Positions 1 through 64,000 of a DNA stretch of 64,000 nucleotides are shown in pieces. The translations under genes and the position numbers were made by a program. This stretch comes from Candidatus Saccharibacteria bacterium CG_4_10_14_0_2_um_filter_52_9 (lineage in GTDB: Bacteria; Actinomycetota; Acidimicrobiia; Acidimicrobiales; RAAP-2). The notes beneath the pieces are model-generated. The model worked only from the letters and a program-made list of their open reading frames with translations, did no database searches and was not told where the DNA came from. The first letter of the stretch is position 1. Each line of letters opens with the position of its first letter. The DNA is taken from the NCBI GenBank assembly GCA_903970515.1, contig CAJCJA010000036.1:1-64000 (forward strand), written 5' to 3'.

Positions 1-542
1 GCATCAACGTCGAAGTGGTAGATAGTCGCTGGTCCACTGTCGACGTAGTAGAGGTGCCGAGCGTCGGGACTCCATCCGAGTCCATTCGAAATGGTCACCC
101 CACCGAAAAGACGCTCACAATGAGACGAGGTCACTCGAAAGAGGCTCCCCGCACTTGAAACTTCATCCATCGCCATCGACCCGATAAGAAAGCGACCGAA
201 CGGGTCACACGCACCGTCGTTCATCCGCACCTCACCTGAGGCCGGTTCTGGTGCGCACAACTCTTCATGGTCACCCTCTTCGCTCAAGTGTTCAACAGTG
301 TGGTGACGCGCGATGATCCAGCCGTCGTCGCGCCGACGAAATGGTGCGACCGCGCTGAGGAATCCATCCACTTGATAGCTGCGCACGATTTGCACCTGGT
401 CGCCGTCCACTGACGCTCGAAAGAATTGACCCCTCGTGACGTCCACCCAGGAGAGCTCGTGTCGTTGCTCATCCCACCTGCAACACTCCCCCAGGTCGCA
501 GGACGACTCGAGAACGCAGTGCGCCTCGTACTCACTCACCAT
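1..542 (-). CDS. SMP-30/gluconolactonase family protein (3' end outside window)
   Basis: The first 180 codons are present and the C-terminus lies beyond the left edge. The translation carries the family signatures GEVRMNDGACDPFGRF and ISNGLGWSPDARHLYYVDSG. In SMP-30/regucalcin beta-propellers the Asn-Asp of the first and the Asn of the second bind the divalent metal. Members hydrolyse sugar lactones such as gluconolactone, usually in the cytosol; the exact substrate cannot be told. The ATG at 542 is preceded by GGGAGAGG at a good distance; the next codon is GTG and could also serve. A 215-bp intergenic stretch upstream must hold its promoter and includes one DnaA-box-like 9-mer. Confidence 0.88.
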   Translation of the reverse strand, partial: MVSEYEAHCVLESSCDLGECCRWDEQRHELSWVDVTRGQFFRASVDGDQVQIVRSYQVDGFLSAVAPFRRRDDGWIIARHHTVEHLSEEGDHEELCAPEPASGEVRMNDGACDPFGRFLIGSMAMDEVSSAGSLFRVTSSHCERLFGGVTISNGLGWSPDARHLYYVDSGPATIYHFDVD

Positions 543-658
543 GCGCGAACCTCTCCCACGCTCGAAAAGTCGACGTTACTTCGCGCAACGAACTCGAATT
601 GGCTTAGCGACATCGCATCGCACAACCTGTCGATTACCGGCTCCAAGCGAACCACAAG

Positions 659-667
659 TTGTCCACA
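659..667 (+). promoter_or_regulatory. Isolated DnaA-box-like 9-mer
   Basis: TTGTCCACA matches the high-G+C actinobacterial DnaA-box consensus exactly. It lies in the non-coding stretch upstream of the lactonase gene. It is a single box without a cluster, so it is not an origin; a chance match is possible. Confidence 0.3.
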
Positions 668-757
668 GCTTGCGCAAAACTTCACAAGGCCTGAAAATCA
701 AGGTGTATGCGTCAGTGACGGTGGATCCGCCCGACGTGCTGTCGCCCAAGAATCGCG

Positions 758-1717
758 CTAACTCGCGAGTACCTGGTCAATGGTTGCCATGATGGCGACG
801 CTCTCGTCGAGCGGCATCAGCGGGCTCTCCGTGAGACCCGCCTCGATGCAACGGGCGACTTCCTGCGCCTCGTAGTGTAAACCGCGACCGGCCCTTTCAA
901 AATCGAACCGTTCGCGTTCGCCGGTTCGCTCAATCAGAGTAAATGACGTCGGAGCGTAAAAGTCACCGTCGATCTCGATACGAGCCTTTTCACCGGTGAT
1001 GCACGCGCGCGTCGCACTTCGCCCTCGTGAAGTACAGGTAAGTATCGCGTGCGCTCCGCTCTCGTAACCGAACAACATCGAGGTCTGACCGTCGACGCCG
1101 GTGAACGCTGGGTCCACCATGGCGAGCACTCGAGAAGGCGTGCCGAGCAGCATGGACGCGAACGAGACCGGATAGACACCAAGGTCCAAGAGCGCGCCAC
1201 CGCCGAGCTCAGGGGCGAAGAGACGAAAATTGGGATCAGGTCGAAAGTATTTGCCGTGGTCCGCCTCGACACTCACGAGTGCACCGAGCGCGTCGCGGGC
1301 AATGAGATCTCTAATGGCGTGGATGTGAGGGAGGAATCTCGTCCACATCGCCTCCATGACGAACAGGTTCTTCTCACGCGCTACTCGCACGATGTCACGA
1401 GCTTCCGCCTCGTTCATGGTGAAGGCCTTTTCCACTAAGACGTGCTTGCCGTGCTCGAGAGCGAGCAAGGTGTTCTCGTGATGCATGGGATGAGGTGTCG
1501 CGACGTAGACCGCTTCGACGTTCGCGTCGGCGACCAACTCCTCGTACGAACCGTAACGGCTCGGGACGCTGAACTCGTCGCCAAAGGCGTTGGCCGATTC
1601 GCCACTGCGCGAACCCACCGCGACGATCACGCCCTCGCTGATTTGGGCGAGGTCAGATGCGAAGGTGTGCGCGATGCCACCGGTACTCAAGACTCCCCAC
1701 TGAAGTGGTCGTGACAT
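758..1717 (-). CDS. Gfo/Idh/MocA family NAD(P)-dependent oxidoreductase
   Basis: About 319 residues, normal for the family. The N-terminal Rossmann part opens with WGVLSTGGIAHTFASDL, and further on has AVYVATPHPMHHENTLLALEHGKHV followed by the conserved VLVEKAF lysine motif (EKP-like, here EKA). The C-terminal alpha/beta domain begins around residue 125. Enzymes of this family oxidise or reduce sugars, inositols or trans-dihydrodiols; the substrate is not predictable here. The ATG at 1717 was chosen because GGAGGAAGCC precedes it; reading upstream would add a Rossmann-unrelated 23-residue tail. It points the same way as the lactonase gene, so a shared role in sugar oxidation is possible but unproven. 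Confidence 0.9.
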   Translation of the reverse strand: MSRPLQWGVLSTGGIAHTFASDLAQISEGVIVAVGSRSGESANAFGDEFSVPSRYGSYEELVADANVEAVYVATPHPMHHENTLLALEHGKHVLVEKAFTMNEAEARDIVRVAREKNLFVMEAMWTRFLPHIHAIRDLIARDALGALVSVEADHGKYFRPDPNFRLFAPELGGGALLDLGVYPVSFASMLLGTPSRVLAMVDPAFTGVDGQTSMLFGYESGAHAILTCTSRGRSATRACITGEKARIEIDGDFYAPTSFTLIERTGERERFDFERAGRGLHYEAQEVARCIEAGLTESPLMPLDESVAIMATIDQVLAS

Positions 1718-1875
1718 GGCTTCCTCCGATGCGGTCGTGCCTGCGATACCTAGGACGAGCGTACTCAGCACGACGGCGCCCACCATTGGACAGCCCGCTC
1801 GCTCTCGACCTCGCGCGACGCAGCACTTCGTGCGCGGGCTCCGGCGACGCTGTCACGGGTACGTACTAGAACAAG

Positions 1876-2454
1876 GTGATGGCGCAGCTTTCCGCTCCAC
1901 GGCACACCCTGCGACTGACCCTTCGCCCTTTTGACATCGACGACCTCGACGCACTCACATCGATCTACGAGCGAGACGACGTTAATCGCTACCTCTACAC
2001 CAAGCCGCGCACCCGCGACGAAGTGCGCGAATCCCTGCAGCGCAAGTTGAGCCAACCCTTCGAGATCGGCGAGGTGAACATCTTGTTCGTGGCCGTGGTG
2101 CTACGCGATACCAATCAATTGATCGGTGACTTCATGCTCAAGTGGAGCGCGAACGAACACCAGCAAGGAGAAATCGGCGGGTCGCTCCATCCCGACGTTC
2201 ACGGACGCGGACTCGCCGCCGAAACCTACCGTGAACTGCTCGACGTCGGATTCGCTGACCACCGCTTGCACCGCATCTGCGCGCGATGCGACGCTCGCAA
2301 CACCGCGTCGATTCGCGCTCTCGAGAAGGTCGGTCTCCAACGAGAAGCACACCTCGTCGAGAACGAGTTCGTCAAGGGTGAATGGACTGACGAGGTGATC
2401 CTCGCGATCCGTCGCGCGCAGTGGGAAACGCAGCGCGCCTCTCTCGAGCGCTGA
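1876..2454 (+). CDS. GNAT family N-acetyltransferase, RimJ/RimL-like
   Basis: About 192 residues. The order of motifs follows RimJ/RimL: LRLRPFDIDDLDAL at the start, GDFMLKW in the middle strand, GEIGGSLHPDVHGRGLAAE (the acetyl-CoA pyrophosphate loop, R-G-x-G-x-A variant RGLAAE), then HRICARCDARNTASIRALEKVG, a hallmark of the subfamily. These enzymes acetylate N-terminal amino groups of ribosomal proteins or small-molecule amines. The start is GTG 1876 or the adjacent ATG 1879. It diverges from the oxidoreductase gene on the left. Confidence 0.88.
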   Translation: MMAQLSAPRHTLRLTLRPFDIDDLDALTSIYERDDVNRYLYTKPRTRDEVRESLQRKLSQPFEIGEVNILFVAVVLRDTNQLIGDFMLKWSANEHQQGEIGGSLHPDVHGRGLAAETYRELLDVGFADHRLHRICARCDARNTASIRALEKVGLQREAHLVENEFVKGEWTDEVILAIRRAQWETQRASLER

Positions 2455-2562
2455 GCGACGTCAACGAATGTTCGCTTGGTGTCTTCGCACGGTACTTTCT
2501 TTATGTCAATCAAGTGATCGACTGCACCCTGCACTCTTCAAGCTTTGAATGGAACCGTGACT

Positions 2563-4566
2563 ATGCCTCGACTCCGAGCCACCAAAACGCAACTCGGTTC
2601 ACCGTACTTGCGCGATCACGCTGACAATCCCGTCAATTGGTGGGCGTGGGGTGAGGACGCCTTCGAACAAGCGCGCGAACTCGACCGACCGATCTTCTTG
2701 AGCGTGGGATACGCCTCGTGCCACTGGTGCCACGTGATGGCGCACGAATCCTTTGAGGACGAGAACGTCGCAAAGCTCCTGAACGATTCGTTCATCTCAA
2801 TCAAGGTCGATCGCGAGGAGCGACCCGACGTCGACGCGCTCTACATGGCGGCGACCCAACTGGTCAGCGGTCACGGAGGTTGGCCAATGTCGGTGTTCCT
2901 CACCCCTGACGCCCGGCCGTTCATGGCGGGCACGTACTATCCGCCGGTCGAACGAAACGGCCAAGCGAGTTTCACGCGGCTCCTACTCGCGATGAATGAC
3001 GCGTGGATGAACCAGCGTGACGTCGTCGAGGCACAGGCCAATGAATTGCGCGACGCCATGGCCAAGGAAGTGGCGTTCATCGACCATCTCGAACCTCACC
3101 CCAAGAAGATTGATCTTTCCGAGTCGCGAAGGAAACTTCGCGACGAGTTGGTGGGTCGCGCCGACGACTTCGGCGGCTTCGGATCGGCACCCAAGTTCCC
3201 ACGTGCGAGCTACGTCGACGCTCTCCTCGAGTTCGACGACGATCAGGCGCGCGACACCGTCACGAGAACCTTGGACGCGATGTCGCGCGGCGGACTGTAT
3301 GACCACCTGCGCGGAGGGTTCGCTCGTTACAGTGTTGACGACCAGTGGCACGTGCCGCATTTCGAAAAGATGCTGAGCGATCAGGCACTGCTCGCGCGCA
3401 CGTATCTTCACGCGAGTCGCGCGCGACCCGATCAACCCCAGTGGCGTGACGTCGCTCTCGACACGCTGCGCTTCGTGCTGAGCGATCTGCGCGTCGCGAA
3501 TGGCTTCGCGTCCTCGCTCGACGCCGATGCAGATGGTAAAGAGGGCTCGCACGTCACCTGGACTCCCCGCGAAGTCGCCGACGTCCTCGCGCACGCCCAC
3601 CTCGAGTCTGAACTCGCTCGGGTGTTGTCGCGTTATCGCATCGTCGAACCCGGACACTTCGAGGGCCGCTCGATACCCCGTCTCGCCAACGATGAACCGT
3701 TCATCGCGTCCGCGCACCTCGACGCGGCGATTGACGCACTCCGCGTGGCGAGATCGAAACGTGTCCAGCCACTTCGCGACGAAAAGGTCATTCTCGAATG
3801 GAACGCCATGTTCGCGTCGGCTCTCGTGATGAGCGGCGATGCGGACTGCGTCCACGAGGGTGTGGCGCTCGCGCACTCGCTCCAATCGAGTCACTTCGAC
3901 GGCACGACCTGGTGGCGCACGGAGCACCGCGAAGCGCACGCAACGGCGAGCGATCTCGCCTGGCTACTCGACGCACTGGTCGACGCCTACGAAGTCACGG
4001 GCGACGACGCCCATCTCTCGCGGGCGAAGGACTTGTCAACCTTCTTGCTCCAGCACTACTGGGACGGCTCGGTTCCTCGGGCGTCGGACCCTCACGTCGG
4101 ACGAGGTTTGTTTTCCTCCAGTGACCTCGACACGGACCTACCACTTCGACCGAAGGAGATCTTCGACGGCGCCACGCCGTCGGCGCACGCCGTCGCGTGC
4201 CGGGCACTCGCGCGTCTGTCGATGTGCCTGGACGACGATGATCTTCGCTGCGTCGCGGAACGCTTGGTCGAACTGGCGAGTCCGCTCATCGAAGCGCATC
4301 CGGGAGCGGTCCCCGACCTCGTCAACGCCGCTCGCTTCGTCCTCGAGGGCGTCGAGATCGTGATTCCCGGCGACGCGAACGCGTTGAGCGAGCACGTACG
4401 ATCGTTACCTATGTCGCACGCGGTTCTCATAACCGGGAACGGACGCTCGCCCCTGTTGCGCGGGCGCGCCGACGGACTGGCCTACGTTTGTCAACGCGGC
4501 GCGTGCCGGCTTCCCGCGTCGTCGCTCGAGGAACTCGACCAGCGACTCAGCGAAGTTGGTTCGTAG
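2563..4566 (+). CDS. Thioredoxin-fold DUF255 protein (YyaL/SPATA20 family)
   Basis: About 667 residues, full length for the family. The N-terminal thioredoxin-like domain has SVGYASCHWCHVMAHESFED, where the Cys-His-Trp-Cys pair replaces the thioredoxin CGPC, then KVDREERPDVD and GGWPMSVFLTP. The rest is an alpha/alpha-barrel like N-acylglucosamine 2-epimerase, with GGLYDHLRGGFARYSVDDQW and PHFEKMLSDQALLA. The biochemical activity of this widely conserved family is not established. ATG 2563 has GGAA eight bases upstream; TTG 2545 is an in-frame alternative. Its stop codon overlaps the next gene's GTG (TAGTG), so the two are translationally coupled. Confidence 0.92.
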   Translation: MPRLRATKTQLGSPYLRDHADNPVNWWAWGEDAFEQARELDRPIFLSVGYASCHWCHVMAHESFEDENVAKLLNDSFISIKVDREERPDVDALYMAATQLVSGHGGWPMSVFLTPDARPFMAGTYYPPVERNGQASFTRLLLAMNDAWMNQRDVVEAQANELRDAMAKEVAFIDHLEPHPKKIDLSESRRKLRDELVGRADDFGGFGSAPKFPRASYVDALLEFDDDQARDTVTRTLDAMSRGGLYDHLRGGFARYSVDDQWHVPHFEKMLSDQALLARTYLHASRARPDQPQWRDVALDTLRFVLSDLRVANGFASSLDADADGKEGSHVTWTPREVADVLAHAHLESELARVLSRYRIVEPGHFEGRSIPRLANDEPFIASAHLDAAIDALRVARSKRVQPLRDEKVILEWNAMFASALVMSGDADCVHEGVALAHSLQSSHFDGTTWWRTEHREAHATASDLAWLLDALVDAYEVTGDDAHLSRAKDLSTFLLQHYWDGSVPRASDPHVGRGLFSSSDLDTDLPLRPKEIFDGATPSAHAVACRALARLSMCLDDDDLRCVAERLVELASPLIEAHPGAVPDLVNAARFVLEGVEIVIPGDANALSEHVRSLPMSHAVLITGNGRSPLLRGRADGLAYVCQRGACRLPASSLEELDQRLSEVGS

Positions 4567-5282
4567 TGCCCTTCTCTCGTGACCTCTCGGTGCGCGCGCT
4601 CAAGAAACTCGTCCAACGAATGCCCCAGCGAGGTACCGTCGACCTCTCGCCCGGCTCGAGCGTCTTCGGTCTCGTGCTCGGTTCGACCAACGAAACGACG
4701 ACCGTCGTCGATCTCGCCTCACAGACGATCGTGCGTTGGCGCATTCCATGGCCACAGGACATCGAAACGGACCTCGCTGCGTTCGACGTCGTCCAGGGCG
4801 AACTCGCCCCGGACATCGAGCGCGACGACCTCGCCCAGCCCGAAGCCGTGACCCTCCAAGACCTGCCGCGACGACTCGGCACCTACCGAGGACGACGCGT
4901 ACGGCGCTGGCTGCAGCGTCTTGCGAGCCCCGCCGACGGGCCACTCTTCGGGTTCCGAGGACCCAGCGCGCCCTACTGGGAGTTTCGTGGGGAGCGACCC
5001 AGCGTGGCGCTGATCGCCGCCGACCGGGGACCACAGTTGCTTCGTCGACACGACGACGGATCGACGTGGGTGCGCTTCGGGTGGTTCGGCGACGACGTCT
5101 GGTTGCTGTGCGAAGACAGCCACGCCGTTCGCACGATGGAAGCGACGCGTCGCTCGTCGCTCTCGGGAAAGGACCTAGCGGCGACTCTCGGGTTTCGACC
5201 GACCTACGTGCTCACGACGCTCTCACAACCCATCGACGGGCATTGCTATAAGAGCTGTACGGGACTGCTGCCGCGCGGGTGA
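4566..5282 (+). CDS. Unrecognised protein coupled to the DUF255 gene
   Basis: About 238 residues, soluble, rich in Arg and Asp, with no signal peptide or membrane segment. I do not recognise a domain. Visible features are a short basic start (SVRALKKLVQRMPQRG), a beta-rich middle (SVFGLVLGSTNETTTVVDL), a segment RRWLQRLASPADGPLFGFRG and a C-terminal Trp-rich patch (WVRFGWFGDDVWLL). GTG 4566 sits inside the stop codon of the preceding gene and is the natural start; longer readings would overlap that gene by nearly 80 bases. It ends one base before the stop of the convergent gene, with no visible terminator between them. Confidence 0.75.
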   Translation: MPFSRDLSVRALKKLVQRMPQRGTVDLSPGSSVFGLVLGSTNETTTVVDLASQTIVRWRIPWPQDIETDLAAFDVVQGELAPDIERDDLAQPEAVTLQDLPRRLGTYRGRRVRRWLQRLASPADGPLFGFRGPSAPYWEFRGERPSVALIAADRGPQLLRRHDDGSTWVRFGWFGDDVWLLCEDSHAVRTMEATRRSSLSGKDLAATLGFRPTYVLTTLSQPIDGHCYKSCTGLLPRG

Positions 5283-5283
5283 G

Positions 5284-5955
5284 CTATTTGGGGAGTTTGC
5301 CCGACGCGAGAGACTCGGCCATGGCCCAACCGAACACGACGAGGCGCTGGCCCTTCTCCGGCTCGAGGCCCTTGAAGAACGTGTCGACCCCGGCGGGCAC
5401 CGCACCTTTCGCGGCGCAGTAGTCGAGTCCACCCACGGGACCAGGGGACACGGTCATGATGAAGGTCTGGTCGTCGATCGACTTCTCTGAACCGAAGCGC
5501 TTCGCGAGTCGGCGACCCCAGGCGCGGTCCTCACCAGTGGGCTTGTAACCGAGACGCGGTACCACGTCCTCGAGCCCGGCGAAGGCGCGAAATCCGTCCG
5601 CCGACGTCAACCGTGAACCCAACAAGACGTCCTCGTCGGGGAACGCCAGCAGCGCACGGCGAAATTGGTCGTGGAGGATTGCCTTGAGCGTCTGGTCCGA
5701 CTTGGCGTTACGGTCCACGAGTAAGAGCCCCACTAACAGCGACGGCGTGCCGCCAATGCGCTCGAGGGTGCAAAACGAATACCCGCGAAGCTTGGTGCCC
5801 TCTCGAACGTGGGTCACAAGAACCCAGTCCTCGCGCTGTTTTGACAGGAATCCAATGTCAAAGTTGGGCTCGCGATCCACGCACAGGTCGGCCATCTCAG
5901 CCAACTCTGCGTCGCTGAGGGCGGTGGTGTCCTTCGTCGTAACGGTCATAGCCAT
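5284..5955 (-). CDS. Unrecognised conserved-type protein, possibly GNAT-like fold
   Basis: About 223 residues, no membrane segment. The mixed alpha/beta pattern with LLVGLLLVDRNAKSDQTLKAILHDQFRRALLAFPDEDVLLGSRLTS suggests a fold like GNAT enzymes, but no clear acetyl-CoA loop is visible, so I do not assign a function. The end carries PGPVGGLDYCAAKGAVPAGVDTFFKGL. Start at ATG 5955; no strong Shine-Dalgarno site. A TAGAAT hexamer lies eight bases upstream, close to the leaderless layout seen elsewhere in the window. It stands between dnaE and a convergent gene. Confidence 0.7.
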   Translation of the reverse strand: MAMTVTTKDTTALSDAELAEMADLCVDREPNFDIGFLSKQREDWVLVTHVREGTKLRGYSFCTLERIGGTPSLLVGLLLVDRNAKSDQTLKAILHDQFRRALLAFPDEDVLLGSRLTSADGFRAFAGLEDVVPRLGYKPTGEDRAWGRRLAKRFGSEKSIDDQTFIMTVSPGPVGGLDYCAAKGAVPAGVDTFFKGLEPEKGQRLVVFGWAMAESLASGKLPK

Positions 5956-5997
5956 AGGAGACCATTCTACGAGAGTTGACGACCCCCTTCGACCGAT

Positions 5998-8900
5998 TCA
6001 GGCCTTGATGACGTTTCGACCGAATTCGGAGCGCAACTCGGCGACCACGCCAGCAATATTGACGTTGAAATCCGGCCCTAATTTAAAGGCCTTCCCTTGG
6101 GCACCCGTCTCGACGATTACCGGCGAGGAGCCGGGATATCGCGACAGTATGTCGCGTAGCGCCCCGATAGAACTCGACGTCAAGTCCTCGGGGCGCAGCG
6201 TGAGGTGCAACTCGTCAAGACCCTTCTCCACCCGCAGGAGGTCGACTTCGAGAGCGCTAAATCGAAGTTCCTCGTCTCGATTATCCACCCGGACCTTCAT
6301 CAACACGATGTTGTCCTTCGCAAGGAATCCGCTGCACTTTTCAAACGTCCTCGCCGAGAAGTTCACCTCGAGCGAGCCCCCCAGGTCCTCGACGACGGTT
6401 CGGGCGTACTGCTGACCAGCCTTGGTGGTGCGAATCTGCACTTCGGTCAAGATGCCCCCCACGGTCACCGCTTTGGCGGACCTCGCGAGTTCCTCACCGC
6501 GTTCGCGGATCGTGATGATCGAGCCGTCCGTGCGCGTCGCGAGCGTGGACTCGAATTCGCGCAAGGGGTGATCCGAGATGTAGGTCCCGAGCATCTCGCG
6601 CTCGAAATCGAGCTTGACGTGTGGCTCGAATTCGTTCGTCGACAGTTCGATCTCGGTGCCTTCCCAGTCGTCGGCACCCTCGACGCCCAACGAGGAGAAC
6701 AACGTCGAGATGCCGAGGGAGAGGTCCTTTCGTCGGCCCAAGGTGACGTCGATGATCTCGTCCACCTTCAAAAGGAAACCCAAGCGCGATACGCCCAGCG
6801 AGTCAAAGGCTCCCGCCTTGATCAAGGACTCCATGGAGCGTCGATTGAGGACCGCGGGGTCGACGCGACGCGCGAAGTCATAGACCGAGGCGAACGGACC
6901 ACCCCGCTCGCGCTCCGCGACGATCTTGTCCACTAGCGCTTCACCCACGTTGCGCACCGCCGCCATGCCGAAGAGAATGACGTTCTCCTGGCTCGCGCTG
7001 GGCGTGTACTCGGCGAAGGACTCGTTCACGTCTGGTACGCCCACCGTGATGCCCATCTGACGCGCCTCGTTGAGGTACACCGACGCCTTATCCTTGTCGT
7101 CGCGGAACGACGTCAGTAGGGCTGACATGTACTCAACGGGATAGTTCACCTTCAACCAGGCGTTCTGATAACCAATGAGGCTGTAGCCGTAGGCGTGGCT
7201 CTTGTTGAATGCGTAGTCGGCGAAGGGTTCGATCTTGTTGAAGATCGTCTCGCCCAACTCGCGTCCGTAGCCTTCGCGCTCGGAGCCGTCGACGAACTTC
7301 GCGCGCTGAGCTTGGATCATCTCGCGTATTTTCTTCGAGCACGCCTTTCGAAGGTCGTCCGCCTCCGTCATCGAGAAGCCCGCGATCAGGGTCGCGACGC
7401 GCATGATGTCTTCTTGGTAGATCATCAGCCCGTAGGTCTCACCCAATATCGCCTCGAGGTCGGGGTGGTCATAGACGACTACTTGGCGATGGTTCTTGCG
7501 GTCCGCGTAGTCGTTGTGCACGTTCTCACTCAACGGTCCGGGACGGTAGAGGGCGTTGAGCGCGGCGATGTCGTCAAAACTCGTGGGCGCGAGGCGGCGC
7601 ATTAGCTGACGCATCTTGTCACCCTCGAGTTGGAAGACGCCGATCGAGTTGCCGTGGCGCAACATCTCATAGACCTTCTCGTCGTCGAGCGCCACTGTGT
7701 CAATGTCAACGGCGGCGCCGTGGCGCCGCCGGATGTGTTCGAGTGCGCGCTCTATGATCGCGAGGTTGCGCAGGCCTAGGAAGTCCATCTTCAACAAGCC
7801 CAACTTCTCGATCGCCGTCGCCTCGTACTGGGTCACGATGGGCGCGTCGTCGATGCCCGCGTTGGCGCCGCCCTTTCGCTGGACGGGCACGTAGTCGAGC
7901 ACCGGACCCTTCGTGATCACGACCGCGGCCGCGTGGATGCCGTCCTGGCGTCGCTTGTCGACGAACCCTTTGGCGACGTCGACCGCGTGCTTGACTTCCG
8001 GGTCCGTCTCGTACAACGTGCGCAGTTCCGCCGCTTCGGCGTAGCGCGCTTCGAAGCCCGGCATGCGGGTGAAGCACGCCTCGAGGGGCAAGTCTTGACC
8101 CATGACCAAAGGTGGCATCGCCTTGGCGATCTTGTCGCCCAGTTGCGGTGGGTAGCCCAGGACCCGAGCCGCGTCGCGCACCGCCGCGCGCGCCTTGATG
8201 GTTGAGAAGGTCACGATTTGCGCGACGTGATCCGAGCCATATTTCTCGGCGGCGTAGCGAATCATGTCGGCGCGATAGCGCTCGTCAAAGTCCATGTCGA
8301 TGTCGGGCATCTGCTTTCGACCGGGATTGAGGAATCGCTCGAAGATCAATCCGTAGCGAATCGGGTCGAGGTCGACGATGCGCAGGCAATAGGCGATGCA
8401 ACAACCCGCCGCGGACCCGCGACCCGGGCCCACGCGAATGCCCTGTTCCCTCGCGTGACGAATCAGATCCCACACGACGAGAAAGTAATCAGAGAAGCCC
8501 ATCGTCGCGACGACGCCCAGTTCATACTCGAGACGCTCGCGCACTACGTCGCTTAACGCGTCGCCGTAGCGCTGGTGAGCACCCTCGAAACTCAACTCGC
8601 GAAGTAACCGGTCTGCGCCCTCCTTGTGATTGGCACCGGCCAAGCGCTCGGGGATGGGGAACTCCGGAAGCGCATCGTTGTCGAATTCGATACGCACTTG
8701 AGCTCGTTCGGCAATCGCGAGCGTGTTGTCGCAGGCGTCGGGGATGTCACGAAACAAAAAACGCATCTCCGCGGCCGACTTCAAATAATGCTGATCACTC
8801 TCGAAACGAAAACGATTGGGGTCCGCGACCAGCGAACCCGTGCCGATACACAACAGTGCGTCGTGCATCTCCGCATCGCTGTGGCGCACGTAGTGAAGGT

Positions 8901-9558
8901 CGTTGGTCGCGAGCAAGGGGGCAGAGAGGTCCTTCGCGATTTGGAGCAGTTGGGGGTTCGTGCGCAGTTGCGCAGGGATGCCGTGGTCTTGGATCTCGAT
9001 GAAGAAGTTCTCGGTCCCGAAGATCGTCTGGAGACGCCCGGCGAGTTCGAGAGCTTTTGCGAAGTTGTCCTGCAACAACGCTTGGAGGACCACGCCACCC
9101 AGACAACCCGACGTCGCGATGAGGCCCTTTGCGTATCGTTCGAGCAACTCCCAGTCGAGTCGCGGTTTGTAGTAGTAACCCTCGAGGAAGGCCATGGAGG
9201 CGAGTGCGCGCAAGTTGTCGTAGCCCTGCGTGCTTTCGGCGAGCAGCGTCAAGTGGTGATAGAGCTTCTGGCCGCCCTCGGTCTCGCCGCCGGTGTCGTC
9301 CATTTTCCCCCGGCGAGGTGGTCGCTCGAAGCGCGAGTTCGCCGCCATGTACGCCTCGAGTCCGATGATGGGCGTGAGGTCGTACTTGCGACAGGTTTCG
9401 TAAAAGTCGATGACGCCGTAGAGGTTGCCGTGATCGGTGATGCCAATCGCGTCTTGACCGTCGGCCTTGGCGGCGAGCACCATCTCTTCGATACGCGCCG
9501 CGCCGTCGAGCATCGAGTACTCGGTGTGATTGTGGAGATGGACGAAACGCTCAGCCAC
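5998..9558 (-). CDS. dnaE: DNA polymerase III alpha subunit (DnaE)
   Basis: 1186 residues, full length. It is the replicative polymerase subunit of the holoenzyme. The N-terminal PHP domain starts FVHLHNHTEYSMLDG (residues 5-19) and has GITDHGNLYG, keeping the His and Asp metal ligands expected for a proofreading-capable PHP. The polymerase core has PGRGSAAG and the catalytic PDIDMDFD near residue 417, then KMDFLGLRNL, LNALYRPGP and FNKSHAYGYSLIGYQNAW. The last 200 residues include an OB-fold (VTVGGILTEVQIRTTKAGQ). Start is GTG 9558 with GGAAGA upstream. Transcribed alone; the gap to bpa is 85 bases. Confidence 0.97.
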   Translation of the reverse strand: MAERFVHLHNHTEYSMLDGAARIEEMVLAAKADGQDAIGITDHGNLYGVIDFYETCRKYDLTPIIGLEAYMAANSRFERPPRRGKMDDTGGETEGGQKLYHHLTLLAESTQGYDNLRALASMAFLEGYYYKPRLDWELLERYAKGLIATSGCLGGVVLQALLQDNFAKALELAGRLQTIFGTENFFIEIQDHGIPAQLRTNPQLLQIAKDLSAPLLATNDLHYVRHSDAEMHDALLCIGTGSLVADPNRFRFESDQHYLKSAAEMRFLFRDIPDACDNTLAIAERAQVRIEFDNDALPEFPIPERLAGANHKEGADRLLRELSFEGAHQRYGDALSDVVRERLEYELGVVATMGFSDYFLVVWDLIRHAREQGIRVGPGRGSAAGCCIAYCLRIVDLDPIRYGLIFERFLNPGRKQMPDIDMDFDERYRADMIRYAAEKYGSDHVAQIVTFSTIKARAAVRDAARVLGYPPQLGDKIAKAMPPLVMGQDLPLEACFTRMPGFEARYAEAAELRTLYETDPEVKHAVDVAKGFVDKRRQDGIHAAAVVITKGPVLDYVPVQRKGGANAGIDDAPIVTQYEATAIEKLGLLKMDFLGLRNLAIIERALEHIRRRHGAAVDIDTVALDDEKVYEMLRHGNSIGVFQLEGDKMRQLMRRLAPTSFDDIAALNALYRPGPLSENVHNDYADRKNHRQVVVYDHPDLEAILGETYGLMIYQEDIMRVATLIAGFSMTEADDLRKACSKKIREMIQAQRAKFVDGSEREGYGRELGETIFNKIEPFADYAFNKSHAYGYSLIGYQNAWLKVNYPVEYMSALLTSFRDDKDKASVYLNEARQMGITVGVPDVNESFAEYTPSASQENVILFGMAAVRNVGEALVDKIVAERERGGPFASVYDFARRVDPAVLNRRSMESLIKAGAFDSLGVSRLGFLLKVDEIIDVTLGRRKDLSLGISTLFSSLGVEGADDWEGTEIELSTNEFEPHVKLDFEREMLGTYISDHPLREFESTLATRTDGSIITIRERGEELARSAKAVTVGGILTEVQIRTTKAGQQYARTVVEDLGGSLEVNFSARTFEKCSGFLAKDNIVLMKVRVDNRDEELRFSALEVDLLRVEKGLDELHLTLRPEDLTSSSIGALRDILSRYPGSSPVIVETGAQGKAFKLGPDFNVNIAGVVAELRSEFGRNVIKA

Positions 9559-9643
9559 GAGCTGAAGTCTTCCTTTCGTGCGACACCCTCAAATTACACG
9601 AGTGGCATTTCGAGGTTAGTGCCAACGAGGAGCGGGCACTGTG

Positions 9644-10135
9644 TCACAGGTAGGTTCCGGCGCGCGGCTCGGGACTCCCAGGATTGAGCGAGCGATCACG
9701 CATCTTTTCCAACTGCGCCGCGGCGGCGGCCTGTTGGGCGAACAGCGAGGCTTGGATGCCGTGGAACAGGCCCTCCAGCCACCCGACCAGTTGCGCCTGG
9801 GCGATGCGAAGTTCTGATTCACTGGGAACGTCGCCGCTGAAGGGTATGGCCATTCGCGAGAGCTCGCTGCCGAGGTCGGGCGACAGTGCGCCCGAGAGTT
9901 CGCGGATGGACGTCTCGTAGATCTCGCCCAGTCGGGCCCGTCCCGCCTCATCGAGCGGGGCGCTGCGAGCTTCGTCGAGGAGCGACTTGACCATCGAGCC
10001 AATGCGCATCACCTTGGCGGGTTGGGAGATGAAATCGGTCCCTTCGTCCTCATTCGAGGGCGCCGCGGGCCCGACGCCGGGGCCCATCACCTCATCGGGA
10101 TCGACGGTCACGTTGGCAACGGGTTCTTCTTCCAT
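9644..10135 (-). CDS. bpa: Bacterial proteasome activator (Bpa/PafE, DUF2587)
   Basis: About 163 residues. The core matches mycobacterial Bpa closely: ISQPAKVMRIGSMVKSLLDE, PLDEAGRARLGEIYETSIREL, ELRIAQAQLVGWLEGLFHGI and a Gln/Ala-rich last helix. Bpa forms a dodecameric ring that opens the 20S proteasome gate without ATP. The protein ends GTYL, comparable to the GQYL tail that docks on the proteasome, with the penultimate Tyr kept. This implies a 20S proteasome elsewhere in the genome. The N-terminal 35 residues are acidic and low-complexity. ATG 10135 is taken because the longer reading begins with residues unlike the family; no strong ribosome site is seen. Divergent from the Rrf2 gene. 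Confidence 0.93.
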   Translation of the reverse strand: MEEEPVANVTVDPDEVMGPGVGPAAPSNEDEGTDFISQPAKVMRIGSMVKSLLDEARSAPLDEAGRARLGEIYETSIRELSGALSPDLGSELSRMAIPFSGDVPSESELRIAQAQLVGWLEGLFHGIQASLFAQQAAAAAQLEKMRDRSLNPGSPEPRAGTYL

Positions 10136-10194
10136 CCATGCAGTGTGCCAGAAAGCGCGCCACGTCATTCAACTCGTTTTGACACCCTCGTCGA

Positions 10195-10200
10195 TAGACT
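10195..10200 (+). promoter_or_regulatory. -10 hexamer for leaderless Rrf2 transcript
   Basis: TAGACT lies seven bases before the ATG at 10208, which has no Shine-Dalgarno sequence. A start at the A of the ATG is expected. Confidence 0.5.
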
Positions 10201-10207
10201 GCGGCTC

Positions 10208-10657
10208 ATGAGGGTTTCGACACGGGGGGACTATGCCAGCCGGGCGTTGTTGAGCCTGGCGCTGCGCGAGGACCAGGCGCTGCCCACCTCGGTACGCGAT
10301 CTGGCCGAACGCACCGGTCTGCCCCAGCCCTACCTCGAACAGATTTTGCTCAGTTTGAAGGGCGTAGGACTGGTTCGCTCCAAGCGCGGGGTGGGCGGCG
10401 GGTACGTGCTCGCCCGCGACGCCGAAGCGATCACCTTGGCCGAGATTGTCGCCGCCGTGGATGGACCCATCGTCGCGGGCGACTTTGGCGAACCTCACCG
10501 TGACGGGGCTTGCGACCACGAGGGCCAGTGCGTGCTGCTGGGTGTCTGGGCCGACGTCGGGAACCACATGCGCGAGCACCTTTCGAGCTACACCCTCGCC
10601 GACATGGTGACCCAGGCGCGCGGTGGCCGACCCGTCGTGCGCACCCACAGCGCATAA
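10208..10657 (+). CDS. Rrf2 family transcriptional regulator
   Basis: About 149 residues. Winged helix with LPTSVRDLAERTGLPQPYLEQILLSLKGVGLVRSKRGVGGGYVLAR, the Rrf2 signature. IscR and NsrR of this family bind an iron-sulfur cluster through three cysteines. Here CDHEGQC gives two of them at the usual spacing, but the first cysteine of the IscR pattern is absent (the stretch is GEPHRDGAC). Cluster binding could therefore use a non-Cys ligand, or the protein may sense something else. ATG 10208 is supported by the -10 hexamer seven bases upstream and by family length. It diverges from bpa and precedes a sigma factor gene. Confidence 0.9.
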   Translation: MRVSTRGDYASRALLSLALREDQALPTSVRDLAERTGLPQPYLEQILLSLKGVGLVRSKRGVGGGYVLARDAEAITLAEIVAAVDGPIVAGDFGEPHRDGACDHEGQCVLLGVWADVGNHMREHLSSYTLADMVTQARGGRPVVRTHSA

Positions 10658-10658
10658 A

Positions 10659-10755
10659 GTCTCGTTTTTATTGCTTGCGAATGACGCCAGGACGTGGGAA
10701 CCTGTCCAGCAGGGCCGGTAGAGCCCAGCGGGCTCGAGCCCGCGGAGGCCGAGAC
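10659..10755 (+). other. Structured intergenic element of unknown function
   Basis: The region just after the Rrf2 stop codon can fold. GTCTCG (10659-10664) can pair with CGAGAC (10750-10755) and enclose three hairpins: GGAC/GTCC (10690-10707), GGGC/GCCC (10712-10726) and the perfect 16-base palindrome GCGGGCTCGAGCCCGC (10728-10743). No T-run follows, so a plain terminator is unlikely. It may be a small RNA, a leader element of the sigma gene read from a distal promoter, or part of the Rrf2 transcript's 3' end. I could not match it to a riboswitch class. Confidence 0.35.
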
Positions 10756-10809
10756 ACCCGCCCACTACCCTCAGAAGCCTTAGCCTCGATTTAACTGAAA
10801 TTTAAAGGC

Positions 10810-10838
10810 TTGAAGTACTTTTAACGCAGTGGTAAATT
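10810..10838 (+). promoter_or_regulatory. Sigma-70-type promoter of the sigma factor gene
   Basis: TTGAAG (10810-10815), a 17-base spacer and TAAATT (10833-10838) in an AT-rich stretch unlike its surroundings. A start near 10845 gives a leader of about 65 bases containing AAGGAGATCGA before the sigma gene. A five-codon reading frame (10897-10914) ends in a TGA overlapping the sigma ATG. Confidence 0.7.
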
Positions 10839-10910
10839 AGTAATGCGTCGATAGGAGAAATACAAAGACCCGAGCGCTACGAAGAACGAGATACATATGA
10901 AGGAGATCGA

Positions 10911-11762
10911 ATGAACACCACCCCCCGCCGATCATCAGTCAATACCAACGACATGCTGGGCCTACTTATGCGCGACCTAGACCGCTACCCCATGCCGAAC
11001 TACGACGAGCAAGTCGAACTCGCCAAGCGCGTCACCGCCGGTGACGAAGAAGCCAAGAAACAGATGGTCGCCGCGAACCTTCGACTCGTCCTGCACTGGG
11101 CACGCCGCTACCAGGACCGCGGTGTCGAAATGGTCGACCTCGTCCAGGAGGGAACCTTCGGGTTACTGCGCGCCGTTGAGAAGTTCGACTGGGAACGGGG
11201 TTTCAAATTCTCGACCTACGCGACGTGGTGGATCCGCCAGGCCCTCCAACGCGCCGTCCAACAGCACGGTCGCACCATTCGCATCCCGCTCGAAGTGGGC
11301 GAACAGTTACAACGCCTCGAAGCGACGACGGCGGAGTTGACGTCGATCTTTGGACGCAAGCCCACCGACGAAGAACTCACCGAAGCGACGGGCATGTCCA
11401 AGGAAGAGCGTCAGGGTCTGCACGGTCTGGCGGGCGTCACCGCGAGTCTGGATCAACCCGCGTCGTCGGATTCGGCGACCACGTTGGGTGACCTCGTCGC
11501 ACCAAGCCAGCACGACTGGGTTGGCGACATCGAGCAGTCGATGATGAATGAGCAGTTGCACTCGGCGCTCGACAAGTTGAGCGACCTACAGCGCGAAGTC
11601 CTATCGCTGCGTTTTGGTCTCAACGGCTCGACGCCACTTTCGCTGCAGGCAACGGCGACCAAACTCGACATCGGTGTGCGCCGCGTGCGCCGCGCTGAGG
11701 AAGAAGCCCTCGAGACGTTGCGTGACGACACCGCCGTGCTCGCGACTCGCGAGAACGCCTAG
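10911..11762 (+). CDS. RNA polymerase sigma factor, sigma-70 group 2 (SigB/HrdD-like)
   Basis: 283 residues, too short for the primary sigma factor. It has region 1.2 (LGLLMRDLDRYPMPNYDEQVELAKRV), region 2 (ANLRLVLHWARRYQDRGVEMVDLVQEG, then GLLRAVEKFDWERGFKFSTYATWWIRQALQRAVQ), region 3 (ELTSIFGRKPTDEELTEATGM) and region 4 (LHSALDKLSDLQREVLSLRFGL). The recognition helix of region 4.2 reads LDIGVRRVRRAEEEAL, different from the primary-sigma GVTRERIRQIE, so -35 preference may differ. AAGGAGATCGA gives a strong ribosome site. The stop codon TAG overlaps the stop of convergent rluD in a shared CTAG. Confidence 0.93.
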   Translation: MNTTPRRSSVNTNDMLGLLMRDLDRYPMPNYDEQVELAKRVTAGDEEAKKQMVAANLRLVLHWARRYQDRGVEMVDLVQEGTFGLLRAVEKFDWERGFKFSTYATWWIRQALQRAVQQHGRTIRIPLEVGEQLQRLEATTAELTSIFGRKPTDEELTEATGMSKEERQGLHGLAGVTASLDQPASSDSATTLGDLVAPSQHDWVGDIEQSMMNEQLHSALDKLSDLQREVLSLRFGLNGSTPLSLQATATKLDIGVRRVRRAEEEALETLRDDTAVLATRENA

Positions 11763-12733
11763 AGTTCGACGTCCTCAGGCACGAGTGCCGCGAGGTCCTC
11801 GGGCAAAGGCGCGTGAACGAGGACTCGCGCGGCGTTACGAGGGTGATCGAACGCCAGCCTCGTTGAGTGCAAGAAAAATCGGTCCTCCGCGAGGCGTCGC
11901 TCGCGACGGTGACCGTAGCGCGCGTCATTGACCACGGGGTGACCAATCGTTGCCATGTGAACACGGATTTGATGCGTGCGGCCGGTGTCCAGATCCAGGC
12001 GCAGCAGCGTCAGCGTGTGAGGTTTGGCGACGCGGGCCACCACCTCGTAACTGGTCCTCGCGGGACGGCCGTCGGCGCGCACCGCCATCATCGTGGGCGT
12101 GCGCGCGGATCGTCCGATCGGCGCGTCGACGACGCCGCGATCCTCAGCGACGTGACCCTCGACCATGCCGAGATACGTGCGATGCATGGTGCGCTCGCTC
12201 AACTGGGCACTCAAGTTCAAGAATCCTTCGGGGGTCTTCGCAACTACCAACAAGCCCGACGTTCCCTTGTCGAGTCGATGCACGATGCCGGGGCGAAGTG
12301 GGTCACAAAGTCCTTCCGCGCTCAGTTCGCGCATCTCGGGATACCTCGCGAGCAGGCCCGCCACGAGCGTGCCGGTCCGTTGCCCAGCGCCCGGATGCAC
12401 CACTTGACCAGGCGACTTGTTGACGACGCAGAAATCCTCGTCGTCGAGCACGACGTCGATGGGCACACTCGCGTCGGCGTCGATGATGCCGCTCTCGGGC
12501 GCGGGCACGAGGGCGATAAGGTGCTGGCCCTCTTGCACGTTGAGCGAGGCTTTGGCGACGACCTTGTCGTTCAACGTCACCGCACCGCTCGCGAGCATCG
12601 CACTGGTCTCGGAGCGTGAGAGGCCCGTCAACATCGAGAGGACTCGGTCGATACGAATGTCGTGCAACGTACTCGGCACGATGAGGTCGAGCACCTCGCC
12701 GTCGAAAGCGTCGGGACCGAGGTCCTCGTTCAT
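11759..12733 (-). CDS. rluD: RluA/RluD family pseudouridine synthase
   Basis: 324 residues. An S4 RNA-binding domain (RIDRVLSMLTGLSRSETSAMLASG) is followed by the synthase domain with RPGIVHRLDKGTSGLLVVAK, whose Asp near residue 150 is the catalytic nucleophile, then DLDTGRTHQIRVHMATIGHPVVND. It isomerises uridines, most likely in 23S rRNA. ATG 12733 overlaps the lspA stop as ATGA, the usual lspA-rluD coupling. The open frame runs further upstream but that part is antisense-frame lspA sequence. Confidence 0.95.
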   Translation of the reverse strand: MNEDLGPDAFDGEVLDLIVPSTLHDIRIDRVLSMLTGLSRSETSAMLASGAVTLNDKVVAKASLNVQEGQHLIALVPAPESGIIDADASVPIDVVLDDEDFCVVNKSPGQVVHPGAGQRTGTLVAGLLARYPEMRELSAEGLCDPLRPGIVHRLDKGTSGLLVVAKTPEGFLNLSAQLSERTMHRTYLGMVEGHVAEDRGVVDAPIGRSARTPTMMAVRADGRPARTSYEVVARVAKPHTLTLLRLDLDTGRTHQIRVHMATIGHPVVNDARYGHRRERRLAEDRFFLHSTRLAFDHPRNAARVLVHAPLPEDLAALVPEDVEL

Positions 12734-13203
12734 CGCGCGAGCAACGGATCCCCGCGCAACGCCACGACGATGAGGACGATGAAGCCCGCGGTGATCGAGA
12801 TGTCGGCGAGGTTGAACACGGGAAACGATCCCAGGGCGATGAAGTCGGTGACCTCGTGAGGCGACGCGGCGAGTCGATCGAGCACGTTCGCCACGCCCCC
12901 GCCCAGCAACAGCCCGAAGCCAATGGCGGGTGCGCCAGGAGCGGCCTGGAGTCCCACCACCACGACCACGAGCGCCACGATCACCGTCACCAGCGTCGTG
13001 AGGAATGCTCCCGATTGATTGATGGAGAACGAGATCCCCGAGTTGTACTGCAATCGAAACCAGATGTCGCCGCCAACGTGCACCGCGTGATTCGAAAGTT
13101 CGTGACGGGCCCAGATTTTGGTCGCCGCGTCGAGCGCGGTCACCACGAGGGCGACCAGCGCCACTGTGAAGTTGAGATGTAGGCCTAGACGCTTGCGCGG
13201 CAC
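12730..13203 (-). CDS. lspA: Signal peptidase II (lipoprotein signal peptidase)
   Basis: 157 residues with four membrane helices. It removes signal peptides from diacylglyceryl-modified prolipoproteins at the membrane. Catalytic aspartates sit in GGVANVLDRL and FPVFNLADISI; FRLQYNSGISFSI matches the conserved region before helix 2. GTG 13203 gives the family's normal length and overlaps the last codons of the DksA-like gene by 19 bases; GTG 13164 is a shorter alternative. A strong ribosome site is not obvious, so coupling with the upstream gene is likely. Confidence 0.92.
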   Translation of the reverse strand: MPRKRLGLHLNFTVALVALVVTALDAATKIWARHELSNHAVHVGGDIWFRLQYNSGISFSINQSGAFLTTLVTVIVALVVVVVGLQAAPGAPAIGFGLLLGGGVANVLDRLAASPHEVTDFIALGSFPVFNLADISITAGFIVLIVVALRGDPLLAR

Positions 13204-14189
13204 GACACACACGTGAACACGGGCAACTGCGCGAGCAAACGTGGCTTGGAAATCGGCTCGTAGCACTCGTCGCAGCGACCGTAGCTCCCGTCATCAATTC
13301 GTGCGAGGGCGACGTCGATCTCATCGACCTTCAAACGAAGCGACGACGCGAAATCCTTCAACTGATCGCGCTGGATGTCCGAGGCAACGCTGCTACCGTC
13401 TTCGTCGTCGTACTCGAGTCGCTCACGGTCGACCAACATCTCGTTCGCCTCTGACTCAGCGACCACGATCTGAGCGTTGGTCGCTTCACGCGTGTCGAGC
13501 AGCAGGCCTCGCAACTCCTCGAGGAATGCCTTGTCGCCACCGTAGGGCTTGGAGTGCATCTTTCGCTCGAGGGCCTCTTGACGCTTACGCTCCTCAGCGT
13601 CGCGCCGTTCCTGGCGACGCAATTCTTCGAGGTTTCGTCGTTCGATCTCGCGTTGCTTGCGAGCCTTCTCCGCCTCGATGGCCTTTCGCTTGTTCTCAAT
13701 CTCGCGCTGCTTCTTCGCTTCGGTGGCGGCCTTTTCGCGCGCCTTGCGCTGGACTTCGCGTTCTTTCGCGAGCGCCTTCGCCTTCGCGTCGCGCTCCTTC
13801 TTCGCGCGAGCGCTCGCGAGCGCCTTCGCCTTCGCGGCGGCGGCCTTAGCTTTCGCGTCGGCCTTCGCCTTGGCTTCGCGCTCCTTGAGCGCCTTGGCGG
13901 CGGCGGCGAGCTTGGCTTTGGCGGCGGCGGCCTTCTTCGCGGCCATTTCCCTCTGCGCGGGGCTCAACGTCGTGGGTTTTTTGGCGACGCTCTTCGCCGG
14001 GGATTTCGCGGGCGCTTTGACTGATTTCTTCGTCTTCTTGGCGACCGGCTTGGTCGGGGCGGACTTCTTTGTCGATGCCGCGTGCCCCTTGGGCGACTTC
14101 TTCGGGGACGTCGCCTTCTTCACCACCGACTTTTTGGGCGAAGCCTTCTTTGGCGCGGCCTTTTTGGCGGTTTTGGCGTTCGACGGCAT
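13185..14189 (-). CDS. DksA/TraR zinc-finger protein with long Lys/Ala-rich histone-H1-like tail
   Basis: 334 residues in two unlike halves. Residues 1-115 are almost only Lys, Ala, Pro and Ser, with repeated SPKKS, AKSPAKS and PTKPVAKK motifs like histone H1 tails and mycobacterial HupB. Residues 115-215 are a charged helix of Ala/Lys/Glu/Arg. The last 110 residues form a TraR/DksA domain: an acidic coiled-coil (LLLDTREATNAQIVVAESEANEMLVD) and a C4 zinc finger CDECYEPISKPRLLAQLPVF with a second Cys pair CVSC. DksA-type proteins act in the RNA polymerase secondary channel; the tail suggests DNA binding as well (inference). GAGGAGAAATA precedes the ATG. It leads lspA and rluD. Confidence 0.88.
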   Translation of the reverse strand: MPSNAKTAKKAAPKKASPKKSVVKKATSPKKSPKGHAASTKKSAPTKPVAKKTKKSVKAPAKSPAKSVAKKPTTLSPAQREMAAKKAAAAKAKLAAAAKALKEREAKAKADAKAKAAAAKAKALASARAKKERDAKAKALAKEREVQRKAREKAATEAKKQREIENKRKAIEAEKARKQREIERRNLEELRRQERRDAEERKRQEALERKMHSKPYGGDKAFLEELRGLLLDTREATNAQIVVAESEANEMLVDRERLEYDDEDGSSVASDIQRDQLKDFASSLRLKVDEIDVALARIDDGSYGRCDECYEPISKPRLLAQLPVFTCVSCRASV

Positions 14190-14247
14190 TATTTCTCCTC
14201 GTAAGACAATGACAAGTGCGCGCCGAGGCTAGCAGGCGCGACTCGAA

Positions 14248-15012
14248 TTACGAACGTTCGTCGCGAGAAGGGGTCTCGAAGTTCAAAACCTGTCCAATCG
14301 TGGAGTTTTCCACGGGTGCCGGGGCGGGCGGGGGCACCAGTGACGGTCGCGCGGGTTCCGCCGAATGAGCTCGAGGAGCACTGGGCGCCGGTGCGGGAGC
14401 GGCTGCGGGCGACACCGGCGTACTCGTGTCACTCGACGAGAGGACGCCGCCCACGCTGAAGGAACTCTCCACCCAGCGCGAGAACTCGGCAAGTACCGTC
14501 GCGAGTCGCACACGTTCGTGTTCCAACTGACGTGAAAGCGTGTCCACGTCCTCACTGAGTCGCTGCTTTAGACCATTGAGGCGATTCACTTCGTCCTCGG
14601 CGCGGCTTCGCGCCTCGGCGACGATCTCTCGCGCGCGTTCCTGGGCGACGACCGTCATCTCACGAGCTTTTGACTCCGCCTCTTGTTGCGCTTGCTCGAT
14701 GAACTGTTGGGCGAGAGCGATCATCGAGGTCACCTGCTCGGCCCCTCCCACCGAAGGTGCCCTCGAGGAGATCGGCGCGGGTGCGGGAGCGGGCGACGCA
14801 GGCGCACCGCTTTGGAGTTGATGGATTCGCTCACTCGCTTGGCGAAGTTGCTGGCGCATTTGCTGGAGTTGGTCCTTGAGTTGCCGCGCCTCCGAGGACA
14901 CTCGTTCAAGGAATTCATCGACCTCGTCGACGTTGTAGCCCTTGAGGCCGACCTTGAAGGCGACGGTGTCGATGACGTCAAGAGCCGACGAGGTGAAATC
15001 CGAATTATCCAT
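14248..15012 (-). CDS. divIVA: DivIVA/Wag31 family polar growth protein
   Basis: 254 residues. The N-terminal lipid-binding DivIVA domain includes VAFKVGLKGYNVDEVDEFLERVSSEA, followed by a Gln-rich coiled coil, a Pro/Ala/Ser linker (residues 70-90), a second coiled coil (FIEQAQQEAESKAREMTVVAQERA) and a Pro/Ala-rich C-terminus. In Actinobacteria it marks negatively curved membrane and recruits the elongation machinery to the poles. It follows yggT and sepF in the same direction, as in mycobacterial wag31 neighbourhoods. Confidence 0.93.
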   Translation of the reverse strand: MDNSDFTSSALDVIDTVAFKVGLKGYNVDEVDEFLERVSSEARQLKDQLQQMRQQLRQASERIHQLQSGAPASPAPAPAPISSRAPSVGGAEQVTSMIALAQQFIEQAQQEAESKAREMTVVAQERAREIVAEARSRAEDEVNRLNGLKQRLSEDVDTLSRQLEHERVRLATVLAEFSRWVESSFSVGGVLSSSDTSTPVSPAAAPAPAPSAPRAHSAEPARPSLVPPPAPAPVENSTIGQVLNFETPSRDERS

Positions 15013-15056
15013 TGAGCCACCCTACCGCCATCGATGTGACAACTGCGGGTTGGCCG

Positions 15057-15308
15057 CTAGATGACGTTGTTGATGACGATCAGGATAATGACCGCCACCA
15101 TCACCGAGAAGTCAACGCCGACGCCGCCAATCGAGGGCCGCGGGATGATCTGGCGCAGTGGACGAAGGACCGGTTCGGTCAGTCGGGCGAGGAAGCGCTT
15201 CACGCCCACGAGCGCGCCACGCGGATTGTTCGTGGGAAACCAACTCAGCAGCGCCGAGACGATCAATATCCAGATGTACAGACCAATGAGGTCGTGAATC
15301 CACGCCAC
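15057..15308 (-). CDS. YggT family membrane protein
   Basis: 83 residues with two hydrophobic helices (LIGLYIWILIVSALLSWF and VMVAVIILIVINNVI) separated by the family motif LARLTEPVLRPLRQIIPRP. Members lie between sepF and divIVA in many Gram-positive genomes and are linked to division-site or osmotic functions; the molecular role is unclear. The GTG start overlaps the sepF stop (TAGTG). Confidence 0.9.
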   Translation of the reverse strand: MAWIHDLIGLYIWILIVSALLSWFPTNNPRGALVGVKRFLARLTEPVLRPLRQIIPRPSIGGVGVDFSVMVAVIILIVINNVI

Positions 15309-15892
15309 TAGGCGCCAACCGATTGATAATTCGTCGCTCGCAATCGCTCTCGCGCCTCGGGACTCACGTGCGTGCCTTGGGGGCTCACGAGGTACACGGC
15401 GCCCTTCTCCAAAATCTCCATCTTGGCGCCCAAGGCGTACGCCGTGCCCGAAGCGAAGTCCACGAGACGTCGCGCGACGCCCGGCTCGAGCTCGTTGACG
15501 ATCAACACCACCGCCCGATTCGATCGCAAGAGATCGGTGATCCGGCGCGATTCGTTGTAATTAGTGGGCGTGAAGATCGCGACATCACGCTCCTGGGAGA
15601 ACGGACTCACCGCTCGTACTCCGCTCGGCATCGGGCGAAGACGTGGTGCCTGGCCGTGGGGTTCGAGCACGGAGATGGGCGCCGGTCGCGAGACGGGACT
15701 CGGGATCGCCCGCGGCGACGGCGTCGGATTCGGGTGCGAACGACCGTTTGAACTTGCTGGTCGCGTCCACTCGAGTTCATCCTCGGTACCTTGATCGGAG
15801 AAAGGGCGCGCGGGGTTGGTCGTGGTGTACTCGCCGTATTCGTCCTCGATGAGACCGAGAAATCCCAAGGCCTTACGCATCTTGTCTTTCAT
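15308..15892 (-). CDS. sepF: Cell division protein SepF
   Basis: About 194 residues. The N-terminal amphipathic helix (KDKMRKALGFLGLIED) is the membrane anchor. A long Pro/Ser-rich linker (residues 30-95) follows, then the SepF core: RDVAIFTPTNYNESRRITDL and LRSNRAVVLIVNELEPGVARRLVDFASG. SepF anchors FtsZ to the membrane; since no ftsA is present in this cluster, it is the probable main anchor. ATG 15892 has GAGGAGAAG upstream; the preceding TTG is less likely. Confidence 0.94.
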   Translation of the reverse strand: MKDKMRKALGFLGLIEDEYGEYTTTNPARPFSDQGTEDELEWTRPASSNGRSHPNPTPSPRAIPSPVSRPAPISVLEPHGQAPRLRPMPSGVRAVSPFSQERDVAIFTPTNYNESRRITDLLRSNRAVVLIVNELEPGVARRLVDFASGTAYALGAKMEILEKGAVYLVSPQGTHVSPEARERLRATNYQSVGA

Positions 15893-15928
15893 CAACTTCT
15901 CCTCGCGGAAAATCCGCCCGTGACCATG

Positions 15929-16618
15929 TTAGGCCAGCGTGCCTGGGGGCAGCCGTTCACCAAAGAGGGCGCGGCCCACACGGATCTCCGTCGTACCAAG
16001 TTCACAAGCGATCTCGAGGTCGTCGCTCATGCCCATTGAGCACTCGACGAGTCCCAGGTCGTCGACGAGTTGACGCGTCGCTCGAAACGCGCGACGCGTT
16101 CCTTCGAGGTTCGCCGGCGCGACCGTCATCAGGCCACGTACGTCGAGCTCCAGCGCGGATGCTCGCGCGACGAGTCCGGGCACCTCGTGTGGCCCGGCGC
16201 CATTTCGCTGTGCGGCACCGGTGTAGTCGACCTCGATGAGGAGCGCGGGCGGCGACGTTGAACGCGCGATGTGCTCGAGCTCCTTCTCACGTGACACCCC
16301 GCTCAGCACGTTCGCCACGCGACAGAGTCGAGCAATCTTGTTGGTCTGCAGTGCACCGAGATAGTGCCAACGGATTCGATCATCGCCCGTCGAGTACTTC
16401 GACTCGAGTTCGTCGAGATAATTCTCCCCGATGTCGAAGAGTCCGAGCGATGCGGCGGCCTCGACAACGTCGGGTCCGAAGGTCTTGGTGACGGCGACGA
16501 TGCGAACCGCGCCGGGGTCAGGCGCGCTCGCCGCAATGCGATCGCGCAGGACCTTGAGGTTCGCCGTGACGCGAGCGAGCAGTGGCGCGCTAGCGGAGGA
16601 AGCTGGGAAGGTCGTCAT
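15929..16618 (-). CDS. yggS: PLP-binding protein of YggS/PROSC family
   Basis: 229 residues. It has [22 protein letters not shown] with the PLP-binding lysine, then [30 protein letters not shown] and [23 protein letters not shown], all family landmarks of the single-domain alanine-racemase fold. It buffers pyridoxal phosphate and amino-acid pools. The ATG at 16618 lies 29 bases inside the end of ftsZ. The ftsZ-yggS-sepF-yggT-divIVA order is typical for Actinobacteria. Confidence 0.94.
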
Positions 16619-17678
16619 CGCCACCGACGTCGAAGAAGTCGTCGTTGGTGGTGCTCGAGAAAATGTCGGAACGCGGGCCTTCCGTGAGCACGGGCTCACT
16701 CGTCGTCACCGACGTCGGACGCGGCGAGGAACCGTGGTCGAAACCGGCGGCGATCACCGTCACCCGCACCGCCTCGCCAATGGACTGATCGATGACACTG
16801 CCAAAAATGATGTTGGCGTCGGGATGCGCGACCGAGTGGATGATGTTGGCGGCGTCAGTGACTTCGCTCAGCGTCACGCCAGGTCCACCGACGATGTTCA
16901 TGAGGATCCCTCTCGCGCCATCAATCGACGCCTCAAGCAATGGTGACGTGATCGCCGCTCGCGCCGCGTTCACCGCCCGTCCTTCGCCCGTCGAGGTGCC
17001 CACACCCATGATGGCGGTCCCGGCGTTTCGAAGAATCGCATTGACGTCGGCGAAGTCCGTGTTGATCAGACCCGGCACCGTAATCAGGTCGGTCACGCCG
17101 CGTACGGCCGACAACAACACGTCGTCGGCGATCTTGAAAGCTTCGAGCATGGACGTGTCCGCCGCGGTCACCGATAACAACCGGTCGTTAGGGATCACGA
17201 TCAAGGTGTCGACCTTGTCGCGCAGTAGCGCAATACCCTTGTCGGCCTGCGTCGCGCGACGCTTGCCCTCGAAGCTGAAGGGGCGAGTGACGACGCCGAT
17301 GGTGAGCACGCCGAGGGAACGGGCGATTTCGGCGACGACGGGCGCGGCCCCGGTGCCGGTGCCACCACCTTCGCCCGCCGTGATAAAGACCATGTCGGTG
17401 TCGGTGAGCGCGTCTTCAATTTCTGCCCGGTGGTCCTCGGCGGCTTGTCGACCGATCTCGGGATCGCTGCCCGCACCCAACCCGCGAGTCAATTGGCGCC
17501 CGATGTCCAACTTCAAATCGGCCTCGCTGAGCAAGAGTGCCTGGGCGTCAGTGTTCGCCGCGATGAATTCGATGTTGCGTAGTCCTTCGGCGATCATCCG
17601 GTTCACGGCGTTGACACCACCACCACCCACGCCGATCACCTTGATCACGGCGTGGTAGTTGCTCTGGTTCAGACTCAT
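16590..17678 (-). CDS. ftsZ: Cell division GTPase FtsZ
   Basis: 362 residues. The tubulin signature [10 protein letters not shown] is at about residues 104-113, preceded by [13 protein letters not shown]; the T7 loop reads [18 protein letters not shown]. The last residues DDLPSFLR form the conserved C-terminal peptide that binds SepF and other partners. The protein polymerises into the Z-ring. AAGGGGAGTTC precedes the ATG. The 109-base gap to ftsQ contains a well-formed promoter, so ftsZ can be transcribed apart from the rest of the cluster. Confidence 0.98.
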
Positions 17679-17749
17679 GAACTCCCCTTGGGTTAATCCT
17701 CTAGCGCACCCTTCGAGAGGGTCACCTTTTCGCGAACAAATGTCTCAGA

Positions 17750-17778
17750 AGGCTAGTCAGCCCTTCGATAATGGTCAA
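17750..17778 (-). promoter_or_regulatory. ftsZ promoter
   Basis: On the minus strand TTGACC (17778-17773), a 17-base spacer and TAGCCT (17755-17750). A start near 17743 gives a leader of about 65 bases with a small hairpin ACCCT/AGGGT before the ribosome site. The same TAGCCT hexamer precedes dut and smpB. Confidence 0.7.
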
Positions 17779-17787
17779 ATGCCCCCG

Positions 17788-18606
17788 TCACGACGGCGCG
17801 GGACCCGTCACCGCTAATTCGTCGGGCACACTCACGTCCACCACGTCGCCTGGGCGCAGGGTGCTGTGCGCAATCACCGAGGCGACGGCGACGAACTTCT
17901 CGCGCAGGTTCACGGCTTCGCCGAGGTCAAAGGTCACGGGCGTCGTCATTTTGAGTGTCACGTCACCGCTCGCGTCAACGGTAATCGCCGAGACTTGCGC
18001 GGAGAACGCCCGAGGGAGTTCGCCGGCGACCATCGCCGCGGGCTGGCCCGCGCGCGCGAAGGGCCACGTCGGCGCCTGGGGCTTGAGGTACGTGAGGGTG
18101 GGAAGGTTGGCGTCCAGGGGTGCGTCGCCGAGATCGCGGCCCGACGCACTCACGTAACGCAACTGATCAGAAGAGTTGAAGGCGACGGCGACGGGCGTGG
18201 CTTCGTGGACAACGATGTCGACGGTATTGGGCCAGTGCGTGGTAACGCTCACGCGTTGGATCCAGGGGAACGCGCGCAAGTCGCGTTGGATGTTGGTCGA
18301 GGAGACGTCCAACATTGTGGGATGCCGTCCCAGGCCCGTCGCCGCGATGACCTCGGTCGAACTCTCGTGGCGCAGCCCCATGATGTGTACGTGCTGGACG
18401 CGAAAGAACGATTGACGCAACGTCCACTGGGTCCCGAGGGCGAGCAGCGTCACGACGAGACCCACACTCAACCACACCTTCGTCGAGCGTCGCAGACCTC
18501 GCGGCGCAGATCGGGTGGGCGAAGGTGCCGCGCGCGACGGTTTCGGTGGGGTCCGAGGACGTTCACGCACGTCAGAGCTTGAAGCTCGAGGCGGGCGCGC
18601 GCTCAC
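17788..18606 (-). CDS. ftsQ: Cell division protein FtsQ (POTRA domain)
   Basis: 272 residues. A basic, Pro/Ser-rich cytoplasmic part (1-45) is followed by one membrane helix (VWLSVGLVVTLLALGTQWTL), then a POTRA domain beginning FRVQHVHIMGLRHES and the FtsQ beta domain (FPWIQRVSVTTHWPNTVDIVVHEATPVA). FtsQ links FtsL/FtsB to the division septum. The GTG at 18606 overlaps the murB stop as GTGA. The role follows from position and domain order; sequence similarity of FtsQ proteins is low. Confidence 0.92.
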   Translation of the reverse strand: MSARPPRASSSDVRERPRTPPKPSRAAPSPTRSAPRGLRRSTKVWLSVGLVVTLLALGTQWTLRQSFFRVQHVHIMGLRHESSTEVIAATGLGRHPTMLDVSSTNIQRDLRAFPWIQRVSVTTHWPNTVDIVVHEATPVAVAFNSSDQLRYVSASGRDLGDAPLDANLPTLTYLKPQAPTWPFARAGQPAAMVAGELPRAFSAQVSAITVDASGDVTLKMTTPVTFDLGEAVNLREKFVAVASVIAHSTLRPGDVVDVSVPDELAVTGPAPS

Positions 18607-19514
18607 GTGCCGTCTCCAAAACCAACGAAGCGATGCTCACTGACGAGAACGACACCGCTGGTCGCCTTCACCCTTGCGGCGACGACACGCATGAGATCGC
18701 GCACGTCATTCGCCCTGCCATCGTGGTCGACGATGATGAAGTTGGCGTGCTTGTCGCTGACGACGGCACTCTCGTATCGCAAGCCCTTGCAGCCCGCCTG
18801 TTCAATGAGCCGACCCGCAAAGTCTCCGTCCGGGTTTCGAAAGGCGCTCCCCCCGTTCTGCCCGCCCGGTTGATGTTCGCGGCGCCAACGTACGATCTCC
18901 TTGATCTTCTCGAGCGAAGGTGCCGCATCGCCTCTGCGAAGTCCAAGGGTGACGCTCGTGACGACGTCGCGTGCGCCCAGCGCACTCGTGCGGTACCCAA
19001 AATCAAGTTCCGCTCGCGTCCACTCGCGTTGGCCCTCTGCGCCGTAGGTCGTCGCTGACGTCAACGACGCGGCGATATCCGAACCGTGACCTCCCGCGTT
19101 CATAGCCGTGGCACCTCCGAAAGTTCCCGGTACGCCGACCGCCCATTCGAAGCCCACGATCCCCTCGGCACTGAGACGCCGCGCGGCGATGGGCAAATCG
19201 AGTCCCGCGCCAGCGACCACGTGCACGTCGTCGAGGTCGTCGTGCCACGTCAGCTCGGCGAACTCCCCTACGAGATGAAGAGCGATTATCTCGTGTTCAC
19301 CATCGGCGACGAGCAGATTCGACCCGTTACCGATCACCACGAACGGTAGGCCCGTCGCGAAGACCAAGGGTCCCAATTCATCGAGGTCAGACTGGGATCG
19401 AAAGCTCACAAGGGCGCGCACAGATCCACCAACGCGGTACGTCGTCCTCGCGCCGAGACTGGCGTGCTCCTCGACCCGATCGGTGCCGCGCGCGACGAGT
19501 TCGGCGACACTCAT
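18603..19514 (-). CDS. murB: UDP-N-acetylmuramate dehydrogenase MurB
   Basis: 303 residues, type II (short) MurB. FAD-binding motifs: TTYRVGGSVRALVSF at the start and VIGNGSNLLVADGEHE. The substrate part has WAVGVPGTFGGATAMNAGGHG, FGYRTSALG and NGGSAFRNPDGDFAGRLIEQAGCKG, with the catalytic Ser in GSAFRNP. It reduces enolpyruvyl-UDP-GlcNAc to UDP-MurNAc in the cytosol. ATGA overlap with murC. Confidence 0.97.
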   Translation of the reverse strand: MSVAELVARGTDRVEEHASLGARTTYRVGGSVRALVSFRSQSDLDELGPLVFATGLPFVVIGNGSNLLVADGEHEIIALHLVGEFAELTWHDDLDDVHVVAGAGLDLPIAARRLSAEGIVGFEWAVGVPGTFGGATAMNAGGHGSDIAASLTSATTYGAEGQREWTRAELDFGYRTSALGARDVVTSVTLGLRRGDAAPSLEKIKEIVRWRREHQPGGQNGGSAFRNPDGDFAGRLIEQAGCKGLRYESAVVSDKHANFIIVDHDGRANDVRDLMRVVAARVKATSGVVLVSEHRFVGFGDGT

Positions 19515-20872
19515 CGCTGCACACCTCCTTCGAGCAAGTTCGACGCGCCAGCGATGTCACCGGCACCCATGAACACCACCACGTCGAACTCGTCGTGCAG
19601 ATCACCCAACGTTCGAGCCACATCATCGAACGTCGCGGCGTAGTACGTGTCGAACTCGGGATGAGTTCCTCGGACGACGCCCGCGATGATCTCGCCCGTT
19701 ACCTCTGTCGGGTTCGCCTCGCCCGCGTCGTAGATGTCACTCACGATGAGCGCGCGACATCCGTCGAACGCGTGCGCGAAATGATCGGCGAGCGAGATGG
19801 TTCGCGAGACGCGATGAGGTTGGAACACAACGCCCACGCGTTCGTAACCCGCCGCTTTCGCACCCGCGATGGTCGCGCGAATCTCGCTGGGAAGGTGCGC
19901 GTAGTCCTCGTAGACATCAACGTCACGCCACGCACCGACGAACTCGAACCGACGTGGGACGCCGACGAAAGCGTGCAGGCCCTCTTTTACGTGTGTCGGG
20001 CTCACCTCCATCGCCAACGCCAAGGCGGCAACCGCGGCGGCGTTCGCCACGTTGTGAAGTCCGCTCACGCCCAGGGTGACCTCAAAGGAACCGAACGGCG
20101 AGCGCAAGAAGAAGTCGGCGCGTTGTCGTGCGAGATGGACGTCGCGTATCTGCCACGTGAGTTGCTCGTTAGTGCCCACCACGATCACGTCGCGCGATAC
20201 CAAGGCGGCACTGCGTCGCGCACCGGGATCGTCAAAGATCACGACGGGGCCCTTGGTGCGCCCGACGAGCTCCGCGAAGGCGAGTTCGAGCGCCTCGAGC
20301 GAGCGGTAGTGATCGAGGTGGTCCGCTTCAACGTTCAACACGGCGAGTGCGTAGGGATTGAGTTGACCAAAAGATCCGTAACTCTCGTCGACTTCGAGGA
20401 TCAGGTCGTCGCTCCCGAAGTGACCGTTCGCTCCGATGCCGAGGACGGGAGCGCCGAGCAGACGTGAGTCATCGCGACCAGCCGCGTGCAAGACGTGCAC
20501 CATCATCGACGTCGCGGTCGTCTTGCCGTGCGTTCCCGTAAGGCCAATGACCCGCTGCTGGCGGGCGAGTTCCGCGAGTAGTTCGCTGCGCGCTATCAAG
20601 CGCGCACCCTGCAGACGTGCCGCGACCAACTCGACGTTGTCTTCGCGGATTGCCGGTGAGTACAAGATGACGTGTGCGCCTTCGACGTGGTGCGCGTCGT
20701 GAAAAGCCGAGACGCGCACCCCGACGCTCGCGAGATCCTCGAGGACCGTCGCGTTCGCGACGTCACTGCCGCTCACGACACATCCCTTTTCGACGAGAAA
20801 TCGCGCGACGCCACTCATTCCGGCGCCACCGACGCCCACGACGTGCACTCTCGTGCCGGACTCGAACATCAT
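19511..20872 (-). CDS. murC: UDP-N-acetylmuramate--L-alanine ligase MurC
   Basis: 453 residues. The N-terminal domain starts VHVVGVGGAGMSGVARFLVEKG; the ATP-binding loop is GLTGTHGKTTATSMMVHVL; the central part has LEVDESYGSFGQLNPYALAVLNVEADHLDHY and the C-terminal ligase domain PRRFEFVGAWRDVDVYEDYAHLPSE. It adds L-Ala to UDP-MurNAc. Start is ATG 20872 (a second ATG follows). Overlaps murG as ATGA and murB as ATGA. Confidence 0.97.
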   Translation of the reverse strand: MMFESGTRVHVVGVGGAGMSGVARFLVEKGCVVSGSDVANATVLEDLASVGVRVSAFHDAHHVEGAHVILYSPAIREDNVELVAARLQGARLIARSELLAELARQQRVIGLTGTHGKTTATSMMVHVLHAAGRDDSRLLGAPVLGIGANGHFGSDDLILEVDESYGSFGQLNPYALAVLNVEADHLDHYRSLEALELAFAELVGRTKGPVVIFDDPGARRSAALVSRDVIVVGTNEQLTWQIRDVHLARQRADFFLRSPFGSFEVTLGVSGLHNVANAAAVAALALAMEVSPTHVKEGLHAFVGVPRRFEFVGAWRDVDVYEDYAHLPSEIRATIAGAKAAGYERVGVVFQPHRVSRTISLADHFAHAFDGCRALIVSDIYDAGEANPTEVTGEIIAGVVRGTHPEFDTYYAATFDDVARTLGDLHDEFDVVVFMGAGDIAGASNLLEGGVQR

Positions 20873-21981
20873 GCGGCAACCCCTAGTAGTACGTCAACGA
20901 TGCGTATCGTCGCGTTGAGGTGTCCGAGCGAACGCGCACTTGCCGCCATCGCGTCACGGTTCGAAGGTTCCATCATCTCGTCGAGCACGCTTGCCAAGCG
21001 TGCGGCGTCACAATCGGCGTCGCGCACCATTCGAGCGGCACCACGCTCGACGAGCACACGAGCGTTCATCGTCTGATGATCACCTGGTGCGCCGGGTAGC
21101 GGCACCAGGAGCGAAGGAATGGCGAGGGCCGTGAGTTCCCCAATCGTCATCGCACCCGCGCGACACACCGCCAGATCGCAGTACTGCCAAAGTTCGACCA
21201 TGTCCGCGAAGGCGACAATCCGATAATCGAGTCCGCGCGTGACGGGTGCGTTGCGAGTCACCTCCTCGAAGTCACGTCGTCCACTGACGTGCACGATGGT
21301 GACGTCCTCTCGAGAGGACCACTGCGCCGCGAGAGCGGTGACCGCGTGATTGACGCGTCGCGCGCCGAGCGATCCGGTCATGACGACGATCACGACCCGG
21401 TGGTTCGCGATGGGTGGCGTGGCGCGGGCACGAGCAGCCGCTCGGGACGGCGCCGAGCGATCCATCGAGGTAATCGCGTGGCGAAGAGGAGCCCCGGTAA
21501 ATACGGCGTGGGGATCGTCGGTGGGAAAGGCAGTGCAACGGGTCGTGGCGAAACGTGCCAAGAGCCGATGCGCCGCGCCCGGCTTGGCGTCGAAGTCAAC
21601 GAGCACGAGTGGACGACGCCACAGCACCGCGGCGAAAGAGACCGCGAACGAGGCGTACCCGCCGACAGAGACGACGGCCGACGGGCGCCATCGGGCGACC
21701 TTCCATACCGCCATCATCACCGCCCCGACGAGTCGCGTTGCCGACGCCGCGTTCGCGAGGAGCGCCCCTGGGGAGAGTGACCGGCGCAGTCCGCGACCCG
21801 GTAGGAGCGTGAGCGCAATCGCACCACCCGCGAGCAGCGTCGCCTCTTGCCCTCGTCGACTCCCTACGTAGCGCAACCGTTGTGCGGGCACGGCGCGCGC
21901 GAGCAGTTCATCGCCGATCGCCTGCATGGGAAAGACGTGGCCCCCGGTACCCCCGCCGGTGATGATGATGGGGCCCGTCAT
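20869..21981 (-). CDS. murG: MurG, UDP-GlcNAc:lipid I N-acetylglucosaminyltransferase
   Basis: 370 residues, GT28 fold. IITGGGTGGHVFPMQAIGDEL is the N-terminal glycine-rich motif, and the donor site reads CRAGAMTIGELTALAIPSLLVPLPGA followed by HQTMNARVLVERGAA. It makes lipid II on the inner face of the membrane. RYVGSRRGQEATLLAGG is the usual membrane-facing segment. Its first base overlaps the ftsW stop codon. Confidence 0.96.
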   Translation of the reverse strand: MTGPIIITGGGTGGHVFPMQAIGDELLARAVPAQRLRYVGSRRGQEATLLAGGAIALTLLPGRGLRRSLSPGALLANAASATRLVGAVMMAVWKVARWRPSAVVSVGGYASFAVSFAAVLWRRPLVLVDFDAKPGAAHRLLARFATTRCTAFPTDDPHAVFTGAPLRHAITSMDRSAPSRAAARARATPPIANHRVVIVVMTGSLGARRVNHAVTALAAQWSSREDVTIVHVSGRRDFEEVTRNAPVTRGLDYRIVAFADMVELWQYCDLAVCRAGAMTIGELTALAIPSLLVPLPGAPGDHQTMNARVLVERGAARMVRDADCDAARLASVLDEMMEPSNRDAMAASARSLGHLNATIRIVDVLLGVAA

Positions 21982-23225
21982 CAGCGTCCTAGTCGTTGCC
22001 CTGTTGATGGTCGCCGTTCGCGGGTGCGCTGGTCGCGACCACGATCGTACGGATCACGCAGTTGAGACGGCACGATGGCGCTCGCGGTCGTGGGACGAGT
22101 TCGACTTCCGTCGTGCGCGATGTTGTAGATCAGACCAACCGCGGCGAGTTCGGTGATAAGTGCGGTGCCGCCGTAGGAGAAGAATGGCAAGGGCACACCC
22201 GTCACCGCCCACCCACCGACCACCGACGCGATGTTGATGATGGCTTCGAGCACGATCCAGGTCGTGATGCCGACGACGATCACCCGGTACACGTCATTGG
22301 TGCACTGTTTGGCGATTCGTGTGGCTACGAAGAGAAACCACACGAAGAGCCCAATCGCGATAAGTGTGCCGACGAGGCCAAGCTCCTCGCCCAGAATCGA
22401 GAAGATGAAGTCCGTGTGAGGATTTGGAAGCAGTCCGAACTTCTCTCGACTGTTGCCGAGGCCCAGTCCCGTCAGACCACCCGCCCCCAAGCCAATCTTT
22501 GACTGCAGCAATTGATAGCCGCTACTCACCAGGTCATTGTTCGGGTGCAGGAAGGAGAAGAACCGTGCCGCGGAGTAGGGCTTCATCTTCATGTAGATGA
22601 AGAAGATCGACACGCCGATCAACGCGACCTGGCAAAGTCGACGCGTGGCGAGCCCCGCGACCGCCAACATCACGAAGGCAATCGACACCACCACTGACGT
22701 CGTGCCGATATCGGGTTCGACCAATATCAGCGTTGCCCCAATGCTCACCGGCGACGTCCAAATGAGCAGGTGCTTCCACTCGGCGAGTTCGTCGTGGTGC
22801 AATTGGACCAACCACGCGAGGAACAAGACGGTAGAGAGCTTGAATATCTCCGAAGGTTGCAACAAGATGGCGTGCAAATTCAGCCAGCGCTTGCCTCCGT
22901 TGGTCGTCACACCAACGAGACGCACGGCCACCAACATCGCGAGTCCTACCAACATCAACAAGGGCGCTGAGCGAATCAGTCGTTCCACCTTCACTCGCGT
23001 CATCACGTACAAGGTGAAGACACCAAAACCTAGGTACACGAGGTCGCGAAGAATGATGCTGAAGGACGATCCACCATTCGCGGCCGACTGGCCCTCGCTC
23101 GCCGACGCGACCATGATCGTACCGAAAACCACGAGGAGCGTCGTCACGAGCAGGAGCATTCGAGCAGCGAAGTTACCGGACGGCGTCGGCTGCAGGATGC
23201 CTTTGGCGCTACTCTTCGTTGCCAT
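21981..23225 (-). CDS. ftsW: FtsW, SEDS-family septal peptidoglycan polymerase
   Basis: 414 residues with about ten membrane helices. SEDS motifs include KRWLNLHAILLQPSEIFKLSTVLFLAWL, PDIGTTSVVVSIAFVML, GLTGLGLGNSREKFGLLPNPHTDFIFSILGEELGLVG and GVPLPFFSYGGTALITELAAVG. The catalytic Asp of SEDS proteins is expected in the VEPDIGTT segment. It polymerises lipid II together with the PBP encoded by ftsI upstream. The C-terminal tail is Arg-rich and cytoplasmic. Confidence 0.96.
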   Translation of the reverse strand: MATKSSAKGILQPTPSGNFAARMLLLVTTLLVVFGTIMVASASEGQSAANGGSSFSIILRDLVYLGFGVFTLYVMTRVKVERLIRSAPLLMLVGLAMLVAVRLVGVTTNGGKRWLNLHAILLQPSEIFKLSTVLFLAWLVQLHHDELAEWKHLLIWTSPVSIGATLILVEPDIGTTSVVVSIAFVMLAVAGLATRRLCQVALIGVSIFFIYMKMKPYSAARFFSFLHPNNDLVSSGYQLLQSKIGLGAGGLTGLGLGNSREKFGLLPNPHTDFIFSILGEELGLVGTLIAIGLFVWFLFVATRIAKQCTNDVYRVIVVGITTWIVLEAIINIASVVGGWAVTGVPLPFFSYGGTALITELAAVGLIYNIAHDGSRTRPTTASAIVPSQLRDPYDRGRDQRTRERRPSTGQRLGR

Positions 23226-24260
23226 TTAGACGACCATGCCGATCTTGAGGAAGTCGCCGTAGAAGATTCCGAGCCCCAACATCGCGAGCAAGCCCGCGAG
23301 GACCCAAAAGCGGATGATCACCGTCACCTCGGGCCACCCTCGCAACTCGAAATGGTGATGGAACGGCGCCATTCGAAATACGCGACGTCCGAACAAGCGA
23401 AAACTCACGACTTGGATGATGACCGAGGCCGTCTCGGCGACGAAGAGTCCTCCGATGATCACCAGCAGCAGGTCCAGATTCATCAACAGACATAACGCAC
23501 CAAGACCGGTGCCGATCGCGAGCGAACCGGTGTCGCCCATCATGATCTTGGCGGGCGCCGCATTCCACCAGAGAAAACCGAGACATGCACCCACGAGAGC
23601 CACCGCGACCAAACCGAGATCAAGGGCGCTGTGGAGACGATAGATCGAAAAGTGGCGAAATTGCCAGTAACCAATGATCGAGAGCACACCGAAGCAAAAG
23701 GTGGCCGAACCCGCCGCGAGACCGTCGAGGCCGTCGGTCAAGTTCACCGCATTGGACGTCGCGACTATGACGAAGATCGCAAAGATGATCCATCCTCCCG
23801 CCGTCAAGTTCCAACCTGGATTCGAATAGCGGGTGAAGGAGAGATTCGTCGAGGTGTGCACCCAGTACACGGCGAGCACCGCGAAGATGGCGGCGACGAC
23901 CAATTGGCCCACCAATTTGCCCCGCTTGTTCAGGCCTAGATTGCGAGCGTTGCGGATCGCCAGATAATCATCAGTGAATCCGAGCAACCCGGACGCGACG
24001 GTGACGCCGAGCGCCAGCACGCCCCCTCGCGTGAAATCGATGGACGTGCCCACGTGACCCATCAGATAGCCAACAATCGCCGCGAAGACGATGATGACGC
24101 CGCCCAGTGTCGGTGTGCCCGCCTTTGCGTGATGCGTCGCGGGCCCGTCCTCTCGGATTTGTTGACCCAGTGAACGTGCCCGCACGAAGCGAATCCACAG
24201 CGGCGTGACAAATAACGCGATGAGAAACCCACACCCGCCCGATTCCATCAAACTCAACAT
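23226..24260 (-). CDS. mraY: Phospho-N-acetylmuramoyl-pentapeptide transferase MraY
   Basis: 344 residues, ten membrane helices. Active-site motifs: KAGTPTLGGVIIV, GFTDDYLAI with the conserved Asp pair, NAVNLTDGLDGLAAGSATFCFG, and MGDTGSLAIG; the nearby MAPFHHHFELRGWPE is the HHH loop of the family. It moves phospho-MurNAc-pentapeptide onto undecaprenyl phosphate to form lipid I. No murD follows, although mraY-murD-ftsW is the common order. Confidence 0.97.
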   Translation of the reverse strand: MLSLMESGGCGFLIALFVTPLWIRFVRARSLGQQIREDGPATHHAKAGTPTLGGVIIVFAAIVGYLMGHVGTSIDFTRGGVLALGVTVASGLLGFTDDYLAIRNARNLGLNKRGKLVGQLVVAAIFAVLAVYWVHTSTNLSFTRYSNPGWNLTAGGWIIFAIFVIVATSNAVNLTDGLDGLAAGSATFCFGVLSIIGYWQFRHFSIYRLHSALDLGLVAVALVGACLGFLWWNAAPAKIMMGDTGSLAIGTGLGALCLLMNLDLLLVIIGGLFVAETASVIIQVVSFRLFGRRVFRMAPFHHHFELRGWPEVTVIIRFWVLAGLLAMLGLGIFYGDFLKIGMVV

Positions 24261-24267
24261 GTGCCCA

Positions 24268-25665
24268 TCACCTCAGAAGCTCTCTCGCGACGTCGCGATC
24301 ATCGAAGGGAATCACCACGTCACCAATCGTCTGGGTCGTTTCGTGTCCCTTGCCCGCCAGCACCACCGCGTCGCCGCGCTGAGCCAATCGAAGAGCCTCT
24401 TCAATGGCTGCGCGTCGGTCGCTGATACGCAGCACCGTCGCTCCGGGCACGGTGCCCGCGATGACGGAATCAATGATGGCATCAGGTGACTCGGAGCGCG
24501 GGTTATCCGAGGTCACGATGGATATTTCGGAGTGGCTGGACGCCACTTCGCCCATGTAGGGCCGCTTTTCCTTGTCGCGATCACCTCCGCACCCAAAGAC
24601 AGTGATGATCCTGCCTCCCTGGAGCATGCCGCGCACATCGCTCAACAGGCGACGAAGGCCCTCGGGAGTGTGCGCGTAGTCGACAATGACTACGAAGTCA
24701 GCGTCACTCACCACCTCGAACCGACCGGGCACACCCGGGACCCTCGACATCACTTCCGCGATCGCGGCTTCATCCACACCCAAGACGCGAAGGATTTCCA
24801 TCGCCATCAACGAGTTGTCGACGTTGTAGTCGCCGATGAGTCGCGTGCGCACGTTGTGCCCACGCCACGTAAATGACGTTCCGTGGAGCGTCGCGACAAC
24901 CTCGCTCGCGAGGTCGCGTCGGACGCGCACGAGCGGGAGCGTGATCATGTCCGCCAGGCGTTCTCCGTACGGGTCGTCGCACCAGATGACCGCGTGCGTG
25001 GCGTGCTCGCTCGTAAAGAGTGAGGCCTTCACTTGAAAGTACGCCTCCATCGTGCCGTGGTAATCAAGATGATCGTGACTCAGGTTCGTAAACGCGACGA
25101 CGCCAAAGATCAGTCCGTCGACTCGACGCTGATCGAGGGCGTGACTGGAAACTTCGAGGGCGACGACGGAACGGTCCCGTAGCCCGTCGAATTCGGCGAC
25201 GAATCGCGCCAGGGTGCGAAACAACTCGGGTGCCGCTGGCGTCGTGCGCACGTTGGTCAGCGTTCCGATGTTGGCGGCGTTCCATCCGAGACCGTCGCAC
25301 AATGACGTGACGAGGGTCGTGACGCTTGACTTACCATTGGTGCCCGTGACCCCCACGAGTTCGAGTAGTTCTTGAGGATCGCCCGCGACGGCGGCACTGG
25401 CGTGGGCGACGAGAGCACGTAGTTGTGTGTCGGGTACGACGATGACGGGAATCGGTGCCCGCGTCGTCTCACTCGAGACCGCCGCCACCGCACCGCGTTT
25501 CGCCGCGTCGTCAATGAACGACGTGCCGTTTCGCACCGCGCCCGGCAGGGCAAAGAACAACGTGCCCTGCTCACACTCGCGCGAATCGATCTCCACGCGG
25601 GTGATCTCGATACTGCTCAGTGTCGCGTCGAGCGTCACCGTGTCAAGGACATCTCCGAGTTGCAT
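24268..25665 (-). CDS. murE: UDP-MurNAc-tripeptide synthetase MurE (meso-diaminopimelate type)
   Basis: 465 residues. It has the P-loop VTGTNGKSSVTTLV near residue 106, EVSSHALDQRRVDGL, FTNLSHDHLDYHGTMEAYF with the carbamylated Lys region, and C-terminal VDYAHTPEGLRRLL. The motif TSDNPRSE near residue 383 is the DNPR loop that selects meso-diaminopimelate rather than lysine. The gene is a single MurE; no MurF is fused or adjacent. Its ATG overlaps the ftsI stop by one base. Confidence 0.96.
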   Translation of the reverse strand: MQLGDVLDTVTLDATLSSIEITRVEIDSRECEQGTLFFALPGAVRNGTSFIDDAAKRGAVAAVSSETTRAPIPVIVVPDTQLRALVAHASAAVAGDPQELLELVGVTGTNGKSSVTTLVTSLCDGLGWNAANIGTLTNVRTTPAAPELFRTLARFVAEFDGLRDRSVVALEVSSHALDQRRVDGLIFGVVAFTNLSHDHLDYHGTMEAYFQVKASLFTSEHATHAVIWCDDPYGERLADMITLPLVRVRRDLASEVVATLHGTSFTWRGHNVRTRLIGDYNVDNSLMAMEILRVLGVDEAAIAEVMSRVPGVPGRFEVVSDADFVVIVDYAHTPEGLRRLLSDVRGMLQGGRIITVFGCGGDRDKEKRPYMGEVASSHSEISIVTSDNPRSESPDAIIDSVIAGTVPGATVLRISDRRAAIEEALRLAQRGDAVVLAGKGHETTQTIGDVVIPFDDRDVARELLR

Positions 25666-27503
25666 CAGGTCACGTCCGATGAGATGCTCGCCGCCGAACC
25701 AGTGAGTGGCTTCACGACCGTCCCGTTCGACGGTATGCCGTAGTGGTGCAGTGCATAGGACATGACTTGTTGAAACACGGGCGCCGCAACTGAGCCGCCG
25801 AAGATTGTCGTTTGGGGACGCTGAATCACCACGATCATGGACAACACGGGCGCGTTCGCTGGCGCGAAGCCGACGAAGCTGGCGTTATAGGCACCCGCGA
25901 GCAGCGAGTCGCGTCCCGGGTACGGAATTGATGCCGTTCCCGTCTTGCCCGCCACGCTGTAGCCGGGAATGATGGCGTTGGTACCCGTGCCTGCCAGGAC
26001 GACCTGTTGGAGCATCGAGTTCATCGTCTGGGCGACCGCGGGCGTGAGGGCTTGGCGAGTAGCACTCTTCGGCGCGGGCTCGAGCGCGCCGTTCGCGCCG
26101 ACGTAACCGCGTACCAACTGCGGCTCGACGAAGACGCCGTCATTGGCGATGGCGTTGTACGCGTCGAGCACCTGCATCGGTGGCACGGCATCAACTTGAC
26201 CGATTGGCAGGGCCACTTCGTCACTGTCGTACCAGTTGGCGGTCGTCGCGAGCAGACCCGCCGTCTCACCGGGAAAGTTCACCGACGTCGACTCCCCGAA
26301 ACCTAAACGCTCGACCTGAGCGAGGATGCCGTTCTCACCAACCATCCGCCCAATTTCGTACGTGCCAATGTTCGACGACTGAGCGAGAATCTCGGTCGCG
26401 CTGAGATGTTCGAGCGGGTGGACCTCGGCGTCGTGAAAGTGCCTCGTACCAACGTTGATTGAATCAGGAACCGCGAACACCGTTGACGGTGCGATGAGTC
26501 CCGCCTGAAGGGCGGCGGAAAACGTCACGACCTTGAAGACCGAACCCGGCTCGTACGCTTGGGTGAACGCCAAATTATTCATGGTCTGTTCAATTCCCGC
26601 GACGCCGACGGAGCGCCCCCACGACGGCACGGGCCCAAGGGGGCCAGCGGATGTCTTGGTGTTCACGAGCGACGCGTCAGCCAGAATCTGACCGGTCTTA
26701 ACGTCCATCACCACCGCGACGCCGGTGAGCGCATTGGTCGACTTGAGTTGCTTCGCGAGCGCACGCTCGGTGACGAACTGCAACGACGAGTCGATGGTGA
26801 GCTCAAGTCCCACTCCAGGCTTCGCCTTTCGTACGACGGTGCTCAAGGAACTGGGCAAACTGACGCCCGATGCGGCGACATATTCGCGCGTCACACCCGA
26901 TTGGCCGGCGAGCAACTTTTGATACTCGTACTCGAGTCCTGAGGTTCCCAGACCCGTGGAATTCGTGCTTCCCAATAAGGATTGGGCGAGCGTGCCATTG
27001 GGATAACTGCGGATGGACGATGTCTGCACCACGATTCCAGGGAACGCCGCGAGCGTGACGCGACGGCCGTCCGTGAGGTTGAGTTGGTTGTTCACGACAA
27101 CGTAACCGCTTTTTTTCGTGAGCAAGGTCTCAAGCTTCGCGACCGGGACCTGGACGAGCGGCGACATCGCTTGTGCTTCACGTAACGGATGTTTGACCTG
27201 GAAATCGTCGGCGATCACCAGAGACGTGGGCCTCGAGATGGCCAAGATTTGACCATTACGGTCATAGATCCCTCCGCGCAGCGCGGTCGTCGTTAAATTC
27301 TCGCGAACCTGGTTCACCGAGATCAGTGCGTAGTGCCGGTGGTCGACGATTTGAATCTCGGCGAGACGATACGCGAGCAGCACGAAGGCCAGGACGAACA
27401 GCGCACGCAAGAAATTGAGCCGGCGGGGCGAGAATGTTCGCACTCGCAAGGGCGGACCCTGCGCTCGAAGTCGGGCATGTGTCGAGGTGTAGTGCGAACT
27501 CAC
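25665..27503 (-). CDS. ftsI: Septal penicillin-binding protein FtsI (PBP3 type, class B)
   Basis: 612 residues. One N-terminal membrane helix (NFLRALFVLAFVLLAYRLAEI), a pedestal domain (RGGIYDRNGQILAIS) and the transpeptidase domain with EPGSVFKVVTF (SxxK serine near residue 318), SSN in LAQSSNIGTYEIG and KTGTASIP near residue 516. It cross-links septal peptidoglycan with FtsW. The cytoplasmic start is short and basic. ATGA-type overlap with ftsL upstream and one-base overlap with murE. Confidence 0.96.
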   Translation of the reverse strand: MSSHYTSTHARLRAQGPPLRVRTFSPRRLNFLRALFVLAFVLLAYRLAEIQIVDHRHYALISVNQVRENLTTTALRGGIYDRNGQILAISRPTSLVIADDFQVKHPLREAQAMSPLVQVPVAKLETLLTKKSGYVVVNNQLNLTDGRRVTLAAFPGIVVQTSSIRSYPNGTLAQSLLGSTNSTGLGTSGLEYEYQKLLAGQSGVTREYVAASGVSLPSSLSTVVRKAKPGVGLELTIDSSLQFVTERALAKQLKSTNALTGVAVVMDVKTGQILADASLVNTKTSAGPLGPVPSWGRSVGVAGIEQTMNNLAFTQAYEPGSVFKVVTFSAALQAGLIAPSTVFAVPDSINVGTRHFHDAEVHPLEHLSATEILAQSSNIGTYEIGRMVGENGILAQVERLGFGESTSVNFPGETAGLLATTANWYDSDEVALPIGQVDAVPPMQVLDAYNAIANDGVFVEPQLVRGYVGANGALEPAPKSATRQALTPAVAQTMNSMLQQVVLAGTGTNAIIPGYSVAGKTGTASIPYPGRDSLLAGAYNASFVGFAPANAPVLSMIVVIQRPQTTIFGGSVAAPVFQQVMSYALHHYGIPSNGTVVKPLTGSAASISSDVT

Positions 27504-27949
27504 CGAATCGTCCTTGACGTGATCGGTGCATAACCAGAAAACTTTGGTAGCGGCAAGATCACGTCAAGTGACGTAGAAGGGACTTGCGTCACGGAGACCG
27601 GTTCGACCAGGTGGAGTGCTCCGGCGTTCGATGCAATCTGACTCGGAGCAGACTTGTTGGTCAGGGAACCCACTTGAACCGCGTACGTCGACTGATCCTG
27701 CAACAGTTGAATTTGCAATTGATGAATTTGCAACTGACGATTGGCCACATACATGCTGCCGGCCAATGAGAGCGCGATCGCTACGAGCAGAATGAAACCC
27801 GCCTTACGCGCGGGCGCTCCGTGGCGCCACAGAGACCTCAGAGCGCGCCGGCGCGCTCCTCGTCCCCGGTGCACCGCGTCCCCACGGGGACGAGTGCGAG
27901 GTGGCGCGGGTGGGTTGGCGACCCGCCGCGGAAGGCTGACGACGCTCAT
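27500..27949 (-). CDS. ftsL: FtsL-like division protein
   Basis: 149 residues: a basic Pro/Arg-rich cytoplasmic segment (1-48), one membrane helix (KAGFILLVAIALSLAGSMYVA) and a Gln/Leu-rich coiled coil (NRQLQIHQLQIQLLQDQ). Sequence identity among FtsL proteins is very low; the call rests on topology and on position between rsmH and ftsI. It would form a complex with FtsQ and FtsB that activates FtsWI. Confidence 0.82.
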   Translation of the reverse strand: MSVVSLPRRVANPPAPPRTRPRGDAVHRGRGARRRALRSLWRHGAPARKAGFILLVAIALSLAGSMYVANRQLQIHQLQIQLLQDQSTYAVQVGSLTNKSAPSQIASNAGALHLVEPVSVTQVPSTSLDVILPLPKFSGYAPITSRTIR

Positions 27950-28887
27950 GGCGCGATCTTTCTCGCGATGCGAAGTCGAGCGGAGCGCGCGCGGGGGTTC
28001 GCCGCGATTTCCTCAGCGCGCGCCAATTGCGCGCTGGCCTTGAAAACCTTGACTCGTCGAACCGCACCGCACACGCATCCCAATTCGTTCGGACACGTGC
28101 ATCCTCCGGTCTCCGCCTCGCGCAAGGTGGTCTTGACGACGCGGTCCTCACCCGAGTGATAGGAGATCACCGCGAGGATGCCATTGATGGCGAGCGCATC
28201 AAGTGCGGCACTCAGTCCCATCGCGAGTTGGTCTTCCTCTTGGTTCACCTCGATGCGCAACGCCTGGAACACCCGAGTTGCCACGTGCCCTCGTCGTCGC
28301 GCCGCCATTGGTACGGCCCGTTCGACCGCGTCGCTCAACTCGTCGGTGGTCGTTGGTTGTCGCTCGAGGATCGACTTCGCAATGGCGCCCGCGAAGCGAT
28401 TCTCACCATTGGCGCGCAGCACCCGCGCGAGTTCGTGCCGGTCAACGTGCGCGAGATACTGGGCTGCCGTTTCGCCCTTCGTGGGATCCATCCGCATGTC
28501 AAGGGGTGCGTCACTGCGAAACGAGAAACCCCGCTGCGCGGCGTCAAGTTGATGAGACGAGACGCCCAGGTCCATCAAGACGCCCACGACGTCCTGTCCG
28601 GCGAGAAAACTCCGATGTCCGTCGAGCACCGCCGGCAAGTCGGCAAAGGCTGCGTCAACGACCACGACCCGCTCACCAAACGTCGCGAGGCGATTCGTCG
28701 CCACCGCGCGCGCTTCGGGATCGCGGTCGATGCCGACGAGTCGCAGCTGAGGCGCGCTGGAAAGAATGGCGTGCGCGTGTCCCGCGCCGCCCAAGGTGGC
28801 GTCGACGATCACGCCAGCGGGCAGGCTGGCGAACAGCTCGACAATCTCGCGCTCGAGCACTGGTTGGTGGAAGTTGTCCTGGGCCAT
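27946..28887 (-). CDS. rsmH: 16S rRNA (cytosine-1402-N4)-methyltransferase RsmH
   Basis: 313 residues. HQPVLEREIVELFASLPAGVIVDATLGGAGHA holds the SAM-binding loop; further motifs are LMDLGVSSHQLDAAQRGFSFRSDAPLDMRMD and ISYHSGEDRVVKTTLRE. It methylates C1402 of 16S rRNA. ATG 28887 starts the family homology and follows GAAAGG; the open frame continues upstream only through non-coding sequence. The ribosome site lies in the 3' arm of a long stem-loop (28889-28965), so translation may be controlled by its folding. Confidence 0.96.
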   Translation of the reverse strand: MAQDNFHQPVLEREIVELFASLPAGVIVDATLGGAGHAHAILSSAPQLRLVGIDRDPEARAVATNRLATFGERVVVVDAAFADLPAVLDGHRSFLAGQDVVGVLMDLGVSSHQLDAAQRGFSFRSDAPLDMRMDPTKGETAAQYLAHVDRHELARVLRANGENRFAGAIAKSILERQPTTTDELSDAVERAVPMAARRRGHVATRVFQALRIEVNQEEDQLAMGLSAALDALAINGILAVISYHSGEDRVVKTTLREAETGGCTCPNELGCVCGAVRRVKVFKASAQLARAEEIAANPRARSARLRIARKIAP

Positions 28888-28888
28888 C

Positions 28889-28965
28889 TGCAGCCTTTCA
28901 ATCGTGAAGAGAGAGCAGAGGGCGGAGGAGGTATCCACTCTCGTCTTCACGATTGCCAGGCTGCA
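28889..28965 (-). promoter_or_regulatory. Long stem-loop occluding the rsmH ribosome-binding site
   Basis: Arms 28889-28910 and 28944-28965 pair over 20 of 22 positions, with one 2x2 mismatch (28897-28898 against 28956-28957). After a one-base bulge at 28943, five more pairs follow (28911-28915 with 28938-28942), leaving a 22-base loop. In the mraZ-rsmH mRNA the downstream arm contains the GAAAGG ribosome site and ends one base before the rsmH ATG. No T-run follows, so this is not a standard terminator. A translational switch, a ribonuclease III site or a thermosensor are possible. Confidence 0.7.
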
Positions 28966-29003
28966 CGTGGTCCGCGGCCGGTACTTCTGTCGCACTCCTT
29001 GCA

Positions 29004-29423
29004 CTAGTGACTGCCTTGTCGGAATTTCTCTTCGGCGGAGTTGACTTGCTCCGCGTACGTCGCGGGATTCCATAACTCGACGTGGTCAAGCATTCCTACG
29101 ACCAAGACGTCGCCCGTGAGTCGGCCGTAGTCACGAATGGCCGCGGGCAACGCGAAGCGACCTTGCTTGTCGAAATCCACGTCGGATGAATTGGCAGCCC
29201 AATAGCGTGCGAACTGACGGCCCGTAGAACCACCACCACGACTCTCGGCGAGATACTCATCGGCCTTGCGGGCGAATTCTCCGGGCGTCCAAAGCGCGAC
29301 GCATCCTTCGGTGTTGGGGCTTAGGTGCCCACCGTGTTCGAATTCGGGTCGAAACCTCGAGGGCAGGATGAGTCGACCCTTGGCGTCCAGTGAGTGTTGA
29401 AACTGGCCAACGAACCCGAGCAT
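29004..29423 (-). CDS. mraZ: Transcriptional regulator MraZ
   Basis: 139 residues with two SpoVT/AbrB-like swapped-hairpin domains: FVGQFQHSLDAKGRLILPSRFRPEFE and SSDVDFDKQGRFALPAAIRDYG, both with the conserved D-x-x-G-R core. MraZ forms a ring that binds phased repeats upstream of its own gene and controls the division and cell-wall cluster. The ATG follows TGGAGGGACTGTC. Its probable operator array begins 18 bases upstream. The 116-base gap to rsmH holds a stem-loop. Confidence 0.96.
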   Translation of the reverse strand: MLGFVGQFQHSLDAKGRLILPSRFRPEFEHGGHLSPNTEGCVALWTPGEFARKADEYLAESRGGGSTGRQFARYWAANSSDVDFDKQGRFALPAAIRDYGRLTGDVLVVGMLDHVELWNPATYAEQVNSAEEKFRQGSH

Positions 29424-29440
29424 GACAGTCCCTCCAGTGA

Positions 29441-29510
29441 GTCACCACTTTGCCCCACTTGACGCCACATTACACCACCACACACCACTGATCGCCAAAT
29501 CGCTCCACTT
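29441..29510 (-). promoter_or_regulatory. MraZ operator array: seven phased 10-bp TGG repeats
   Basis: Read on the minus strand, seven successive decamers carry TGG at the same place: AAGTGGAGCG, ATTTGGCGAT, CAGTGGTGTG, TGGTGGTGTA, ATGTGGCGTC, AAGTGGGGCA, AAGTGGTGAC. Decamers on each side (29511-29520 and 29431-29440) have TGG one base out of phase. MraZ of E. coli binds TGGGN repeats and that of Mycoplasma binds AAAGTG repeats, both with a 10-bp period but only three or four copies. A possible promoter (TTGGCG, 18 bases, TGTAAT) lies inside the array, so bound MraZ would block RNA polymerase. Confidence 0.75.
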
Positions 29511-29576
29511 TGGCGCCATTTTGAAAGATGACAGAACGTCATGAAACCCTAATGAGGACTGTTGGATTGACAGTGT

Positions 29577-30239
29577 TTACAGGGAGAACGGCGGCTGGGG
29601 ACGAGCCCAAGGACCACTCTGGCGCGCCAGGGCCGCGAGGAGCGCCTTCCCGTCATCAACTCCGAGCGAGGACAGCGTGTGATGGTCAATCGACGCCTCA
29701 ATTCCGATGGGGATGGAGCTCAGCAGCGAGAGGACGTCCAACGAGTCGTGCGCGTGCAGCACCGAGGAGAGAAGAACCCCTTCTCGTACGCGCCACTGCG
29801 TGACCCCAACTACCTTTCGACCTTCGAAAAACACTTCGCCGGGTCCCCTGCCCGCAAAGCAAATCACTCGGTGCGAGACTTCGCCCTCGAGTGGACCTTC
29901 GTGGACCTGCAGTTCACCCGCCACCAAGGGGGCGAGAGCGTCTCGCCACCAATGTCCTGCGCGAAGTGCGCTCGCCGTGACGTCGAGGTCCCAACGAGGA
30001 TCGTCGCTCGGTATCCACCAATCGACCCACAGGTCGCCGGGCTGTAGCAGGACGAGTCCTCCTCCTCCTCGGCGGCGGCGAAGACGCAGGGCTGCTCGGC
30101 GATCCTCGCGGATGAGGGCGATGGATTGCGTGCTGCCGAGAACGGCGGTCGGCGCGTCGAAACTCGGCGTGAACAACGAGGGCTCTACTCGTTGTCGAAG
30201 CGCGTCGTAATCGTAGAGCGAGGTGACAGTGTCACTCAC
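29577..30239 (-). CDS. Lipoate--protein ligase A family protein (LplA-like)
   Basis: 220 residues. The BPL/LplA-type catalytic domain shows ALRLRRRRGGGGLVLLQPGDLW, equivalent to the RRxSGGG lipoyl-AMP loop, and GRKVVGVTQWRVREGVLLSSVL, with the expected catalytic lysine in GRKVVG. It likely attaches or transfers lipoate or octanoate to a carrier domain, though a divergent family member with another acyl group is possible. The GTG at 30239 overlaps the HNH gene's stop (GTGA). It lies just upstream of the mraZ control region. Confidence 0.8.
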   Translation of the reverse strand: MSDTVTSLYDYDALRQRVEPSLFTPSFDAPTAVLGSTQSIALIREDRRAALRLRRRRGGGGLVLLQPGDLWVDWWIPSDDPRWDLDVTASALRAGHWWRDALAPLVAGELQVHEGPLEGEVSHRVICFAGRGPGEVFFEGRKVVGVTQWRVREGVLLSSVLHAHDSLDVLSLLSSIPIGIEASIDHHTLSSLGVDDGKALLAALARQSGPWARPQPPFSL

Positions 30240-30742
30240 GAGGCGCGAGGAAGATACGGCGCCCAGAGTGGGTCTGGATCAGGCACGTGGCGCCACCGCC
30301 ACCATGGCCCGTCGGGGACTCGAGGTTCGAAGTGCATGCGCCATCCGATCTCTTCGAGTAAGCGATCCCCCTTTTGCATGTTGTGGCGTCGACACGCCGC
30401 GACGACGTTCGTCCACTCGTGTCGGCCTCCACGACTTCGCGGTACCACGTGATCGATGGTGTCGGCGTGCTCAAGGCAGTAGGCGCATCGATAGCTATCT
30501 CGCAGCAGTAGTGAACGCCGAGTCAGGGGTGGCGTGCGGACCTTCGTCGGCAACTTGACCATGTCGTGAAGACGCACAATGGAGGGAATCTCGACGGTCA
30601 CGGTGGCCGAACGACACACCGGTGGTTCATCGGCGGTGACAATTGGCTCTGCGCGACCCGCGAGCATCAACACCACGGCACGCCGCTCGCTCACCAATTG
30701 CAGTGGCTCGAAGGTGGCGTTGAGCAAAAGAACGCGCCCCAT
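30236..30742 (-). CDS. HNH endonuclease family protein
   Basis: 168 residues. The N-terminal half (VLLLNATFEPLQLVSERRAVVLMLAGRAEPI) is typical of a widespread actinobacterial and cyanobacterial HNH family. The nuclease motif is YRCAYCLEHADTIDHVVPRSRGGRHEWTNVVAACRRHNMQKG, with two Cys pairs for zinc and the H-N-H residues. The physiological role is unknown; it is a housekeeping-type protein rather than a mobile-element nuclease, judged from its neighbours. It appears leaderless: TAGGTT lies six bases before the ATG, inside the end of the preceding gene. Confidence 0.88.
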   Translation of the reverse strand: MGRVLLLNATFEPLQLVSERRAVVLMLAGRAEPIVTADEPPVCRSATVTVEIPSIVRLHDMVKLPTKVRTPPLTRRSLLLRDSYRCAYCLEHADTIDHVVPRSRGGRHEWTNVVAACRRHNMQKGDRLLEEIGWRMHFEPRVPDGPWWRWRHVPDPDPLWAPYLPRAS

Positions 30743-30748
30743 CAGGTA

Positions 30749-30754
30749 AACCTA
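30749..30754 (-). promoter_or_regulatory. -10 hexamer for leaderless HNH transcript
   Basis: TAGGTT on the minus strand, six bases before the ATG at 30742. It overlaps the stop region of the preceding gene, so it would be an internal promoter. Confidence 0.4.
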
Positions 30755-31006
30755 CCGTCCAGGCCGTTGGCGCAGCGACCATTTCGCTGCCGCCACCAAA
30801 TCGTCGATGCGGGGCGACTCGTCGCGCTGGCCCGTCGCGGTGAGCATGCGGAACTCCCAGTACGCATCGGACGCCAGCGGGAGAAATGGCGCATGGCGCC
30901 ACCACTCGCGACGACGCAACGCCCAACCCGAACGCGCCAGGAGTACGGCATCCTTCGGATGCACCGACGCGTGTCGTAGAACGGCGCGCAGATCTTGAGA
31001 CTTCAT
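30752..31006 (-). CDS. Small unrecognised protein downstream of ROK kinase
   Basis: 84 residues: a short helical start (KSQDLRAVLRHASVHPKDAVLLA), a Trp/Arg-rich centre (SGWALRRREWWRHAPFLPLAS) with AYWEFRMLTATG, and a basic end. No membrane segment and no recognised domain. The ATG at 31006 overlaps the kinase stop as ATGA, which supports that it is a real gene. Confidence 0.72.
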   Translation of the reverse strand: MKSQDLRAVLRHASVHPKDAVLLARSGWALRRREWWRHAPFLPLASDAYWEFRMLTATGQRDESPRIDDLVAAAKWSLRQRPGR

Positions 31007-31881
31007 GAGAACTCTCCGCGCCAACCCACGAGCGCGGCTCCGAGGATGGGACCGTCGGCACCGAGCGCAGAGCGCCGGATTTCAACGTTCGATGAATATG
31101 GCAACGTCGCTACCGAGCGCGCAGCCTTGTTGGCGACCTCAAAGAATTCGTCGCCGTAACCCAGCGCCACTGAACCCGCGACGTAGGAGTGCGAGAAATC
31201 GAGCACCGCCGACAACGTGCCCAAGGCGCGACCGACAAGTTCGGCGCAGTGGCGCCTCGTCGCTTCGTCCGCCTCTTTCGCCGAACGTCCCGTGATGTCC
31301 TCGATGGCCCAACCCGACGCCTCAGCTTCGAGGCATCCATAAGAACCGCACGAACAGAGACGACCAGGTTCCTTCACCTTCAAGTGTCCAATGTGACCGG
31401 CGTTACCCGACTCGCCGTCAATGAGACGGCCGTCGAGCACGAGGGCGCCGCCAATGCCGGTGGAGACGACGAGCGACGCGAAGGACGCGTCGTCAACTGC
31501 GCCCCCGAAGAAACCTTCGGCAAGGGCGAGGGCACGCGCGTCCCCGTCGATGTAGACGCGAATACCTAGTGCCTCACGCATCAGGGGCAGCAACTCGAAA
31601 TTACGCCACGCGGGAATGTTGAGCGGTGACACTGTCGCACCGCGACCGGTCATTGGTCCCGCGCATCCGACGCCGATGAATTCATAAGTATTTCCATCAG
31701 TTACGTCGCGCACGAGTTCGACCAACGCGCCAAAAAGGTCATCGGCATGCTCTCGTACTTGAATGCGCTGGCGAGAGAGAATCGTCGAGTCGGGGGCCAC
31801 GACGGCGCACTCGAACTTCGTCGCACCAATGTCCACCGCGAGGCACGGGGCCGCGTTGGGCGCGACCCCGGCGTCAATCAT
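31003..31881 (-). CDS. ROK family sugar kinase (glucokinase-like)
   Basis: 292 residues. The ATP phosphate loop is LAVDIGATKFECAVV. ROK zinc motif: GHIGHLKVKEPGRLCSCGSYGCLEAEASG, with His and three Cys. The catalytic Asp lies in YIDGDARALALAEGFFG, where the usual Asn before it is replaced by Gly. VVSTGIGGALVLDGRLIDGESGNAGH matches the second nucleotide motif. It phosphorylates a hexose, probably glucose, in the cytosol. ATGA overlaps join it to the DUF3040 gene before and the small gene after. Confidence 0.9.
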   Translation of the reverse strand: MIDAGVAPNAAPCLAVDIGATKFECAVVAPDSTILSRQRIQVREHADDLFGALVELVRDVTDGNTYEFIGVGCAGPMTGRGATVSPLNIPAWRNFELLPLMREALGIRVYIDGDARALALAEGFFGGAVDDASFASLVVSTGIGGALVLDGRLIDGESGNAGHIGHLKVKEPGRLCSCGSYGCLEAEASGWAIEDITGRSAKEADEATRRHCAELVGRALGTLSAVLDFSHSYVAGSVALGYGDEFFEVANKAARSVATLPYSSNVEIRRSALGADGPILGAALVGWRGEFS

Positions 31882-32264
31882 TCGCTTTTGCGGCGCTGAC
31901 GCGACAACCAGTCGCGAAGCGAACGGGTCCGAGGACCGTAGTTCGCATGGGCATCGTCACCTTGGGGTGTACGAGTGATGTCTTGCCACGACGCTCGACC
32001 CAAGAGTCGAGCGTTGCGCTCAATCACGACGGCTGAGATGAACATCAGCGCGACGCCAAAGAGTCCAAGCAGGGTGGACTGGGAAAAGAACAGGATCAGG
32101 ATCAACAGGCCGGCGACGAAACCAGCGATGCCCCAGCGCACGCGGCGACCGCCGTGCGAATACACGTTGGTTTCGCGGACGTTTTTCGCGAAACGCGGAT
32201 CCTGCTTGGAAAGTGATTCTTCAAGTTCAGCCAGAATCTTCTGCTCATGCTCTGAAAGTGGCAT
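31878..32264 (-). CDS. DUF3040 membrane protein
   Basis: 128 residues. It begins PLSEHEQKILAELEESLSKQDPRFA, the family signature, followed by two membrane helices (WGIAGFVAGLLILILFF and LLGLFGVALMFISAVVI). Function unknown; the family is restricted to Actinobacteria and supports that assignment. ATG 32264 has GGAAGGAGATGCG upstream. Confidence 0.9.
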   Translation of the reverse strand: MPLSEHEQKILAELEESLSKQDPRFAKNVRETNVYSHGGRRVRWGIAGFVAGLLILILFFSQSTLLGLFGVALMFISAVVIERNARLLGRASWQDITRTPQGDDAHANYGPRTRSLRDWLSRQRRKSE

Positions 32265-32365
32265 CGCATCTCCTTCCGTCCGCTCCTGCAAGTATCGTAC
32301 CGTTTCTGGAAGGCTAGACGCACACGGGAACATTGACGAGCGTGTTACGAATCGGAGGCGGAAGC

Positions 32366-32869
32366 GTGGAGGAGGGTCGCCTGCACGTCGCCGTGATCTG
32401 CACCGGCAATATTTGTCGCTCCCCCATGGCCGAGGTCGTCTTCAATCAACTGGTCAAGAATGATCCGTCGCTGGCGTCTCGCGTGTTGGTCTCGAGCGCC
32501 GGAACGGCGCGCTGGCACGTGGGAAGTCCCATGGACCCGAGAGCCCGAGCCGCCCTCGATCGAGCGGGTTTTCGAGGCACCGGCACGCTGGGAGTCTTCG
32601 CCGACGCGAGGTACCTCGATCAACAGAACTTGGTCATCGTCATGACTCGCGAACACGCACGCGACGTTCGACATCGCCTTTCGAACGACGACGTCGACGT
32701 CGCGCTGCTGCGTGACGTACTCGATCCGGGCTTGTCACTCGATGTCGCGGACCCCTACTACGGCGACGACGAGGAGTTCGACGACTGCGTCTCGCTCTTT
32801 AGACAAGCGGGTCAGCGTTGGATAGAGGAATTTCGTCGGCGACTGGGTGCACACTCGCTCGAAGCTTGA
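32366..32869 (+). CDS. Low-molecular-weight protein-tyrosine-phosphatase family protein
   Basis: About 167 residues. The active site C-x5-R-S reads CTGNICRSP (Cys 12, Arg 18) near the N-terminus, and the general acid Asp is in VADPYYGDDEEF. Members dephosphorylate tyrosines or act as arsenate reductases; the DPYYG loop favours the phosphatase. GTG 32366 is preferred because GGAGGCGG lies upstream; TTG 32333 and GTG 32342 are in-frame alternatives. The last 71 bases overlap the 3' end of the convergent exporter gene. Confidence 0.88.
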   Translation: MEEGRLHVAVICTGNICRSPMAEVVFNQLVKNDPSLASRVLVSSAGTARWHVGSPMDPRARAALDRAGFRGTGTLGVFADARYLDQQNLVIVMTREHARDVRHRLSNDDVDVALLRDVLDPGLSLDVADPYYGDDEEFDDCVSLFRQAGQRWIEEFRRRLGAHSLEA

Positions 32870-34355
32870 CTTCGGGCAAGGTGAGCGACAGCAACACGGC
32901 CAGGACCCCGACGGGTATCGCCCACAGGTAGGCGCTCTGGATGCTCCCCGCAATCTCCTTCAAAACCACAAACAACTCGTTCAGCGGCTCTGACTTCAAG
33001 AGGTTCGGTGTCCAGTGCGAGGGCAACGGAAAGCCCTTGTGGAGCGCCCCACTCTTCACGTCCGTGGCGTAGCGATGCGCGAGGTCATTGGTGTAGAGCG
33101 CGCCAAAGATTGCGGTCCCGAATGATCCGCCAATCGATCGAAAGAAGTTCGCCCCGGCCGTGGCGGCCCCAATGTCGGAGGTATCGACCGCGTTCTGGAC
33201 GGCGGTGACCAAGATTTGCATCACGAGACCAATGCCCGCTCCCAAGATCACCATGTACGCGCCAATCTTGAAGCTGGACGTGCTGACGCCAATGGTCGCG
33301 AAGAATCCCAGACCTATCGTCATAACGACCGTGCCCGCAATCGGGAACGGACGATACTTCCAACCTCGGGCTACGAGTTGACCGGTGATAATTGACGCCG
33401 CAAAGAGTCCAACCATCATGGGCAAGAGGCGAAGTCCCGAGCTCGTGGGCGAGGCGCCTCGGACGTCTTGAAAATACAAAGGTAGAAAGGTGATCGCCCC
33501 GTACATCGCAAAGCCCACGACGAAGCCAATGGCGGACGCGGATGAAAATACGCGATTAGCGAAGAGATGCGGCGCGATGATTGGCTCCGAGGAGCGCCGC
33601 TCGGCGGCGATGAAGATGCCGGTAAAGACAATGCCCGCCATGAGCAAGCCGATCGAACTCGGCGACGCCCACGCGAAGGAGGTGCCACCCAATGACGTGA
33701 ACAAAATGAACCCAGACGCCGCGATCGTCAGCGTGACGATGCCAACGTAGTCAATGACGTGATGGACCCGCGCTCCCGCGCCGGGCAGGACCGCCGCGGT
33801 GACGATCAATGCGACAATTCCCACCGGCACATTGACGAAGAAGATCCATCGCCACGACCAGTATTCGACAATGAATCCCCCCAACAGAGGTCCGATCACG
33901 ACGGAAGCGCCGAAGACGGCGCCGAAGAATCCCGAATATCGACCTCGATCTCTCGGTGGCACGATGTCGGCGATGATCGCTTGAGCCCCGACCATCAGCC
34001 CACCGCCACCGAGACCTTGGAGCGCGCGAAAGAGGATCAGCGTGATCATGCTGTTGGCAATGCCGCAGAGCATGCTGCCAACGAGGAAAATGATGATCGC
34101 CGCTTGGAAGTAGACCTTGCGCCCGTGTAAGTCGCCAAGTTTGCCCCACAACGGTGTACTGACGGTGGACGCAAGAAGGTAGGCCACGACGACCCACGAA
34201 AGGTGATTCGCCCCGTGCAAGTCTCCGACGATCGTCGGTAGGGCCGTCGAGACAATCGTGCTATCGAGTGCGGCGAGCAGCATGCCCAGCATTAGCGCGC
34301 CGAACACGAAGTAGAGCTCTCGTTTTGGCATCACGCCAGTGATCTGCTCGCTCAT
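32799..34355 (-). CDS. MFS drug exporter, DHA2 (EmrB/QacA) family
   Basis: 518 residues with about 14 membrane helices. LAALDSTIVSTALPTIVGDLHG is the DHA2 motif D1 and LWGKLGDLHGRKVYFQAA is the MFS motif A; motif C is seen in GAVFGASVVIGPLLGGFIVEYWSWRWIFFVNVPVG. It exports a drug or metabolite with proton antiport. ATG 34355 is chosen for GTGGAGGATCG upstream. The C-terminal tail (PVADEIPLSNADPLV) is encoded over the end of the phosphatase gene on the other strand. Confidence 0.92.
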   Translation of the reverse strand: MSEQITGVMPKRELYFVFGALMLGMLLAALDSTIVSTALPTIVGDLHGANHLSWVVVAYLLASTVSTPLWGKLGDLHGRKVYFQAAIIIFLVGSMLCGIANSMITLILFRALQGLGGGGLMVGAQAIIADIVPPRDRGRYSGFFGAVFGASVVIGPLLGGFIVEYWSWRWIFFVNVPVGIVALIVTAAVLPGAGARVHHVIDYVGIVTLTIAASGFILFTSLGGTSFAWASPSSIGLLMAGIVFTGIFIAAERRSSEPIIAPHLFANRVFSSASAIGFVVGFAMYGAITFLPLYFQDVRGASPTSSGLRLLPMMVGLFAASIITGQLVARGWKYRPFPIAGTVVMTIGLGFFATIGVSTSSFKIGAYMVILGAGIGLVMQILVTAVQNAVDTSDIGAATAGANFFRSIGGSFGTAIFGALYTNDLAHRYATDVKSGALHKGFPLPSHWTPNLLKSEPLNELFVVLKEIAGSIQSAYLWAIPVGVLAVLLSLTLPEVKLRASVHPVADEIPLSNADPLV

Positions 34356-34556
34356 CGATCCTCCACGCGAAATTACGACACCGCCAAAGTAGACGGTTAA
34401 TCCGACCACACTAACGGAAGGGTCGAATCACTAACTACATCGAGGGAGACAAACGAAACCAATTTCTCGCGTTCGTGGAGTCGCACCAAATCTTCGCAAT
34501 CAATGGCGGATGATCACGCATCCGTGGACTCGATAAGTTGGCGGCTGGGGGTCACC

Positions 34557-35522
34557 ATGAAAACTCGTCTCACGCAGTTACTCGACATCGAACATCCCGT
34601 CATGCTCGCCGGCATGGGCGGGGTTGCCTACCATCAGCTCGCGGCTGCAGTGTCGAACGCCGGAGGTTACGGTTGCCTCGGCGCGTCGACGATGTCGAGC
34701 GAACAACTTGCCGCAGAGATCGCCGCGACCAAAGCTCTCACTTCCAAGCCCTTCGGCGTCGATCTGCTCACGGCGTTCCCGGATTCGTTGCAGCGCAACG
34801 TCGAGTTGTTGATAGAAGGAGGCGCCACCACCTTCGTCGCTGGCCTCGGCGTCCCGCGTCACGTCATCGACCTGTGCCACCAACACAAGGTCCTCGTCAT
34901 ATCGATGTGTGGCAAGGTCGTGCACGCGAAGCACGCCCTCGACGCGGGCTGCGACGTGGTGGTGGCCCAGGGTACCGAAGCGGGCGGCCACACCGGTACC
35001 GTCGCGACAATGCCGCTCGTGCCTCTGATCGTCGACGCCGTGGGTGCTTCGATTCCCGTCGTCGCCGCGGGAGGGATCTTTGACGGGCGGGGCTTAGCCG
35101 CGGCCCTCGCGCTCGGCGCCGACGGCGTCTGGATCGGGACCAGATTCATCGCGACACCTGAAGCGCGGGCGATCCCCGGGTTCAAAGAGGGTATCGTCGC
35201 GACGAAGGAAGATGGCACGGTTGTGTCTCGAGCGTTTTCCGGTAAGACAATGCGAGTGTTGAGAAATGAGACGACTGATCGCTACGAGGCCGATCCCTCT
35301 TTGCTACAACCTTTTCCTGAACAACTGCGCGTGTCGTTTCGAGAAGGTACGTTTCACCTCGGCGGTGACGAGAACACGTTGGGGGTCGACCACGCACGCG
35401 AGGGCTACCCCGCGGGTCAAGCAGTGGGTGCCATCGTCGATCTCCAGCCGGCCGCGACGATTCTGCACAACATGGTGAACGAGGCGACGGATATTCTCCA
35501 ACGCCTATCTCTCAAGGTCTAG
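34557..35522 (+). CDS. Nitronate monooxygenase family FMN enzyme
   Basis: 321 residues, TIM barrel. Landmarks: HPVMLAGMGGVAYHQLAAAVSNAGGYGCLG, VVVAQGTEAGGHTG (with the catalytic-region His), VVAAGGIFDGRGLAAALALGADGVWIGTRF for FMN phosphate. Enzymes of this family oxidise alkyl nitronates or act as related FMN oxidoreductases. ATG 34557 follows GGCTGGGGGTCACC. Divergent from the exporter. Confidence 0.9.
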   Translation: MKTRLTQLLDIEHPVMLAGMGGVAYHQLAAAVSNAGGYGCLGASTMSSEQLAAEIAATKALTSKPFGVDLLTAFPDSLQRNVELLIEGGATTFVAGLGVPRHVIDLCHQHKVLVISMCGKVVHAKHALDAGCDVVVAQGTEAGGHTGTVATMPLVPLIVDAVGASIPVVAAGGIFDGRGLAAALALGADGVWIGTRFIATPEARAIPGFKEGIVATKEDGTVVSRAFSGKTMRVLRNETTDRYEADPSLLQPFPEQLRVSFREGTFHLGGDENTLGVDHAREGYPAGQAVGAIVDLQPAATILHNMVNEATDILQRLSLKV

Positions 35523-35572
35523 GGCCAAACGATGTTCGGTTCAACATGAGTCACGATCGACATTGACCGTCC

Positions 35573-35578
35573 TAATCT
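35573..35578 (+). promoter_or_regulatory. -10 hexamer for leaderless fur-family transcript
   Basis: TAATCT, six bases before the GTG at 35585, which lacks a Shine-Dalgarno sequence. Confidence 0.55.
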
Positions 35579-35584
35579 CGTAGG

Positions 35585-36043
35585 GTGACCAGCGCAGTTG
35601 ACAACATCGACGAGATCCTCTCGACCATTCGAGGCGCGGATCATCGTGTGACGACCGCAAAGCGAACCGTCGTTGAAGTGCTGGTGGGGGCAAACGAACA
35701 CATGACCGCCGAAGCGATCACCGTTGCGGTCCAGCGACGTCGCCCTGAAGTAAGTCCTTCAACCGTGTATCGCATCCTCGAAGAGTTCGAGGAACTCGGC
35801 ATTGTCGTTCACGCGCACCTCAGTCAAGCGGCCGCCGTGTACCACCTCGCCGGAGCGATTCACGGTCACCTCACTTGCGATATCTGCAAAGTGACCTTCG
35901 AAATCCCCTCCAGTCATTTCGACGCACTCAGCAAGGATCTCCTGACGACGTTCGGTTTCCAGCTCGATCGCCATCACGTTGCGCTGACGGGCACGTGCCA
36001 AAAGTGCCGTGAAGCGTTGAGTGCAACGACGCACAATACTTAA
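35585..36043 (+). CDS. Fur family metal-dependent regulator
   Basis: 152 residues. Winged helix with HRVTTAKRTVVEVLV and PEVSPSTVYRILEEFEELGIVVH, then the dimer domain HGHLTCDICKVTFEIPSSHF. Two structural zinc cysteine pairs (CDIC and CQKC) and regulatory His residues are present. It could be a Fur, Zur or PerR type; the sequence does not decide. No target box was identified nearby. GTG 35585 is supported by the leaderless -10 site. Confidence 0.9.
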   Translation: MTSAVDNIDEILSTIRGADHRVTTAKRTVVEVLVGANEHMTAEAITVAVQRRRPEVSPSTVYRILEEFEELGIVVHAHLSQAAAVYHLAGAIHGHLTCDICKVTFEIPSSHFDALSKDLLTTFGFQLDRHHVALTGTCQKCREALSATTHNT

Positions 36044-36105
36044 GCAGTTATTACTTCAATTGATAAAGGCAGTTGCGAGGCGTCACTAAGGTTGGTAGCC
36101 AACCC

Positions 36106-37029
36106 ATGCTCAAAATTGACCACCTCACCAAACGCTACGAAGACACGATTGCGGTCGATGACCTTGACTTCGAAGTCAAGCCGGGTGTGGTCACCGGGTT
36201 CCTTGGTCCCAACGGATCAGGCAAATCCACGACGATGCGCGTCATTCTCGGACTCGACCACCCCACCAAGGGTCGAGTCACGATCGATGGAAAAAAATAC
36301 GAGGATTTGAAGTCGCCACTTCGTGAAGTGGGCGCCCTGCTCGACGCCAAGGCCGTTCATCCGGGACGCACCGCCCGCAATCACCTTCGAGCACTCGCCG
36401 CGTCGAATCGAATCAAGTGGTCACGGGTGGACGAGGTCCTTGAGTTCACTGGCATCTCGTCGGTCGCCAACAAGAAAGTTGGCGGATTCTCGCTCGGTAT
36501 GAGTCAGCGTCTCGGCATCGCGGCGGCGCTGTTGGGCGACCCTCAAGTTCTGTTGTTTGATGAGCCCGTCAACGGTTTGGACCCCGAAGGTATCCGATGG
36601 ATTCGCGAGTTCTTCCGTTCTCTCGCCAAGGAGGGACGAACCGTGTTCGTGAGCTCGCATCTCATGAGTGAGATGGCACTTACCGCCGACCAGATCATCG
36701 TGATCGGACGCGGAAAACTCATCACCCAAGGTTCGGTTGACGACCTAACCGCGACGGTGCAAGGCACAGTGTTGGTTCGCGCGTCAAATCTCACTTCACT
36801 CACCAAAGCGTTAGTGGCGAAAAAAGCAATCGTCCAATCGACGAGTGACACCGCTATCTCGGTCACGGGCCTCTCATCTGACGAAGTGGGCGAACTCGCC
36901 TTTAAGACCGGCGTCGTGATTCACGAACTCACGCCGCAGCGAGCGTCACTCGAAGAAGTGTTCATGGAACTTACCGCGGATTCTCTCGAATACGGAGCCT
37001 CGATGCCCGGCGATGTGTCCCATGAGTAG
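36106..37029 (+). CDS. ABC transporter ATP-binding protein (ABC-2 type exporter)
   Basis: 307 residues. Walker A GPNGSGKSTTMRVILGL, signature FSLGMSQRLGIAAALLG, Walker B VLLFDEPVNGLDPEGI and the H-loop VFVSSHLMSE. The C-terminal 85 residues resemble the DUF4162-type tail of BcrA/drug-export ATPases and end with LEEVFMELT. With the permease that follows by an 8-base overlap it forms a two-gene exporter for a drug, peptide or lipid. ATG 36106 starts the homology; only a weak AAGG lies upstream. Confidence 0.93.
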   Translation: MLKIDHLTKRYEDTIAVDDLDFEVKPGVVTGFLGPNGSGKSTTMRVILGLDHPTKGRVTIDGKKYEDLKSPLREVGALLDAKAVHPGRTARNHLRALAASNRIKWSRVDEVLEFTGISSVANKKVGGFSLGMSQRLGIAAALLGDPQVLLFDEPVNGLDPEGIRWIREFFRSLAKEGRTVFVSSHLMSEMALTADQIIVIGRGKLITQGSVDDLTATVQGTVLVRASNLTSLTKALVAKKAIVQSTSDTAISVTGLSSDEVGELAFKTGVVIHELTPQRASLEEVFMELTADSLEYGASMPGDVSHE

Positions 37030-37807
37030 CGATCAGAATCTTCACGCCGTCTTTGAGTCCGAATGGATCAAGTTCCGCTCGGTACGTTCCTCGGTGATGG
37101 GGGTCATTGTCTTCTTCGTCCTCACCCTCGGACTCGGCGGATTGATCTCGTGGGCCGTTCGCAGTCACTGGAGCCAAACCTCCGGCGCTGACCGACTGAC
37201 CTTCGATCCGGTCTCCACGAGCCTGGCGGGAATTCTCTTCGCCCAGTTTGCGGTTGGTGTGATTGGCGTTCTCTTCATCACGAGCGAATACTCATCTGGA
37301 TCGATTCGAACCACGCTCGCGGCCGTTCCCAATCGCATTCGCCTCGTGGCCGCCAAGACCATCGTGCTCTTCGTCGCCATGATCGTGGTGAGCGAAGTCG
37401 TGTGCTTCGCGACGTTCGAGCTCGGGCAATCGGTATTCAACGGCGTCGTGCCCACCGCGTCGCTCGCCACCACCGACGTCCTTCGATCGGTGTTGCTCGC
37501 GGGGCTCTACCTCACGCTGCTGGCGGTGCTCGGATTTTCACTCGGGCTGATCGTGCGCCAAAGCGCCGCATGCATCAGCATCTTCGTGTCGGTGCTGCTG
37601 ATCGTGCCAATCATCTTCGTGTTCTTGCCCACGAGTTGGCAGAACTCGTACGAGAAATATTTACCGTCGGAACTTGGGCGTTCAATGATGTCGCCATTTC
37701 CGGCCGCCCATCATCTTGGCGCGTGGAATGCGCTGATTGTGCTGTTGATCTATACCGTGGTGGTCTTCGGCGTGGGTCTGACCCTGATGAGGCGCCGCGA
37801 CGCTTGA
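37022..37807 (+). CDS. ABC-2 type transporter permease
   Basis: About 261 residues with six membrane helices, starting VMGVIVFFVLTLGLGGLISWAV, and the segment FITSEYSSGSIRTTLAAVPNR, which is the usual coupling region of BcrB-like permeases. It pairs with the preceding ATPase. ATG 37022 is used; ATG 37013 is an in-frame alternative. Confidence 0.9.
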   Translation: MSSDQNLHAVFESEWIKFRSVRSSVMGVIVFFVLTLGLGGLISWAVRSHWSQTSGADRLTFDPVSTSLAGILFAQFAVGVIGVLFITSEYSSGSIRTTLAAVPNRIRLVAAKTIVLFVAMIVVSEVVCFATFELGQSVFNGVVPTASLATTDVLRSVLLAGLYLTLLAVLGFSLGLIVRQSAACISIFVSVLLIVPIIFVFLPTSWQNSYEKYLPSELGRSMMSPFPAAHHLGAWNALIVLLIYTVVVFGVGLTLMRRRDA

Positions 37808-37818
37808 AAGCTCAGTCA

Positions 37819-37824
37819 TAGTGT
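37819..37824 (+). promoter_or_regulatory. -10 hexamer for leaderless nitroreductase transcript
   Basis: TAGTGT, six bases before the ATG at 37831. The identical hexamer and spacing precede orn. Confidence 0.5.
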
Positions 37825-37830
37825 GACGTC

Positions 37831-38517
37831 ATGGAACTGACCCACGCACTGAGGAGCACCGGCTCGATCCGTGAATTCACCGACCAACCGGTGAGCGAGG
37901 CGACACTGTACGAAATCCTCGACGACGCACGCTTCGCCCCCTCGGGCGGTAATCGACAGGCGTGGCGCGTCATCATCGTCGAAGGTGAACAGCGCCACCA
38001 GCTGCGTGACCTCTACCTCGACGGTTGGCACGACTACGTGGCGCACCTGCTCGCAGGCAGCATCCCGTTCTCGCCACTCGCGAGCGAACACGAACGCGTC
38101 GCTGCATCATCGAGAAGAGATGACGCCATCGCACTTTCGAACCCGACGGGCTTCGCTGAGACCATTGACCGCATTCCCGTGATGTTGATCGTGCTGGCCG
38201 ATCTCGGGGCCCTCGCCGCCACCGACCGCGATCTCGATCGCTATCAATTGGTGGGCGGCGCGTCGGTGTATCCCTTCGTCTGGAGTATCTTGCTCGGCGC
38301 CCACGAGCGCGGCCTCGGAGGAGTCATGACGACCGTGCTGACCCTTCACGAAGATCGAGTGCGCGAAGTTCTCAAAGTGCCCGACACCTTCGCCATCGCG
38401 GCATTGGTCGCCCTCGGGGTTCCCCTCCACCAACCCACACGACTGCGACGACGACCGGTAGAGGAATTCGCGACACGAAACACCTTCGATGGTGACGTGT
38501 TTCGCGTACATTCCTAG
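37831..38517 (+). CDS. Nitroreductase family FMN enzyme
   Basis: 228 residues. RSTGSIREFTDQPVSEATLYEILDDARFAPSGGNRQAWRVIIVEG contains the FMN phosphate-binding Arg residues and the SGGNRQ loop. GGASVYPFVWSILLGAHERGLGGVMTTVL is the second FMN region, and AALVALGVPLHQPTRLRRRPVEEF closes the fold. It reduces nitro compounds, quinones or similar with NAD(P)H; the substrate is unknown. No ribosome site, consistent with the leaderless layout. Confidence 0.9.
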   Translation: MELTHALRSTGSIREFTDQPVSEATLYEILDDARFAPSGGNRQAWRVIIVEGEQRHQLRDLYLDGWHDYVAHLLAGSIPFSPLASEHERVAASSRRDDAIALSNPTGFAETIDRIPVMLIVLADLGALAATDRDLDRYQLVGGASVYPFVWSILLGAHERGLGGVMTTVLTLHEDRVREVLKVPDTFAIAALVALGVPLHQPTRLRRRPVEEFATRNTFDGDVFRVHS

Positions 38518-38522
38518 GGCGA

Positions 38523-38538
38523 GCCACTCGATAGTGGC
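38523..38538. terminator. Hairpin between convergent nitroreductase and ABC genes
   Basis: GCCACT-CGAT-AGTGGC is a perfect 6-bp hairpin in the 33-base gap between convergent genes. No T-run is present on either side, so termination would be of the weak, T-less type. Confidence 0.4.
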
Positions 38539-38550
38539 GACACCGCGCGA

Positions 38551-39315
38551 CTAGAGAACTTTGGAGAGGAAGTTCTTTAATCGATCCGACGAGGGCGTGA
38601 CGAGGATCGTGCGAGGATCGCCGGACTCTTCGATGACTCCGCCGTCCAAGAAGTACACCGTGTTGGCGACCTCGCGCGCGAAACCAATCTCGTGGGTTAC
38701 GACGATCATGGTCATCCCGCTTCGAGCGAGGTCCTTCATCACTTCGAGCACTTCACCCACCAATTCGGGGTCGAGGGCTGAGGTGGGTTCATCGAACAAC
38801 ATCAGTTTCGGATCCATCGCGAGGGCCCGCGCGATCGCGACTCGTTGCTGTTGACCGCCGGACAATTGGCTCGGGTAGTTCTTCTCCTTGTCCTTTAACC
38901 CCACTCGCGCCAGTAACTCACGCGCCTTGTTGTTCGCGTCCTCGCGGCTCGTGCCACGCACCTTCATCTGCCCAATCGTGACGTTGTCCAACACGTTCAA
39001 GTGTTGGAAGAGGTTGAAACGTTGGAACACCATGCCGATGCGCGATCGGTTCTCACACACTCGCTTGTCCGTGAGCTCGTAGAGCTTCCCGTTTCGTGCC
39101 TCGTATCCCACGAGCTCGCCGTCGACCCGTAACTCACCACTGTCGTGCTTTTCGAGGTGATTAATACAACGAAGCAACGTACTCTTGCCCGATCCCGACG
39201 GACCGATCAAACAGGTCACCTCGCCACGGGCGACGTGTAGGTCCACGCCCTTCAGCACTTCGATCCCGTTATAGGACTTTCGCACGTCACGTACCTTCAC
39301 CATCGGTTCACTCAT
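38551..39315 (-). CDS. Polar amino acid ABC transporter ATP-binding protein (GlnQ/HisP-like)
   Basis: 254 residues. Walker [19 protein letters not shown], signature [19 protein letters not shown], Walker [22 protein letters not shown]-loop [35 protein letters not shown] is typical of the polar amino-acid group. It powers the importer made with the permease (ATGA overlap) and binding protein upstream. Confidence 0.95.
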
Positions 39316-40316
39316 GCCGGCGCCCCCAACCCTCGTCGAGTTCGAAACTTCGACGCAACACCACGCACGTCACCCCGCAGGCGCTGTATCGGCGTCGGTG
39401 GAGGAGTACGCAACGCCCCTCGGGCGAAGCGTCGTTCGAGATAGAACTGGCCGATCGACAAGATGGTCGTCACGACCAAGAACCAGAGACTCGCCACGAT
39501 AAGCAGCGGGATTATTTCGTAGTTGGCGGAGTAGATGTTCGTCGCCGCCCCGAGGAGTTCGATCAGCCCAACGGCACTCGCGAGCGAGGTCGTCTTCAAC
39601 ATCGAGATCACCTCGTTACCCGTGGGAGGGATGATGACGCGCATCGCTTGGGGTATCGTCACCAGTCGCAGCGTTTGGCGCCGTGTCATCCCGAGCGACG
39701 TCGCGGCTTCGATCTGGCCCTCGTCGACCGAGATGAGTCCCGCGCGTGCTATCTCGGACATGTAGGCACCCTCGTTGAGCCCGAGCCCGAGCGCGCACGC
39801 ATCGAAGATAGTGAATGACGTGTTCACATTGATGTGCGCGTACGTGACGTGCGTGAACGGAATGCCAAGAGTCAAGCGAGGATAGACGGCACCCAGGAAA
39901 CTCCAGAAGAAGAGTTGCACGAAAACGGGTGTGCCTCGAAAGAACCAAGTGTAGGCGAACGCCACCGTCGAGAGCAGCCTGTTCCTCGACATGCGCATCA
40001 CCGCAATCAACAGACCCAACGCGATGCCGATCACCATCGCGATGACCGTCAACTCCAAGGTGATGCGCAGACCGTGCAAGATCTCCGACGTGAAGAAGTA
40101 GTGACCAACGATGTTCCAGCTGTAGCGCCACACCATGACGTGATGACACGTGGCCGCCACGCTCGCTACCTTGCATGTGACCTTGGCGCTCGCGACACGG
40201 ATGAACAAGGTGTGAAAGAGCATCGCGAGGAACAGTCCGAGGACCGCGACACCGATCCACTGACCATAATGACGAACGGGGACGACCTTGATGCTGTCGT
40301 CCCCGTGTGGAGTCAT
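39312..40316 (-). CDS. Polar amino acid ABC transporter permease (HisM/GlnP-like)
   Basis: 334 residues, longer than the usual 220-250 because of extra segments at both ends. Core helices start [35 protein letters not shown] and the EAA loop [38 protein letters not shown] are typical. A periplasmic-side insert with two Cys ([15 protein letters not shown]) sits near residue 45 and could form a disulfide. The tail is Arg-rich. Confidence 0.93.
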
Positions 40317-40337
40317 GAGCTGACGATCCAGTGCGGC

Positions 40338-41231
40338 TTAGGAGATCGCCCCATTCAATTCAATCTTCGACAGCGGCAGGGCGCCCGCGGTGACGCCCCA
40401 TTTGCTGAGGATCGCGAGGTAGGTGCCGTTCGCAATAAGCGTCTTCACGGCCGCCTCGATGGCCTTGGCGAGCGCCAAACCATTGGGAGTCTTCGGCGTC
40501 GCGATACCGTACGGCGCAACCTCAATGGCGCTACCCACCAGTTTGAATGCGCCGTGTGACTGCGAGACGACGAAGCCCGCGACCTGGCTGTCGAGGAAAC
40601 CGAGTTGCGCGCGCCCCGACGACACCGCGAGATTGGCACTCGTCTGTGTCGGGTAGGCCAACACGGTCAGGGGCTTGGACGATGGACACGTCTTTTTCGT
40701 GTTCACGGCATCGGACTGTTCGGTGGTGCCGGTCTCAACGGCAACGCTGAGTCCACACAGACTTGGCAGGCCCTTGAACTTCACGCTCGACGTGCTCTTC
40801 GCGTAGACGGCTTCGCCCGCTTGAAAGTAGTCCACGAAATTCACCTGCGCTTCGCGCGCCTTCGTGTCGGTGAACGACGAGTTGCCAATGACGTACTTAC
40901 CGGCCTTGATACCGCCGATGATGCTGTCGAAGGTGACGTTGTTCTCGTTGACCTTGACGCCCAACGTGGTGCCAATGGCCTTGATCAAATCGACGTCGAA
41001 GCCCACCATCGTCGTGCCGTTCATTGATTCGTCCGGTGGATAGGTGGCGTCGGTCGCCACCTGCAGAGTCGTAGTCGCCAAACTCGACGGCACCAACTTC
41101 GCGTCACTCGCGCTGTACGTGCCGGTGATGCCGCTCGCTCCCGCGGATCCGGCAACCAGCGTCGACGCGAGCACGAGGGAAGTGACCCCGCTCAGCACCA
41201 GTGCTCGACGCGTCCGGTTAAATCGCACCAT
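40338..41231 (-). CDS. Amino acid ABC transporter substrate-binding protein
   Basis: 297 residues. It begins with a Sec signal peptide (RRALVLSGVTSLVLASTLVAGSAGA) followed by the SBP_bac_3 fold: LQVATDATYPPDESMNGTTMVGFDVDLIKAIG, then FDSIIGGIKAGKYVIGNSSFTDTKAREAQVNFVDYF. No lipobox cysteine is present in the signal peptide, which is odd for a Gram-positive importer; it may be released or held in another way. AAGGAG stands eight bases before ATG 41231. The order binding protein, permease, ATPase is a complete importer. Confidence 0.93.
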   Translation of the reverse strand: MVRFNRTRRALVLSGVTSLVLASTLVAGSAGASGITGTYSASDAKLVPSSLATTTLQVATDATYPPDESMNGTTMVGFDVDLIKAIGTTLGVKVNENNVTFDSIIGGIKAGKYVIGNSSFTDTKAREAQVNFVDYFQAGEAVYAKSTSSVKFKGLPSLCGLSVAVETGTTEQSDAVNTKKTCPSSKPLTVLAYPTQTSANLAVSSGRAQLGFLDSQVAGFVVSQSHGAFKLVGSAIEVAPYGIATPKTPNGLALAKAIEAAVKTLIANGTYLAILSKWGVTAGALPLSKIELNGAIS

Positions 41232-41335
41232 GAAGACTCCTTCGTCATTGCTCGCCACCGCTGGCGTACGGATTCCATTGATACCAGAAATTGTGACGCC
41301 GCCGGGTCGAGTTCGTAACGTGCGCGTGAATTGAC

Positions 41336-42877
41336 CTACGAGCGCACCATTTCGTCGGTGCGAAGCACGTGACGCGGAAGCGAACCATAGACCACGACAC
41401 CCACCATCAACGCCACGACGCCCGCGACGAGGCAACCCCGATGGAAACCGTCCATGAATGCCGTGACGACGCCGTGGACCAAGCCGGCGTGGCCGGGCGT
41501 CGCGGGTGGCACGTGCGCGAGGATCGCCCTTGACCCCTGCATCGAACCCTCCGCGAGTTTTAGCTGTGCGTGACTGAGACCCAGATGAAGGAACGCGTGG
41601 CGGATCTGCGGAGCGAAGATCGACGAGAAGACCGAGCCCACCACGGCGACACCGAGCGTGCCGCCCATCTCTCTCGTCGTTTCGTTGACCGCCGCCCCGG
41701 CACCCAATTGTTCGGGCGTCAACGATCCCATGATCGCCGCCGTGGACGGCGCGCCAATAAGAGAGAAACCCAGTGCGAGCACGATCATGGCCCCGATGAC
41801 TGGTCCAAAATAGGCGGAGTGGGCACCAATCGAGGTCATCCACAACAACGCCGCCGCCATGATGACGAAGCCTGCACTCACGACGTAGCGAGTGCCAATG
41901 CGCAGCGCCGCCACCGCCCCCAGCGGCGTGAAGATCATTGTGACGATCGCGAACGGCAGCGTATGCACGCCTGCCGACAAGGCGGAGTAGCCGTGGATCA
42001 GTTGGAAGTACTGCGTCACGAGAAAGATGAAGCCAAAGAGGCAGAAGAAGCTCGTCGCGATTGAACCCGCGCCCGCCGAGAACGAACGATTGCGAAACAC
42101 GCGCACGTCCAGTAGCGGCCCGTCCCGGCGAAGCTCGTAGCGTATGAACATCACGAGCAAGATCGCCGAGATGACGAAGAGCGCCACCGTCGACGCACTC
42201 GTCCAACTCCAATCGGGACCCTGGATGATCGCGAGGACGAGCAACGTCACGCATCCGGTCCCTAAGGCGAGACCCACCACATCAAATCGTCGGATGCGCG
42301 GACTCTTCGATTCGGGTACCACCAACTGACACGCAACGAACGCGACGACGACAATCGGCAGGTTCACGAGAAAGATGGACCCGTACCAAAAGTGCGTAAT
42401 GAGCTCACCGCCGATGATCGGTCCGATCGCGATGGCGACGCCGACGGTCGCTCCCCAGACGCCGAAGGCCTTGGCGCGCTCGGCCGAATCGCGGAACGCC
42501 GTCGTCAGCAATGACAACGTGGCGGGAAAGATGAAGGCGGCGGCGGCGCCCATGAGCGCACGCGCGGTCAACAGTGACGAAATGTTGTTCGAGCGAGCCG
42601 CCAGAAACGAGAAGATGCCAAAGAAGAGCAGCGCAATCTGCATCACGCGCTTTCGCCCGAAGCGGTCCGACACTCCCCCGCCCGCGAGCAGGAGACTCGC
42701 GAAGGGCAGCGAATAACCGTCGACGATCCACTGCAAATCGGAATTCGTCGCGTGCAGTTGTTTCGAAAGTGTCGGCAACGCGACGTTGACGATGGTGTTG
42801 TCCACGGCGACAAGCAATACCGCGACGCACAAGACGCCCAGAATCAACCATCGACGTTCGTGCGTGGCGTCGGTCAT
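41336..42877 (-). CDS. MFS drug exporter, DHA2 (EmrB/QacA) family, TetR-controlled
   Basis: 513 residues, about 14 membrane helices. VAVDNTIVNVALPTLSKQL is motif D1, GGGVSDRFGRKRVMQIALL is motif A, and GVWGATVGVAIAIGPIIGGELITHFWYGSIFLVNLP is motif C. It probably expels a toxic compound sensed by the divergent TetR protein. Its 5' leader on the minus strand has a run of nine G's starting five bases before the ATG; the run includes or abuts the ribosome site. Confidence 0.92.
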   Translation of the reverse strand: MTDATHERRWLILGVLCVAVLLVAVDNTIVNVALPTLSKQLHATNSDLQWIVDGYSLPFASLLLAGGGVSDRFGRKRVMQIALLFFGIFSFLAARSNNISSLLTARALMGAAAAFIFPATLSLLTTAFRDSAERAKAFGVWGATVGVAIAIGPIIGGELITHFWYGSIFLVNLPIVVVAFVACQLVVPESKSPRIRRFDVVGLALGTGCVTLLVLAIIQGPDWSWTSASTVALFVISAILLVMFIRYELRRDGPLLDVRVFRNRSFSAGAGSIATSFFCLFGFIFLVTQYFQLIHGYSALSAGVHTLPFAIVTMIFTPLGAVAALRIGTRYVVSAGFVIMAAALLWMTSIGAHSAYFGPVIGAMIVLALGFSLIGAPSTAAIMGSLTPEQLGAGAAVNETTREMGGTLGVAVVGSVFSSIFAPQIRHAFLHLGLSHAQLKLAEGSMQGSRAILAHVPPATPGHAGLVHGVVTAFMDGFHRGCLVAGVVALMVGVVVYGSLPRHVLRTDEMVRS

Positions 42878-42881
42878 CCCA

Positions 42882-42890
42882 CCCCCCCCC
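42882..42890 (-). repeat. Nine-base G tract in the leader of the DHA2 exporter
   Basis: Nine C's on the plus strand, read as G9 in the exporter mRNA, followed by TGGG and the ATG. Such runs can change length by slipped-strand pairing, which would alter ribosome-site spacing. Confidence 0.6.
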
Positions 42891-42892
42891 TC

Positions 42893-42928
42893 TAGAACAA
42901 CGTTCCATTACTGTAGAACAATGTTCTA
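42893..42928. promoter_or_regulatory. Two TetR operators between divergent exporter and tetR genes
   Basis: TAGAACAATGTTCTA (42914-42928) is a perfect 7-1-7 palindrome. TAGAACAACGTTCCA (42893-42907) is a second copy with two changes in its right half. Their centres are 21 bp apart, two helical turns, so two dimers could bind on one face. The right site overlaps the tetR -10 hexamer. Confidence 0.8.
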
Positions 42929-42932
42929 TACT
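42927..42932 (+). promoter_or_regulatory. -10 hexamer of the tetR gene
   Basis: TATACT overlaps the end of the perfect operator and stands seven bases before the tetR ATG (42940), suggesting a leaderless, self-repressed transcript. Confidence 0.6.
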
Positions 42933-42939
42933 CAGTCAA

Positions 42940-43536
42940 ATGGCGAGTCGAACCCAGCGCACCCCGTCGCAAATGATCCAGCCCGAATTGATGGCCGCCG
43001 CGCTCCAGATCTTGAGCGAGTCGGGTCCCGAGGGCTTCACGATCCGCGCGATTGCTCGACGCGCCGAGGTGGCACCCATGGCCATCTACAACCACTTCGA
43101 CGGCAAAGACGGGCTGTTGGAGGCGATTTGGATCGAAGGCTTCACGATGCTGCGTCGTGAACTCGAAGTCACGTCGATAAATCCCAACAACAAACTCTTC
43201 GACACCGCCCACGCGTATCGCCGGTTCGCCCTGACACATCGCTCGCACTACACCGTGATGTTCATGCATCGCTTCATTGGTTTCACACCCTCTGCGTCGG
43301 CGGCGGCCGTGGCGCTCGAGACGTTCCAAACCCTCGTGCGACTCGTCAAGTCGGCCCAAAGTGTGGGTATCTTCAGCGACTACGACACCGTCGACGCCGC
43401 CCAGATGTTGTGGTCGACCTGTCATGGCTTCGTCTCATTGGAAATGCTCGACATCAACTTCGCCGCCGATCGTGACGAGACCTTCATCGATTTCGTGCGG
43501 GGAGTCGAACGCGGCATCGCGAACTCACACGAGTAG
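42940..43536 (+). CDS. TetR family transcriptional repressor
   Basis: 198 residues. The N-terminal helix-turn-helix reads ALQILSESGPEGFTIRAIARRAEVAPMAIYNHFDGKDGLLEAIW; the C-terminal part has the WHG-type ligand/dimer domain (AYRRFALTHRSHYTVMFMHRF). Divergent placement, paired palindromes and an overlapping -10 site indicate that it represses both itself and the exporter. The last 12 bases overlap the convergent sulfatase gene. Confidence 0.93.
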   Translation: MASRTQRTPSQMIQPELMAAALQILSESGPEGFTIRAIARRAEVAPMAIYNHFDGKDGLLEAIWIEGFTMLRRELEVTSINPNNKLFDTAHAYRRFALTHRSHYTVMFMHRFIGFTPSASAAAVALETFQTLVRLVKSAQSVGIFSDYDTVDAAQMLWSTCHGFVSLEMLDINFAADRDETFIDFVRGVERGIANSHE

Positions 43537-44973
43537 GAACTCAGCGGGCCAACGTCCCGGCCGACTCGGTCGCAACAGCATATCGGTGTACTCGCGTCGC
43601 AGAAATTCCTGGCGCCACACCAGTTGCTCCTGGGCGATCTCGAGCACTCGAGTCGAATCACGACATTCGCTTCGCCACGTGGGATCTGCGGCGAGGTCAA
43701 AGCACTTGAACGATCCATCACCGAATTGCACGTAGGCGGCGTCCTCACCTACGGACACGGCCAAATTCTGACGTGAGAGATTGCGATCGACTTCGTCGTG
43801 AGGTGTCGCGTCGTTGATCCAGTACGTCCGGTAATCCCACTCGTAGTGCGCATACGCTCGCCACGCAACACGCTCACCTCGAAGCAACGCGGACAACGAC
43901 GCACCGTCGCATTGTGAAGGCACGCCGACACCGATCGCCTCGCACAAGGTTGGCAGCAAGTCCACGTTCTCGGTGAACTCGTGCACGCTCGCACCGTTGT
44001 TGGTCGAACGAGGATCGCGCCACAGACCAAGTACATGGTAACTCTGCGGAAAGAAGCCGAGCTTTTCGATCAGCCCGTGATCGCCAAGCTGTTCACCGTG
44101 ATCGGAGGTGACGACGACCAAGGTATCGTCCCACTCGCCGCGTTGCTCGATGGCGTCAACGACGCGACCGAGTTGGAAATCGATCTCCGAGATCATGCCG
44201 TAGTACTGCGCGCGCAGTACGCGCATGTCGGCTTCCAGAGTGGGTGCAGCGCTCGCGTGCACCGACATCGCGATGTCGTGGATCGGATGACGATGCACTT
44301 TTTCAACGGGCGCAATGGGCAACTCGACGTCGTCGGGGTCATACATCGAAGCGAAGTGGCCGGCCGCAGCGTAGGGCGGATGTGGTCGCAGATAGCTGAG
44401 ATGAGCGAACCATCCCCCCTCTTGATGGGCGAGCCACTGGACGAATCGAGTGGTCAGGAACCCGCTGAGCGAGTCCTCGGCCGGTCGCGAAGGTTCGCCG
44501 CGTAACGCGGGCGCCCAGCCACTTTCCACTTGGTAGCCCTTTTGGCGAAGGTAATGAATCCAACCCGCCTGACTCTCGGGCAAGTAGAGTCCCACCGAGA
44601 ATCCCGGCAGGATGCCGTCGTAGTTGTCGAGTCGCGGATCGTCCAAGCCCGTCGCGCGCCGAGGGTCCAATCCTTGGTCGGTGTAACCAAAGAGCGTCGG
44701 GTCATAACCCGCCTCGCGAGCCACTTTCGCCACGTTGGAGAACTCCGCGTCAAGCGGGGTGCCGTTCGCGACGACGCGGTTGTTCATCTGATAGGTGCCG
44801 GTGTACAACGCGGCTCGTCCCGGTGCGCACGGTGCAGCTTGGGAGAAGTGTCGCTCGAGACGCACCCCTTCGGAGGCGATGCGATCGAGCGTCGGCGTCG
44901 TGACGAGCGAGTGACCGGCAGCGCCGTACGAGTCGCCGCGAAATTGATCGAGGGTGATGAAAAGGACGTTCAC
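43525..44973 (-). CDS. Sulfatase-fold hydrolase (arylsulfatase/phosphonate monoester hydrolase type)
   Basis: 482 residues. N-terminal metal site VLFITLDQFRGDSYG, active-site motif CAPGRAALYTG (Cys 49, C-x-P-x-R), which is the formylglycine motif of sulfatases, and second metal site VVVTSDHGEQLGDHGLIEK. The overall pattern (GEWDDTLVVVTSDHG, HPPY segment) resembles phosphonate monoester/phosphodiester hydrolases of this superfamily as much as true sulfatases. No signal peptide, so it acts in the cytosol. Cys conversion would need a formylglycine-generating enzyme not seen here. Coupled to the esterase gene by ATGA. Confidence 0.9.
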   Translation of the reverse strand: MNVLFITLDQFRGDSYGAAGHSLVTTPTLDRIASEGVRLERHFSQAAPCAPGRAALYTGTYQMNNRVVANGTPLDAEFSNVAKVAREAGYDPTLFGYTDQGLDPRRATGLDDPRLDNYDGILPGFSVGLYLPESQAGWIHYLRQKGYQVESGWAPALRGEPSRPAEDSLSGFLTTRFVQWLAHQEGGWFAHLSYLRPHPPYAAAGHFASMYDPDDVELPIAPVEKVHRHPIHDIAMSVHASAAPTLEADMRVLRAQYYGMISEIDFQLGRVVDAIEQRGEWDDTLVVVTSDHGEQLGDHGLIEKLGFFPQSYHVLGLWRDPRSTNNGASVHEFTENVDLLPTLCEAIGVGVPSQCDGASLSALLRGERVAWRAYAHYEWDYRTYWINDATPHDEVDRNLSRQNLAVSVGEDAAYVQFGDGSFKCFDLAADPTWRSECRDSTRVLEIAQEQLVWRQEFLRREYTDMLLRPSRPGRWPAEFLLV

Positions 44974-45908
44974 GCTGAGGCGTGCTCCACGAAGTGATGC
45001 ATGTGCTCGGCCAAATCGTCGACGATTTGCATCGCTTCGGGAACCAGGCCGCCCAAGCGCAGAAATCCGTGAATCATGCCTTCGGCTTCGAGGATCTCGA
45101 CTCGAACACCAAAGTGCTCAAGAAGTCCCGCGTAGGCGAGGCCCTCGTCGCGCAGGGGATCGCACTCGGCGACGACCACGATGGCGGGCGGCGCGCCACT
45201 TAAGTCTTCGAACATGAGAGGCGTGACGCGTGGGTCGGTGTGATCAATGGTGACGCCGAGATACTGCGTGTAGTCATAGCGCAGATGCTCGAGGTCGAGC
45301 ATGTAGCCAACGCCGTAGCGATTCGCCGAGTCCGTGACGAGTTCGGGGCCCATCGTGGGATAGATCAACACTTGCGCGGCGAGGTCCAGACCCTCGCTCC
45401 TCGTGAGTGCCGACGCCACGGCGGCGAGCGTTGCGCCCGCGGAGTCGCCCATCACGAGCAGTTCTGCGCCGTCGGGCGCGAAGTCGCTCAGATGCGAGGA
45501 CACGTAGCGAAGCATTGCGATCGCATCGTCGATGCCCGCGGGAAAAACGTGTTCGGGGGCGAGTCGGTACTCCACCGCGAGAAGGCGCATCTTGGTATCG
45601 GTAGCGAGTCGACGGCACAGCCAGTCATGCGTCTCCAGGTCGCCCACTACGAACGAGCCGCCATGAAAGTACAGCACCAGTGCGGTCTTCTCGTCGCCGG
45701 GCGGCACGTACAGTCGCGTGCGAAGAGTTCGACCGTCCAGCGCAACGCCCACGTCAACGATGTCGTCCATCTCGTCGAGTTCGCCTCGCAATCCTTGGGC
45801 GAGTTCGCGGTAGGCCACGCGCCGCTCGGCAATGTCTTGGGTCGAGGGGTGAGGAGGTGGAATCTCTTGTACCGCGCGCACGAATGGTTCGAGAGCAGGA
45901 TGGACCAC
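44970..45908 (-). CDS. Alpha/beta hydrolase, hormone-sensitive-lipase-like esterase
   Basis: About 312 residues. Oxyanion motif VLYFHGGSFVVGDLETHD (HGG), nucleophile motif LLVMGDSAGATLAAV, and catalytic Asp/His regions in VAECDPLRDEGLAYA and EGMIHGFLRLGG. It hydrolyses short- to medium-chain esters. GTG 45908 is chosen because GAAGGGGGTTCC precedes it; GTG 45926 is an alternative. It is the first gene of a two-gene unit with the sulfatase-fold hydrolase, so both may act on one esterified substrate (inference). Confidence 0.9.
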   Translation of the reverse strand: MVHPALEPFVRAVQEIPPPHPSTQDIAERRVAYRELAQGLRGELDEMDDIVDVGVALDGRTLRTRLYVPPGDEKTALVLYFHGGSFVVGDLETHDWLCRRLATDTKMRLLAVEYRLAPEHVFPAGIDDAIAMLRYVSSHLSDFAPDGAELLVMGDSAGATLAAVASALTRSEGLDLAAQVLIYPTMGPELVTDSANRYGVGYMLDLEHLRYDYTQYLGVTIDHTDPRVTPLMFEDLSGAPPAIVVVAECDPLRDEGLAYAGLLEHFGVRVEILEAEGMIHGFLRLGGLVPEAMQIVDDLAEHMHHFVEHASA

Positions 45909-45970
45909 GGAACCCCCTTCGCACAAACACTATTCACTGTCGTTGACACGTGCCGATGGAAAGGCACCGA

Positions 45971-45976
45971 TAACTT
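45971..45976 (+). promoter_or_regulatory. -10 hexamer for leaderless SCO6745-type transcript
   Basis: TAACTT, six bases before GTG 45983. A TTGACA lies at 45943-45948 but 22 bases away, too far for a standard promoter. Confidence 0.5.
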
Positions 45977-45982
45977 TGGGAC

Positions 45983-46858
45983 GTGATGATGAGAACTGAG
46001 GGCGACTGGACGCTCGTCAGTCAGCGAAACGCACGCAGCGTCCAAACCACGATCGGATGGATCTTCTGGGATCCAGGAGCGGTGCGACGATACGGCGCGC
46101 GTGGCCTCCCCGCGGGACTGGGTTACATCGCCGCACGCTCGGCACCCTTCGCGGGTGCGGGTCCCGATGCCGTGATCGCGGCGCTCGGATCCATTTCCGA
46201 GGAGGGAGTTCGCTATGTCTTTGAGCGACTGAGCTCAAGCGACCAATTCCTCGACGTGTGGCGCGACCGAAATGACGCCGTCCTCGAGGGTCTGCACGAG
46301 TACGCGCCCGACATGCTCGACGCCCTGCGCGATTTTGGGCCACGACTCTGGGAGGTGATTGCACAACTTCCTCTCACCGGACGCCCCTTCGTGGCGAGTC
46401 ACCTCACGCTGCCACTACCTCACGACGAGGTGTTGCGGGCGTGGCACGCGGTCAACTTCCTACGTGAATGGAGGGGCGATACTCACTGGGCACTTGTCGC
46501 CGCCCACGGTCTGAGTGGCGGCGAAGCCTCAATTTTGCACAACGCGTGGCTGGGATACGACGCCGACTGGCTTTCGCTCTCGCGGGGGAATTCCCCCACC
46601 TCCATCGACGTGGCGTGGCGAAGGCTCGAATCCAAAGGACTCGCGAATAATCGCGTCGTCACCTCGGACGCGCTGGCGCTGCGCCAACACATTGAAGACG
46701 AAACCGACCGACTCACCGCCTTGCCGTGGCAGCTGCTCGGCGACGAGGCGTCGGTGGCATTCGCCGAACGATTCGAGCCACCGTGTAGCAAGTTGCTGGC
46801 CCGCGTCGATGAGACCGCCGGTGTCAGATTCCAACCGGCTTCACGAACACGCACCTAA
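45983..46858 (+). CDS. SCO6745-family actinobacterial protein
   Basis: 291 residues (GTG start, then two ATGs). It has the family's opening block GWIFWDPGAVRRYGARGLPAGLGYIAARSAPFAGAGPDAVIAAL, the middle ALREW-like part HAVNFLREWRGDTHWALVAAHGLSGGEASILHNAWLGYDADWL and a C-terminal MarR-like winged-helix segment (AWRRLESKGLANNRVVTSDALALRQHIEDETD). No experimentally known function. The WRxxHWALV region is strongly conserved in the family as I recall it. Confidence 0.85.
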   Translation: MMMRTEGDWTLVSQRNARSVQTTIGWIFWDPGAVRRYGARGLPAGLGYIAARSAPFAGAGPDAVIAALGSISEEGVRYVFERLSSSDQFLDVWRDRNDAVLEGLHEYAPDMLDALRDFGPRLWEVIAQLPLTGRPFVASHLTLPLPHDEVLRAWHAVNFLREWRGDTHWALVAAHGLSGGEASILHNAWLGYDADWLSLSRGNSPTSIDVAWRRLESKGLANNRVVTSDALALRQHIEDETDRLTALPWQLLGDEASVAFAERFEPPCSKLLARVDETAGVRFQPASRTRT

Positions 46859-46893
46859 CGAGCCGACAGGAGGGCGAACGCATCTCGCCACAC

Positions 46894-46969
46894 TGGAGCG
46901 GACGACCGGGCTCGAACCGGCGACCTCGACCTTGGCAAGGTCGCGCTCTACCAACTGAGCTACGTCCGC
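46894..46969 (-). tRNA. tRNA-Gly (anticodon GCC)
   Basis: A complete 76-base cloverleaf on the minus strand: acceptor GCGGACG/CGTCCGC, D arm AGCTCAGTTGGTAGAGC, anticodon loop TTGCCAA giving GCC, T arm GCCGG-TTCGAGC-CCGGT, discriminator T and an encoded CCA. Confidence 0.97.
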
Positions 46970-47015
46970 GTGAAAATCAATAATAGCGGAGTTTCTTTTG
47001 CTCGACGAACCGACG

Positions 47016-48449
47016 TCATTGCGCCGAGCGCGCGATCAACGTCGTCGCCTCCTCGAGCAAATAGTCTCGAAGTGAGGCCAGATCGGGCATCGTGTCGGCA
47101 CAACCGAGCAATCCGAACTCCAAGTGCTCTTCGAATCCTAGGACCGTGATATTGAGCGAGAACGTGCCAAAGAGGGGACCTACGGGCGCCGCGGACGCGA
47201 CCCGATGCCCGCTCAGCCACAGCGGAATGGGAGGACCAGGAACCGAGGACACCATCAGATTGGCCATTGGCGGGATTCGATCAAAGAGGCTAAACGCAGA
47301 GACCATCTTTCCGCCGAGGGAAATTACGGCCGGCCCCAGGACTCGAGGAACGTCTTGGAAGATCTTCGCACGCTTCTCACGTTGCACGCCGACGGTCTTG
47401 GCCGAGTCCGACGCGATGGCGCGCATTCGCTCGAGCGGATCACTGATGTCGATGTGAAGTGGCACCAACATGCCCGAGATCTGATTACCGAGCTCCGAGG
47501 CGGAACCTTCGCCTCGAACATTGATGGGCACGAACGCAATGATGTCCTTCTTCGGCGTCTCACCACGATCATCGAATAATCGACGCAGCGCACCCGACGT
47601 CGTTGCCATAACGAAGTCGGTCACCGAAGCCCCGTGAGCCTTCGCCGCCTTCTTCGCGTCCACGAGCGACACGCGAAGTCGGTGGTATTCCTTTTCCACG
47701 CCCGGCGACGCGTTGAGTGAACAACGCTTCGCCTGAAAAATCGTCGGCTGATCGGGGGTCATGCTCTTCTTGCGACGGATCACCACGACGCGCACAAGTG
47801 CTCGGCCGATTTCGTACAGTCTCGTCGCCCAGGAACGCACGTTCTCGAGTGGCAACATTGGACGTTCACGCACTTGGGCGAACGCCGCGCGCATGATCCC
47901 GAATGAACTTCCAATGAAGGGCCCGTCGTCGGGCTCGTCGGCGTGCGGCGCCGGTGCTCGAACCTCGGGCGAGATGTCAAAGAGACTCGCGAAGGTCTCA
48001 GCACCCGAGACGCCGTCGGCGAGCGCGTGATGGACCTTGAGCGCGAGTGCTGTTCGACCATCCTCGAGACCTTCGATGACGAGCAATTGCCAAAGCGGTC
48101 GCTTCGCCGGGAGTTGCTGGGACAGGAACTGGGAGATCAATTGATCGAACTGCGCCGACGTTCCCGGCGCCGGTAGCGCCACGCGTAGCACGTGCTTGGC
48201 GAAATCAAAGTTCTTGTCGGGCACGAGAATTGGCCACGTCATGTCGAAGGGAGCACGGACGATCCGTTTCGTGAGGACGGGAATCTCGTGGATTCGAGCC
48301 GCGATGTTGGACGAAATCAAATTGAAAAGTTGTTCGGGATCACTCTCGTCCCCGACTTCGAGCTCGATCACCGCGCCAATGTTCATGGCGGTGCCGGGCG
48401 TCTCTAACAAGATGAAGGCGCTATCGAGCGGATCGAGATACTCGTTCAT
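47016..48449 (-). CDS. Wax ester synthase/diacylglycerol acyltransferase (WS/DGAT)
   Basis: 477 residues. The active-site HHxxxDG motif is KVHHALADGVSG near residue 138. YLDPLDSAFILLETPGTAMNIGAVI begins the condensation-like N-terminal domain, and NVRGEGSASELGNQISGMLVPLHI with PMANLMVSSVPGPPIPLWLSGHRV closes the C-terminal DUF1298 domain. It makes wax esters or triacylglycerol at the membrane from acyl-CoA. It is followed upstream by dut (4-base overlap), an unrelated function. Confidence 0.94.
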   Translation of the reverse strand: MNEYLDPLDSAFILLETPGTAMNIGAVIELEVGDESDPEQLFNLISSNIAARIHEIPVLTKRIVRAPFDMTWPILVPDKNFDFAKHVLRVALPAPGTSAQFDQLISQFLSQQLPAKRPLWQLLVIEGLEDGRTALALKVHHALADGVSGAETFASLFDISPEVRAPAPHADEPDDGPFIGSSFGIMRAAFAQVRERPMLPLENVRSWATRLYEIGRALVRVVVIRRKKSMTPDQPTIFQAKRCSLNASPGVEKEYHRLRVSLVDAKKAAKAHGASVTDFVMATTSGALRRLFDDRGETPKKDIIAFVPINVRGEGSASELGNQISGMLVPLHIDISDPLERMRAIASDSAKTVGVQREKRAKIFQDVPRVLGPAVISLGGKMVSAFSLFDRIPPMANLMVSSVPGPPIPLWLSGHRVASAAPVGPLFGTFSLNITVLGFEEHLEFGLLGCADTMPDLASLRDYLLEEATTLIARSAQ

Positions 48450-48880
48450 CGTCCCGTGCTCCCAAATCCTCCGTCACCACGTGTGGCGTCGGGTAGGTCC
48501 TCAACAACCACGAAGGACAATGCGTCGATCGGCAACACGACGAGTTGGGCGACGCGGTCCCCCTTGTGGACGAGGTATTCGCGATCGGGATCGAGATTGA
48601 CCAAGGCCACCTTCACCTCACCTCGGTACCCCGGATCGATCAACCCCGGAGCGTTGACGCACGTGACACCGTGCTTGGAGGCGAGGCCACTTCGAGGCAA
48701 AACGAACCCGCCGTGACCCGACGGAATCGCAACGCTGATGCCCGTACCCACCGTCGCACGCCCGCCACGCGGGGCCAACGTGCACGACTCCACTGCCACC
48801 AAGTCGCAACCGACGTCGCCGTCGTTGGCGTAGCGAGGCAACACCGCGTCAGGGTGCAACACCCGAGCAAGTATTTCCAT
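48446..48880 (-). CDS. dut: Deoxyuridine 5'-triphosphate nucleotidohydrolase (dUTPase)
   Basis: 144 residues, trimeric dUTPase type. Motif 1 DVGCDLVAVE, motif 2 PRSGLASKHGV, motif 3 GLIDPGYRGEVKVALVNLD, motif 4 RVAQLVVLPI, motif 5 RGDGGFGSTGR, all intact. It hydrolyses dUTP to dUMP. The ATG at 48880 has no ribosome site, and TAGCCT lies seven bases upstream, so it appears leaderless. Confidence 0.97.
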   Translation of the reverse strand: MEILARVLHPDAVLPRYANDGDVGCDLVAVESCTLAPRGGRATVGTGISVAIPSGHGGFVLPRSGLASKHGVTCVNAPGLIDPGYRGEVKVALVNLDPDREYLVHKGDRVAQLVVLPIDALSFVVVEDLPDATRGDGGFGSTGR

Positions 48881-48887
48881 ACGGCGA

Positions 48888-48932
48888 AGGCTACCTCGGC
48901 CTTACGTGTTCACGACTTGGATTGGCTAGTGT
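48888..48932. promoter_or_regulatory. Back-to-back leaderless promoters of dut and orn
   Basis: Minus strand TAGCCT (48893-48888) stands seven bases before the dut ATG. Plus strand TAGTGT (48927-48932) stands six bases before the orn GTG. The whole divergent gap is only 58 bases, so the -35 regions must overlap. Confidence 0.6.
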
Positions 48933-48938
48933 CGCTTT

Positions 48939-49487
48939 GTGCTCGCGTGGATGGACCTTGAGATGACTGGGCTCGAACCAAAGCGTCATGTCATCATCGA
49001 AATCGCGACGTTGCTGACGGACGATGACCTCAACGTCATCGCCGAAGGACCGGACCTCGTGATTCACGCTACGCCAGCGCAGATGGAGCAAATGGAAAAC
49101 GTCGTCATTGAGATGCACACCACGTCGGGTTTGATCGACGCCGTGAAGTTGTCGACGATCACCTGCGCCGACGCGGAAGCTCAGACGCTCGCGTTTCTCC
49201 AATCGCACATCAGCGAGAAACGTACGGTACCGTTGTGCGGCAATTCGATCGGCACCGACCGTCGGTTTCTTCAGGAGTACATGCCTGCGCTCGAATCGTT
49301 CTTTCACTACCGCAATGTCGATGTCTCGACGATCAAGGAGTTGGCGCGACGCTGGCATCCCGAGGTGCTCGAATCGCTGCAGGAAAAGACCAGCACGCAC
49401 CGAGCCCTTGACGATATCCGTGAATCCATTGCCGAATTGGTCCACTATCGCCAAACCCTTTTCCCTCCAGCGCTCACCAGCGGGTAA
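48939..49487 (+). CDS. orn: Oligoribonuclease
   Basis: 182 residues, DEDDh exonuclease. Exo I is AWMDLEMTGLEP (Asp 6, Glu 8), exo II is TVPLCGNSIGTDRRFL, exo III HRALDDIRESI. It degrades di- to pentaribonucleotides, including pGpG. GTG 48939 begins directly with the conserved block and fits a leaderless mRNA. Confidence 0.97.
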   Translation: MLAWMDLEMTGLEPKRHVIIEIATLLTDDDLNVIAEGPDLVIHATPAQMEQMENVVIEMHTTSGLIDAVKLSTITCADAEAQTLAFLQSHISEKRTVPLCGNSIGTDRRFLQEYMPALESFFHYRNVDVSTIKELARRWHPEVLESLQEKTSTHRALDDIRESIAELVHYRQTLFPPALTSG

Positions 49488-49498
49488 CGTCGCTCATC

Positions 49499-51265
49499 AT
49501 GACTGAAACACCACTTTCGATCACCGAAGCGACCGCCCAGATGACCGCGCCCGGGCAGATGTTCGAGACCGAAGTGGCCTCGATCAACGGCGTCGACGTG
49601 CGCGTGTGGAAACACGCGCCGGCGAATCTTCGCCAAATCCTCGACCTTTCCCTGGTGCACGCCGCGCGCGATTTCCTCGTCTATGAGGACCAGCGCATCA
49701 CGTTCGAGCAGCACTACCGCATCGCGGCCACCCTCGCCGAAGGTCTCCTCAAGCTCGGCGTGACCAAGGGCGACCGCGTCGCGATTGCGTCACGCAACCT
49801 TCCCCAGTGGATTTGCGCGTTCTGGGGCGCCATGGTCACCGGTGCCGTCGTGGTGCCGCTCAACGCCTGGTGGACGAGTGAGGAACTCGCCTATGGACTC
49901 ACCGACTCGGGCAGCACGGTGCTCTTCGTGGACGAAGAGCGACTCGAGCGACTGTTCAAACAACTCGATCACTTGCCCGACCTCAAGACCATCATCGTCA
50001 TCAGCGACGAACCCAAACGCCCGGCGCACGTTGACAAGAAACATTCGAGGATTCAACTACTCGGTTACGAGCAGTTCCTGGGCAAGGTCGATCCGAGCGC
50101 CGCGTTGCCCGACGTAGAGATTGTGCCCGAGGACGACGCCACGATGTTCTACACCTCGGGCACGACCGGCAAACCCAAGGGGGCGGTGGGTACGCATCGC
50201 AACGCCGTCACCAACCTGATGAGTCTCTTCTTCATCGGTCAACGAGCGACGCTGCGTTTTGGCACCGGGAACCTCGACGAACACGGCGCGAGCATTCCCA
50301 ACGCCAGTTTGCTCAACGTGCCGCTCTTTCACGCGACCGGTTGCCTCGCGACGATGATTACCAACACTGCCTCGGGCGGAAAGTTAGTCATGATGCATCA
50401 CTTCGACGCGGGCAAAGCGCTGGCGTTGATTGAAGCCGAGCGATTGACCAACATCGGCGGCGTGCCCACCATCGCGATGCAAATCCTCGATCACCCCGAC
50501 TTCAAGAAGTTCGACACGTCGAGCGTTCGATCAGTGTCCTATGGCGGCGCCCCCGCCCCACCCGAACTGGTGCGACGCATACAAGCGGCCTTTCCCGTAG
50601 GGCAGCCCGGCAACGGCTACGGACTCACCGAGACGTCGGCGGCGGTGTGCATGAACATCGGACCGGACTACGTGGCGCGTCCCACGAGTTGTGGCATCGC
50701 GGTGCCGGTGTGTGACGTCGCCATCGTGCCCGAGGACTACGAAGGTCTCGAGCCGGGAGACGACCTCGCGAAGGGACCCGACGTCGTGGGCGAGTTGTGG
50801 ATCAAGGGACCCAACGTCGTGCGCGGCTACTGGCACAAACCCGAAGCGACGGCCAAATCCTTCACGAATGGATGGCTCCACACCGGTGACGTCGCGCGCA
50901 TCGACGAAGACGGTTTCATCTACATCGTGGACCGGGCGAAGGACATGATCATCCGCGGTGGCGAGAACGTCTATTCGGTTATCGTCGAAGCCGCCATCTT
51001 CGAACATCCAGACGTCGCCGACTGCGCGGTCGTCGGTGTCGCGCACCCGACGCTCGGCGAGGAGGTCGCCGCCGTCATCGTGCTGCGACCCGGACGCGTC
51101 GTCGACGCCGATGAGATCATGCGCCACGTGGGCCAGCGCCTCGCGCAGTTTGAAGTACCGACGCGAATCTTTTTCCGCACCCTGGCACTGCCGCGCAATC
51201 CGCAAGGCAAGGTCCTTAAACGCGAACTTCGCGACTCGCTTCAAGAACAGATGCTCAAGTCCTAG
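49499..51265 (+). CDS. Class I adenylate-forming enzyme (acyl-CoA synthetase)
   Basis: 588 residues. A3 motif [20 protein letters not shown]5 [12 protein letters not shown]7/A8 [34 protein letters not shown], and the C-terminal catalytic lysine in [12 protein letters not shown]. It activates a fatty or aromatic acid as acyl-AMP and forms the CoA thioester. The N-terminal 25 residues are extra. It starts 11 bases after orn. Its stop codon shares a CTAG with that of the convergent reductase gene. Confidence 0.92.
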
Positions 51266-52095
51266 ACGAGGGCGCTGATTGCTTCGAAGGTCGTCTCGTC
51301 GAGCACGACGTCACTGGCGCCACAATTCTCCTCGAGGTGCACAACGCTCGAGGTACCAGGAATTGGCATCATCACTTCGGAACGATGCAGCAGCCACGCG
51401 AGTGACAACTGGGCCACGCTGACGCCACGTTGCGCGGCGAGTTGATCGAGCGGACCACCACTACGCGCCAAGGCGCCGCGCGCCACGGGAAACCAGGGAA
51501 TGAACCCGATGCCCTCGCGCTCGCAGTAATCGAGGACGTCCTCGCTCTGGCGATTGGCGACGTTGTACAGATTCTGCACGGTGGAGATCTCGACGATCTC
51601 GCGTGCCGCTTTTACCTGATCAACGGTCACTTCGGAGAGTCCGACGGCCCTTACTTTGCCCTCGTCGAGCAAGAGTTTCAAGAGACCGTACTGTTCGTCC
51701 GCGTCAACACTCGGATCGACTCGGTGCAACTGAAACAAGTCCAGTGACTCTTGCCCGAGGCGACGAAGTGACATCTCACATTCTTGACGCAGATACTCCG
51801 GTCGTCCACAGGGTGACCACACGTCAGGACCCATACGTAGGAGTCCCGCCTTCGTCGCGATCGTCACGTGCTTATAGGGGTGCAACGCCTCGTGGATCAA
51901 CTCTTCGGAGACGTAGGGACCATACGAATCGGCAGTGTCGATGAAGTCCACGCCCAACTCCACGCAACGACGAAGCACGGCCAGCGCCTCGGCGCGGTCC
52001 TCGGGATAACCCCACACCCCCGGACCGGTGATGCGCATCGCACCAAAACCCAGGCGACGCACCGTACGTCCCGCGAAACTGAAGGTTGTCGTCAT
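51262..52095 (-). CDS. Aldo/keto reductase
   Basis: 277 residues. [16 protein letters not shown] at the start, the catalytic Asp/Tyr in [11 protein letters not shown], Lys in [12 protein letters not shown], and His in FQLHRVDP; the NADPH-binding end has [15 protein letters not shown]. It reduces aldehydes or ketones with NADPH. ATG 52095 is 10 bases after GAGGAG; ATG 52104 is nearer to that site and is an alternative. Confidence 0.9.
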
Positions 52096-52130
52096 GGTGG
52101 TCATTCTCCTCGAGCGCACCCTACTCGCAA

Positions 52131-52166
52131 CAACGACGCGGCCACCAAAAGGTGGCCGCGTCGTTG
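52131..52166 (-). terminator. Strong hairpin terminator after the peroxiredoxin gene
   Basis: A perfect 16-bp stem (CAACGACGCGGCCACC and its complement) with a four-base loop starts 14 bases after the peroxiredoxin stop. The T-run is poor (TTGTTG). It also shields the aldo/keto reductase gene from read-through. Confidence 0.75.
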
Positions 52167-52180
52167 AAACTGACTCGTGA

Positions 52181-52816
52181 TTACTTGTTGGGCTGCGGCG
52201 TGACGCGCAGATAGTCCTTTAGCTTCTTGAAGCCCTTAGGGAACTTGGTCTTCGCCTCTTCGTCGGTGATGGAGTTGACGATGATCACGTCACCGCCGTC
52301 GACCCAATTGACCGGCGTCGCGACGGAGTAGTCCTTCGTCAACTGCAGCGAGTCGAGCACGCGCACTATTTCGTCGATGTTGCGTCCCGTCGACGCCGGG
52401 TAGGTCAGCGTGAGCTTTACCTTCTTGTCCGGGCCGATGATGAAGACGCTACGCACCGTCAACGTGTCGTTCGCGTTCGGGTGGATCATGTCGTAGAGGT
52501 CCGCGACCTTGTGATTCTCGTCACCGATGAGGGGAAAATTCAGCGCGGTGCCTTGGGTTTCTTTGATGTCGGCCTTCCACTTCTCGTGCGACGCGACGTC
52601 GTCCACCGAAACGCCGATGATTTTGGTGTTGCGCTTGTCAAAGTCACCCTTGCGAGCGGCGAAACCACCGAGCTCGGTCGTGCACACCGGAGTGAAATCC
52701 TTGGGGTGCGAGAAGAGGATTCCCCAGCTGTCGCCGAGCCATTCGTGAAAATTAATTGTTCCTTCGGTGGTCTCGGCGGTAAAGTCCGGGGCCACGTCAC
52801 CAAGGCGGATCGCCAT
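52181..52816 (-). CDS. 1-Cys peroxiredoxin (Prx6 type)
   Basis: 211 residues. [15 protein letters not shown] contains the only cysteine in the protein (Cys 45), with the Pro/Thr of the peroxidatic PxxxTxxC motif; no resolving Cys is present. The C-terminal domain ([36 protein letters not shown]) is that of Prx6. It reduces peroxides using an external thiol. AAGGAGCAAACAC precedes the ATG. The upstream gap contains a 13-7-13 inverted repeat. Confidence 0.95.
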
Positions 52817-52887
52817 GTGTTTGCTCCTTCAGCGTGCGTACGTCAGTCCCTTGACTGAACCCCACCACTTTAGCCACAAAAGTTTTG

Positions 52888-52920
52888 ATTCCTACAAATC
52901 TCCATTTGATTTATAGGAAT
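52888..52920. promoter_or_regulatory. 13-7-13 inverted repeat in the peroxiredoxin/HAD divergent region
   Basis: ATTCCTACAAATC (52888-52900) and GATTTATAGGAAT (52908-52920) are complementary at 12 of 13 positions across a seven-base spacer. The stretch is AT-rich in a GC-rich context. It looks like a regulator-binding site controlling the peroxiredoxin gene; the regulator is unknown. Confidence 0.55.
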
Positions 52921-52959
52921 TAGGCCTCGCGTCGACATCACGCCTGTGAGACTGGGGTG

Positions 52960-53631
52960 ATGGAAACCTCGTCCCTTGTCGTCGCCGCCTTCGACCTCGA
53001 CGGTTCACTCACCGAGGGTGGCAGCGTATGGCGATGGCTGCGCTTCATCGCCGGTACTCGCGCAGTATTGGCTGCGGCGCTCCCGCTCAGCGTCGCTCTC
53101 GGCGTGGGGGCACTACGCAGCGGCAAGTGGGCGGACCAAGCAAAAGAGCGCCTGTTCCAAAAGCTCCTCACGGGTCGCGACCTCGACGAAGTACGTGACG
53201 AATCGCGGACCTTCGCCCTTTCGCACCTCGAGCGCGCAGGGCGAACCGTCGTGCTCGAGCGCCTCGCGTGGCACCTCGAGCAGGGCCACGACGTCGTGAT
53301 CGTCTCGGCGTCGCCACAGATTTACGTCGAAGTCGTCGCCGACGCCCTCGGCGCGACGGGAGCGATTGGCACTCGACTCGCGGTGGACGCGCGAGGAAAG
53401 CTCGCGGGCAGCTACCTCGGTCGAAATTGTCGGGGCACCGAGAAGATCCGACGGCTCAACGAATGGATCAGCGAGCGGGACTACGAAGCCGAACCCGTCA
53501 TCTACGCCTACGGGAATTCGCGTGGCGACCGACGTCTCTTGAGCGGCGCGACCCATCCCTTCAACGTTGGCAAACTCGGCGCCGTGGGGGCACTTCGAAA
53601 GTATCCGCGCCTCAAGGACGCGCACCAGTAA
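52960..53631 (+). CDS. HAD-superfamily phosphatase, subfamily IB (SerB-like)
   Basis: About 223 residues. Motif I FDLDGSLTEGG (Asp 12, Asp 14), motif II VIVSASP, motif III/IV AYGNSRGDRRLL, where GNSRGD replaces the usual GDSxxD. The cap region has a hydrophobic segment (VLAAALPLSVALGVGAL) that may contact membrane or be buried. Homologues hydrolyse small phosphate esters such as phosphoserine or lysophosphatidate. ATG 52960 or the preceding GTG 52957. Its stop abuts the convergent wzt-like gene. Confidence 0.88.
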   Translation: METSSLVVAAFDLDGSLTEGGSVWRWLRFIAGTRAVLAAALPLSVALGVGALRSGKWADQAKERLFQKLLTGRDLDEVRDESRTFALSHLERAGRTVVLERLAWHLEQGHDVVIVSASPQIYVEVVADALGATGAIGTRLAVDARGKLAGSYLGRNCRGTEKIRRLNEWISERDYEAEPVIYAYGNSRGDRRLLSGATHPFNVGKLGAVGALRKYPRLKDAHQ

Positions 53632-54780
53632 CTAAAGCTGGCGGATTGAAGCGCCCAGTTCGACGATGCCGCCTTCGCGACCGTTGTAGGTGACCTGGAT
53701 CGACGCTGCTTGTTCCTTCCAGGCGATCACCGTTCCGTGGTGATCGACTACGCCCACGTTGACGTCGTAGACGCCGTCGAGCAGGGGAATCTGCGCGAGA
53801 TCGACGCCGACTTGATTCAACCCCGGAGTGAGGTTGACCGGGGAAGCCTGCGAGTCGCTGCGACTGACCAAGAGCCCGCCGCGCGTGAAGATCTCCATCA
53901 CGAAGTTGCCGCTGTAGGCAGTGTGCGAGGAAATGTTCACGTCGAAGTGCATCGCCGCCCCACTTCGCACGTCGAAGGATCCCGATGGCGTCGTGATCGA
54001 CTCAATGGCGACGTCGGCTTGATGACCAATGCGGTCGTGCAGGACAGCGTCTTCGAGGAGGTGTTCGCGAAAGATCCGCAACGAATCCTGTACCGAACCA
54101 TTAGCAATCATCAGACCACCATCGAGGACGATTGCGCGGTCACAGAGGGCACGCACCTGGTCGGCCTGGTGCGTGACGAGCAAGATCGAGCGACCTTCTT
54201 CTTGGAACGTGCGAATCTTGTCGACGCATTTCGCCTGAAATCGCTCGTCGCCAACCGCGAGCACTTCATCGACAACCAAGATGTCGGGATCGACGTTCAC
54301 CGCGACCGCGAAGGCGAGTCGCACGTACATGCCGCTCGAGTAAAACTTCACCTGCGTGTCGATGAAGTGCTCGATCTCGCTGAAGGCGACGATGTTATCA
54401 AAGATGGCGTCAACGTGGCGCTTGGACAGCCCGAGCATGGCGCCGTAGAGATAGACGTTGTCACGCCCGGAGAGTTCGGTCTGGAAGCCCGCTCCGAGTT
54501 CCAGGAGCGCCGCGAGGTTTCCACGCAGGCGAATTTCGCCCGAGGTGGGCTGCAGCACGCCACATATGCATTTGAGGAGCGTTGACTTCCCGGAACCATT
54601 GTGACCAAGGATGCCGACGGTCTCATTGGTCGAGACGCGAAAGCTAACGCCCTTGAGCGCGTCGAAGACCTCCGTGGATCCGGATTTTGGATGGAGGAGA
54701 CGCTCCTTAAGGGATTGACTTCGTTCGTGGTGAATCTTGAATTGCTTCGAGACGTTCTCGACGTCGATGACAATCGTCAT
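53632..54780 (-). CDS. ABC transporter ATPase for polysaccharide export (Wzt-like)
   Basis: 382 residues. The ATPase domain (1-245) has Walker [20 protein letters not shown], signature-like YSSGMYVRLAFAVAVNVD and Walker B ILVVDEVLAVGDERFQAKC, all typical of teichoic acid/O-antigen exporters. The C-terminal 130 residues (SGNFVMEIFTRGGLLVSRSDSQ) form a Wzt-type carbohydrate-binding beta-sandwich. Works with the adjacent permease to move an undecaprenyl-linked polymer across the membrane. It overlaps the permease by one base. Confidence 0.93.
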   Translation of the reverse strand: MTIVIDVENVSKQFKIHHERSQSLKERLLHPKSGSTEVFDALKGVSFRVSTNETVGILGHNGSGKSTLLKCICGVLQPTSGEIRLRGNLAALLELGAGFQTELSGRDNVYLYGAMLGLSKRHVDAIFDNIVAFSEIEHFIDTQVKFYSSGMYVRLAFAVAVNVDPDILVVDEVLAVGDERFQAKCVDKIRTFQEEGRSILLVTHQADQVRALCDRAIVLDGGLMIANGSVQDSLRIFREHLLEDAVLHDRIGHQADVAIESITTPSGSFDVRSGAAMHFDVNISSHTAYSGNFVMEIFTRGGLLVSRSDSQASPVNLTPGLNQVGVDLAQIPLLDGVYDVNVGVVDHHGTVIAWKEQAASIQVTYNGREGGIVELGASIRQL

Positions 54781-55718
54781 TACAACTCCGACTCAAAGTT
54801 TCCTTCGAGTCGCCCGAAAATCATCAGCGACGAAAGAAAGAGCAGCACCATGATCCCGAGCAACGTGAGGTTCATCGAGAGGTACGACGACGCCGTCCAA
54901 TTGGGAAGAATGTGCAACACCGGGTGCGGAGGGACCGTCGAGAGCACCGTGGTCTTGACGTAGAAGATCCGCTGAAAGGTCATCATGATTGGCGTAATGG
55001 GATTGAGGAAGTACACCCAGGTCAAGCCGTGTTCGTGGAGTCGCGCCGAAATCGTGTGCTGGTATGAGTAGACGACCGGCGACAACCAAAACCACAGTTG
55101 CAACAAGACCTCCATGAGGTGCTTCATGTCACGCAGGTACACGGTGATGGCGGACATCACGATCGCGACCGACGCCGTCAGAAGATAGAGCGCGAGAAAT
55201 GAAATCGGCAGTAACCACAAGTACCCCCACGCCGGTGCGTGACCGAGCGCGAGCAGGAAGATGCACAAGACCCCGAGTTGGATCACGAAGTACACCACCG
55301 AAGCGCCCACGTTCGCGAGCGCGAGAATCTCGCGCGGGAACGACACCTTCTTCACGAGTCCCGCGCGGTCGACGATGACGCCCGTTGCCAGGTTCACCGC
55401 CGTCATGAACATGTTCCAAACGATGAGACCGGAGAACAAGTAGAGCGCGAAGTTGGGATAACCATTCTTGATGATGACCGAAAAGATCAAGTCGTAAATG
55501 CCCAGCGTCAACGCGGGCGAGAGCATCGACCAGAAGATGCCGAGCGCCGAATTCTTGTACTTGATGCGGATGTCAGAGAAAATCAGACTCGTGAGCAGCT
55601 CTCGCCGCGACCAGAGGTTACGAAGTCGTGTGCGCAGGTTGGCACGCGCGCTGACCACGCGAACCGGTGCGTCGTCGAGGGACTTTCGAATCATCCTCGC
55701 CGAAGTGGCGTCGCTCAC
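54780..55718 (-). CDS. ABC-2 polysaccharide export permease (Wzm-like)
   Basis: 312 residues, six membrane helices. RRELLTSLIFSDIRIKYKNSALGIFWSMLSPALTLGIYDLIFSV is the typical cytoplasmic gate helix and first membrane segment; FYVKTTVLSTVPPHPVLH is an extracellular-loop insert. It partners with the Wzt-like ATPase. The GTG start overlaps the clpP stop (TAGTG). No glycosyltransferase genes are nearby. Confidence 0.92.
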   Translation of the reverse strand: MSDATSARMIRKSLDDAPVRVVSARANLRTRLRNLWSRRELLTSLIFSDIRIKYKNSALGIFWSMLSPALTLGIYDLIFSVIIKNGYPNFALYLFSGLIVWNMFMTAVNLATGVIVDRAGLVKKVSFPREILALANVGASVVYFVIQLGVLCIFLLALGHAPAWGYLWLLPISFLALYLLTASVAIVMSAITVYLRDMKHLMEVLLQLWFWLSPVVYSYQHTISARLHEHGLTWVYFLNPITPIMMTFQRIFYVKTTVLSTVPPHPVLHILPNWTASSYLSMNLTLLGIMVLLFLSSLMIFGRLEGNFESEL

Positions 55719-56305
55719 TACACTCCTTGACGGAGCGCCGAACGATCAATCACTGCGTCGATGAATCCATATTCGAGTGCCTCTTGGGCGGTGAACCAGC
55801 GGTCACGGTCCGAGTCCGCTTCAATTCGCTCCACGCTCTGGCCCGTGTGATAGGCGATTCTCTCCGCCAGTTGGGTCTTCATGTAGACAATCTGTTCGGC
55901 TTGGATCGCGATGTCGGACGCCTGGCCCTGCATTCCGCCCATCGAGGGCTGGTGCATCAAGATACGGCTGTGCGGCAACGAGAATCGCTTGCCGGGTGAG
56001 CCCGCGCACAGCAAGAACTGACCCATCGAGGCCGCCATGCCCACGCAGATCGTTCGAATGTCGCAATTGACGTATTGCATGGTGTCATAGATGGCGAGAC
56101 CGTCGGTCACCGAACCACCGGGCGAGTTGATGTAGAGACTTATGTCCTTGTCGCGGTCTTCTGCTTCGAGCAGTAGCAACTCCGCACAAATTCGATTGGC
56201 AGTGTTTTGATCCACTTGGGAACCGAGAAACACGATGCGCTCGCGAAGCAGTCGTTGATTGAGGTCGTTTGCGCCGAAGCTGTCTGCCATGGATGAGCTA
56301 ATCAT
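55718..56305 (-). CDS. clpP: ATP-dependent Clp protease proteolytic subunit ClpP
   Basis: 195 residues. Catalytic Ser in [11 protein letters not shown] (about residue 93), His in [12 protein letters not shown] and Asp in [17 protein letters not shown]. It is complete; the tandem clpP1-clpP2 pair common in Actinobacteria is not seen, and clpX is not adjacent. It removes misfolded and ssrA-tagged proteins. The ATG at 56305 has TAGATT six bases upstream and no ribosome site; ATG 56290 is an internal alternative. Confidence 0.96.
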
Positions 56306-56311
56306 GCGTCC

Positions 56312-56317
56312 AATCTA
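56312..56317 (-). promoter_or_regulatory. -10 hexamer for leaderless clpP transcript
   Basis: TAGATT on the minus strand ends six bases before the clpP ATG at 56305. Confidence 0.5.
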
Positions 56318-56366
56318 ATGGGTCTCCTCCTCACACCTCGGCACAGCACGTAGAATCGAGAGCCTT

Positions 56367-56446
56367 GCGGGCGTGGCGGAATTGGCAGACGCGCTGGTTT
56401 TAGGTACCAGTTCTTCGGAGTGTGGGTTCGAGTCCCTCCGCCCGCA
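56367..56446 (+). tRNA. tRNA-Leu (anticodon TAG)
   Basis: An 80-base class II tRNA. Acceptor GCGGGCG/CGCCCGC with discriminator A; anticodon stem CTGGT/ACCAG with loop TTTAGGT, anticodon TAG; short variable arm (TTCTTCGGAGT, two-pair stem); T arm GTGGG-TTCGAGT-CCCTC with one T-T mismatch at its second pair. CCA is not encoded. The mismatch and the short variable arm are slightly unusual but the gene looks functional. Confidence 0.92.
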
Positions 56447-56570
56447 CGAACCGATTTTCGATGATTGTGCACCTGCTAAGGTGGAGACATCGTTTTGCCG
56501 CACTTTCGCGGTGGAGACCGATTCGACTGTGACATCTCGAGTTGGGCTCATCTCAACTTGTAGGAGTCAT

Positions 56571-58322
56571 ATGTCTATGTCCTTCGCCGACCTCGGCGTG
56601 CCATCGAACCTCGTCGAACGCTTGCGCGCCCGCGGGATCAACGAGGCCTTCCCCATCCAAGAGGCGGCGCTTCCTGACGCCCTCGCCGGAAGGGACGTCG
56701 TTGGCAAGGCCGTCACGGGATCGGGGAAAACCCTTGCCTTCGGCCTTCCCCTCATGGCCCGCCTCGGTAAAGCCCGCCCCCGCAAGCCCCTCGGACTCGT
56801 CCTCGTGCCCACCCGCGAGCTCGCCGCCCAAGTCCAAAAGGAACTCGCCAACCTCACCGACGACCGCGGTCGGCGCGTGATCTGCATCTACGGCGGTACC
56901 TCGTACAACGTCGCTCGAAAGGCCCTGAATTTCGGCGTCGACGTCGTCGTGGCGTGCCCTGGACGCCTCGAGGACATGCTCGAACAAGGTGCGCTCGATC
57001 TTTCGTCCATCACCACGGTCGTCGTCGACGAAGCGGACCGTATGGCGGACATGGGCTTTCTCCCATCAGTGCGCCGCATCGTGGGCGCGACACCCAAGGA
57101 CCGCCACGTGATGCTGTTTTCAGCAACCATGGGCCCCGACGTCAAGTCACTCGTGCGCGAGTTCACTCACGATGCAGCGATCCACGACGTCGTCGGCGAA
57201 GAAGCACCCAATGACGTCGATCACTACTTCTGGCGCGTACCTCGCGACCAGCGTCCCCAGTTCGCCGCCGACATCGTCGAAGAATACGATCGCGCGATCT
57301 TCTTTACGCGTACCAAGCACGGTGCCGACCGTCTCGCTCGTCAACTCGAGGAGCGCGGCGTCTCCGCGGTGCCCCTGCACGGTGACCGCACGCAGGCACA
57401 ACGCGAACGCGCGCTACGAAGTGTGAAGAGCGGACAGATTCGCGTACTCGTCGCGACCGACGTCGCCGCACGCGGTATTCACATCGACCTCATGCCGGTC
57501 GTGGTGCACTACGATCCACCGGCCCAAGCAACTGACTACCTGCACCGTTCCGGCCGCACCGGCCGCGCAGGCGCGACGGGAGTCGTGATCTCGCTCGTGG
57601 GCGAAGACGTCATCGGTCAAGTGAAGCGACTACAAAAGGCCCTCGGACTGGCGTCGGTGATCGACACGCGTGAAGACGCGATCGCCATCCGACTCGGTGC
57701 CGTCGACGACGCTGTCGCGGCCGAACGACTCGATGACCGCGGAACGAAGGCTCGACCCGAGAGGTCGACGCACGTCGAGCGTGCGCCGCGGACCTTCGAG
57801 CGACGAGAACGGCCCTCTAGCGATCGAGCGGCCCGCCCCGCGCGTGCGGAACGAGACGTCAACGAACGCGGGGCTCGCACGTTACGCAGCCCTCGCAACG
57901 AGCGAAGCCTCACCGAGCGCCCTCGCGCCGAGCGCACAACGAGCGAGCGCGGTTTCGCTGAGCGCCCCCGTGCCGAGCGCGGCACCAGCGAGCGGCCTCG
58001 TGGCGAGAGGACAGCTCGAAGCGAACGTGGCACCAGCGAGCGACTCTCGAGCAACGACGCTCGCTTCGCTTCGCGTGCGGGCTCCCCGCGAGTGCGCAAC
58101 AACGAAGCAGTGGTCAGTTTCTTCAATGACTCCAAGGGTTTTGGGTTCGCCAGCGACGACAAGGGCGATGACCTCTTTATCCACTTCTCCAACATCGTGG
58201 GCGACGGCTTCAAGTCCTTGAGCCAGGGCCAAAAGATCACGTTCGAAGAGGCGACGGGACCCAAGGGTCGCGAGGCGCGCAATGTACGCGTCGTCGGCGC
58301 TGGGCGCGAGCGCCGATACTAG
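56571..58322 (+). CDS. DEAD-box RNA helicase fused to a C-terminal cold-shock domain
   Basis: 583 residues. Helicase core: Q motif FADLGVPSNLVERL...PIQ, P-loop VTGSGKTLAFGLP, PTRELAAQVQ, VDEADRMADMGF, SATMGPD, VLVATDVAARGIH and HRSGRTGRAGATG. Residues 430-510 are an Arg/Glu/Ser-rich linker with repeated ERPRAERGTSER-like units. Residues 512-577 form a cold-shock domain: AVVSFFNDSKGFGFASDD (RNP1-like KGFGFA) and DLFIHFSNI (RNP2-like LFIHF). It probably remodels RNA at low temperature or in RNA decay. TAGGAGTCAT precedes ATG 56571; the open frame before it runs through the tRNA. Confidence 0.93.
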   Translation: MSMSFADLGVPSNLVERLRARGINEAFPIQEAALPDALAGRDVVGKAVTGSGKTLAFGLPLMARLGKARPRKPLGLVLVPTRELAAQVQKELANLTDDRGRRVICIYGGTSYNVARKALNFGVDVVVACPGRLEDMLEQGALDLSSITTVVVDEADRMADMGFLPSVRRIVGATPKDRHVMLFSATMGPDVKSLVREFTHDAAIHDVVGEEAPNDVDHYFWRVPRDQRPQFAADIVEEYDRAIFFTRTKHGADRLARQLEERGVSAVPLHGDRTQAQRERALRSVKSGQIRVLVATDVAARGIHIDLMPVVVHYDPPAQATDYLHRSGRTGRAGATGVVISLVGEDVIGQVKRLQKALGLASVIDTREDAIAIRLGAVDDAVAAERLDDRGTKARPERSTHVERAPRTFERRERPSSDRAARPARAERDVNERGARTLRSPRNERSLTERPRAERTTSERGFAERPRAERGTSERPRGERTARSERGTSERLSSNDARFASRAGSPRVRNNEAVVSFFNDSKGFGFASDDKGDDLFIHFSNIVGDGFKSLSQGQKITFEEATGPKGREARNVRVVGAGRERRY

Positions 58323-58333
58323 GAGCTGACGAC

Positions 58334-58705
58334 GTGAGCGAAAAGCCTCTGGTCGAGCCTCATCTCGGACCCGCACCCGACGACCTGCTCATCGAGGAGA
58401 TCGTCGTAGGCACGGGTGACGAGGCGAAGTCGGGCGACACCGCCGTCGTGCACTACGTGGGCGTGGGCGTCACCAGCGGTGAGGAGTTCGACGCGTCCTG
58501 GAATCGAGGCGACACGTTCAGTTTTCCGCTCGGTGCCGGACACGTCATTAAGGGATGGGACCAGGGTGTCGTCGGGATGCGCGTTGGTGGTCGGCGACGA
58601 CTCGTGATTCCCTCCCACTTGGCCTACGGCACGCAAGGCGCAGGCGGCGTCATTGCTCCCGGCGAGACGCTGATCTTCGTCGTCGATCTGGTGGAACTTC
58701 GTTAG
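58334..58705 (+). CDS. FKBP-type peptidyl-prolyl cis-trans isomerase
   Basis: 123 residues. GDTAVVHYVGVGVTSGEEFDASWNRGDTFSFPLG and VIKGWDQGVVGMRVGGRRRLVIPSHLAYG, then PGETLIFVVDLVEL are the FKBP landmarks, with active-site Asp, Trp and Tyr residues kept. It has no signal peptide, so it is cytosolic. The GTG follows TAGGAGCTGACGAC, which overlaps the helicase stop codon, so both genes are cotranscribed. Confidence 0.95.
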   Translation: MSEKPLVEPHLGPAPDDLLIEEIVVGTGDEAKSGDTAVVHYVGVGVTSGEEFDASWNRGDTFSFPLGAGHVIKGWDQGVVGMRVGGRRRLVIPSHLAYGTQGAGGVIAPGETLIFVVDLVELR

Positions 58706-59343
58706 ACGAAGGGCGGCGAGGTGACGTCGGTCGCCAACATTCGCTGATAATCACCGTAACGCTCACAGCAGATCTCAGCCAAAAGGCGTAGGCGGTCGTT
58801 GGGGTTGCTCAAACTGAGGACCTTGAACTGGTCGAGCACCGACATTGGGGTCATCGAGCACAGTTGCCAACTGCGCACCCAAGGGTCCGCGTCCATCTCA
58901 CAATTGCTCTTCACGCATTGGTCGGCCATGACTTCGCTCTGTAGCGTGCGAAGTGCTCGCACCGCGGACTCAGTTGATTTGAGCAGGACGTCATCGACCG
59001 AGACGTCGTCGCAGCATCGCTCCTTCGCGACCGCCCTCGGGTAGGGATCGTCGTCAAGCCAGGTCGCCACTTCGACGCAGGAGATCCCTTCGACCATGAT
59101 CAACGTCTTGCCGTCACTGAGCGAGTGCATCCCGAGGATCTGCACGATCGTGCCCACCGACATGCGCTGGTCTCCCCCGCCGACCTCCGGGCCGCGCTCG
59201 ATGAGACAGGTACCAAACTGATTGGACGATGAGACGTCGTCGAGCATCTTCTTGTAACGCGACTCGAAGATGCAAAGACCAGTGACTTGGTGGGGAAAAA
59301 CCACCATTCCCAAAGGAAACATGGCCAACTGTTGGGTCCTCAC
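58702..59343 (-). CDS. LON substrate-binding-domain protein
   Basis: 213 residues. LAMFPLGMVVFPHQVTGLCIFESRYKKMLDDV opens the PUA-like LON N-terminal domain, then GTCLIERGPEVGG and VGTIVQIL. ATPase and protease domains of Lon are absent, which is normal for this separate family. Its role is unknown. It is unusually Cys-rich in the second half (CCDD, DQCVKSNC, CSMTP, ICCERYG). The GTG start has TAAGGT six bases upstream, so it is probably leaderless. Its stop overlaps that of FKBP. Confidence 0.88.
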   Translation of the reverse strand: MRTQQLAMFPLGMVVFPHQVTGLCIFESRYKKMLDDVSSSNQFGTCLIERGPEVGGGDQRMSVGTIVQILGMHSLSDGKTLIMVEGISCVEVATWLDDDPYPRAVAKERCCDDVSVDDVLLKSTESAVRALRTLQSEVMADQCVKSNCEMDADPWVRSWQLCSMTPMSVLDQFKVLSLSNPNDRLRLLAEICCERYGDYQRMLATDVTSPPFV

Positions 59344-59349
59344 GCCCCC

Positions 59350-59355
59350 ACCTTA
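59350..59355 (-). promoter_or_regulatory. -10 hexamer for leaderless LON-domain transcript
   Basis: TAAGGT on the minus strand ends six bases before the GTG at 59343. Confidence 0.45.
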
Positions 59356-59379
59356 AAGGTGAACAAAGGGTGAACGTAC

Positions 59380-59967
59380 CTACCTGGCGGCAAGTTCGTC
59401 CGCCAGCGCGCGTAACGCACGGGCGCGGTGCGAAATGGCATTCTTTTCCTCACTCGTCATCTCTGCGAGAGTGCGTGAGGGATCGAGGTCGGGAATGAAA
59501 ACGGAGTCGTAGCCAAAACCCTTTTCTCCACGGGCTTTTCGGGCAATCGTGCCCTCGAGGACACCTTCGACGCAGAAAAAATCGCCCCCGGCGTACGCCG
59601 CACAGATCACCGTGCGAAAATGCGCCCGCCGCTCGGTGTCGAGGACGTTGTCGAGTTCGCTCAGCAGTTTTCGCACGTTGTCCTCGTCGCTCGCGCCCAC
59701 GCCGGCGTAACGTGCGCTGTAAACACCCGGTCGACCCATCAGAGCATCGACGAACAAGCCCGTGTCGTCGGCGAGTGCGGGGTGACCCGTTGCCTCGACC
59801 AACGCCCGCGCCTTGAGCAGGGCGTTGCCTTCAAGCGTGTCCTCGGTTTCGTCGACGTCGGGCACCGTCGAGGGTCGCGCCAGTAGTTCGATGTTCAGCC
59901 CTCGCACTACCGCTCTCATCTCGTCGGCCTTGTTTGCGTTGGCGGTCGCGAGCACGAACGTGGTCAC
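59380..59967 (-). CDS. rdgB: dITP/XTP pyrophosphatase (RdgB/HAM1)
   Basis: 195 residues. [48 protein letters not shown] and [14 protein letters not shown] are the three conserved blocks. It hydrolyses non-canonical purine triphosphates. GTG start overlapping the rph stop (GTGA). The rph-rdgB pairing is conserved in mycobacteria. Confidence 0.96.
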
Positions 59968-60710
59968 CTCGAGCGTCGCGCCGGTGGTTCCTTCAACACG
60001 TCGCGCTGGGCGGCGTGAATGCGCCCAATGCCGAGTGCTGCGAGGTCGAGTAACTCATCAAGCTCACTTCGGCTGAACGCGACGAGTTCGGCGGTGCCCT
60101 GGACTTCGACGAATCGACCCGAGCCAGTCATCACCACGTTCATGTCGGTGTCCGCTCGAGAGTCCTCCTCGTAAGGAAGGTCCAACATCGCCACACCGTC
60201 GATGATGCCGACCGACACCGCCGCGACCGAGTCGCTGAGTGCGTGCTCGGTGATCGTGCCCGCCTGGACGAGCCGGGTGATCGCGTCATGCAGCGCCACG
60301 TACCCTCCGCAGATTGACGCGGTGCGCGTGCCGCCGTCGGCCTGCAAGACGTCGCAATCGACCGTGATCTGCACGTCCGCCAGCAACTCCAATCTGGTCA
60401 CGGTGCGCAGCGATCGGCCAATCAGACGCTGGATCTCCTGCGTCCGACCCGACTGCTTCCCCTTGGCGGCTTCTCGACTGGCCCTTTCGGGCGTCGAGCC
60501 GGGCAGCATCGAGTACTCCGCCGTCACCCAACCCTTACCGGTGCCCCTGAGCCAGCGCGGCACGTCCTCTTCGACGGACGCGGTGCAGAGCACCCTCGTT
60601 CGTCCGAAACTCACGAGCACCGAACCGAGTGCCATCTCGGTGAAGTCTCGCTCGAATGAGAGCGGTCGCGCTTCATTCGTGGCGCGACCGTCGGCGCGGG
60701 TTGGTGACAT
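59964..60710 (-). CDS. rph: Ribonuclease PH
   Basis: 248 residues. [19 protein letters not shown] at the start, [18 protein letters not shown], the Arg-rich [14 protein letters not shown], and [20 protein letters not shown] with the phosphate and metal-binding residues. It trims tRNA 3' ends by phosphorolysis. ATG 60710 follows GAAGGAGTCCC. Confidence 0.96.
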
Positions 60711-60770
60711 GGGACTCCTTCGTGGCTGTTCGTCCTGCCCAACCAAGGTACTTGAGAACTCATGGGCCAA

Positions 60771-61736
60771 TTAGAAGTAGATGATCTTCTTCGCCCGATC
60801 GACGACGTCGTCAATGTCATCACTCCAGGCACCCGTCGAGAGGTACTTCCAACCGTCATCGCAGACGATGGTCACGATGGTGGCGCTCTCGTTGTCATCG
60901 ATGAGCGACGCGCACTTGACGGCGCCCGCCATGATCGCGCCTGAGGAGAGCCCGACGAAGAGACCGACCTCGGTCATCTTGCGAGTCCACTCGATCGATT
61001 CGCGGGGTCGGACCACTACCTTTCGATCGAGCAAGTCAGCGCCGTGGTTGTCGATGAAGATCGGAGGGATGTAGCCGTCCTCCAAACTTCGAAGACCGTC
61101 GACCATCTCGCCACTCGGCGGCTCGACGGCCCACACCTGGACGTCCGGCTTGGCTTCCTTCAAGAATCGACCGACGCCCATCAAGGTCCCCGACGTGCCG
61201 AGCCCCGCGACGAAGTGCGTGATTTCGGGCACGTCGCGCAAGATCTCTGGTCCCGTCGTGCGATAGTGCGCGGCGGGATTCGCGGGGTTCGCGTACTGGT
61301 AGAGAAAGGTCCATTCGGAATGCTCGTCGGCAAGGCGTTGGGCCAATCGAACGGCGCCGTTGGACCCCTCGGTACCAGGCGAGTCGATGATCTCGGCCCC
61401 CCAGGCGAGCAGGAGTTGGCGCCGCTCAGGTGAGACGTTCGACGGCAACACGACTTTCAAGTGATACCCGCGCAGTCGGCACACCATCGCGAGCGCGATG
61501 CCCGTATTCCCGGAGGACGGTTCGATCAAGATCTGATCGGGCTTGCCGGGGATAAGGATGCCGTCCGCCTCGGCGGCGTCCACGAGTGAGATTGCAACTC
61601 GATCCTTCACCGACCCGGCCGGATTGCGGCCCTCCAACTTCGCCAGAATCGCGACGTTGGATTTTGGTGAAAGCGCGCTGACGTCAACGATGGGCGTGTC
61701 GCCAATGAGTTCGAGTACGGACGCGTAACGCGCCAC
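60771..61736 (-). CDS. cysM: Cysteine synthase CysM (sulfur-carrier dependent type)
   Basis: 321 residues. PLP lysine in NPAGSVKDRVAIS, pyridine-ring loop EPSSGNTGIALAMVC, and phosphate-binding GTSGTLMGVG. The linkage to cysO and mec places it with mycobacterial CysM, which uses O-phosphoserine and the CysO thiocarboxylate; the loop residues were not checked against that specificity. GTG 61736 overlaps the cysO stop (TAGTG). Confidence 0.93.
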   Translation of the reverse strand: MARYASVLELIGDTPIVDVSALSPKSNVAILAKLEGRNPAGSVKDRVAISLVDAAEADGILIPGKPDQILIEPSSGNTGIALAMVCRLRGYHLKVVLPSNVSPERRQLLLAWGAEIIDSPGTEGSNGAVRLAQRLADEHSEWTFLYQYANPANPAAHYRTTGPEILRDVPEITHFVAGLGTSGTLMGVGRFLKEAKPDVQVWAVEPPSGEMVDGLRSLEDGYIPPIFIDNHGADLLDRKVVVRPRESIEWTRKMTEVGLFVGLSSGAIMAGAVKCASLIDDNESATIVTIVCDDGWKYLSTGAWSDDIDDVVDRAKKIIYF

Positions 61737-62017
61737 TAGGCGACACCACCGGCGACCGCGGGCAGCAGAGTGATCTCGTCGTCACTCTTCACGGGCGCGT
61801 CCAGTCCCCCGAGGTAGCGGACGTCGTCGTCATTGATGTAGACGTTCAAGAAGCGGTGTAGGCTCCCGTCGTCGTTCAACAACTGAGTCTTGACCGCGGG
61901 ATACTCCTTACCGAGTTGTCCCAAGACGTCGCCAATCGTGTCGCCCTCAACGTGAAGGGTGGTAGCGCCACCCATAGCAGGGCGCAGCACGGTGGGGATT
62001 CTCAACAATGCCGACAT
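61736..62017 (-). CDS. cysO: Sulfur-carrier protein CysO (ThiS/MoaD fold)
   Basis: 93 residues. RIPTVLRPAMGGATTLHVEGDTIGDVLGQLG and LHRFLNVYINDDDVRYLGGLDAPVKSDDEITLLPAVAGGVA match mycobacterial CysO. The conserved Gly-Gly is followed by two extra residues, Val-Ala, so it would need trimming before the C-terminal Gly can be thiocarboxylated. ATG 62017 is preceded by GAAAGAG. Its own promoter lies in the 213-base gap to mec. Confidence 0.93.
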   Translation of the reverse strand: MSALLRIPTVLRPAMGGATTLHVEGDTIGDVLGQLGKEYPAVKTQLLNDDGSLHRFLNVYINDDDVRYLGGLDAPVKSDDEITLLPAVAGGVA

Positions 62018-62034
62018 GACGTCTCTTTCGGGTA

Positions 62035-62063
62035 AATATCTAAAACCTGACTAACTGCGTCAA
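62035..62063 (-). promoter_or_regulatory. Promoter upstream of cysO
   Basis: Minus strand TTGACG (62063-62058), 17-base spacer, GATATT (62040-62035); TAGATA overlaps it at a shorter spacing. It lies downstream of mec, so cysO-cysM-rph-rdgB can be expressed separately. Confidence 0.6.
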
Positions 62064-62072
62064 CTTTAGCGC

Positions 62073-62099
62073 GGGGACCCCTTCGCGTGTCAGGTCCCC
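62073..62099 (-). terminator. Hairpin between mec and cysO
   Basis: GGGGACC (62073-62079) pairs with GGTCCCC (62093-62099) around a 13-base loop, just upstream of the cysO promoter. No T-run. It may end the mec transcript. Confidence 0.45.
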
Positions 62100-62230
62100 C
62101 TCGCAACACAACTGCGCACGGAACCCGTCATGAACGCTGCGCGCGCGGGCACCTCGGGCGATGTGGTGTCTCTGATTTCGAGGTTCGATCGGCCCATCGC
62201 GGCTCGCGGCGAGCACTCGGCCACTCATCG

Positions 62231-62638
62231 CTAGTGACTCGACACCGATTCCTCACGAACCTCGTCGCCGACGATGCGAAAACTACGCACGACGGTCGGC
62301 ACGTCGCGCAACGAGACGAGGACGTAGTGCCACGCCGGGTCGGGTGCTTGACGAACGTCGGTCGGACTCGGAAACGCCTCAGAGTGCGTGTGCGAGTGAA
62401 ACACGCCCAGCACCTCAAGGCCCTCGTCGTCTGCACGGCGAAACGTTCGCAGCATCACCTTGGGGTCGACTTCATACAACTTCGCTGAGTGCGCGACGTT
62501 GTCGCTCGCGACGACCTCCACGACGACCGCGTCATCGCCCCCCGCCCTACCGAGCAGGAGCCCACATCCTTCATCGGGCAAGGCACGAATGCATGTCGCA
62601 ATCATCTTGTCGCGAAGACTCGTCTCGAGAGAAAGCAT
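62231..62638 (-). CDS. mec: JAMM metalloprotease Mec (CysO-cysteine peptidase)
   Basis: 135 residues. JAMM/MPN+ active site: Glu 23 in LPDEGCGLLLGR and the HxH...D motif in FHSHTHSEAFPSPTD near residue 80. In mycobacteria Mec releases cysteine from the CysO-cysteine adduct. It can also be expected to process the CysO tail. ATG 62638 follows a TAAGTT six bases upstream. It diverges from smpB. Confidence 0.94.
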   Translation of the reverse strand: MLSLETSLRDKMIATCIRALPDEGCGLLLGRAGGDDAVVVEVVASDNVAHSAKLYEVDPKVMLRTFRRADDEGLEVLGVFHSHTHSEAFPSPTDVRQAPDPAWHYVLVSLRDVPTVVRSFRIVGDEVREESVSSH

Positions 62639-62644
62639 CCACTC

Positions 62645-62650
62645 AACTTA
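62645..62650 (-). promoter_or_regulatory. -10 hexamer for leaderless mec transcript
   Basis: TAAGTT on the minus strand ends six bases before the mec ATG. Confidence 0.5.
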
Positions 62651-62678
62651 GGCCTCGTGAATCGCACAAGGCGGCGTC

Positions 62679-62684
62679 TAGCCT
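62679..62684 (+). promoter_or_regulatory. -10 hexamer for leaderless smpB transcript
   Basis: TAGCCT, six bases before ATG 62691; this supports ATG 62691 over GTG 62685 as start. Confidence 0.5.
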
Positions 62685-62690
62685 GTGGTC

Positions 62691-63212
62691 ATGGCTCGAG
62701 CCAAGCAGATCCAGGAACGACGCGCCAAGGCCAAGGCCGAGAGCGCCGGTGGGGACCGGGTGGTCGCCACCAACCGTCGCGCTCGTTACGACTACGAGAT
62801 CATCGAGAGCATCGAGTGCGGGATCATGCTCACCGGCTCCGAAGTCAAATCACTTCGCGAAGGCACCGCTCAAATCGCCGATGCGTACGCGCGAATCGAC
62901 GACGGTGAGTTGTGGCTCTTCCAAATGCACATTCCCCCGTGGACCTTCGCGGTCGGATTCGGAAGTCACGACCCCGATCGAAAACGCAAGTTGCTCGTCC
63001 ACCGTCACGAGATCAAAGACCTGCACGAACAGACTCAAACGCAACCACTCACGATCATCCCCCTCAAGCTCTACTTTAAAGACGGTCGGGCCAAGGTTGA
63101 ATTGGCTCTCGCCCGAGGAAAGAAACAGCAAGATCGGCGCCAAGCCCTCGCCAAGCGCGACGCGGAGAGAGAGATGGCCCGCGCCGTGCGCAACGCGGAA
63201 AAATTCTCCTGA
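62691..63212 (+). CDS. smpB: SsrA-binding protein SmpB
   Basis: 173 residues. VVATNRRARYDYEIIESIECGIMLTGSEVKSLREGTAQIADAYARI is the RNA-binding OB-fold, and RKLLVHRHEIKDLHEQ, PLTIIPLKLYFKDGRAKVELALARGKKQQDRRQALAKRD the rest with its basic tail. It brings tmRNA to stalled ribosomes; tmRNA follows 60 bases downstream on the same strand. Confidence 0.97.
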   Translation: MARAKQIQERRAKAKAESAGGDRVVATNRRARYDYEIIESIECGIMLTGSEVKSLREGTAQIADAYARIDDGELWLFQMHIPPWTFAVGFGSHDPDRKRKLLVHRHEIKDLHEQTQTQPLTIIPLKLYFKDGRAKVELALARGKKQQDRRQALAKRDAEREMARAVRNAEKFS

Positions 63213-63272
63213 TCGGCGTCGGTGTACGTCGGGTACGATGGAGTCGCGACTAAATGAGTCGTGTAACTACGA

Positions 63273-63619
63273 GGGGATGATTGGTTTCGACATCAGTCGT
63301 CGAGGTGAATGAAGCGAGCCGTGGTCTCCGGAGCCACGTAAAAGAGCCGGAAACAATAAATAAACGCCAAGCCTCAGCTTGCGCTTGCTGCTTAGGTAGC
63401 AACGTCCGCCTGGACCCAGCCCTGCGGTTCAGATATCGGGCGTCATAATGTAGGGCTTACCTTCAAGGTTCGTTAGTGACCTCGAAGGAACACTTCAGCT
63501 AACTAAGGAATGTCGTGAGTGCCAACAGTGGCGATATTCCCTACAACTTGCTGTTGGCTGCGCTCGGAGAAGAATCACTGAGGAACTGATGGACCTGGGT
63601 TCGATTCCCAGCATCTCCA
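63273..63619 (+). ncRNA. ssrA: Transfer-messenger RNA (tmRNA)
   Basis: The 5' end GGGGATGATTGGTTTCGACA and the 3' end GGTTCGATTCCCAGCATCTCC form the tRNA-like domain (acceptor GGGGATG with CATCTCC, one G-T pair; discriminator A; CCA not encoded). The resume codon is probably GCC at 63366, after GTAAAAGAGCCGG and AATAAATAAAC. The reading frame gives the tag AKPQLALAA, ended by TAG (63393-63395). The ALAA end is the ClpXP degron. A -10-like TACGAT lies at 63234-63239. Confidence 0.96.
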
Positions 63620-63829
63620 AGGACGCCCGAGGTTCGCTTCGGACGTTGTTGGAGATGAACAGTCATCGCGAACGTTGAAGTCCCGCGTTGCGTCCTCGCG
63701 CAATGCTCTACTGCAACGTCGTGCTCGGTACTCGCCAGTGGATCGCGCACCGTTCGAAGCGCGTGTCGCAAGACAACTCGTGCACATCGCGCATCTACTT
63801 TGTGCGTATCCAACGTGATCAGCTTCACC
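63620..63829. other. Non-coding spacer between tmRNA and DJ-1 gene
   Basis: No convincing gene. A short hairpin CCGA/TCGG follows tmRNA, but without a T-run. Nothing else is seen. Confidence 0.4.
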
Positions 63830-64000
63830 TCACACCGGTGGTGCCGGGTCATATTGAATACCGCGCCGAACCTGGCGAGCCCGCTCGACGCCCGCTAAAC
63901 GCGCCACTAGGTGCAGCGCCATGTCGATACCCGCCGAAACCCCCGCTGACGTCACGACGTCGCCATCATCGACGAAGCGCGCGTCGGCATCGACCCGCAC
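63830..64000 (-). CDS. DJ-1/PfpI family protein, C-terminal part (5' end outside window)
   Basis: 57 codons to the right edge. The translation RFVDDGDVVTSAGVSAGIDM and then ALHLVARLAGVERARQV and IQYDPAPPV matches the C-terminal third of DJ-1/PfpI glutamine-amidotransferase-like proteins of the isonitrile-hydratase/AraC-linked type. The catalytic Cys lies beyond the window. TGA at 63830-63832. Confidence 0.88.
   Translation of the reverse strand: MRVDADARFVDDGDVVTSAGVSAGIDMALHLVARLAGVERARQVRRGIQYDPAPPV

Follow-up and report, generated by a model that had tools for sequence, protein, structure and literature searches.

A conserved RNA element in the rsmH leader of Acidimicrobiia, a probable gate of rsmH translation

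The RNA segment that precedes rsmH in the window (the whole stretch of DNA analyzed, 64,000 nucleotides) is best interpreted as a cis-acting leader RNA of Acidimicrobiia that serves as a translation gate, probably together with a factor that binds its loop, for which RsmH itself is the best candidate. We assign this interpretation as a whole a probability of roughly 0.6. Its parts are not equally secure: on the comparative evidence the hairpin is real and under selection as RNA, its role as a gate for rsmH translation is well supported by anatomy without any experiment, and the identity of the loop ligand is a hypothesis.

Results

Genomic setting of the rsmH leader

The window sits in a metagenome-assembled genome of 2.0 Mb (G000) that, among named genomes, is closest to Acidimicrobiaceae MAGs with the labels bog, fen, and palsa. 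The leader element stands at the head of a conserved cell-wall and division gene cluster, which contains the following genes.

29004–29423, minus strand: mraZ, the upstream gene (PF02381, 66.8 bits, and open reading frame)
27946–28887, minus strand: rsmH, 16S rRNA (cytosine-1402-N4)-methyltransferase (TIGR00006, 284.7 bits; PF01795, 313.5 bits)
27500–27949, minus strand: small ORF in the ftsL position (no Pfam or NCBIfam match)
25665–27503, minus strand: ftsI/PBP
24268–25665, minus strand: murE
23226–24260, minus strand: mraY

The successive frames from rsmH through the small ORF and ftsI to murE overlap end to start by 1 to 4 bases. The spacer between the mraZ stop and the rsmH ATG is 116 nt long, and the mraZ stop lies 30 nt before the leader element. 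Upstream of mraZ (29424–29530, minus strand) is a run of GTGG/TGGN words at a spacing of ∼10 bases (for example AAGTGGAGCG, CAGTGGTGTG, AATGTGGCGT, CAAGTGGGGC, and AAGTGGTGAC), which looks like an array of putative MraZ binding boxes.

A long hairpin encloses the ribosome site and start codon of rsmH

The original prediction placed in this spacer a stem-loop that carries the GAAAGG ribosome site in its 3' arm, stops a single base short of the rsmH ATG, and is not followed by a T-run. Sequence and fold agree on this arrangement, nothing terminator-like was found behind the hairpin, and a terminator could be ruled out by the absence of a T-run and by the position of the hairpin end at the start codon. 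The predicted span, 28889–28965, captured the hairpin correctly but was too short, as the element extends from 28973 to 28880 and buries the start codon as well. Its parts are as follows.

28880–28973, minus strand: whole conserved rsmH leader element, 94 nt, single-hairpin form (29 distinct gapless homologues; covariation; match to model R2, described below, at E 3.9e-10)
28958–28973, minus strand: 5' strand of helix P1, GGACCACGUGCAGCCU (fold; columns 1–16 of the genus alignment A1)
28934–28955, minus strand: 5' strand of the long variable stem, with one bulged base at 28943 (folds; A1 columns 19–40)
28920–28933, minus strand: 14-nt apical loop, UACCUCCUCCGCCC (unpaired in folds)
28922–28927, minus strand: invariant loop core, CUCCGC (invariant in genus and order alignments; 16S comparison)
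28899–28919, minus strand: 3' strand of the long variable stem (A1 columns 55–75)
28894–28899, minus strand: GAAAGG ribosome site of rsmH (sequence; pairing probabilities)
28885–28887, minus strand: rsmH start codon, ATG (pairing probabilities; RsmH family match of 27946–28887)

Read in the mRNA sense (minus strand), positions 28965–28958 pair with 28896–28889, 28955–28944 with 28910–28899, and 28942–28934 with 28919–28911. Within the P1 5' strand the inner GCAGCCU pairs with AGGCUGC and the outer part pairs with the start codon region, such that the outer pairs (28973–28968/28886–28881) take two start-codon bases, the U and the G, into P1. The only bases of the ribosome site and AUG that are predicted to be unpaired are two A residues of GAAAGG, located in an internal loop, and the A of the AUG. 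The inverted repeat in the leader has 40-base arms, and RNAfold yielded −63.9 kcal/mol for 28860–29003 (minus strand) compared to −41.3 ± 3.8 for dinucleotide shuffles (z = −6.0), with none of the 200 shuffles being as good. A temperature switch, at which the original prediction had hinted by proposing reporter measurements at several temperatures, is unlikely; the pairing of the ribosome site is predicted to stay closed and unchanged from 4 to 60 °C, and we rejected an RNA thermometer on this basis.

Covariation within the genus

Leaders were taken from 35 genomes of the same genus, 30 of which align with the window without gaps over exactly 94 nt (29 distinct sequences); in three others the form is longer, and in the remaining two the element is missing from this position. 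Among the 29 distinct leaders, 95.5% of the cells are paired and double-sided changes are found in 13 of the 29 pairs, with most of these changes falling in the long variable stem. The number of double-sided cells was 94, compared to 32.0 ± 4.7 in shuffles, the covariation was 0.313 versus at most 0.070 when the partner was slid, and RNAalifold recovered the same structure unaided. Covariation in the mraZ-rsmH spacer had been named as a check on the original prediction, and the compensatory signal from these leaders is very strong.

The element is conserved as RNA rather than as DNA or protein

The inverted repeat, with its 40-base arms, could in principle be a palindrome that acts at the level of DNA (an operator, a cruciform, or a transposon remnant) and has no function as RNA. 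Such a palindrome would give about equal numbers of G-U pairs and A-C mismatches on the mRNA strand, but the ratios were 36:11 for the genus alignment and 111:36 for that of the order, ∼3:1 in both cases (these counts do not represent independent events), which points to the mRNA strand as the selected molecule. On this asymmetry we rejected the DNA reading, which is also at odds with the three-way-junction fold and the constant position before rsmH, and we regard its remaining likelihood as negligible.

We also considered whether the conserved stretch encodes protein, as the N-terminal extension of an RsmH that begins at an upstream AUG (ATGCGCAGCC). The rsmH frame runs through the hairpin without a stop in all 29 genus members, and an in-frame ATG is present 27 codons upstream in 17 of them; however, this codon is ACG in the window and in many relatives, and the upstream CAU simply complements the start AUG. 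The three codon positions of the stem vary equally (0.54/0.48/0.53), unlike those of rsmH (0.27/0.16/0.52), so the element is not kept as protein. The lengths of the elements in the order, moreover, are not limited to multiples of three, and their frame to RsmH shifts. On the basis of the codon-position test, which revealed no periodicity in the stem, and the shifting frame, we rejected the coding extension as very improbable. The freedom of the rsmH frame from stops across 28889–28973 (minus strand) in 29 of 29 genus members, with stops in 18 and 7 for the other frames, is unexplained.

Three-way-junction relatives across the order

The element usually takes the form of a three-way junction of ∼121 nt in other families of the order (Acidimicrobiales). 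Its P1 helix (GCAGCC..GGCUGC) contains the ribosome site and AUG, P2 (GGUGGAAG-loop-CUUCCAUC) bears the conserved loop, and P3, often GGGGAGACAUCCC, is the least well-paired helix (79.6%). The alignment of 25 distinct order sequences has 19 pairs with double-sided changes and a covariation of 0.259, compared to 0.157 in shuffles and no more than 0.113 with slid partners. R2, a model of this order-level form, matches the element of the window at E 3.9e-10; because of this match, the single hairpin most likely descended from the three-way junction and is a derived form that has lost P3, a helix that three genus members retain.

At E ≤ 0.01, R2 found the element in 177 of 248 genomes and 113 of 154 genera of the order, and in the phylum sample it identified five genomes of the class outside the order (E 7e-15 to 2e-7). 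The genome searches were run with strict filters, and absences are thus not firm. Every strong R2 match that was placed stands before rsmH, and no second genomic site was present among the strong matches. The weak matches L278–L281 and L222 fall within other coding DNA, with no rsmH present, and were set aside as looking like chance.

Relationship to the mraW RNA motif

The mraW RNA motif (RF01746) was described in Actinomycetales, where it precedes mraW (rsmH) (Weinberg et al. 2010, PMC2864571). It shares with the element an actinobacterial distribution, a position immediately before rsmH within the division and cell-wall cluster, a long hairpin, and a conserved pyrimidine loop, and its loop (ACUUCCCC) agrees with the Acidimicrobiia loop (ACUCCGCC) at 6 of 8 positions. 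In contrast, the element does not have ACUUCCCC itself (it has CCUCCUCCGCCC in the window and ACUCCGCCCG in the order), and the two differ in the P3 hairpin and in conserved stem letters. Searches with RF01746 detected nothing up to E = 10 in the leader of the window and no match at any rsmH leader of 60 relatives; none of the 61 genomes had a match at the 50-bit family cut-off, and none of the weak matches was at rsmH. R2 likewise found no match on true mraW RNA loci. Identification as mraW RNA was thus rejected by score in both directions, and the element was not filed as a member of that family because neither model finds the other, although the mraW RNA may be a distant cousin.

When the window element was compared with the other Rfam 15 families, only miRNA precursor families were hit, on the opposite strand and far below their cut-offs, and the order and class elements had no Rfam match at E ≤ 1. 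In the literature searched, we found neither a description of the Acidimicrobiia rsmH leader nor a tested function of the mraW RNA motif. On these comparisons we regard the element as an RNA family of its own in front of rsmH in Acidimicrobiia, one that Rfam does not list. The loops of the mraW RNA matches L076–L079 (UACUUCCCCAACGCCAGG) would be translated as YFPNAR in one frame, so that in mycobacteria the mraW motif may fall within the annotated N-terminal extensions of RsmH.

Position of the element relative to rsmH translation initiation

The element ends in an ATG or GTG that is in frame with RsmH in 55 of 75 cases, although RsmH N-termini vary much in length (5 to 49 residues from the start to the HxPV motif in these in-frame cases). 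An out-of-frame start codon ends the element in 12 others, and 8 have no start codon. For half of the 12 out-of-frame cases (L011, L257, L259, L223, L224, and L270), a tiny ORF that begins at the AUG of the element stops in an overlap with the rsmH start, in the forms ATGA, TGATG, GTGA, and TTGGTAA; the rsmH start codons in these cases were chosen by us, and some had alternatives. An overlapping stop and start is the usual sign of translational coupling, and we therefore read these overlaps as ribosomes entering at the AUG of the element, with the tiny ORF being possibly an unannotated leader peptide that couples translation.

Several of the elements that lost the start codon kept the RNA well (82.9–104.2 bits), as in L264 (97.9 bits), L156 (104.2 bits), and L267, where the rsmH start stands farther downstream. 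Because 8 of the 75 elements have no start codon there, concealment of that AUG cannot in every lineage be all that the element does. The covariation, the in-frame start in 55 of 75 elements, and the tiny-ORF overlaps support the proposal, made in the original prediction, that the stem-loop hides the ribosome site and gates rsmH translation, though no experiment bears on it. The accompanying suggestion of an effect on the coupled genes is plausible because rsmH, the small ORF, ftsI, and murE overlap, but remains an inference. The original prediction did not include the conserved loop at the apex, the relatives with a three-way junction, or the parallel to mraW RNA.

An invariant loop that resembles 16S rRNA around C1402

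CUCCGC, the core of the loop, does not change in either the genus or the order alignment while the stems vary freely, with an identity between genomes of 97% in the core and 48–49% in the flanking variable stem, and it is retained in the AT-rich genome L275. The near-invariant loop is CCUNCUCCGCCC, represented by CCUCCUCCGCCC in the window and ACUCCGCCCG in the order; a wider collection of loops reads CCCCUNACUCCGCCCGCUU, but the pattern used to gather it presupposed the core. CCUCC is restricted to some lineages (order form CCUACUCCGCC) and hence is not what is conserved in the loop, and an anti-Shine-Dalgarno copy was rejected accordingly. Pairing of the loop with 16S rRNA was also rejected, as it produced only chance-like 7/8 matches that included G-U.

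The invariant core bears on the question of whether a gate needs a dedicated ligand at all; the helix could set a fixed low level of initiation, or it could require C1402-methylated ribosomes, as reported for cmpA, in which case the modification state of the ribosome would itself be the signal. In Bacillus subtilis, a stem-loop at the start codon of cmpA makes translation depend on MraW (RsmH) (preprint PMC13317604), and it resembles the present element in its position and in the response of translation to MraW, but its stem is short, the gene is a different one, and MraW acts through modification of the ribosome. The location of the ribosome site and start codon within the helix fits such a gate. 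A plain helix, however, has no need of an invariant loop, yet CUCCGC is kept in all aligned sequences, and a strengthened cmpA stem blocked translation even in the wild type (preprint PMC13317604). We consider a gate without a ligand unlikely.

The 16S rRNA of the window's own genome is absent from the assembly, and that of congeners, which reads GUACACACCGCCCGUC, was used. The order loop ACUCCGCCCG is identical at 9 of 10 positions to 16S residues 1396–1405 (ACACCGCCCG), which surround C1402, the base that RsmH methylates; the limits of this decamer were chosen after the match had been seen. The next best 16S site for the decamer matches at 7 of 10 positions, and among shuffles of its letters 0.25% reach an equal match over C1402, whatever the register. 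With the whole 16-nt loop, C1402 does not stand out in 16S rRNA, and the loop of the window matches only at CxCCGCCC, with part of the match having been lost in the genus. The results are no more than suggestive of a loop that mimics the 16S target of RsmH around C1402.

Discussion

We propose that the closed P1 helix holds the ribosome site and start codon of rsmH and would keep its translation low, as a ribosome ending at mraZ stops ∼30 nt short of the helix. Initiation at the AUG of the element would feed rsmH and then, by way of the overlapping frames, the ORF in the ftsL position, ftsI, and murE. Because the closed state is so stable, its opening would need help. On weaker grounds, the loop may dock a trans-acting factor that stabilizes the closed state, and RsmH binding to its own leader loop would create negative feedback.

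RsmH is the best single candidate for the ligand because the loop resembles its 16S target around C1402. The same logic is familiar from ribosomal-protein leaders, which can mimic the rRNA target of the encoded protein, but the product here is a modification enzyme and the mimicry is short and unproven. Negative autoregulation at the translational level is described for two 16S methyltransferases, Sgm and KgmB, with KgmB acting at 16S G1405 and Sgm shown at the same site (PMC2791848). These enzymes are, like RsmH of the window, actinobacterial 16S methyltransferases, their target lies three bases from C1402, and they repress their own translation, which makes RsmH autoregulation reasonable; they differ in being resistance enzymes and not RsmH. 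A CCGCCC hexamer common to the sgm leader and 16S rRNA was reportedly proposed as the site, and we know of no covarying element for sgm or kgmB. Speaking against RsmH as the loop ligand, its mitochondrial relative METTL15 binds RNA without sequence specificity and with a micromolar Kd (PMC10828496). The specific scheme in which RsmH binds, and perhaps methylates, the copy of the C1402 site in the leader loop and thereby represses its own translation, such that free RsmH (expected to accumulate when few new small subunits are available) shuts off rsmH and the coupled division and cell-wall genes, is offered as a tentative idea that we doubt more than we believe. Whether the element is an rRNA-mimic autoregulator is open.

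The loop could instead bind another factor, such as a KH or cold-shock protein, a ribosomal protein, or a small RNA, with either rsmH translation or mRNA stability as the target. A single-stranded, pyrimidine-rich, conserved loop suits this explanation, and the similar but less 16S-like loop of the mraW RNA (ACUUCCCC) at the same gene would fit a common ligand that is not RsmH. No candidate has been identified, however, and the lack of a second genomic site among the strong matches argues for a ligand tied to rsmH; we keep this explanation as a serious possibility without expecting it to be correct.

The long, near-perfect duplex also raises the question of whether the transcript undergoes RNase III-like processing here, or gives rise to a stable small RNA from the element, so that mraZ is separated from rsmH. 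RNA-seq of C. glutamicum placed a 5' end of mraW inside the mraW motif (PMC3890552), the motif was found there in leader transcripts of small-RNA size (PMC4046766), and in E. coli the mraZ operon is known to yield excised RNAs (PMC6156199). Neither an invariant loop nor a start codon in the 3' strand would be needed for such a role, and we judge it to be distinctly improbable.

The element at the rsmH leader amounts to a well-supported RNA family that is new to Rfam and occurs in most sampled genomes of a bacterial order, and it may also help to explain the mraW RNA motif. The presence of an rRNA methyltransferase gene within the cell-wall and division cluster is an old puzzle, which a leader loop resembling the enzyme's rRNA target turns into a concrete and cheap test. 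If true, RsmH autoregulation would connect ribosome assembly directly with septal wall synthesis.
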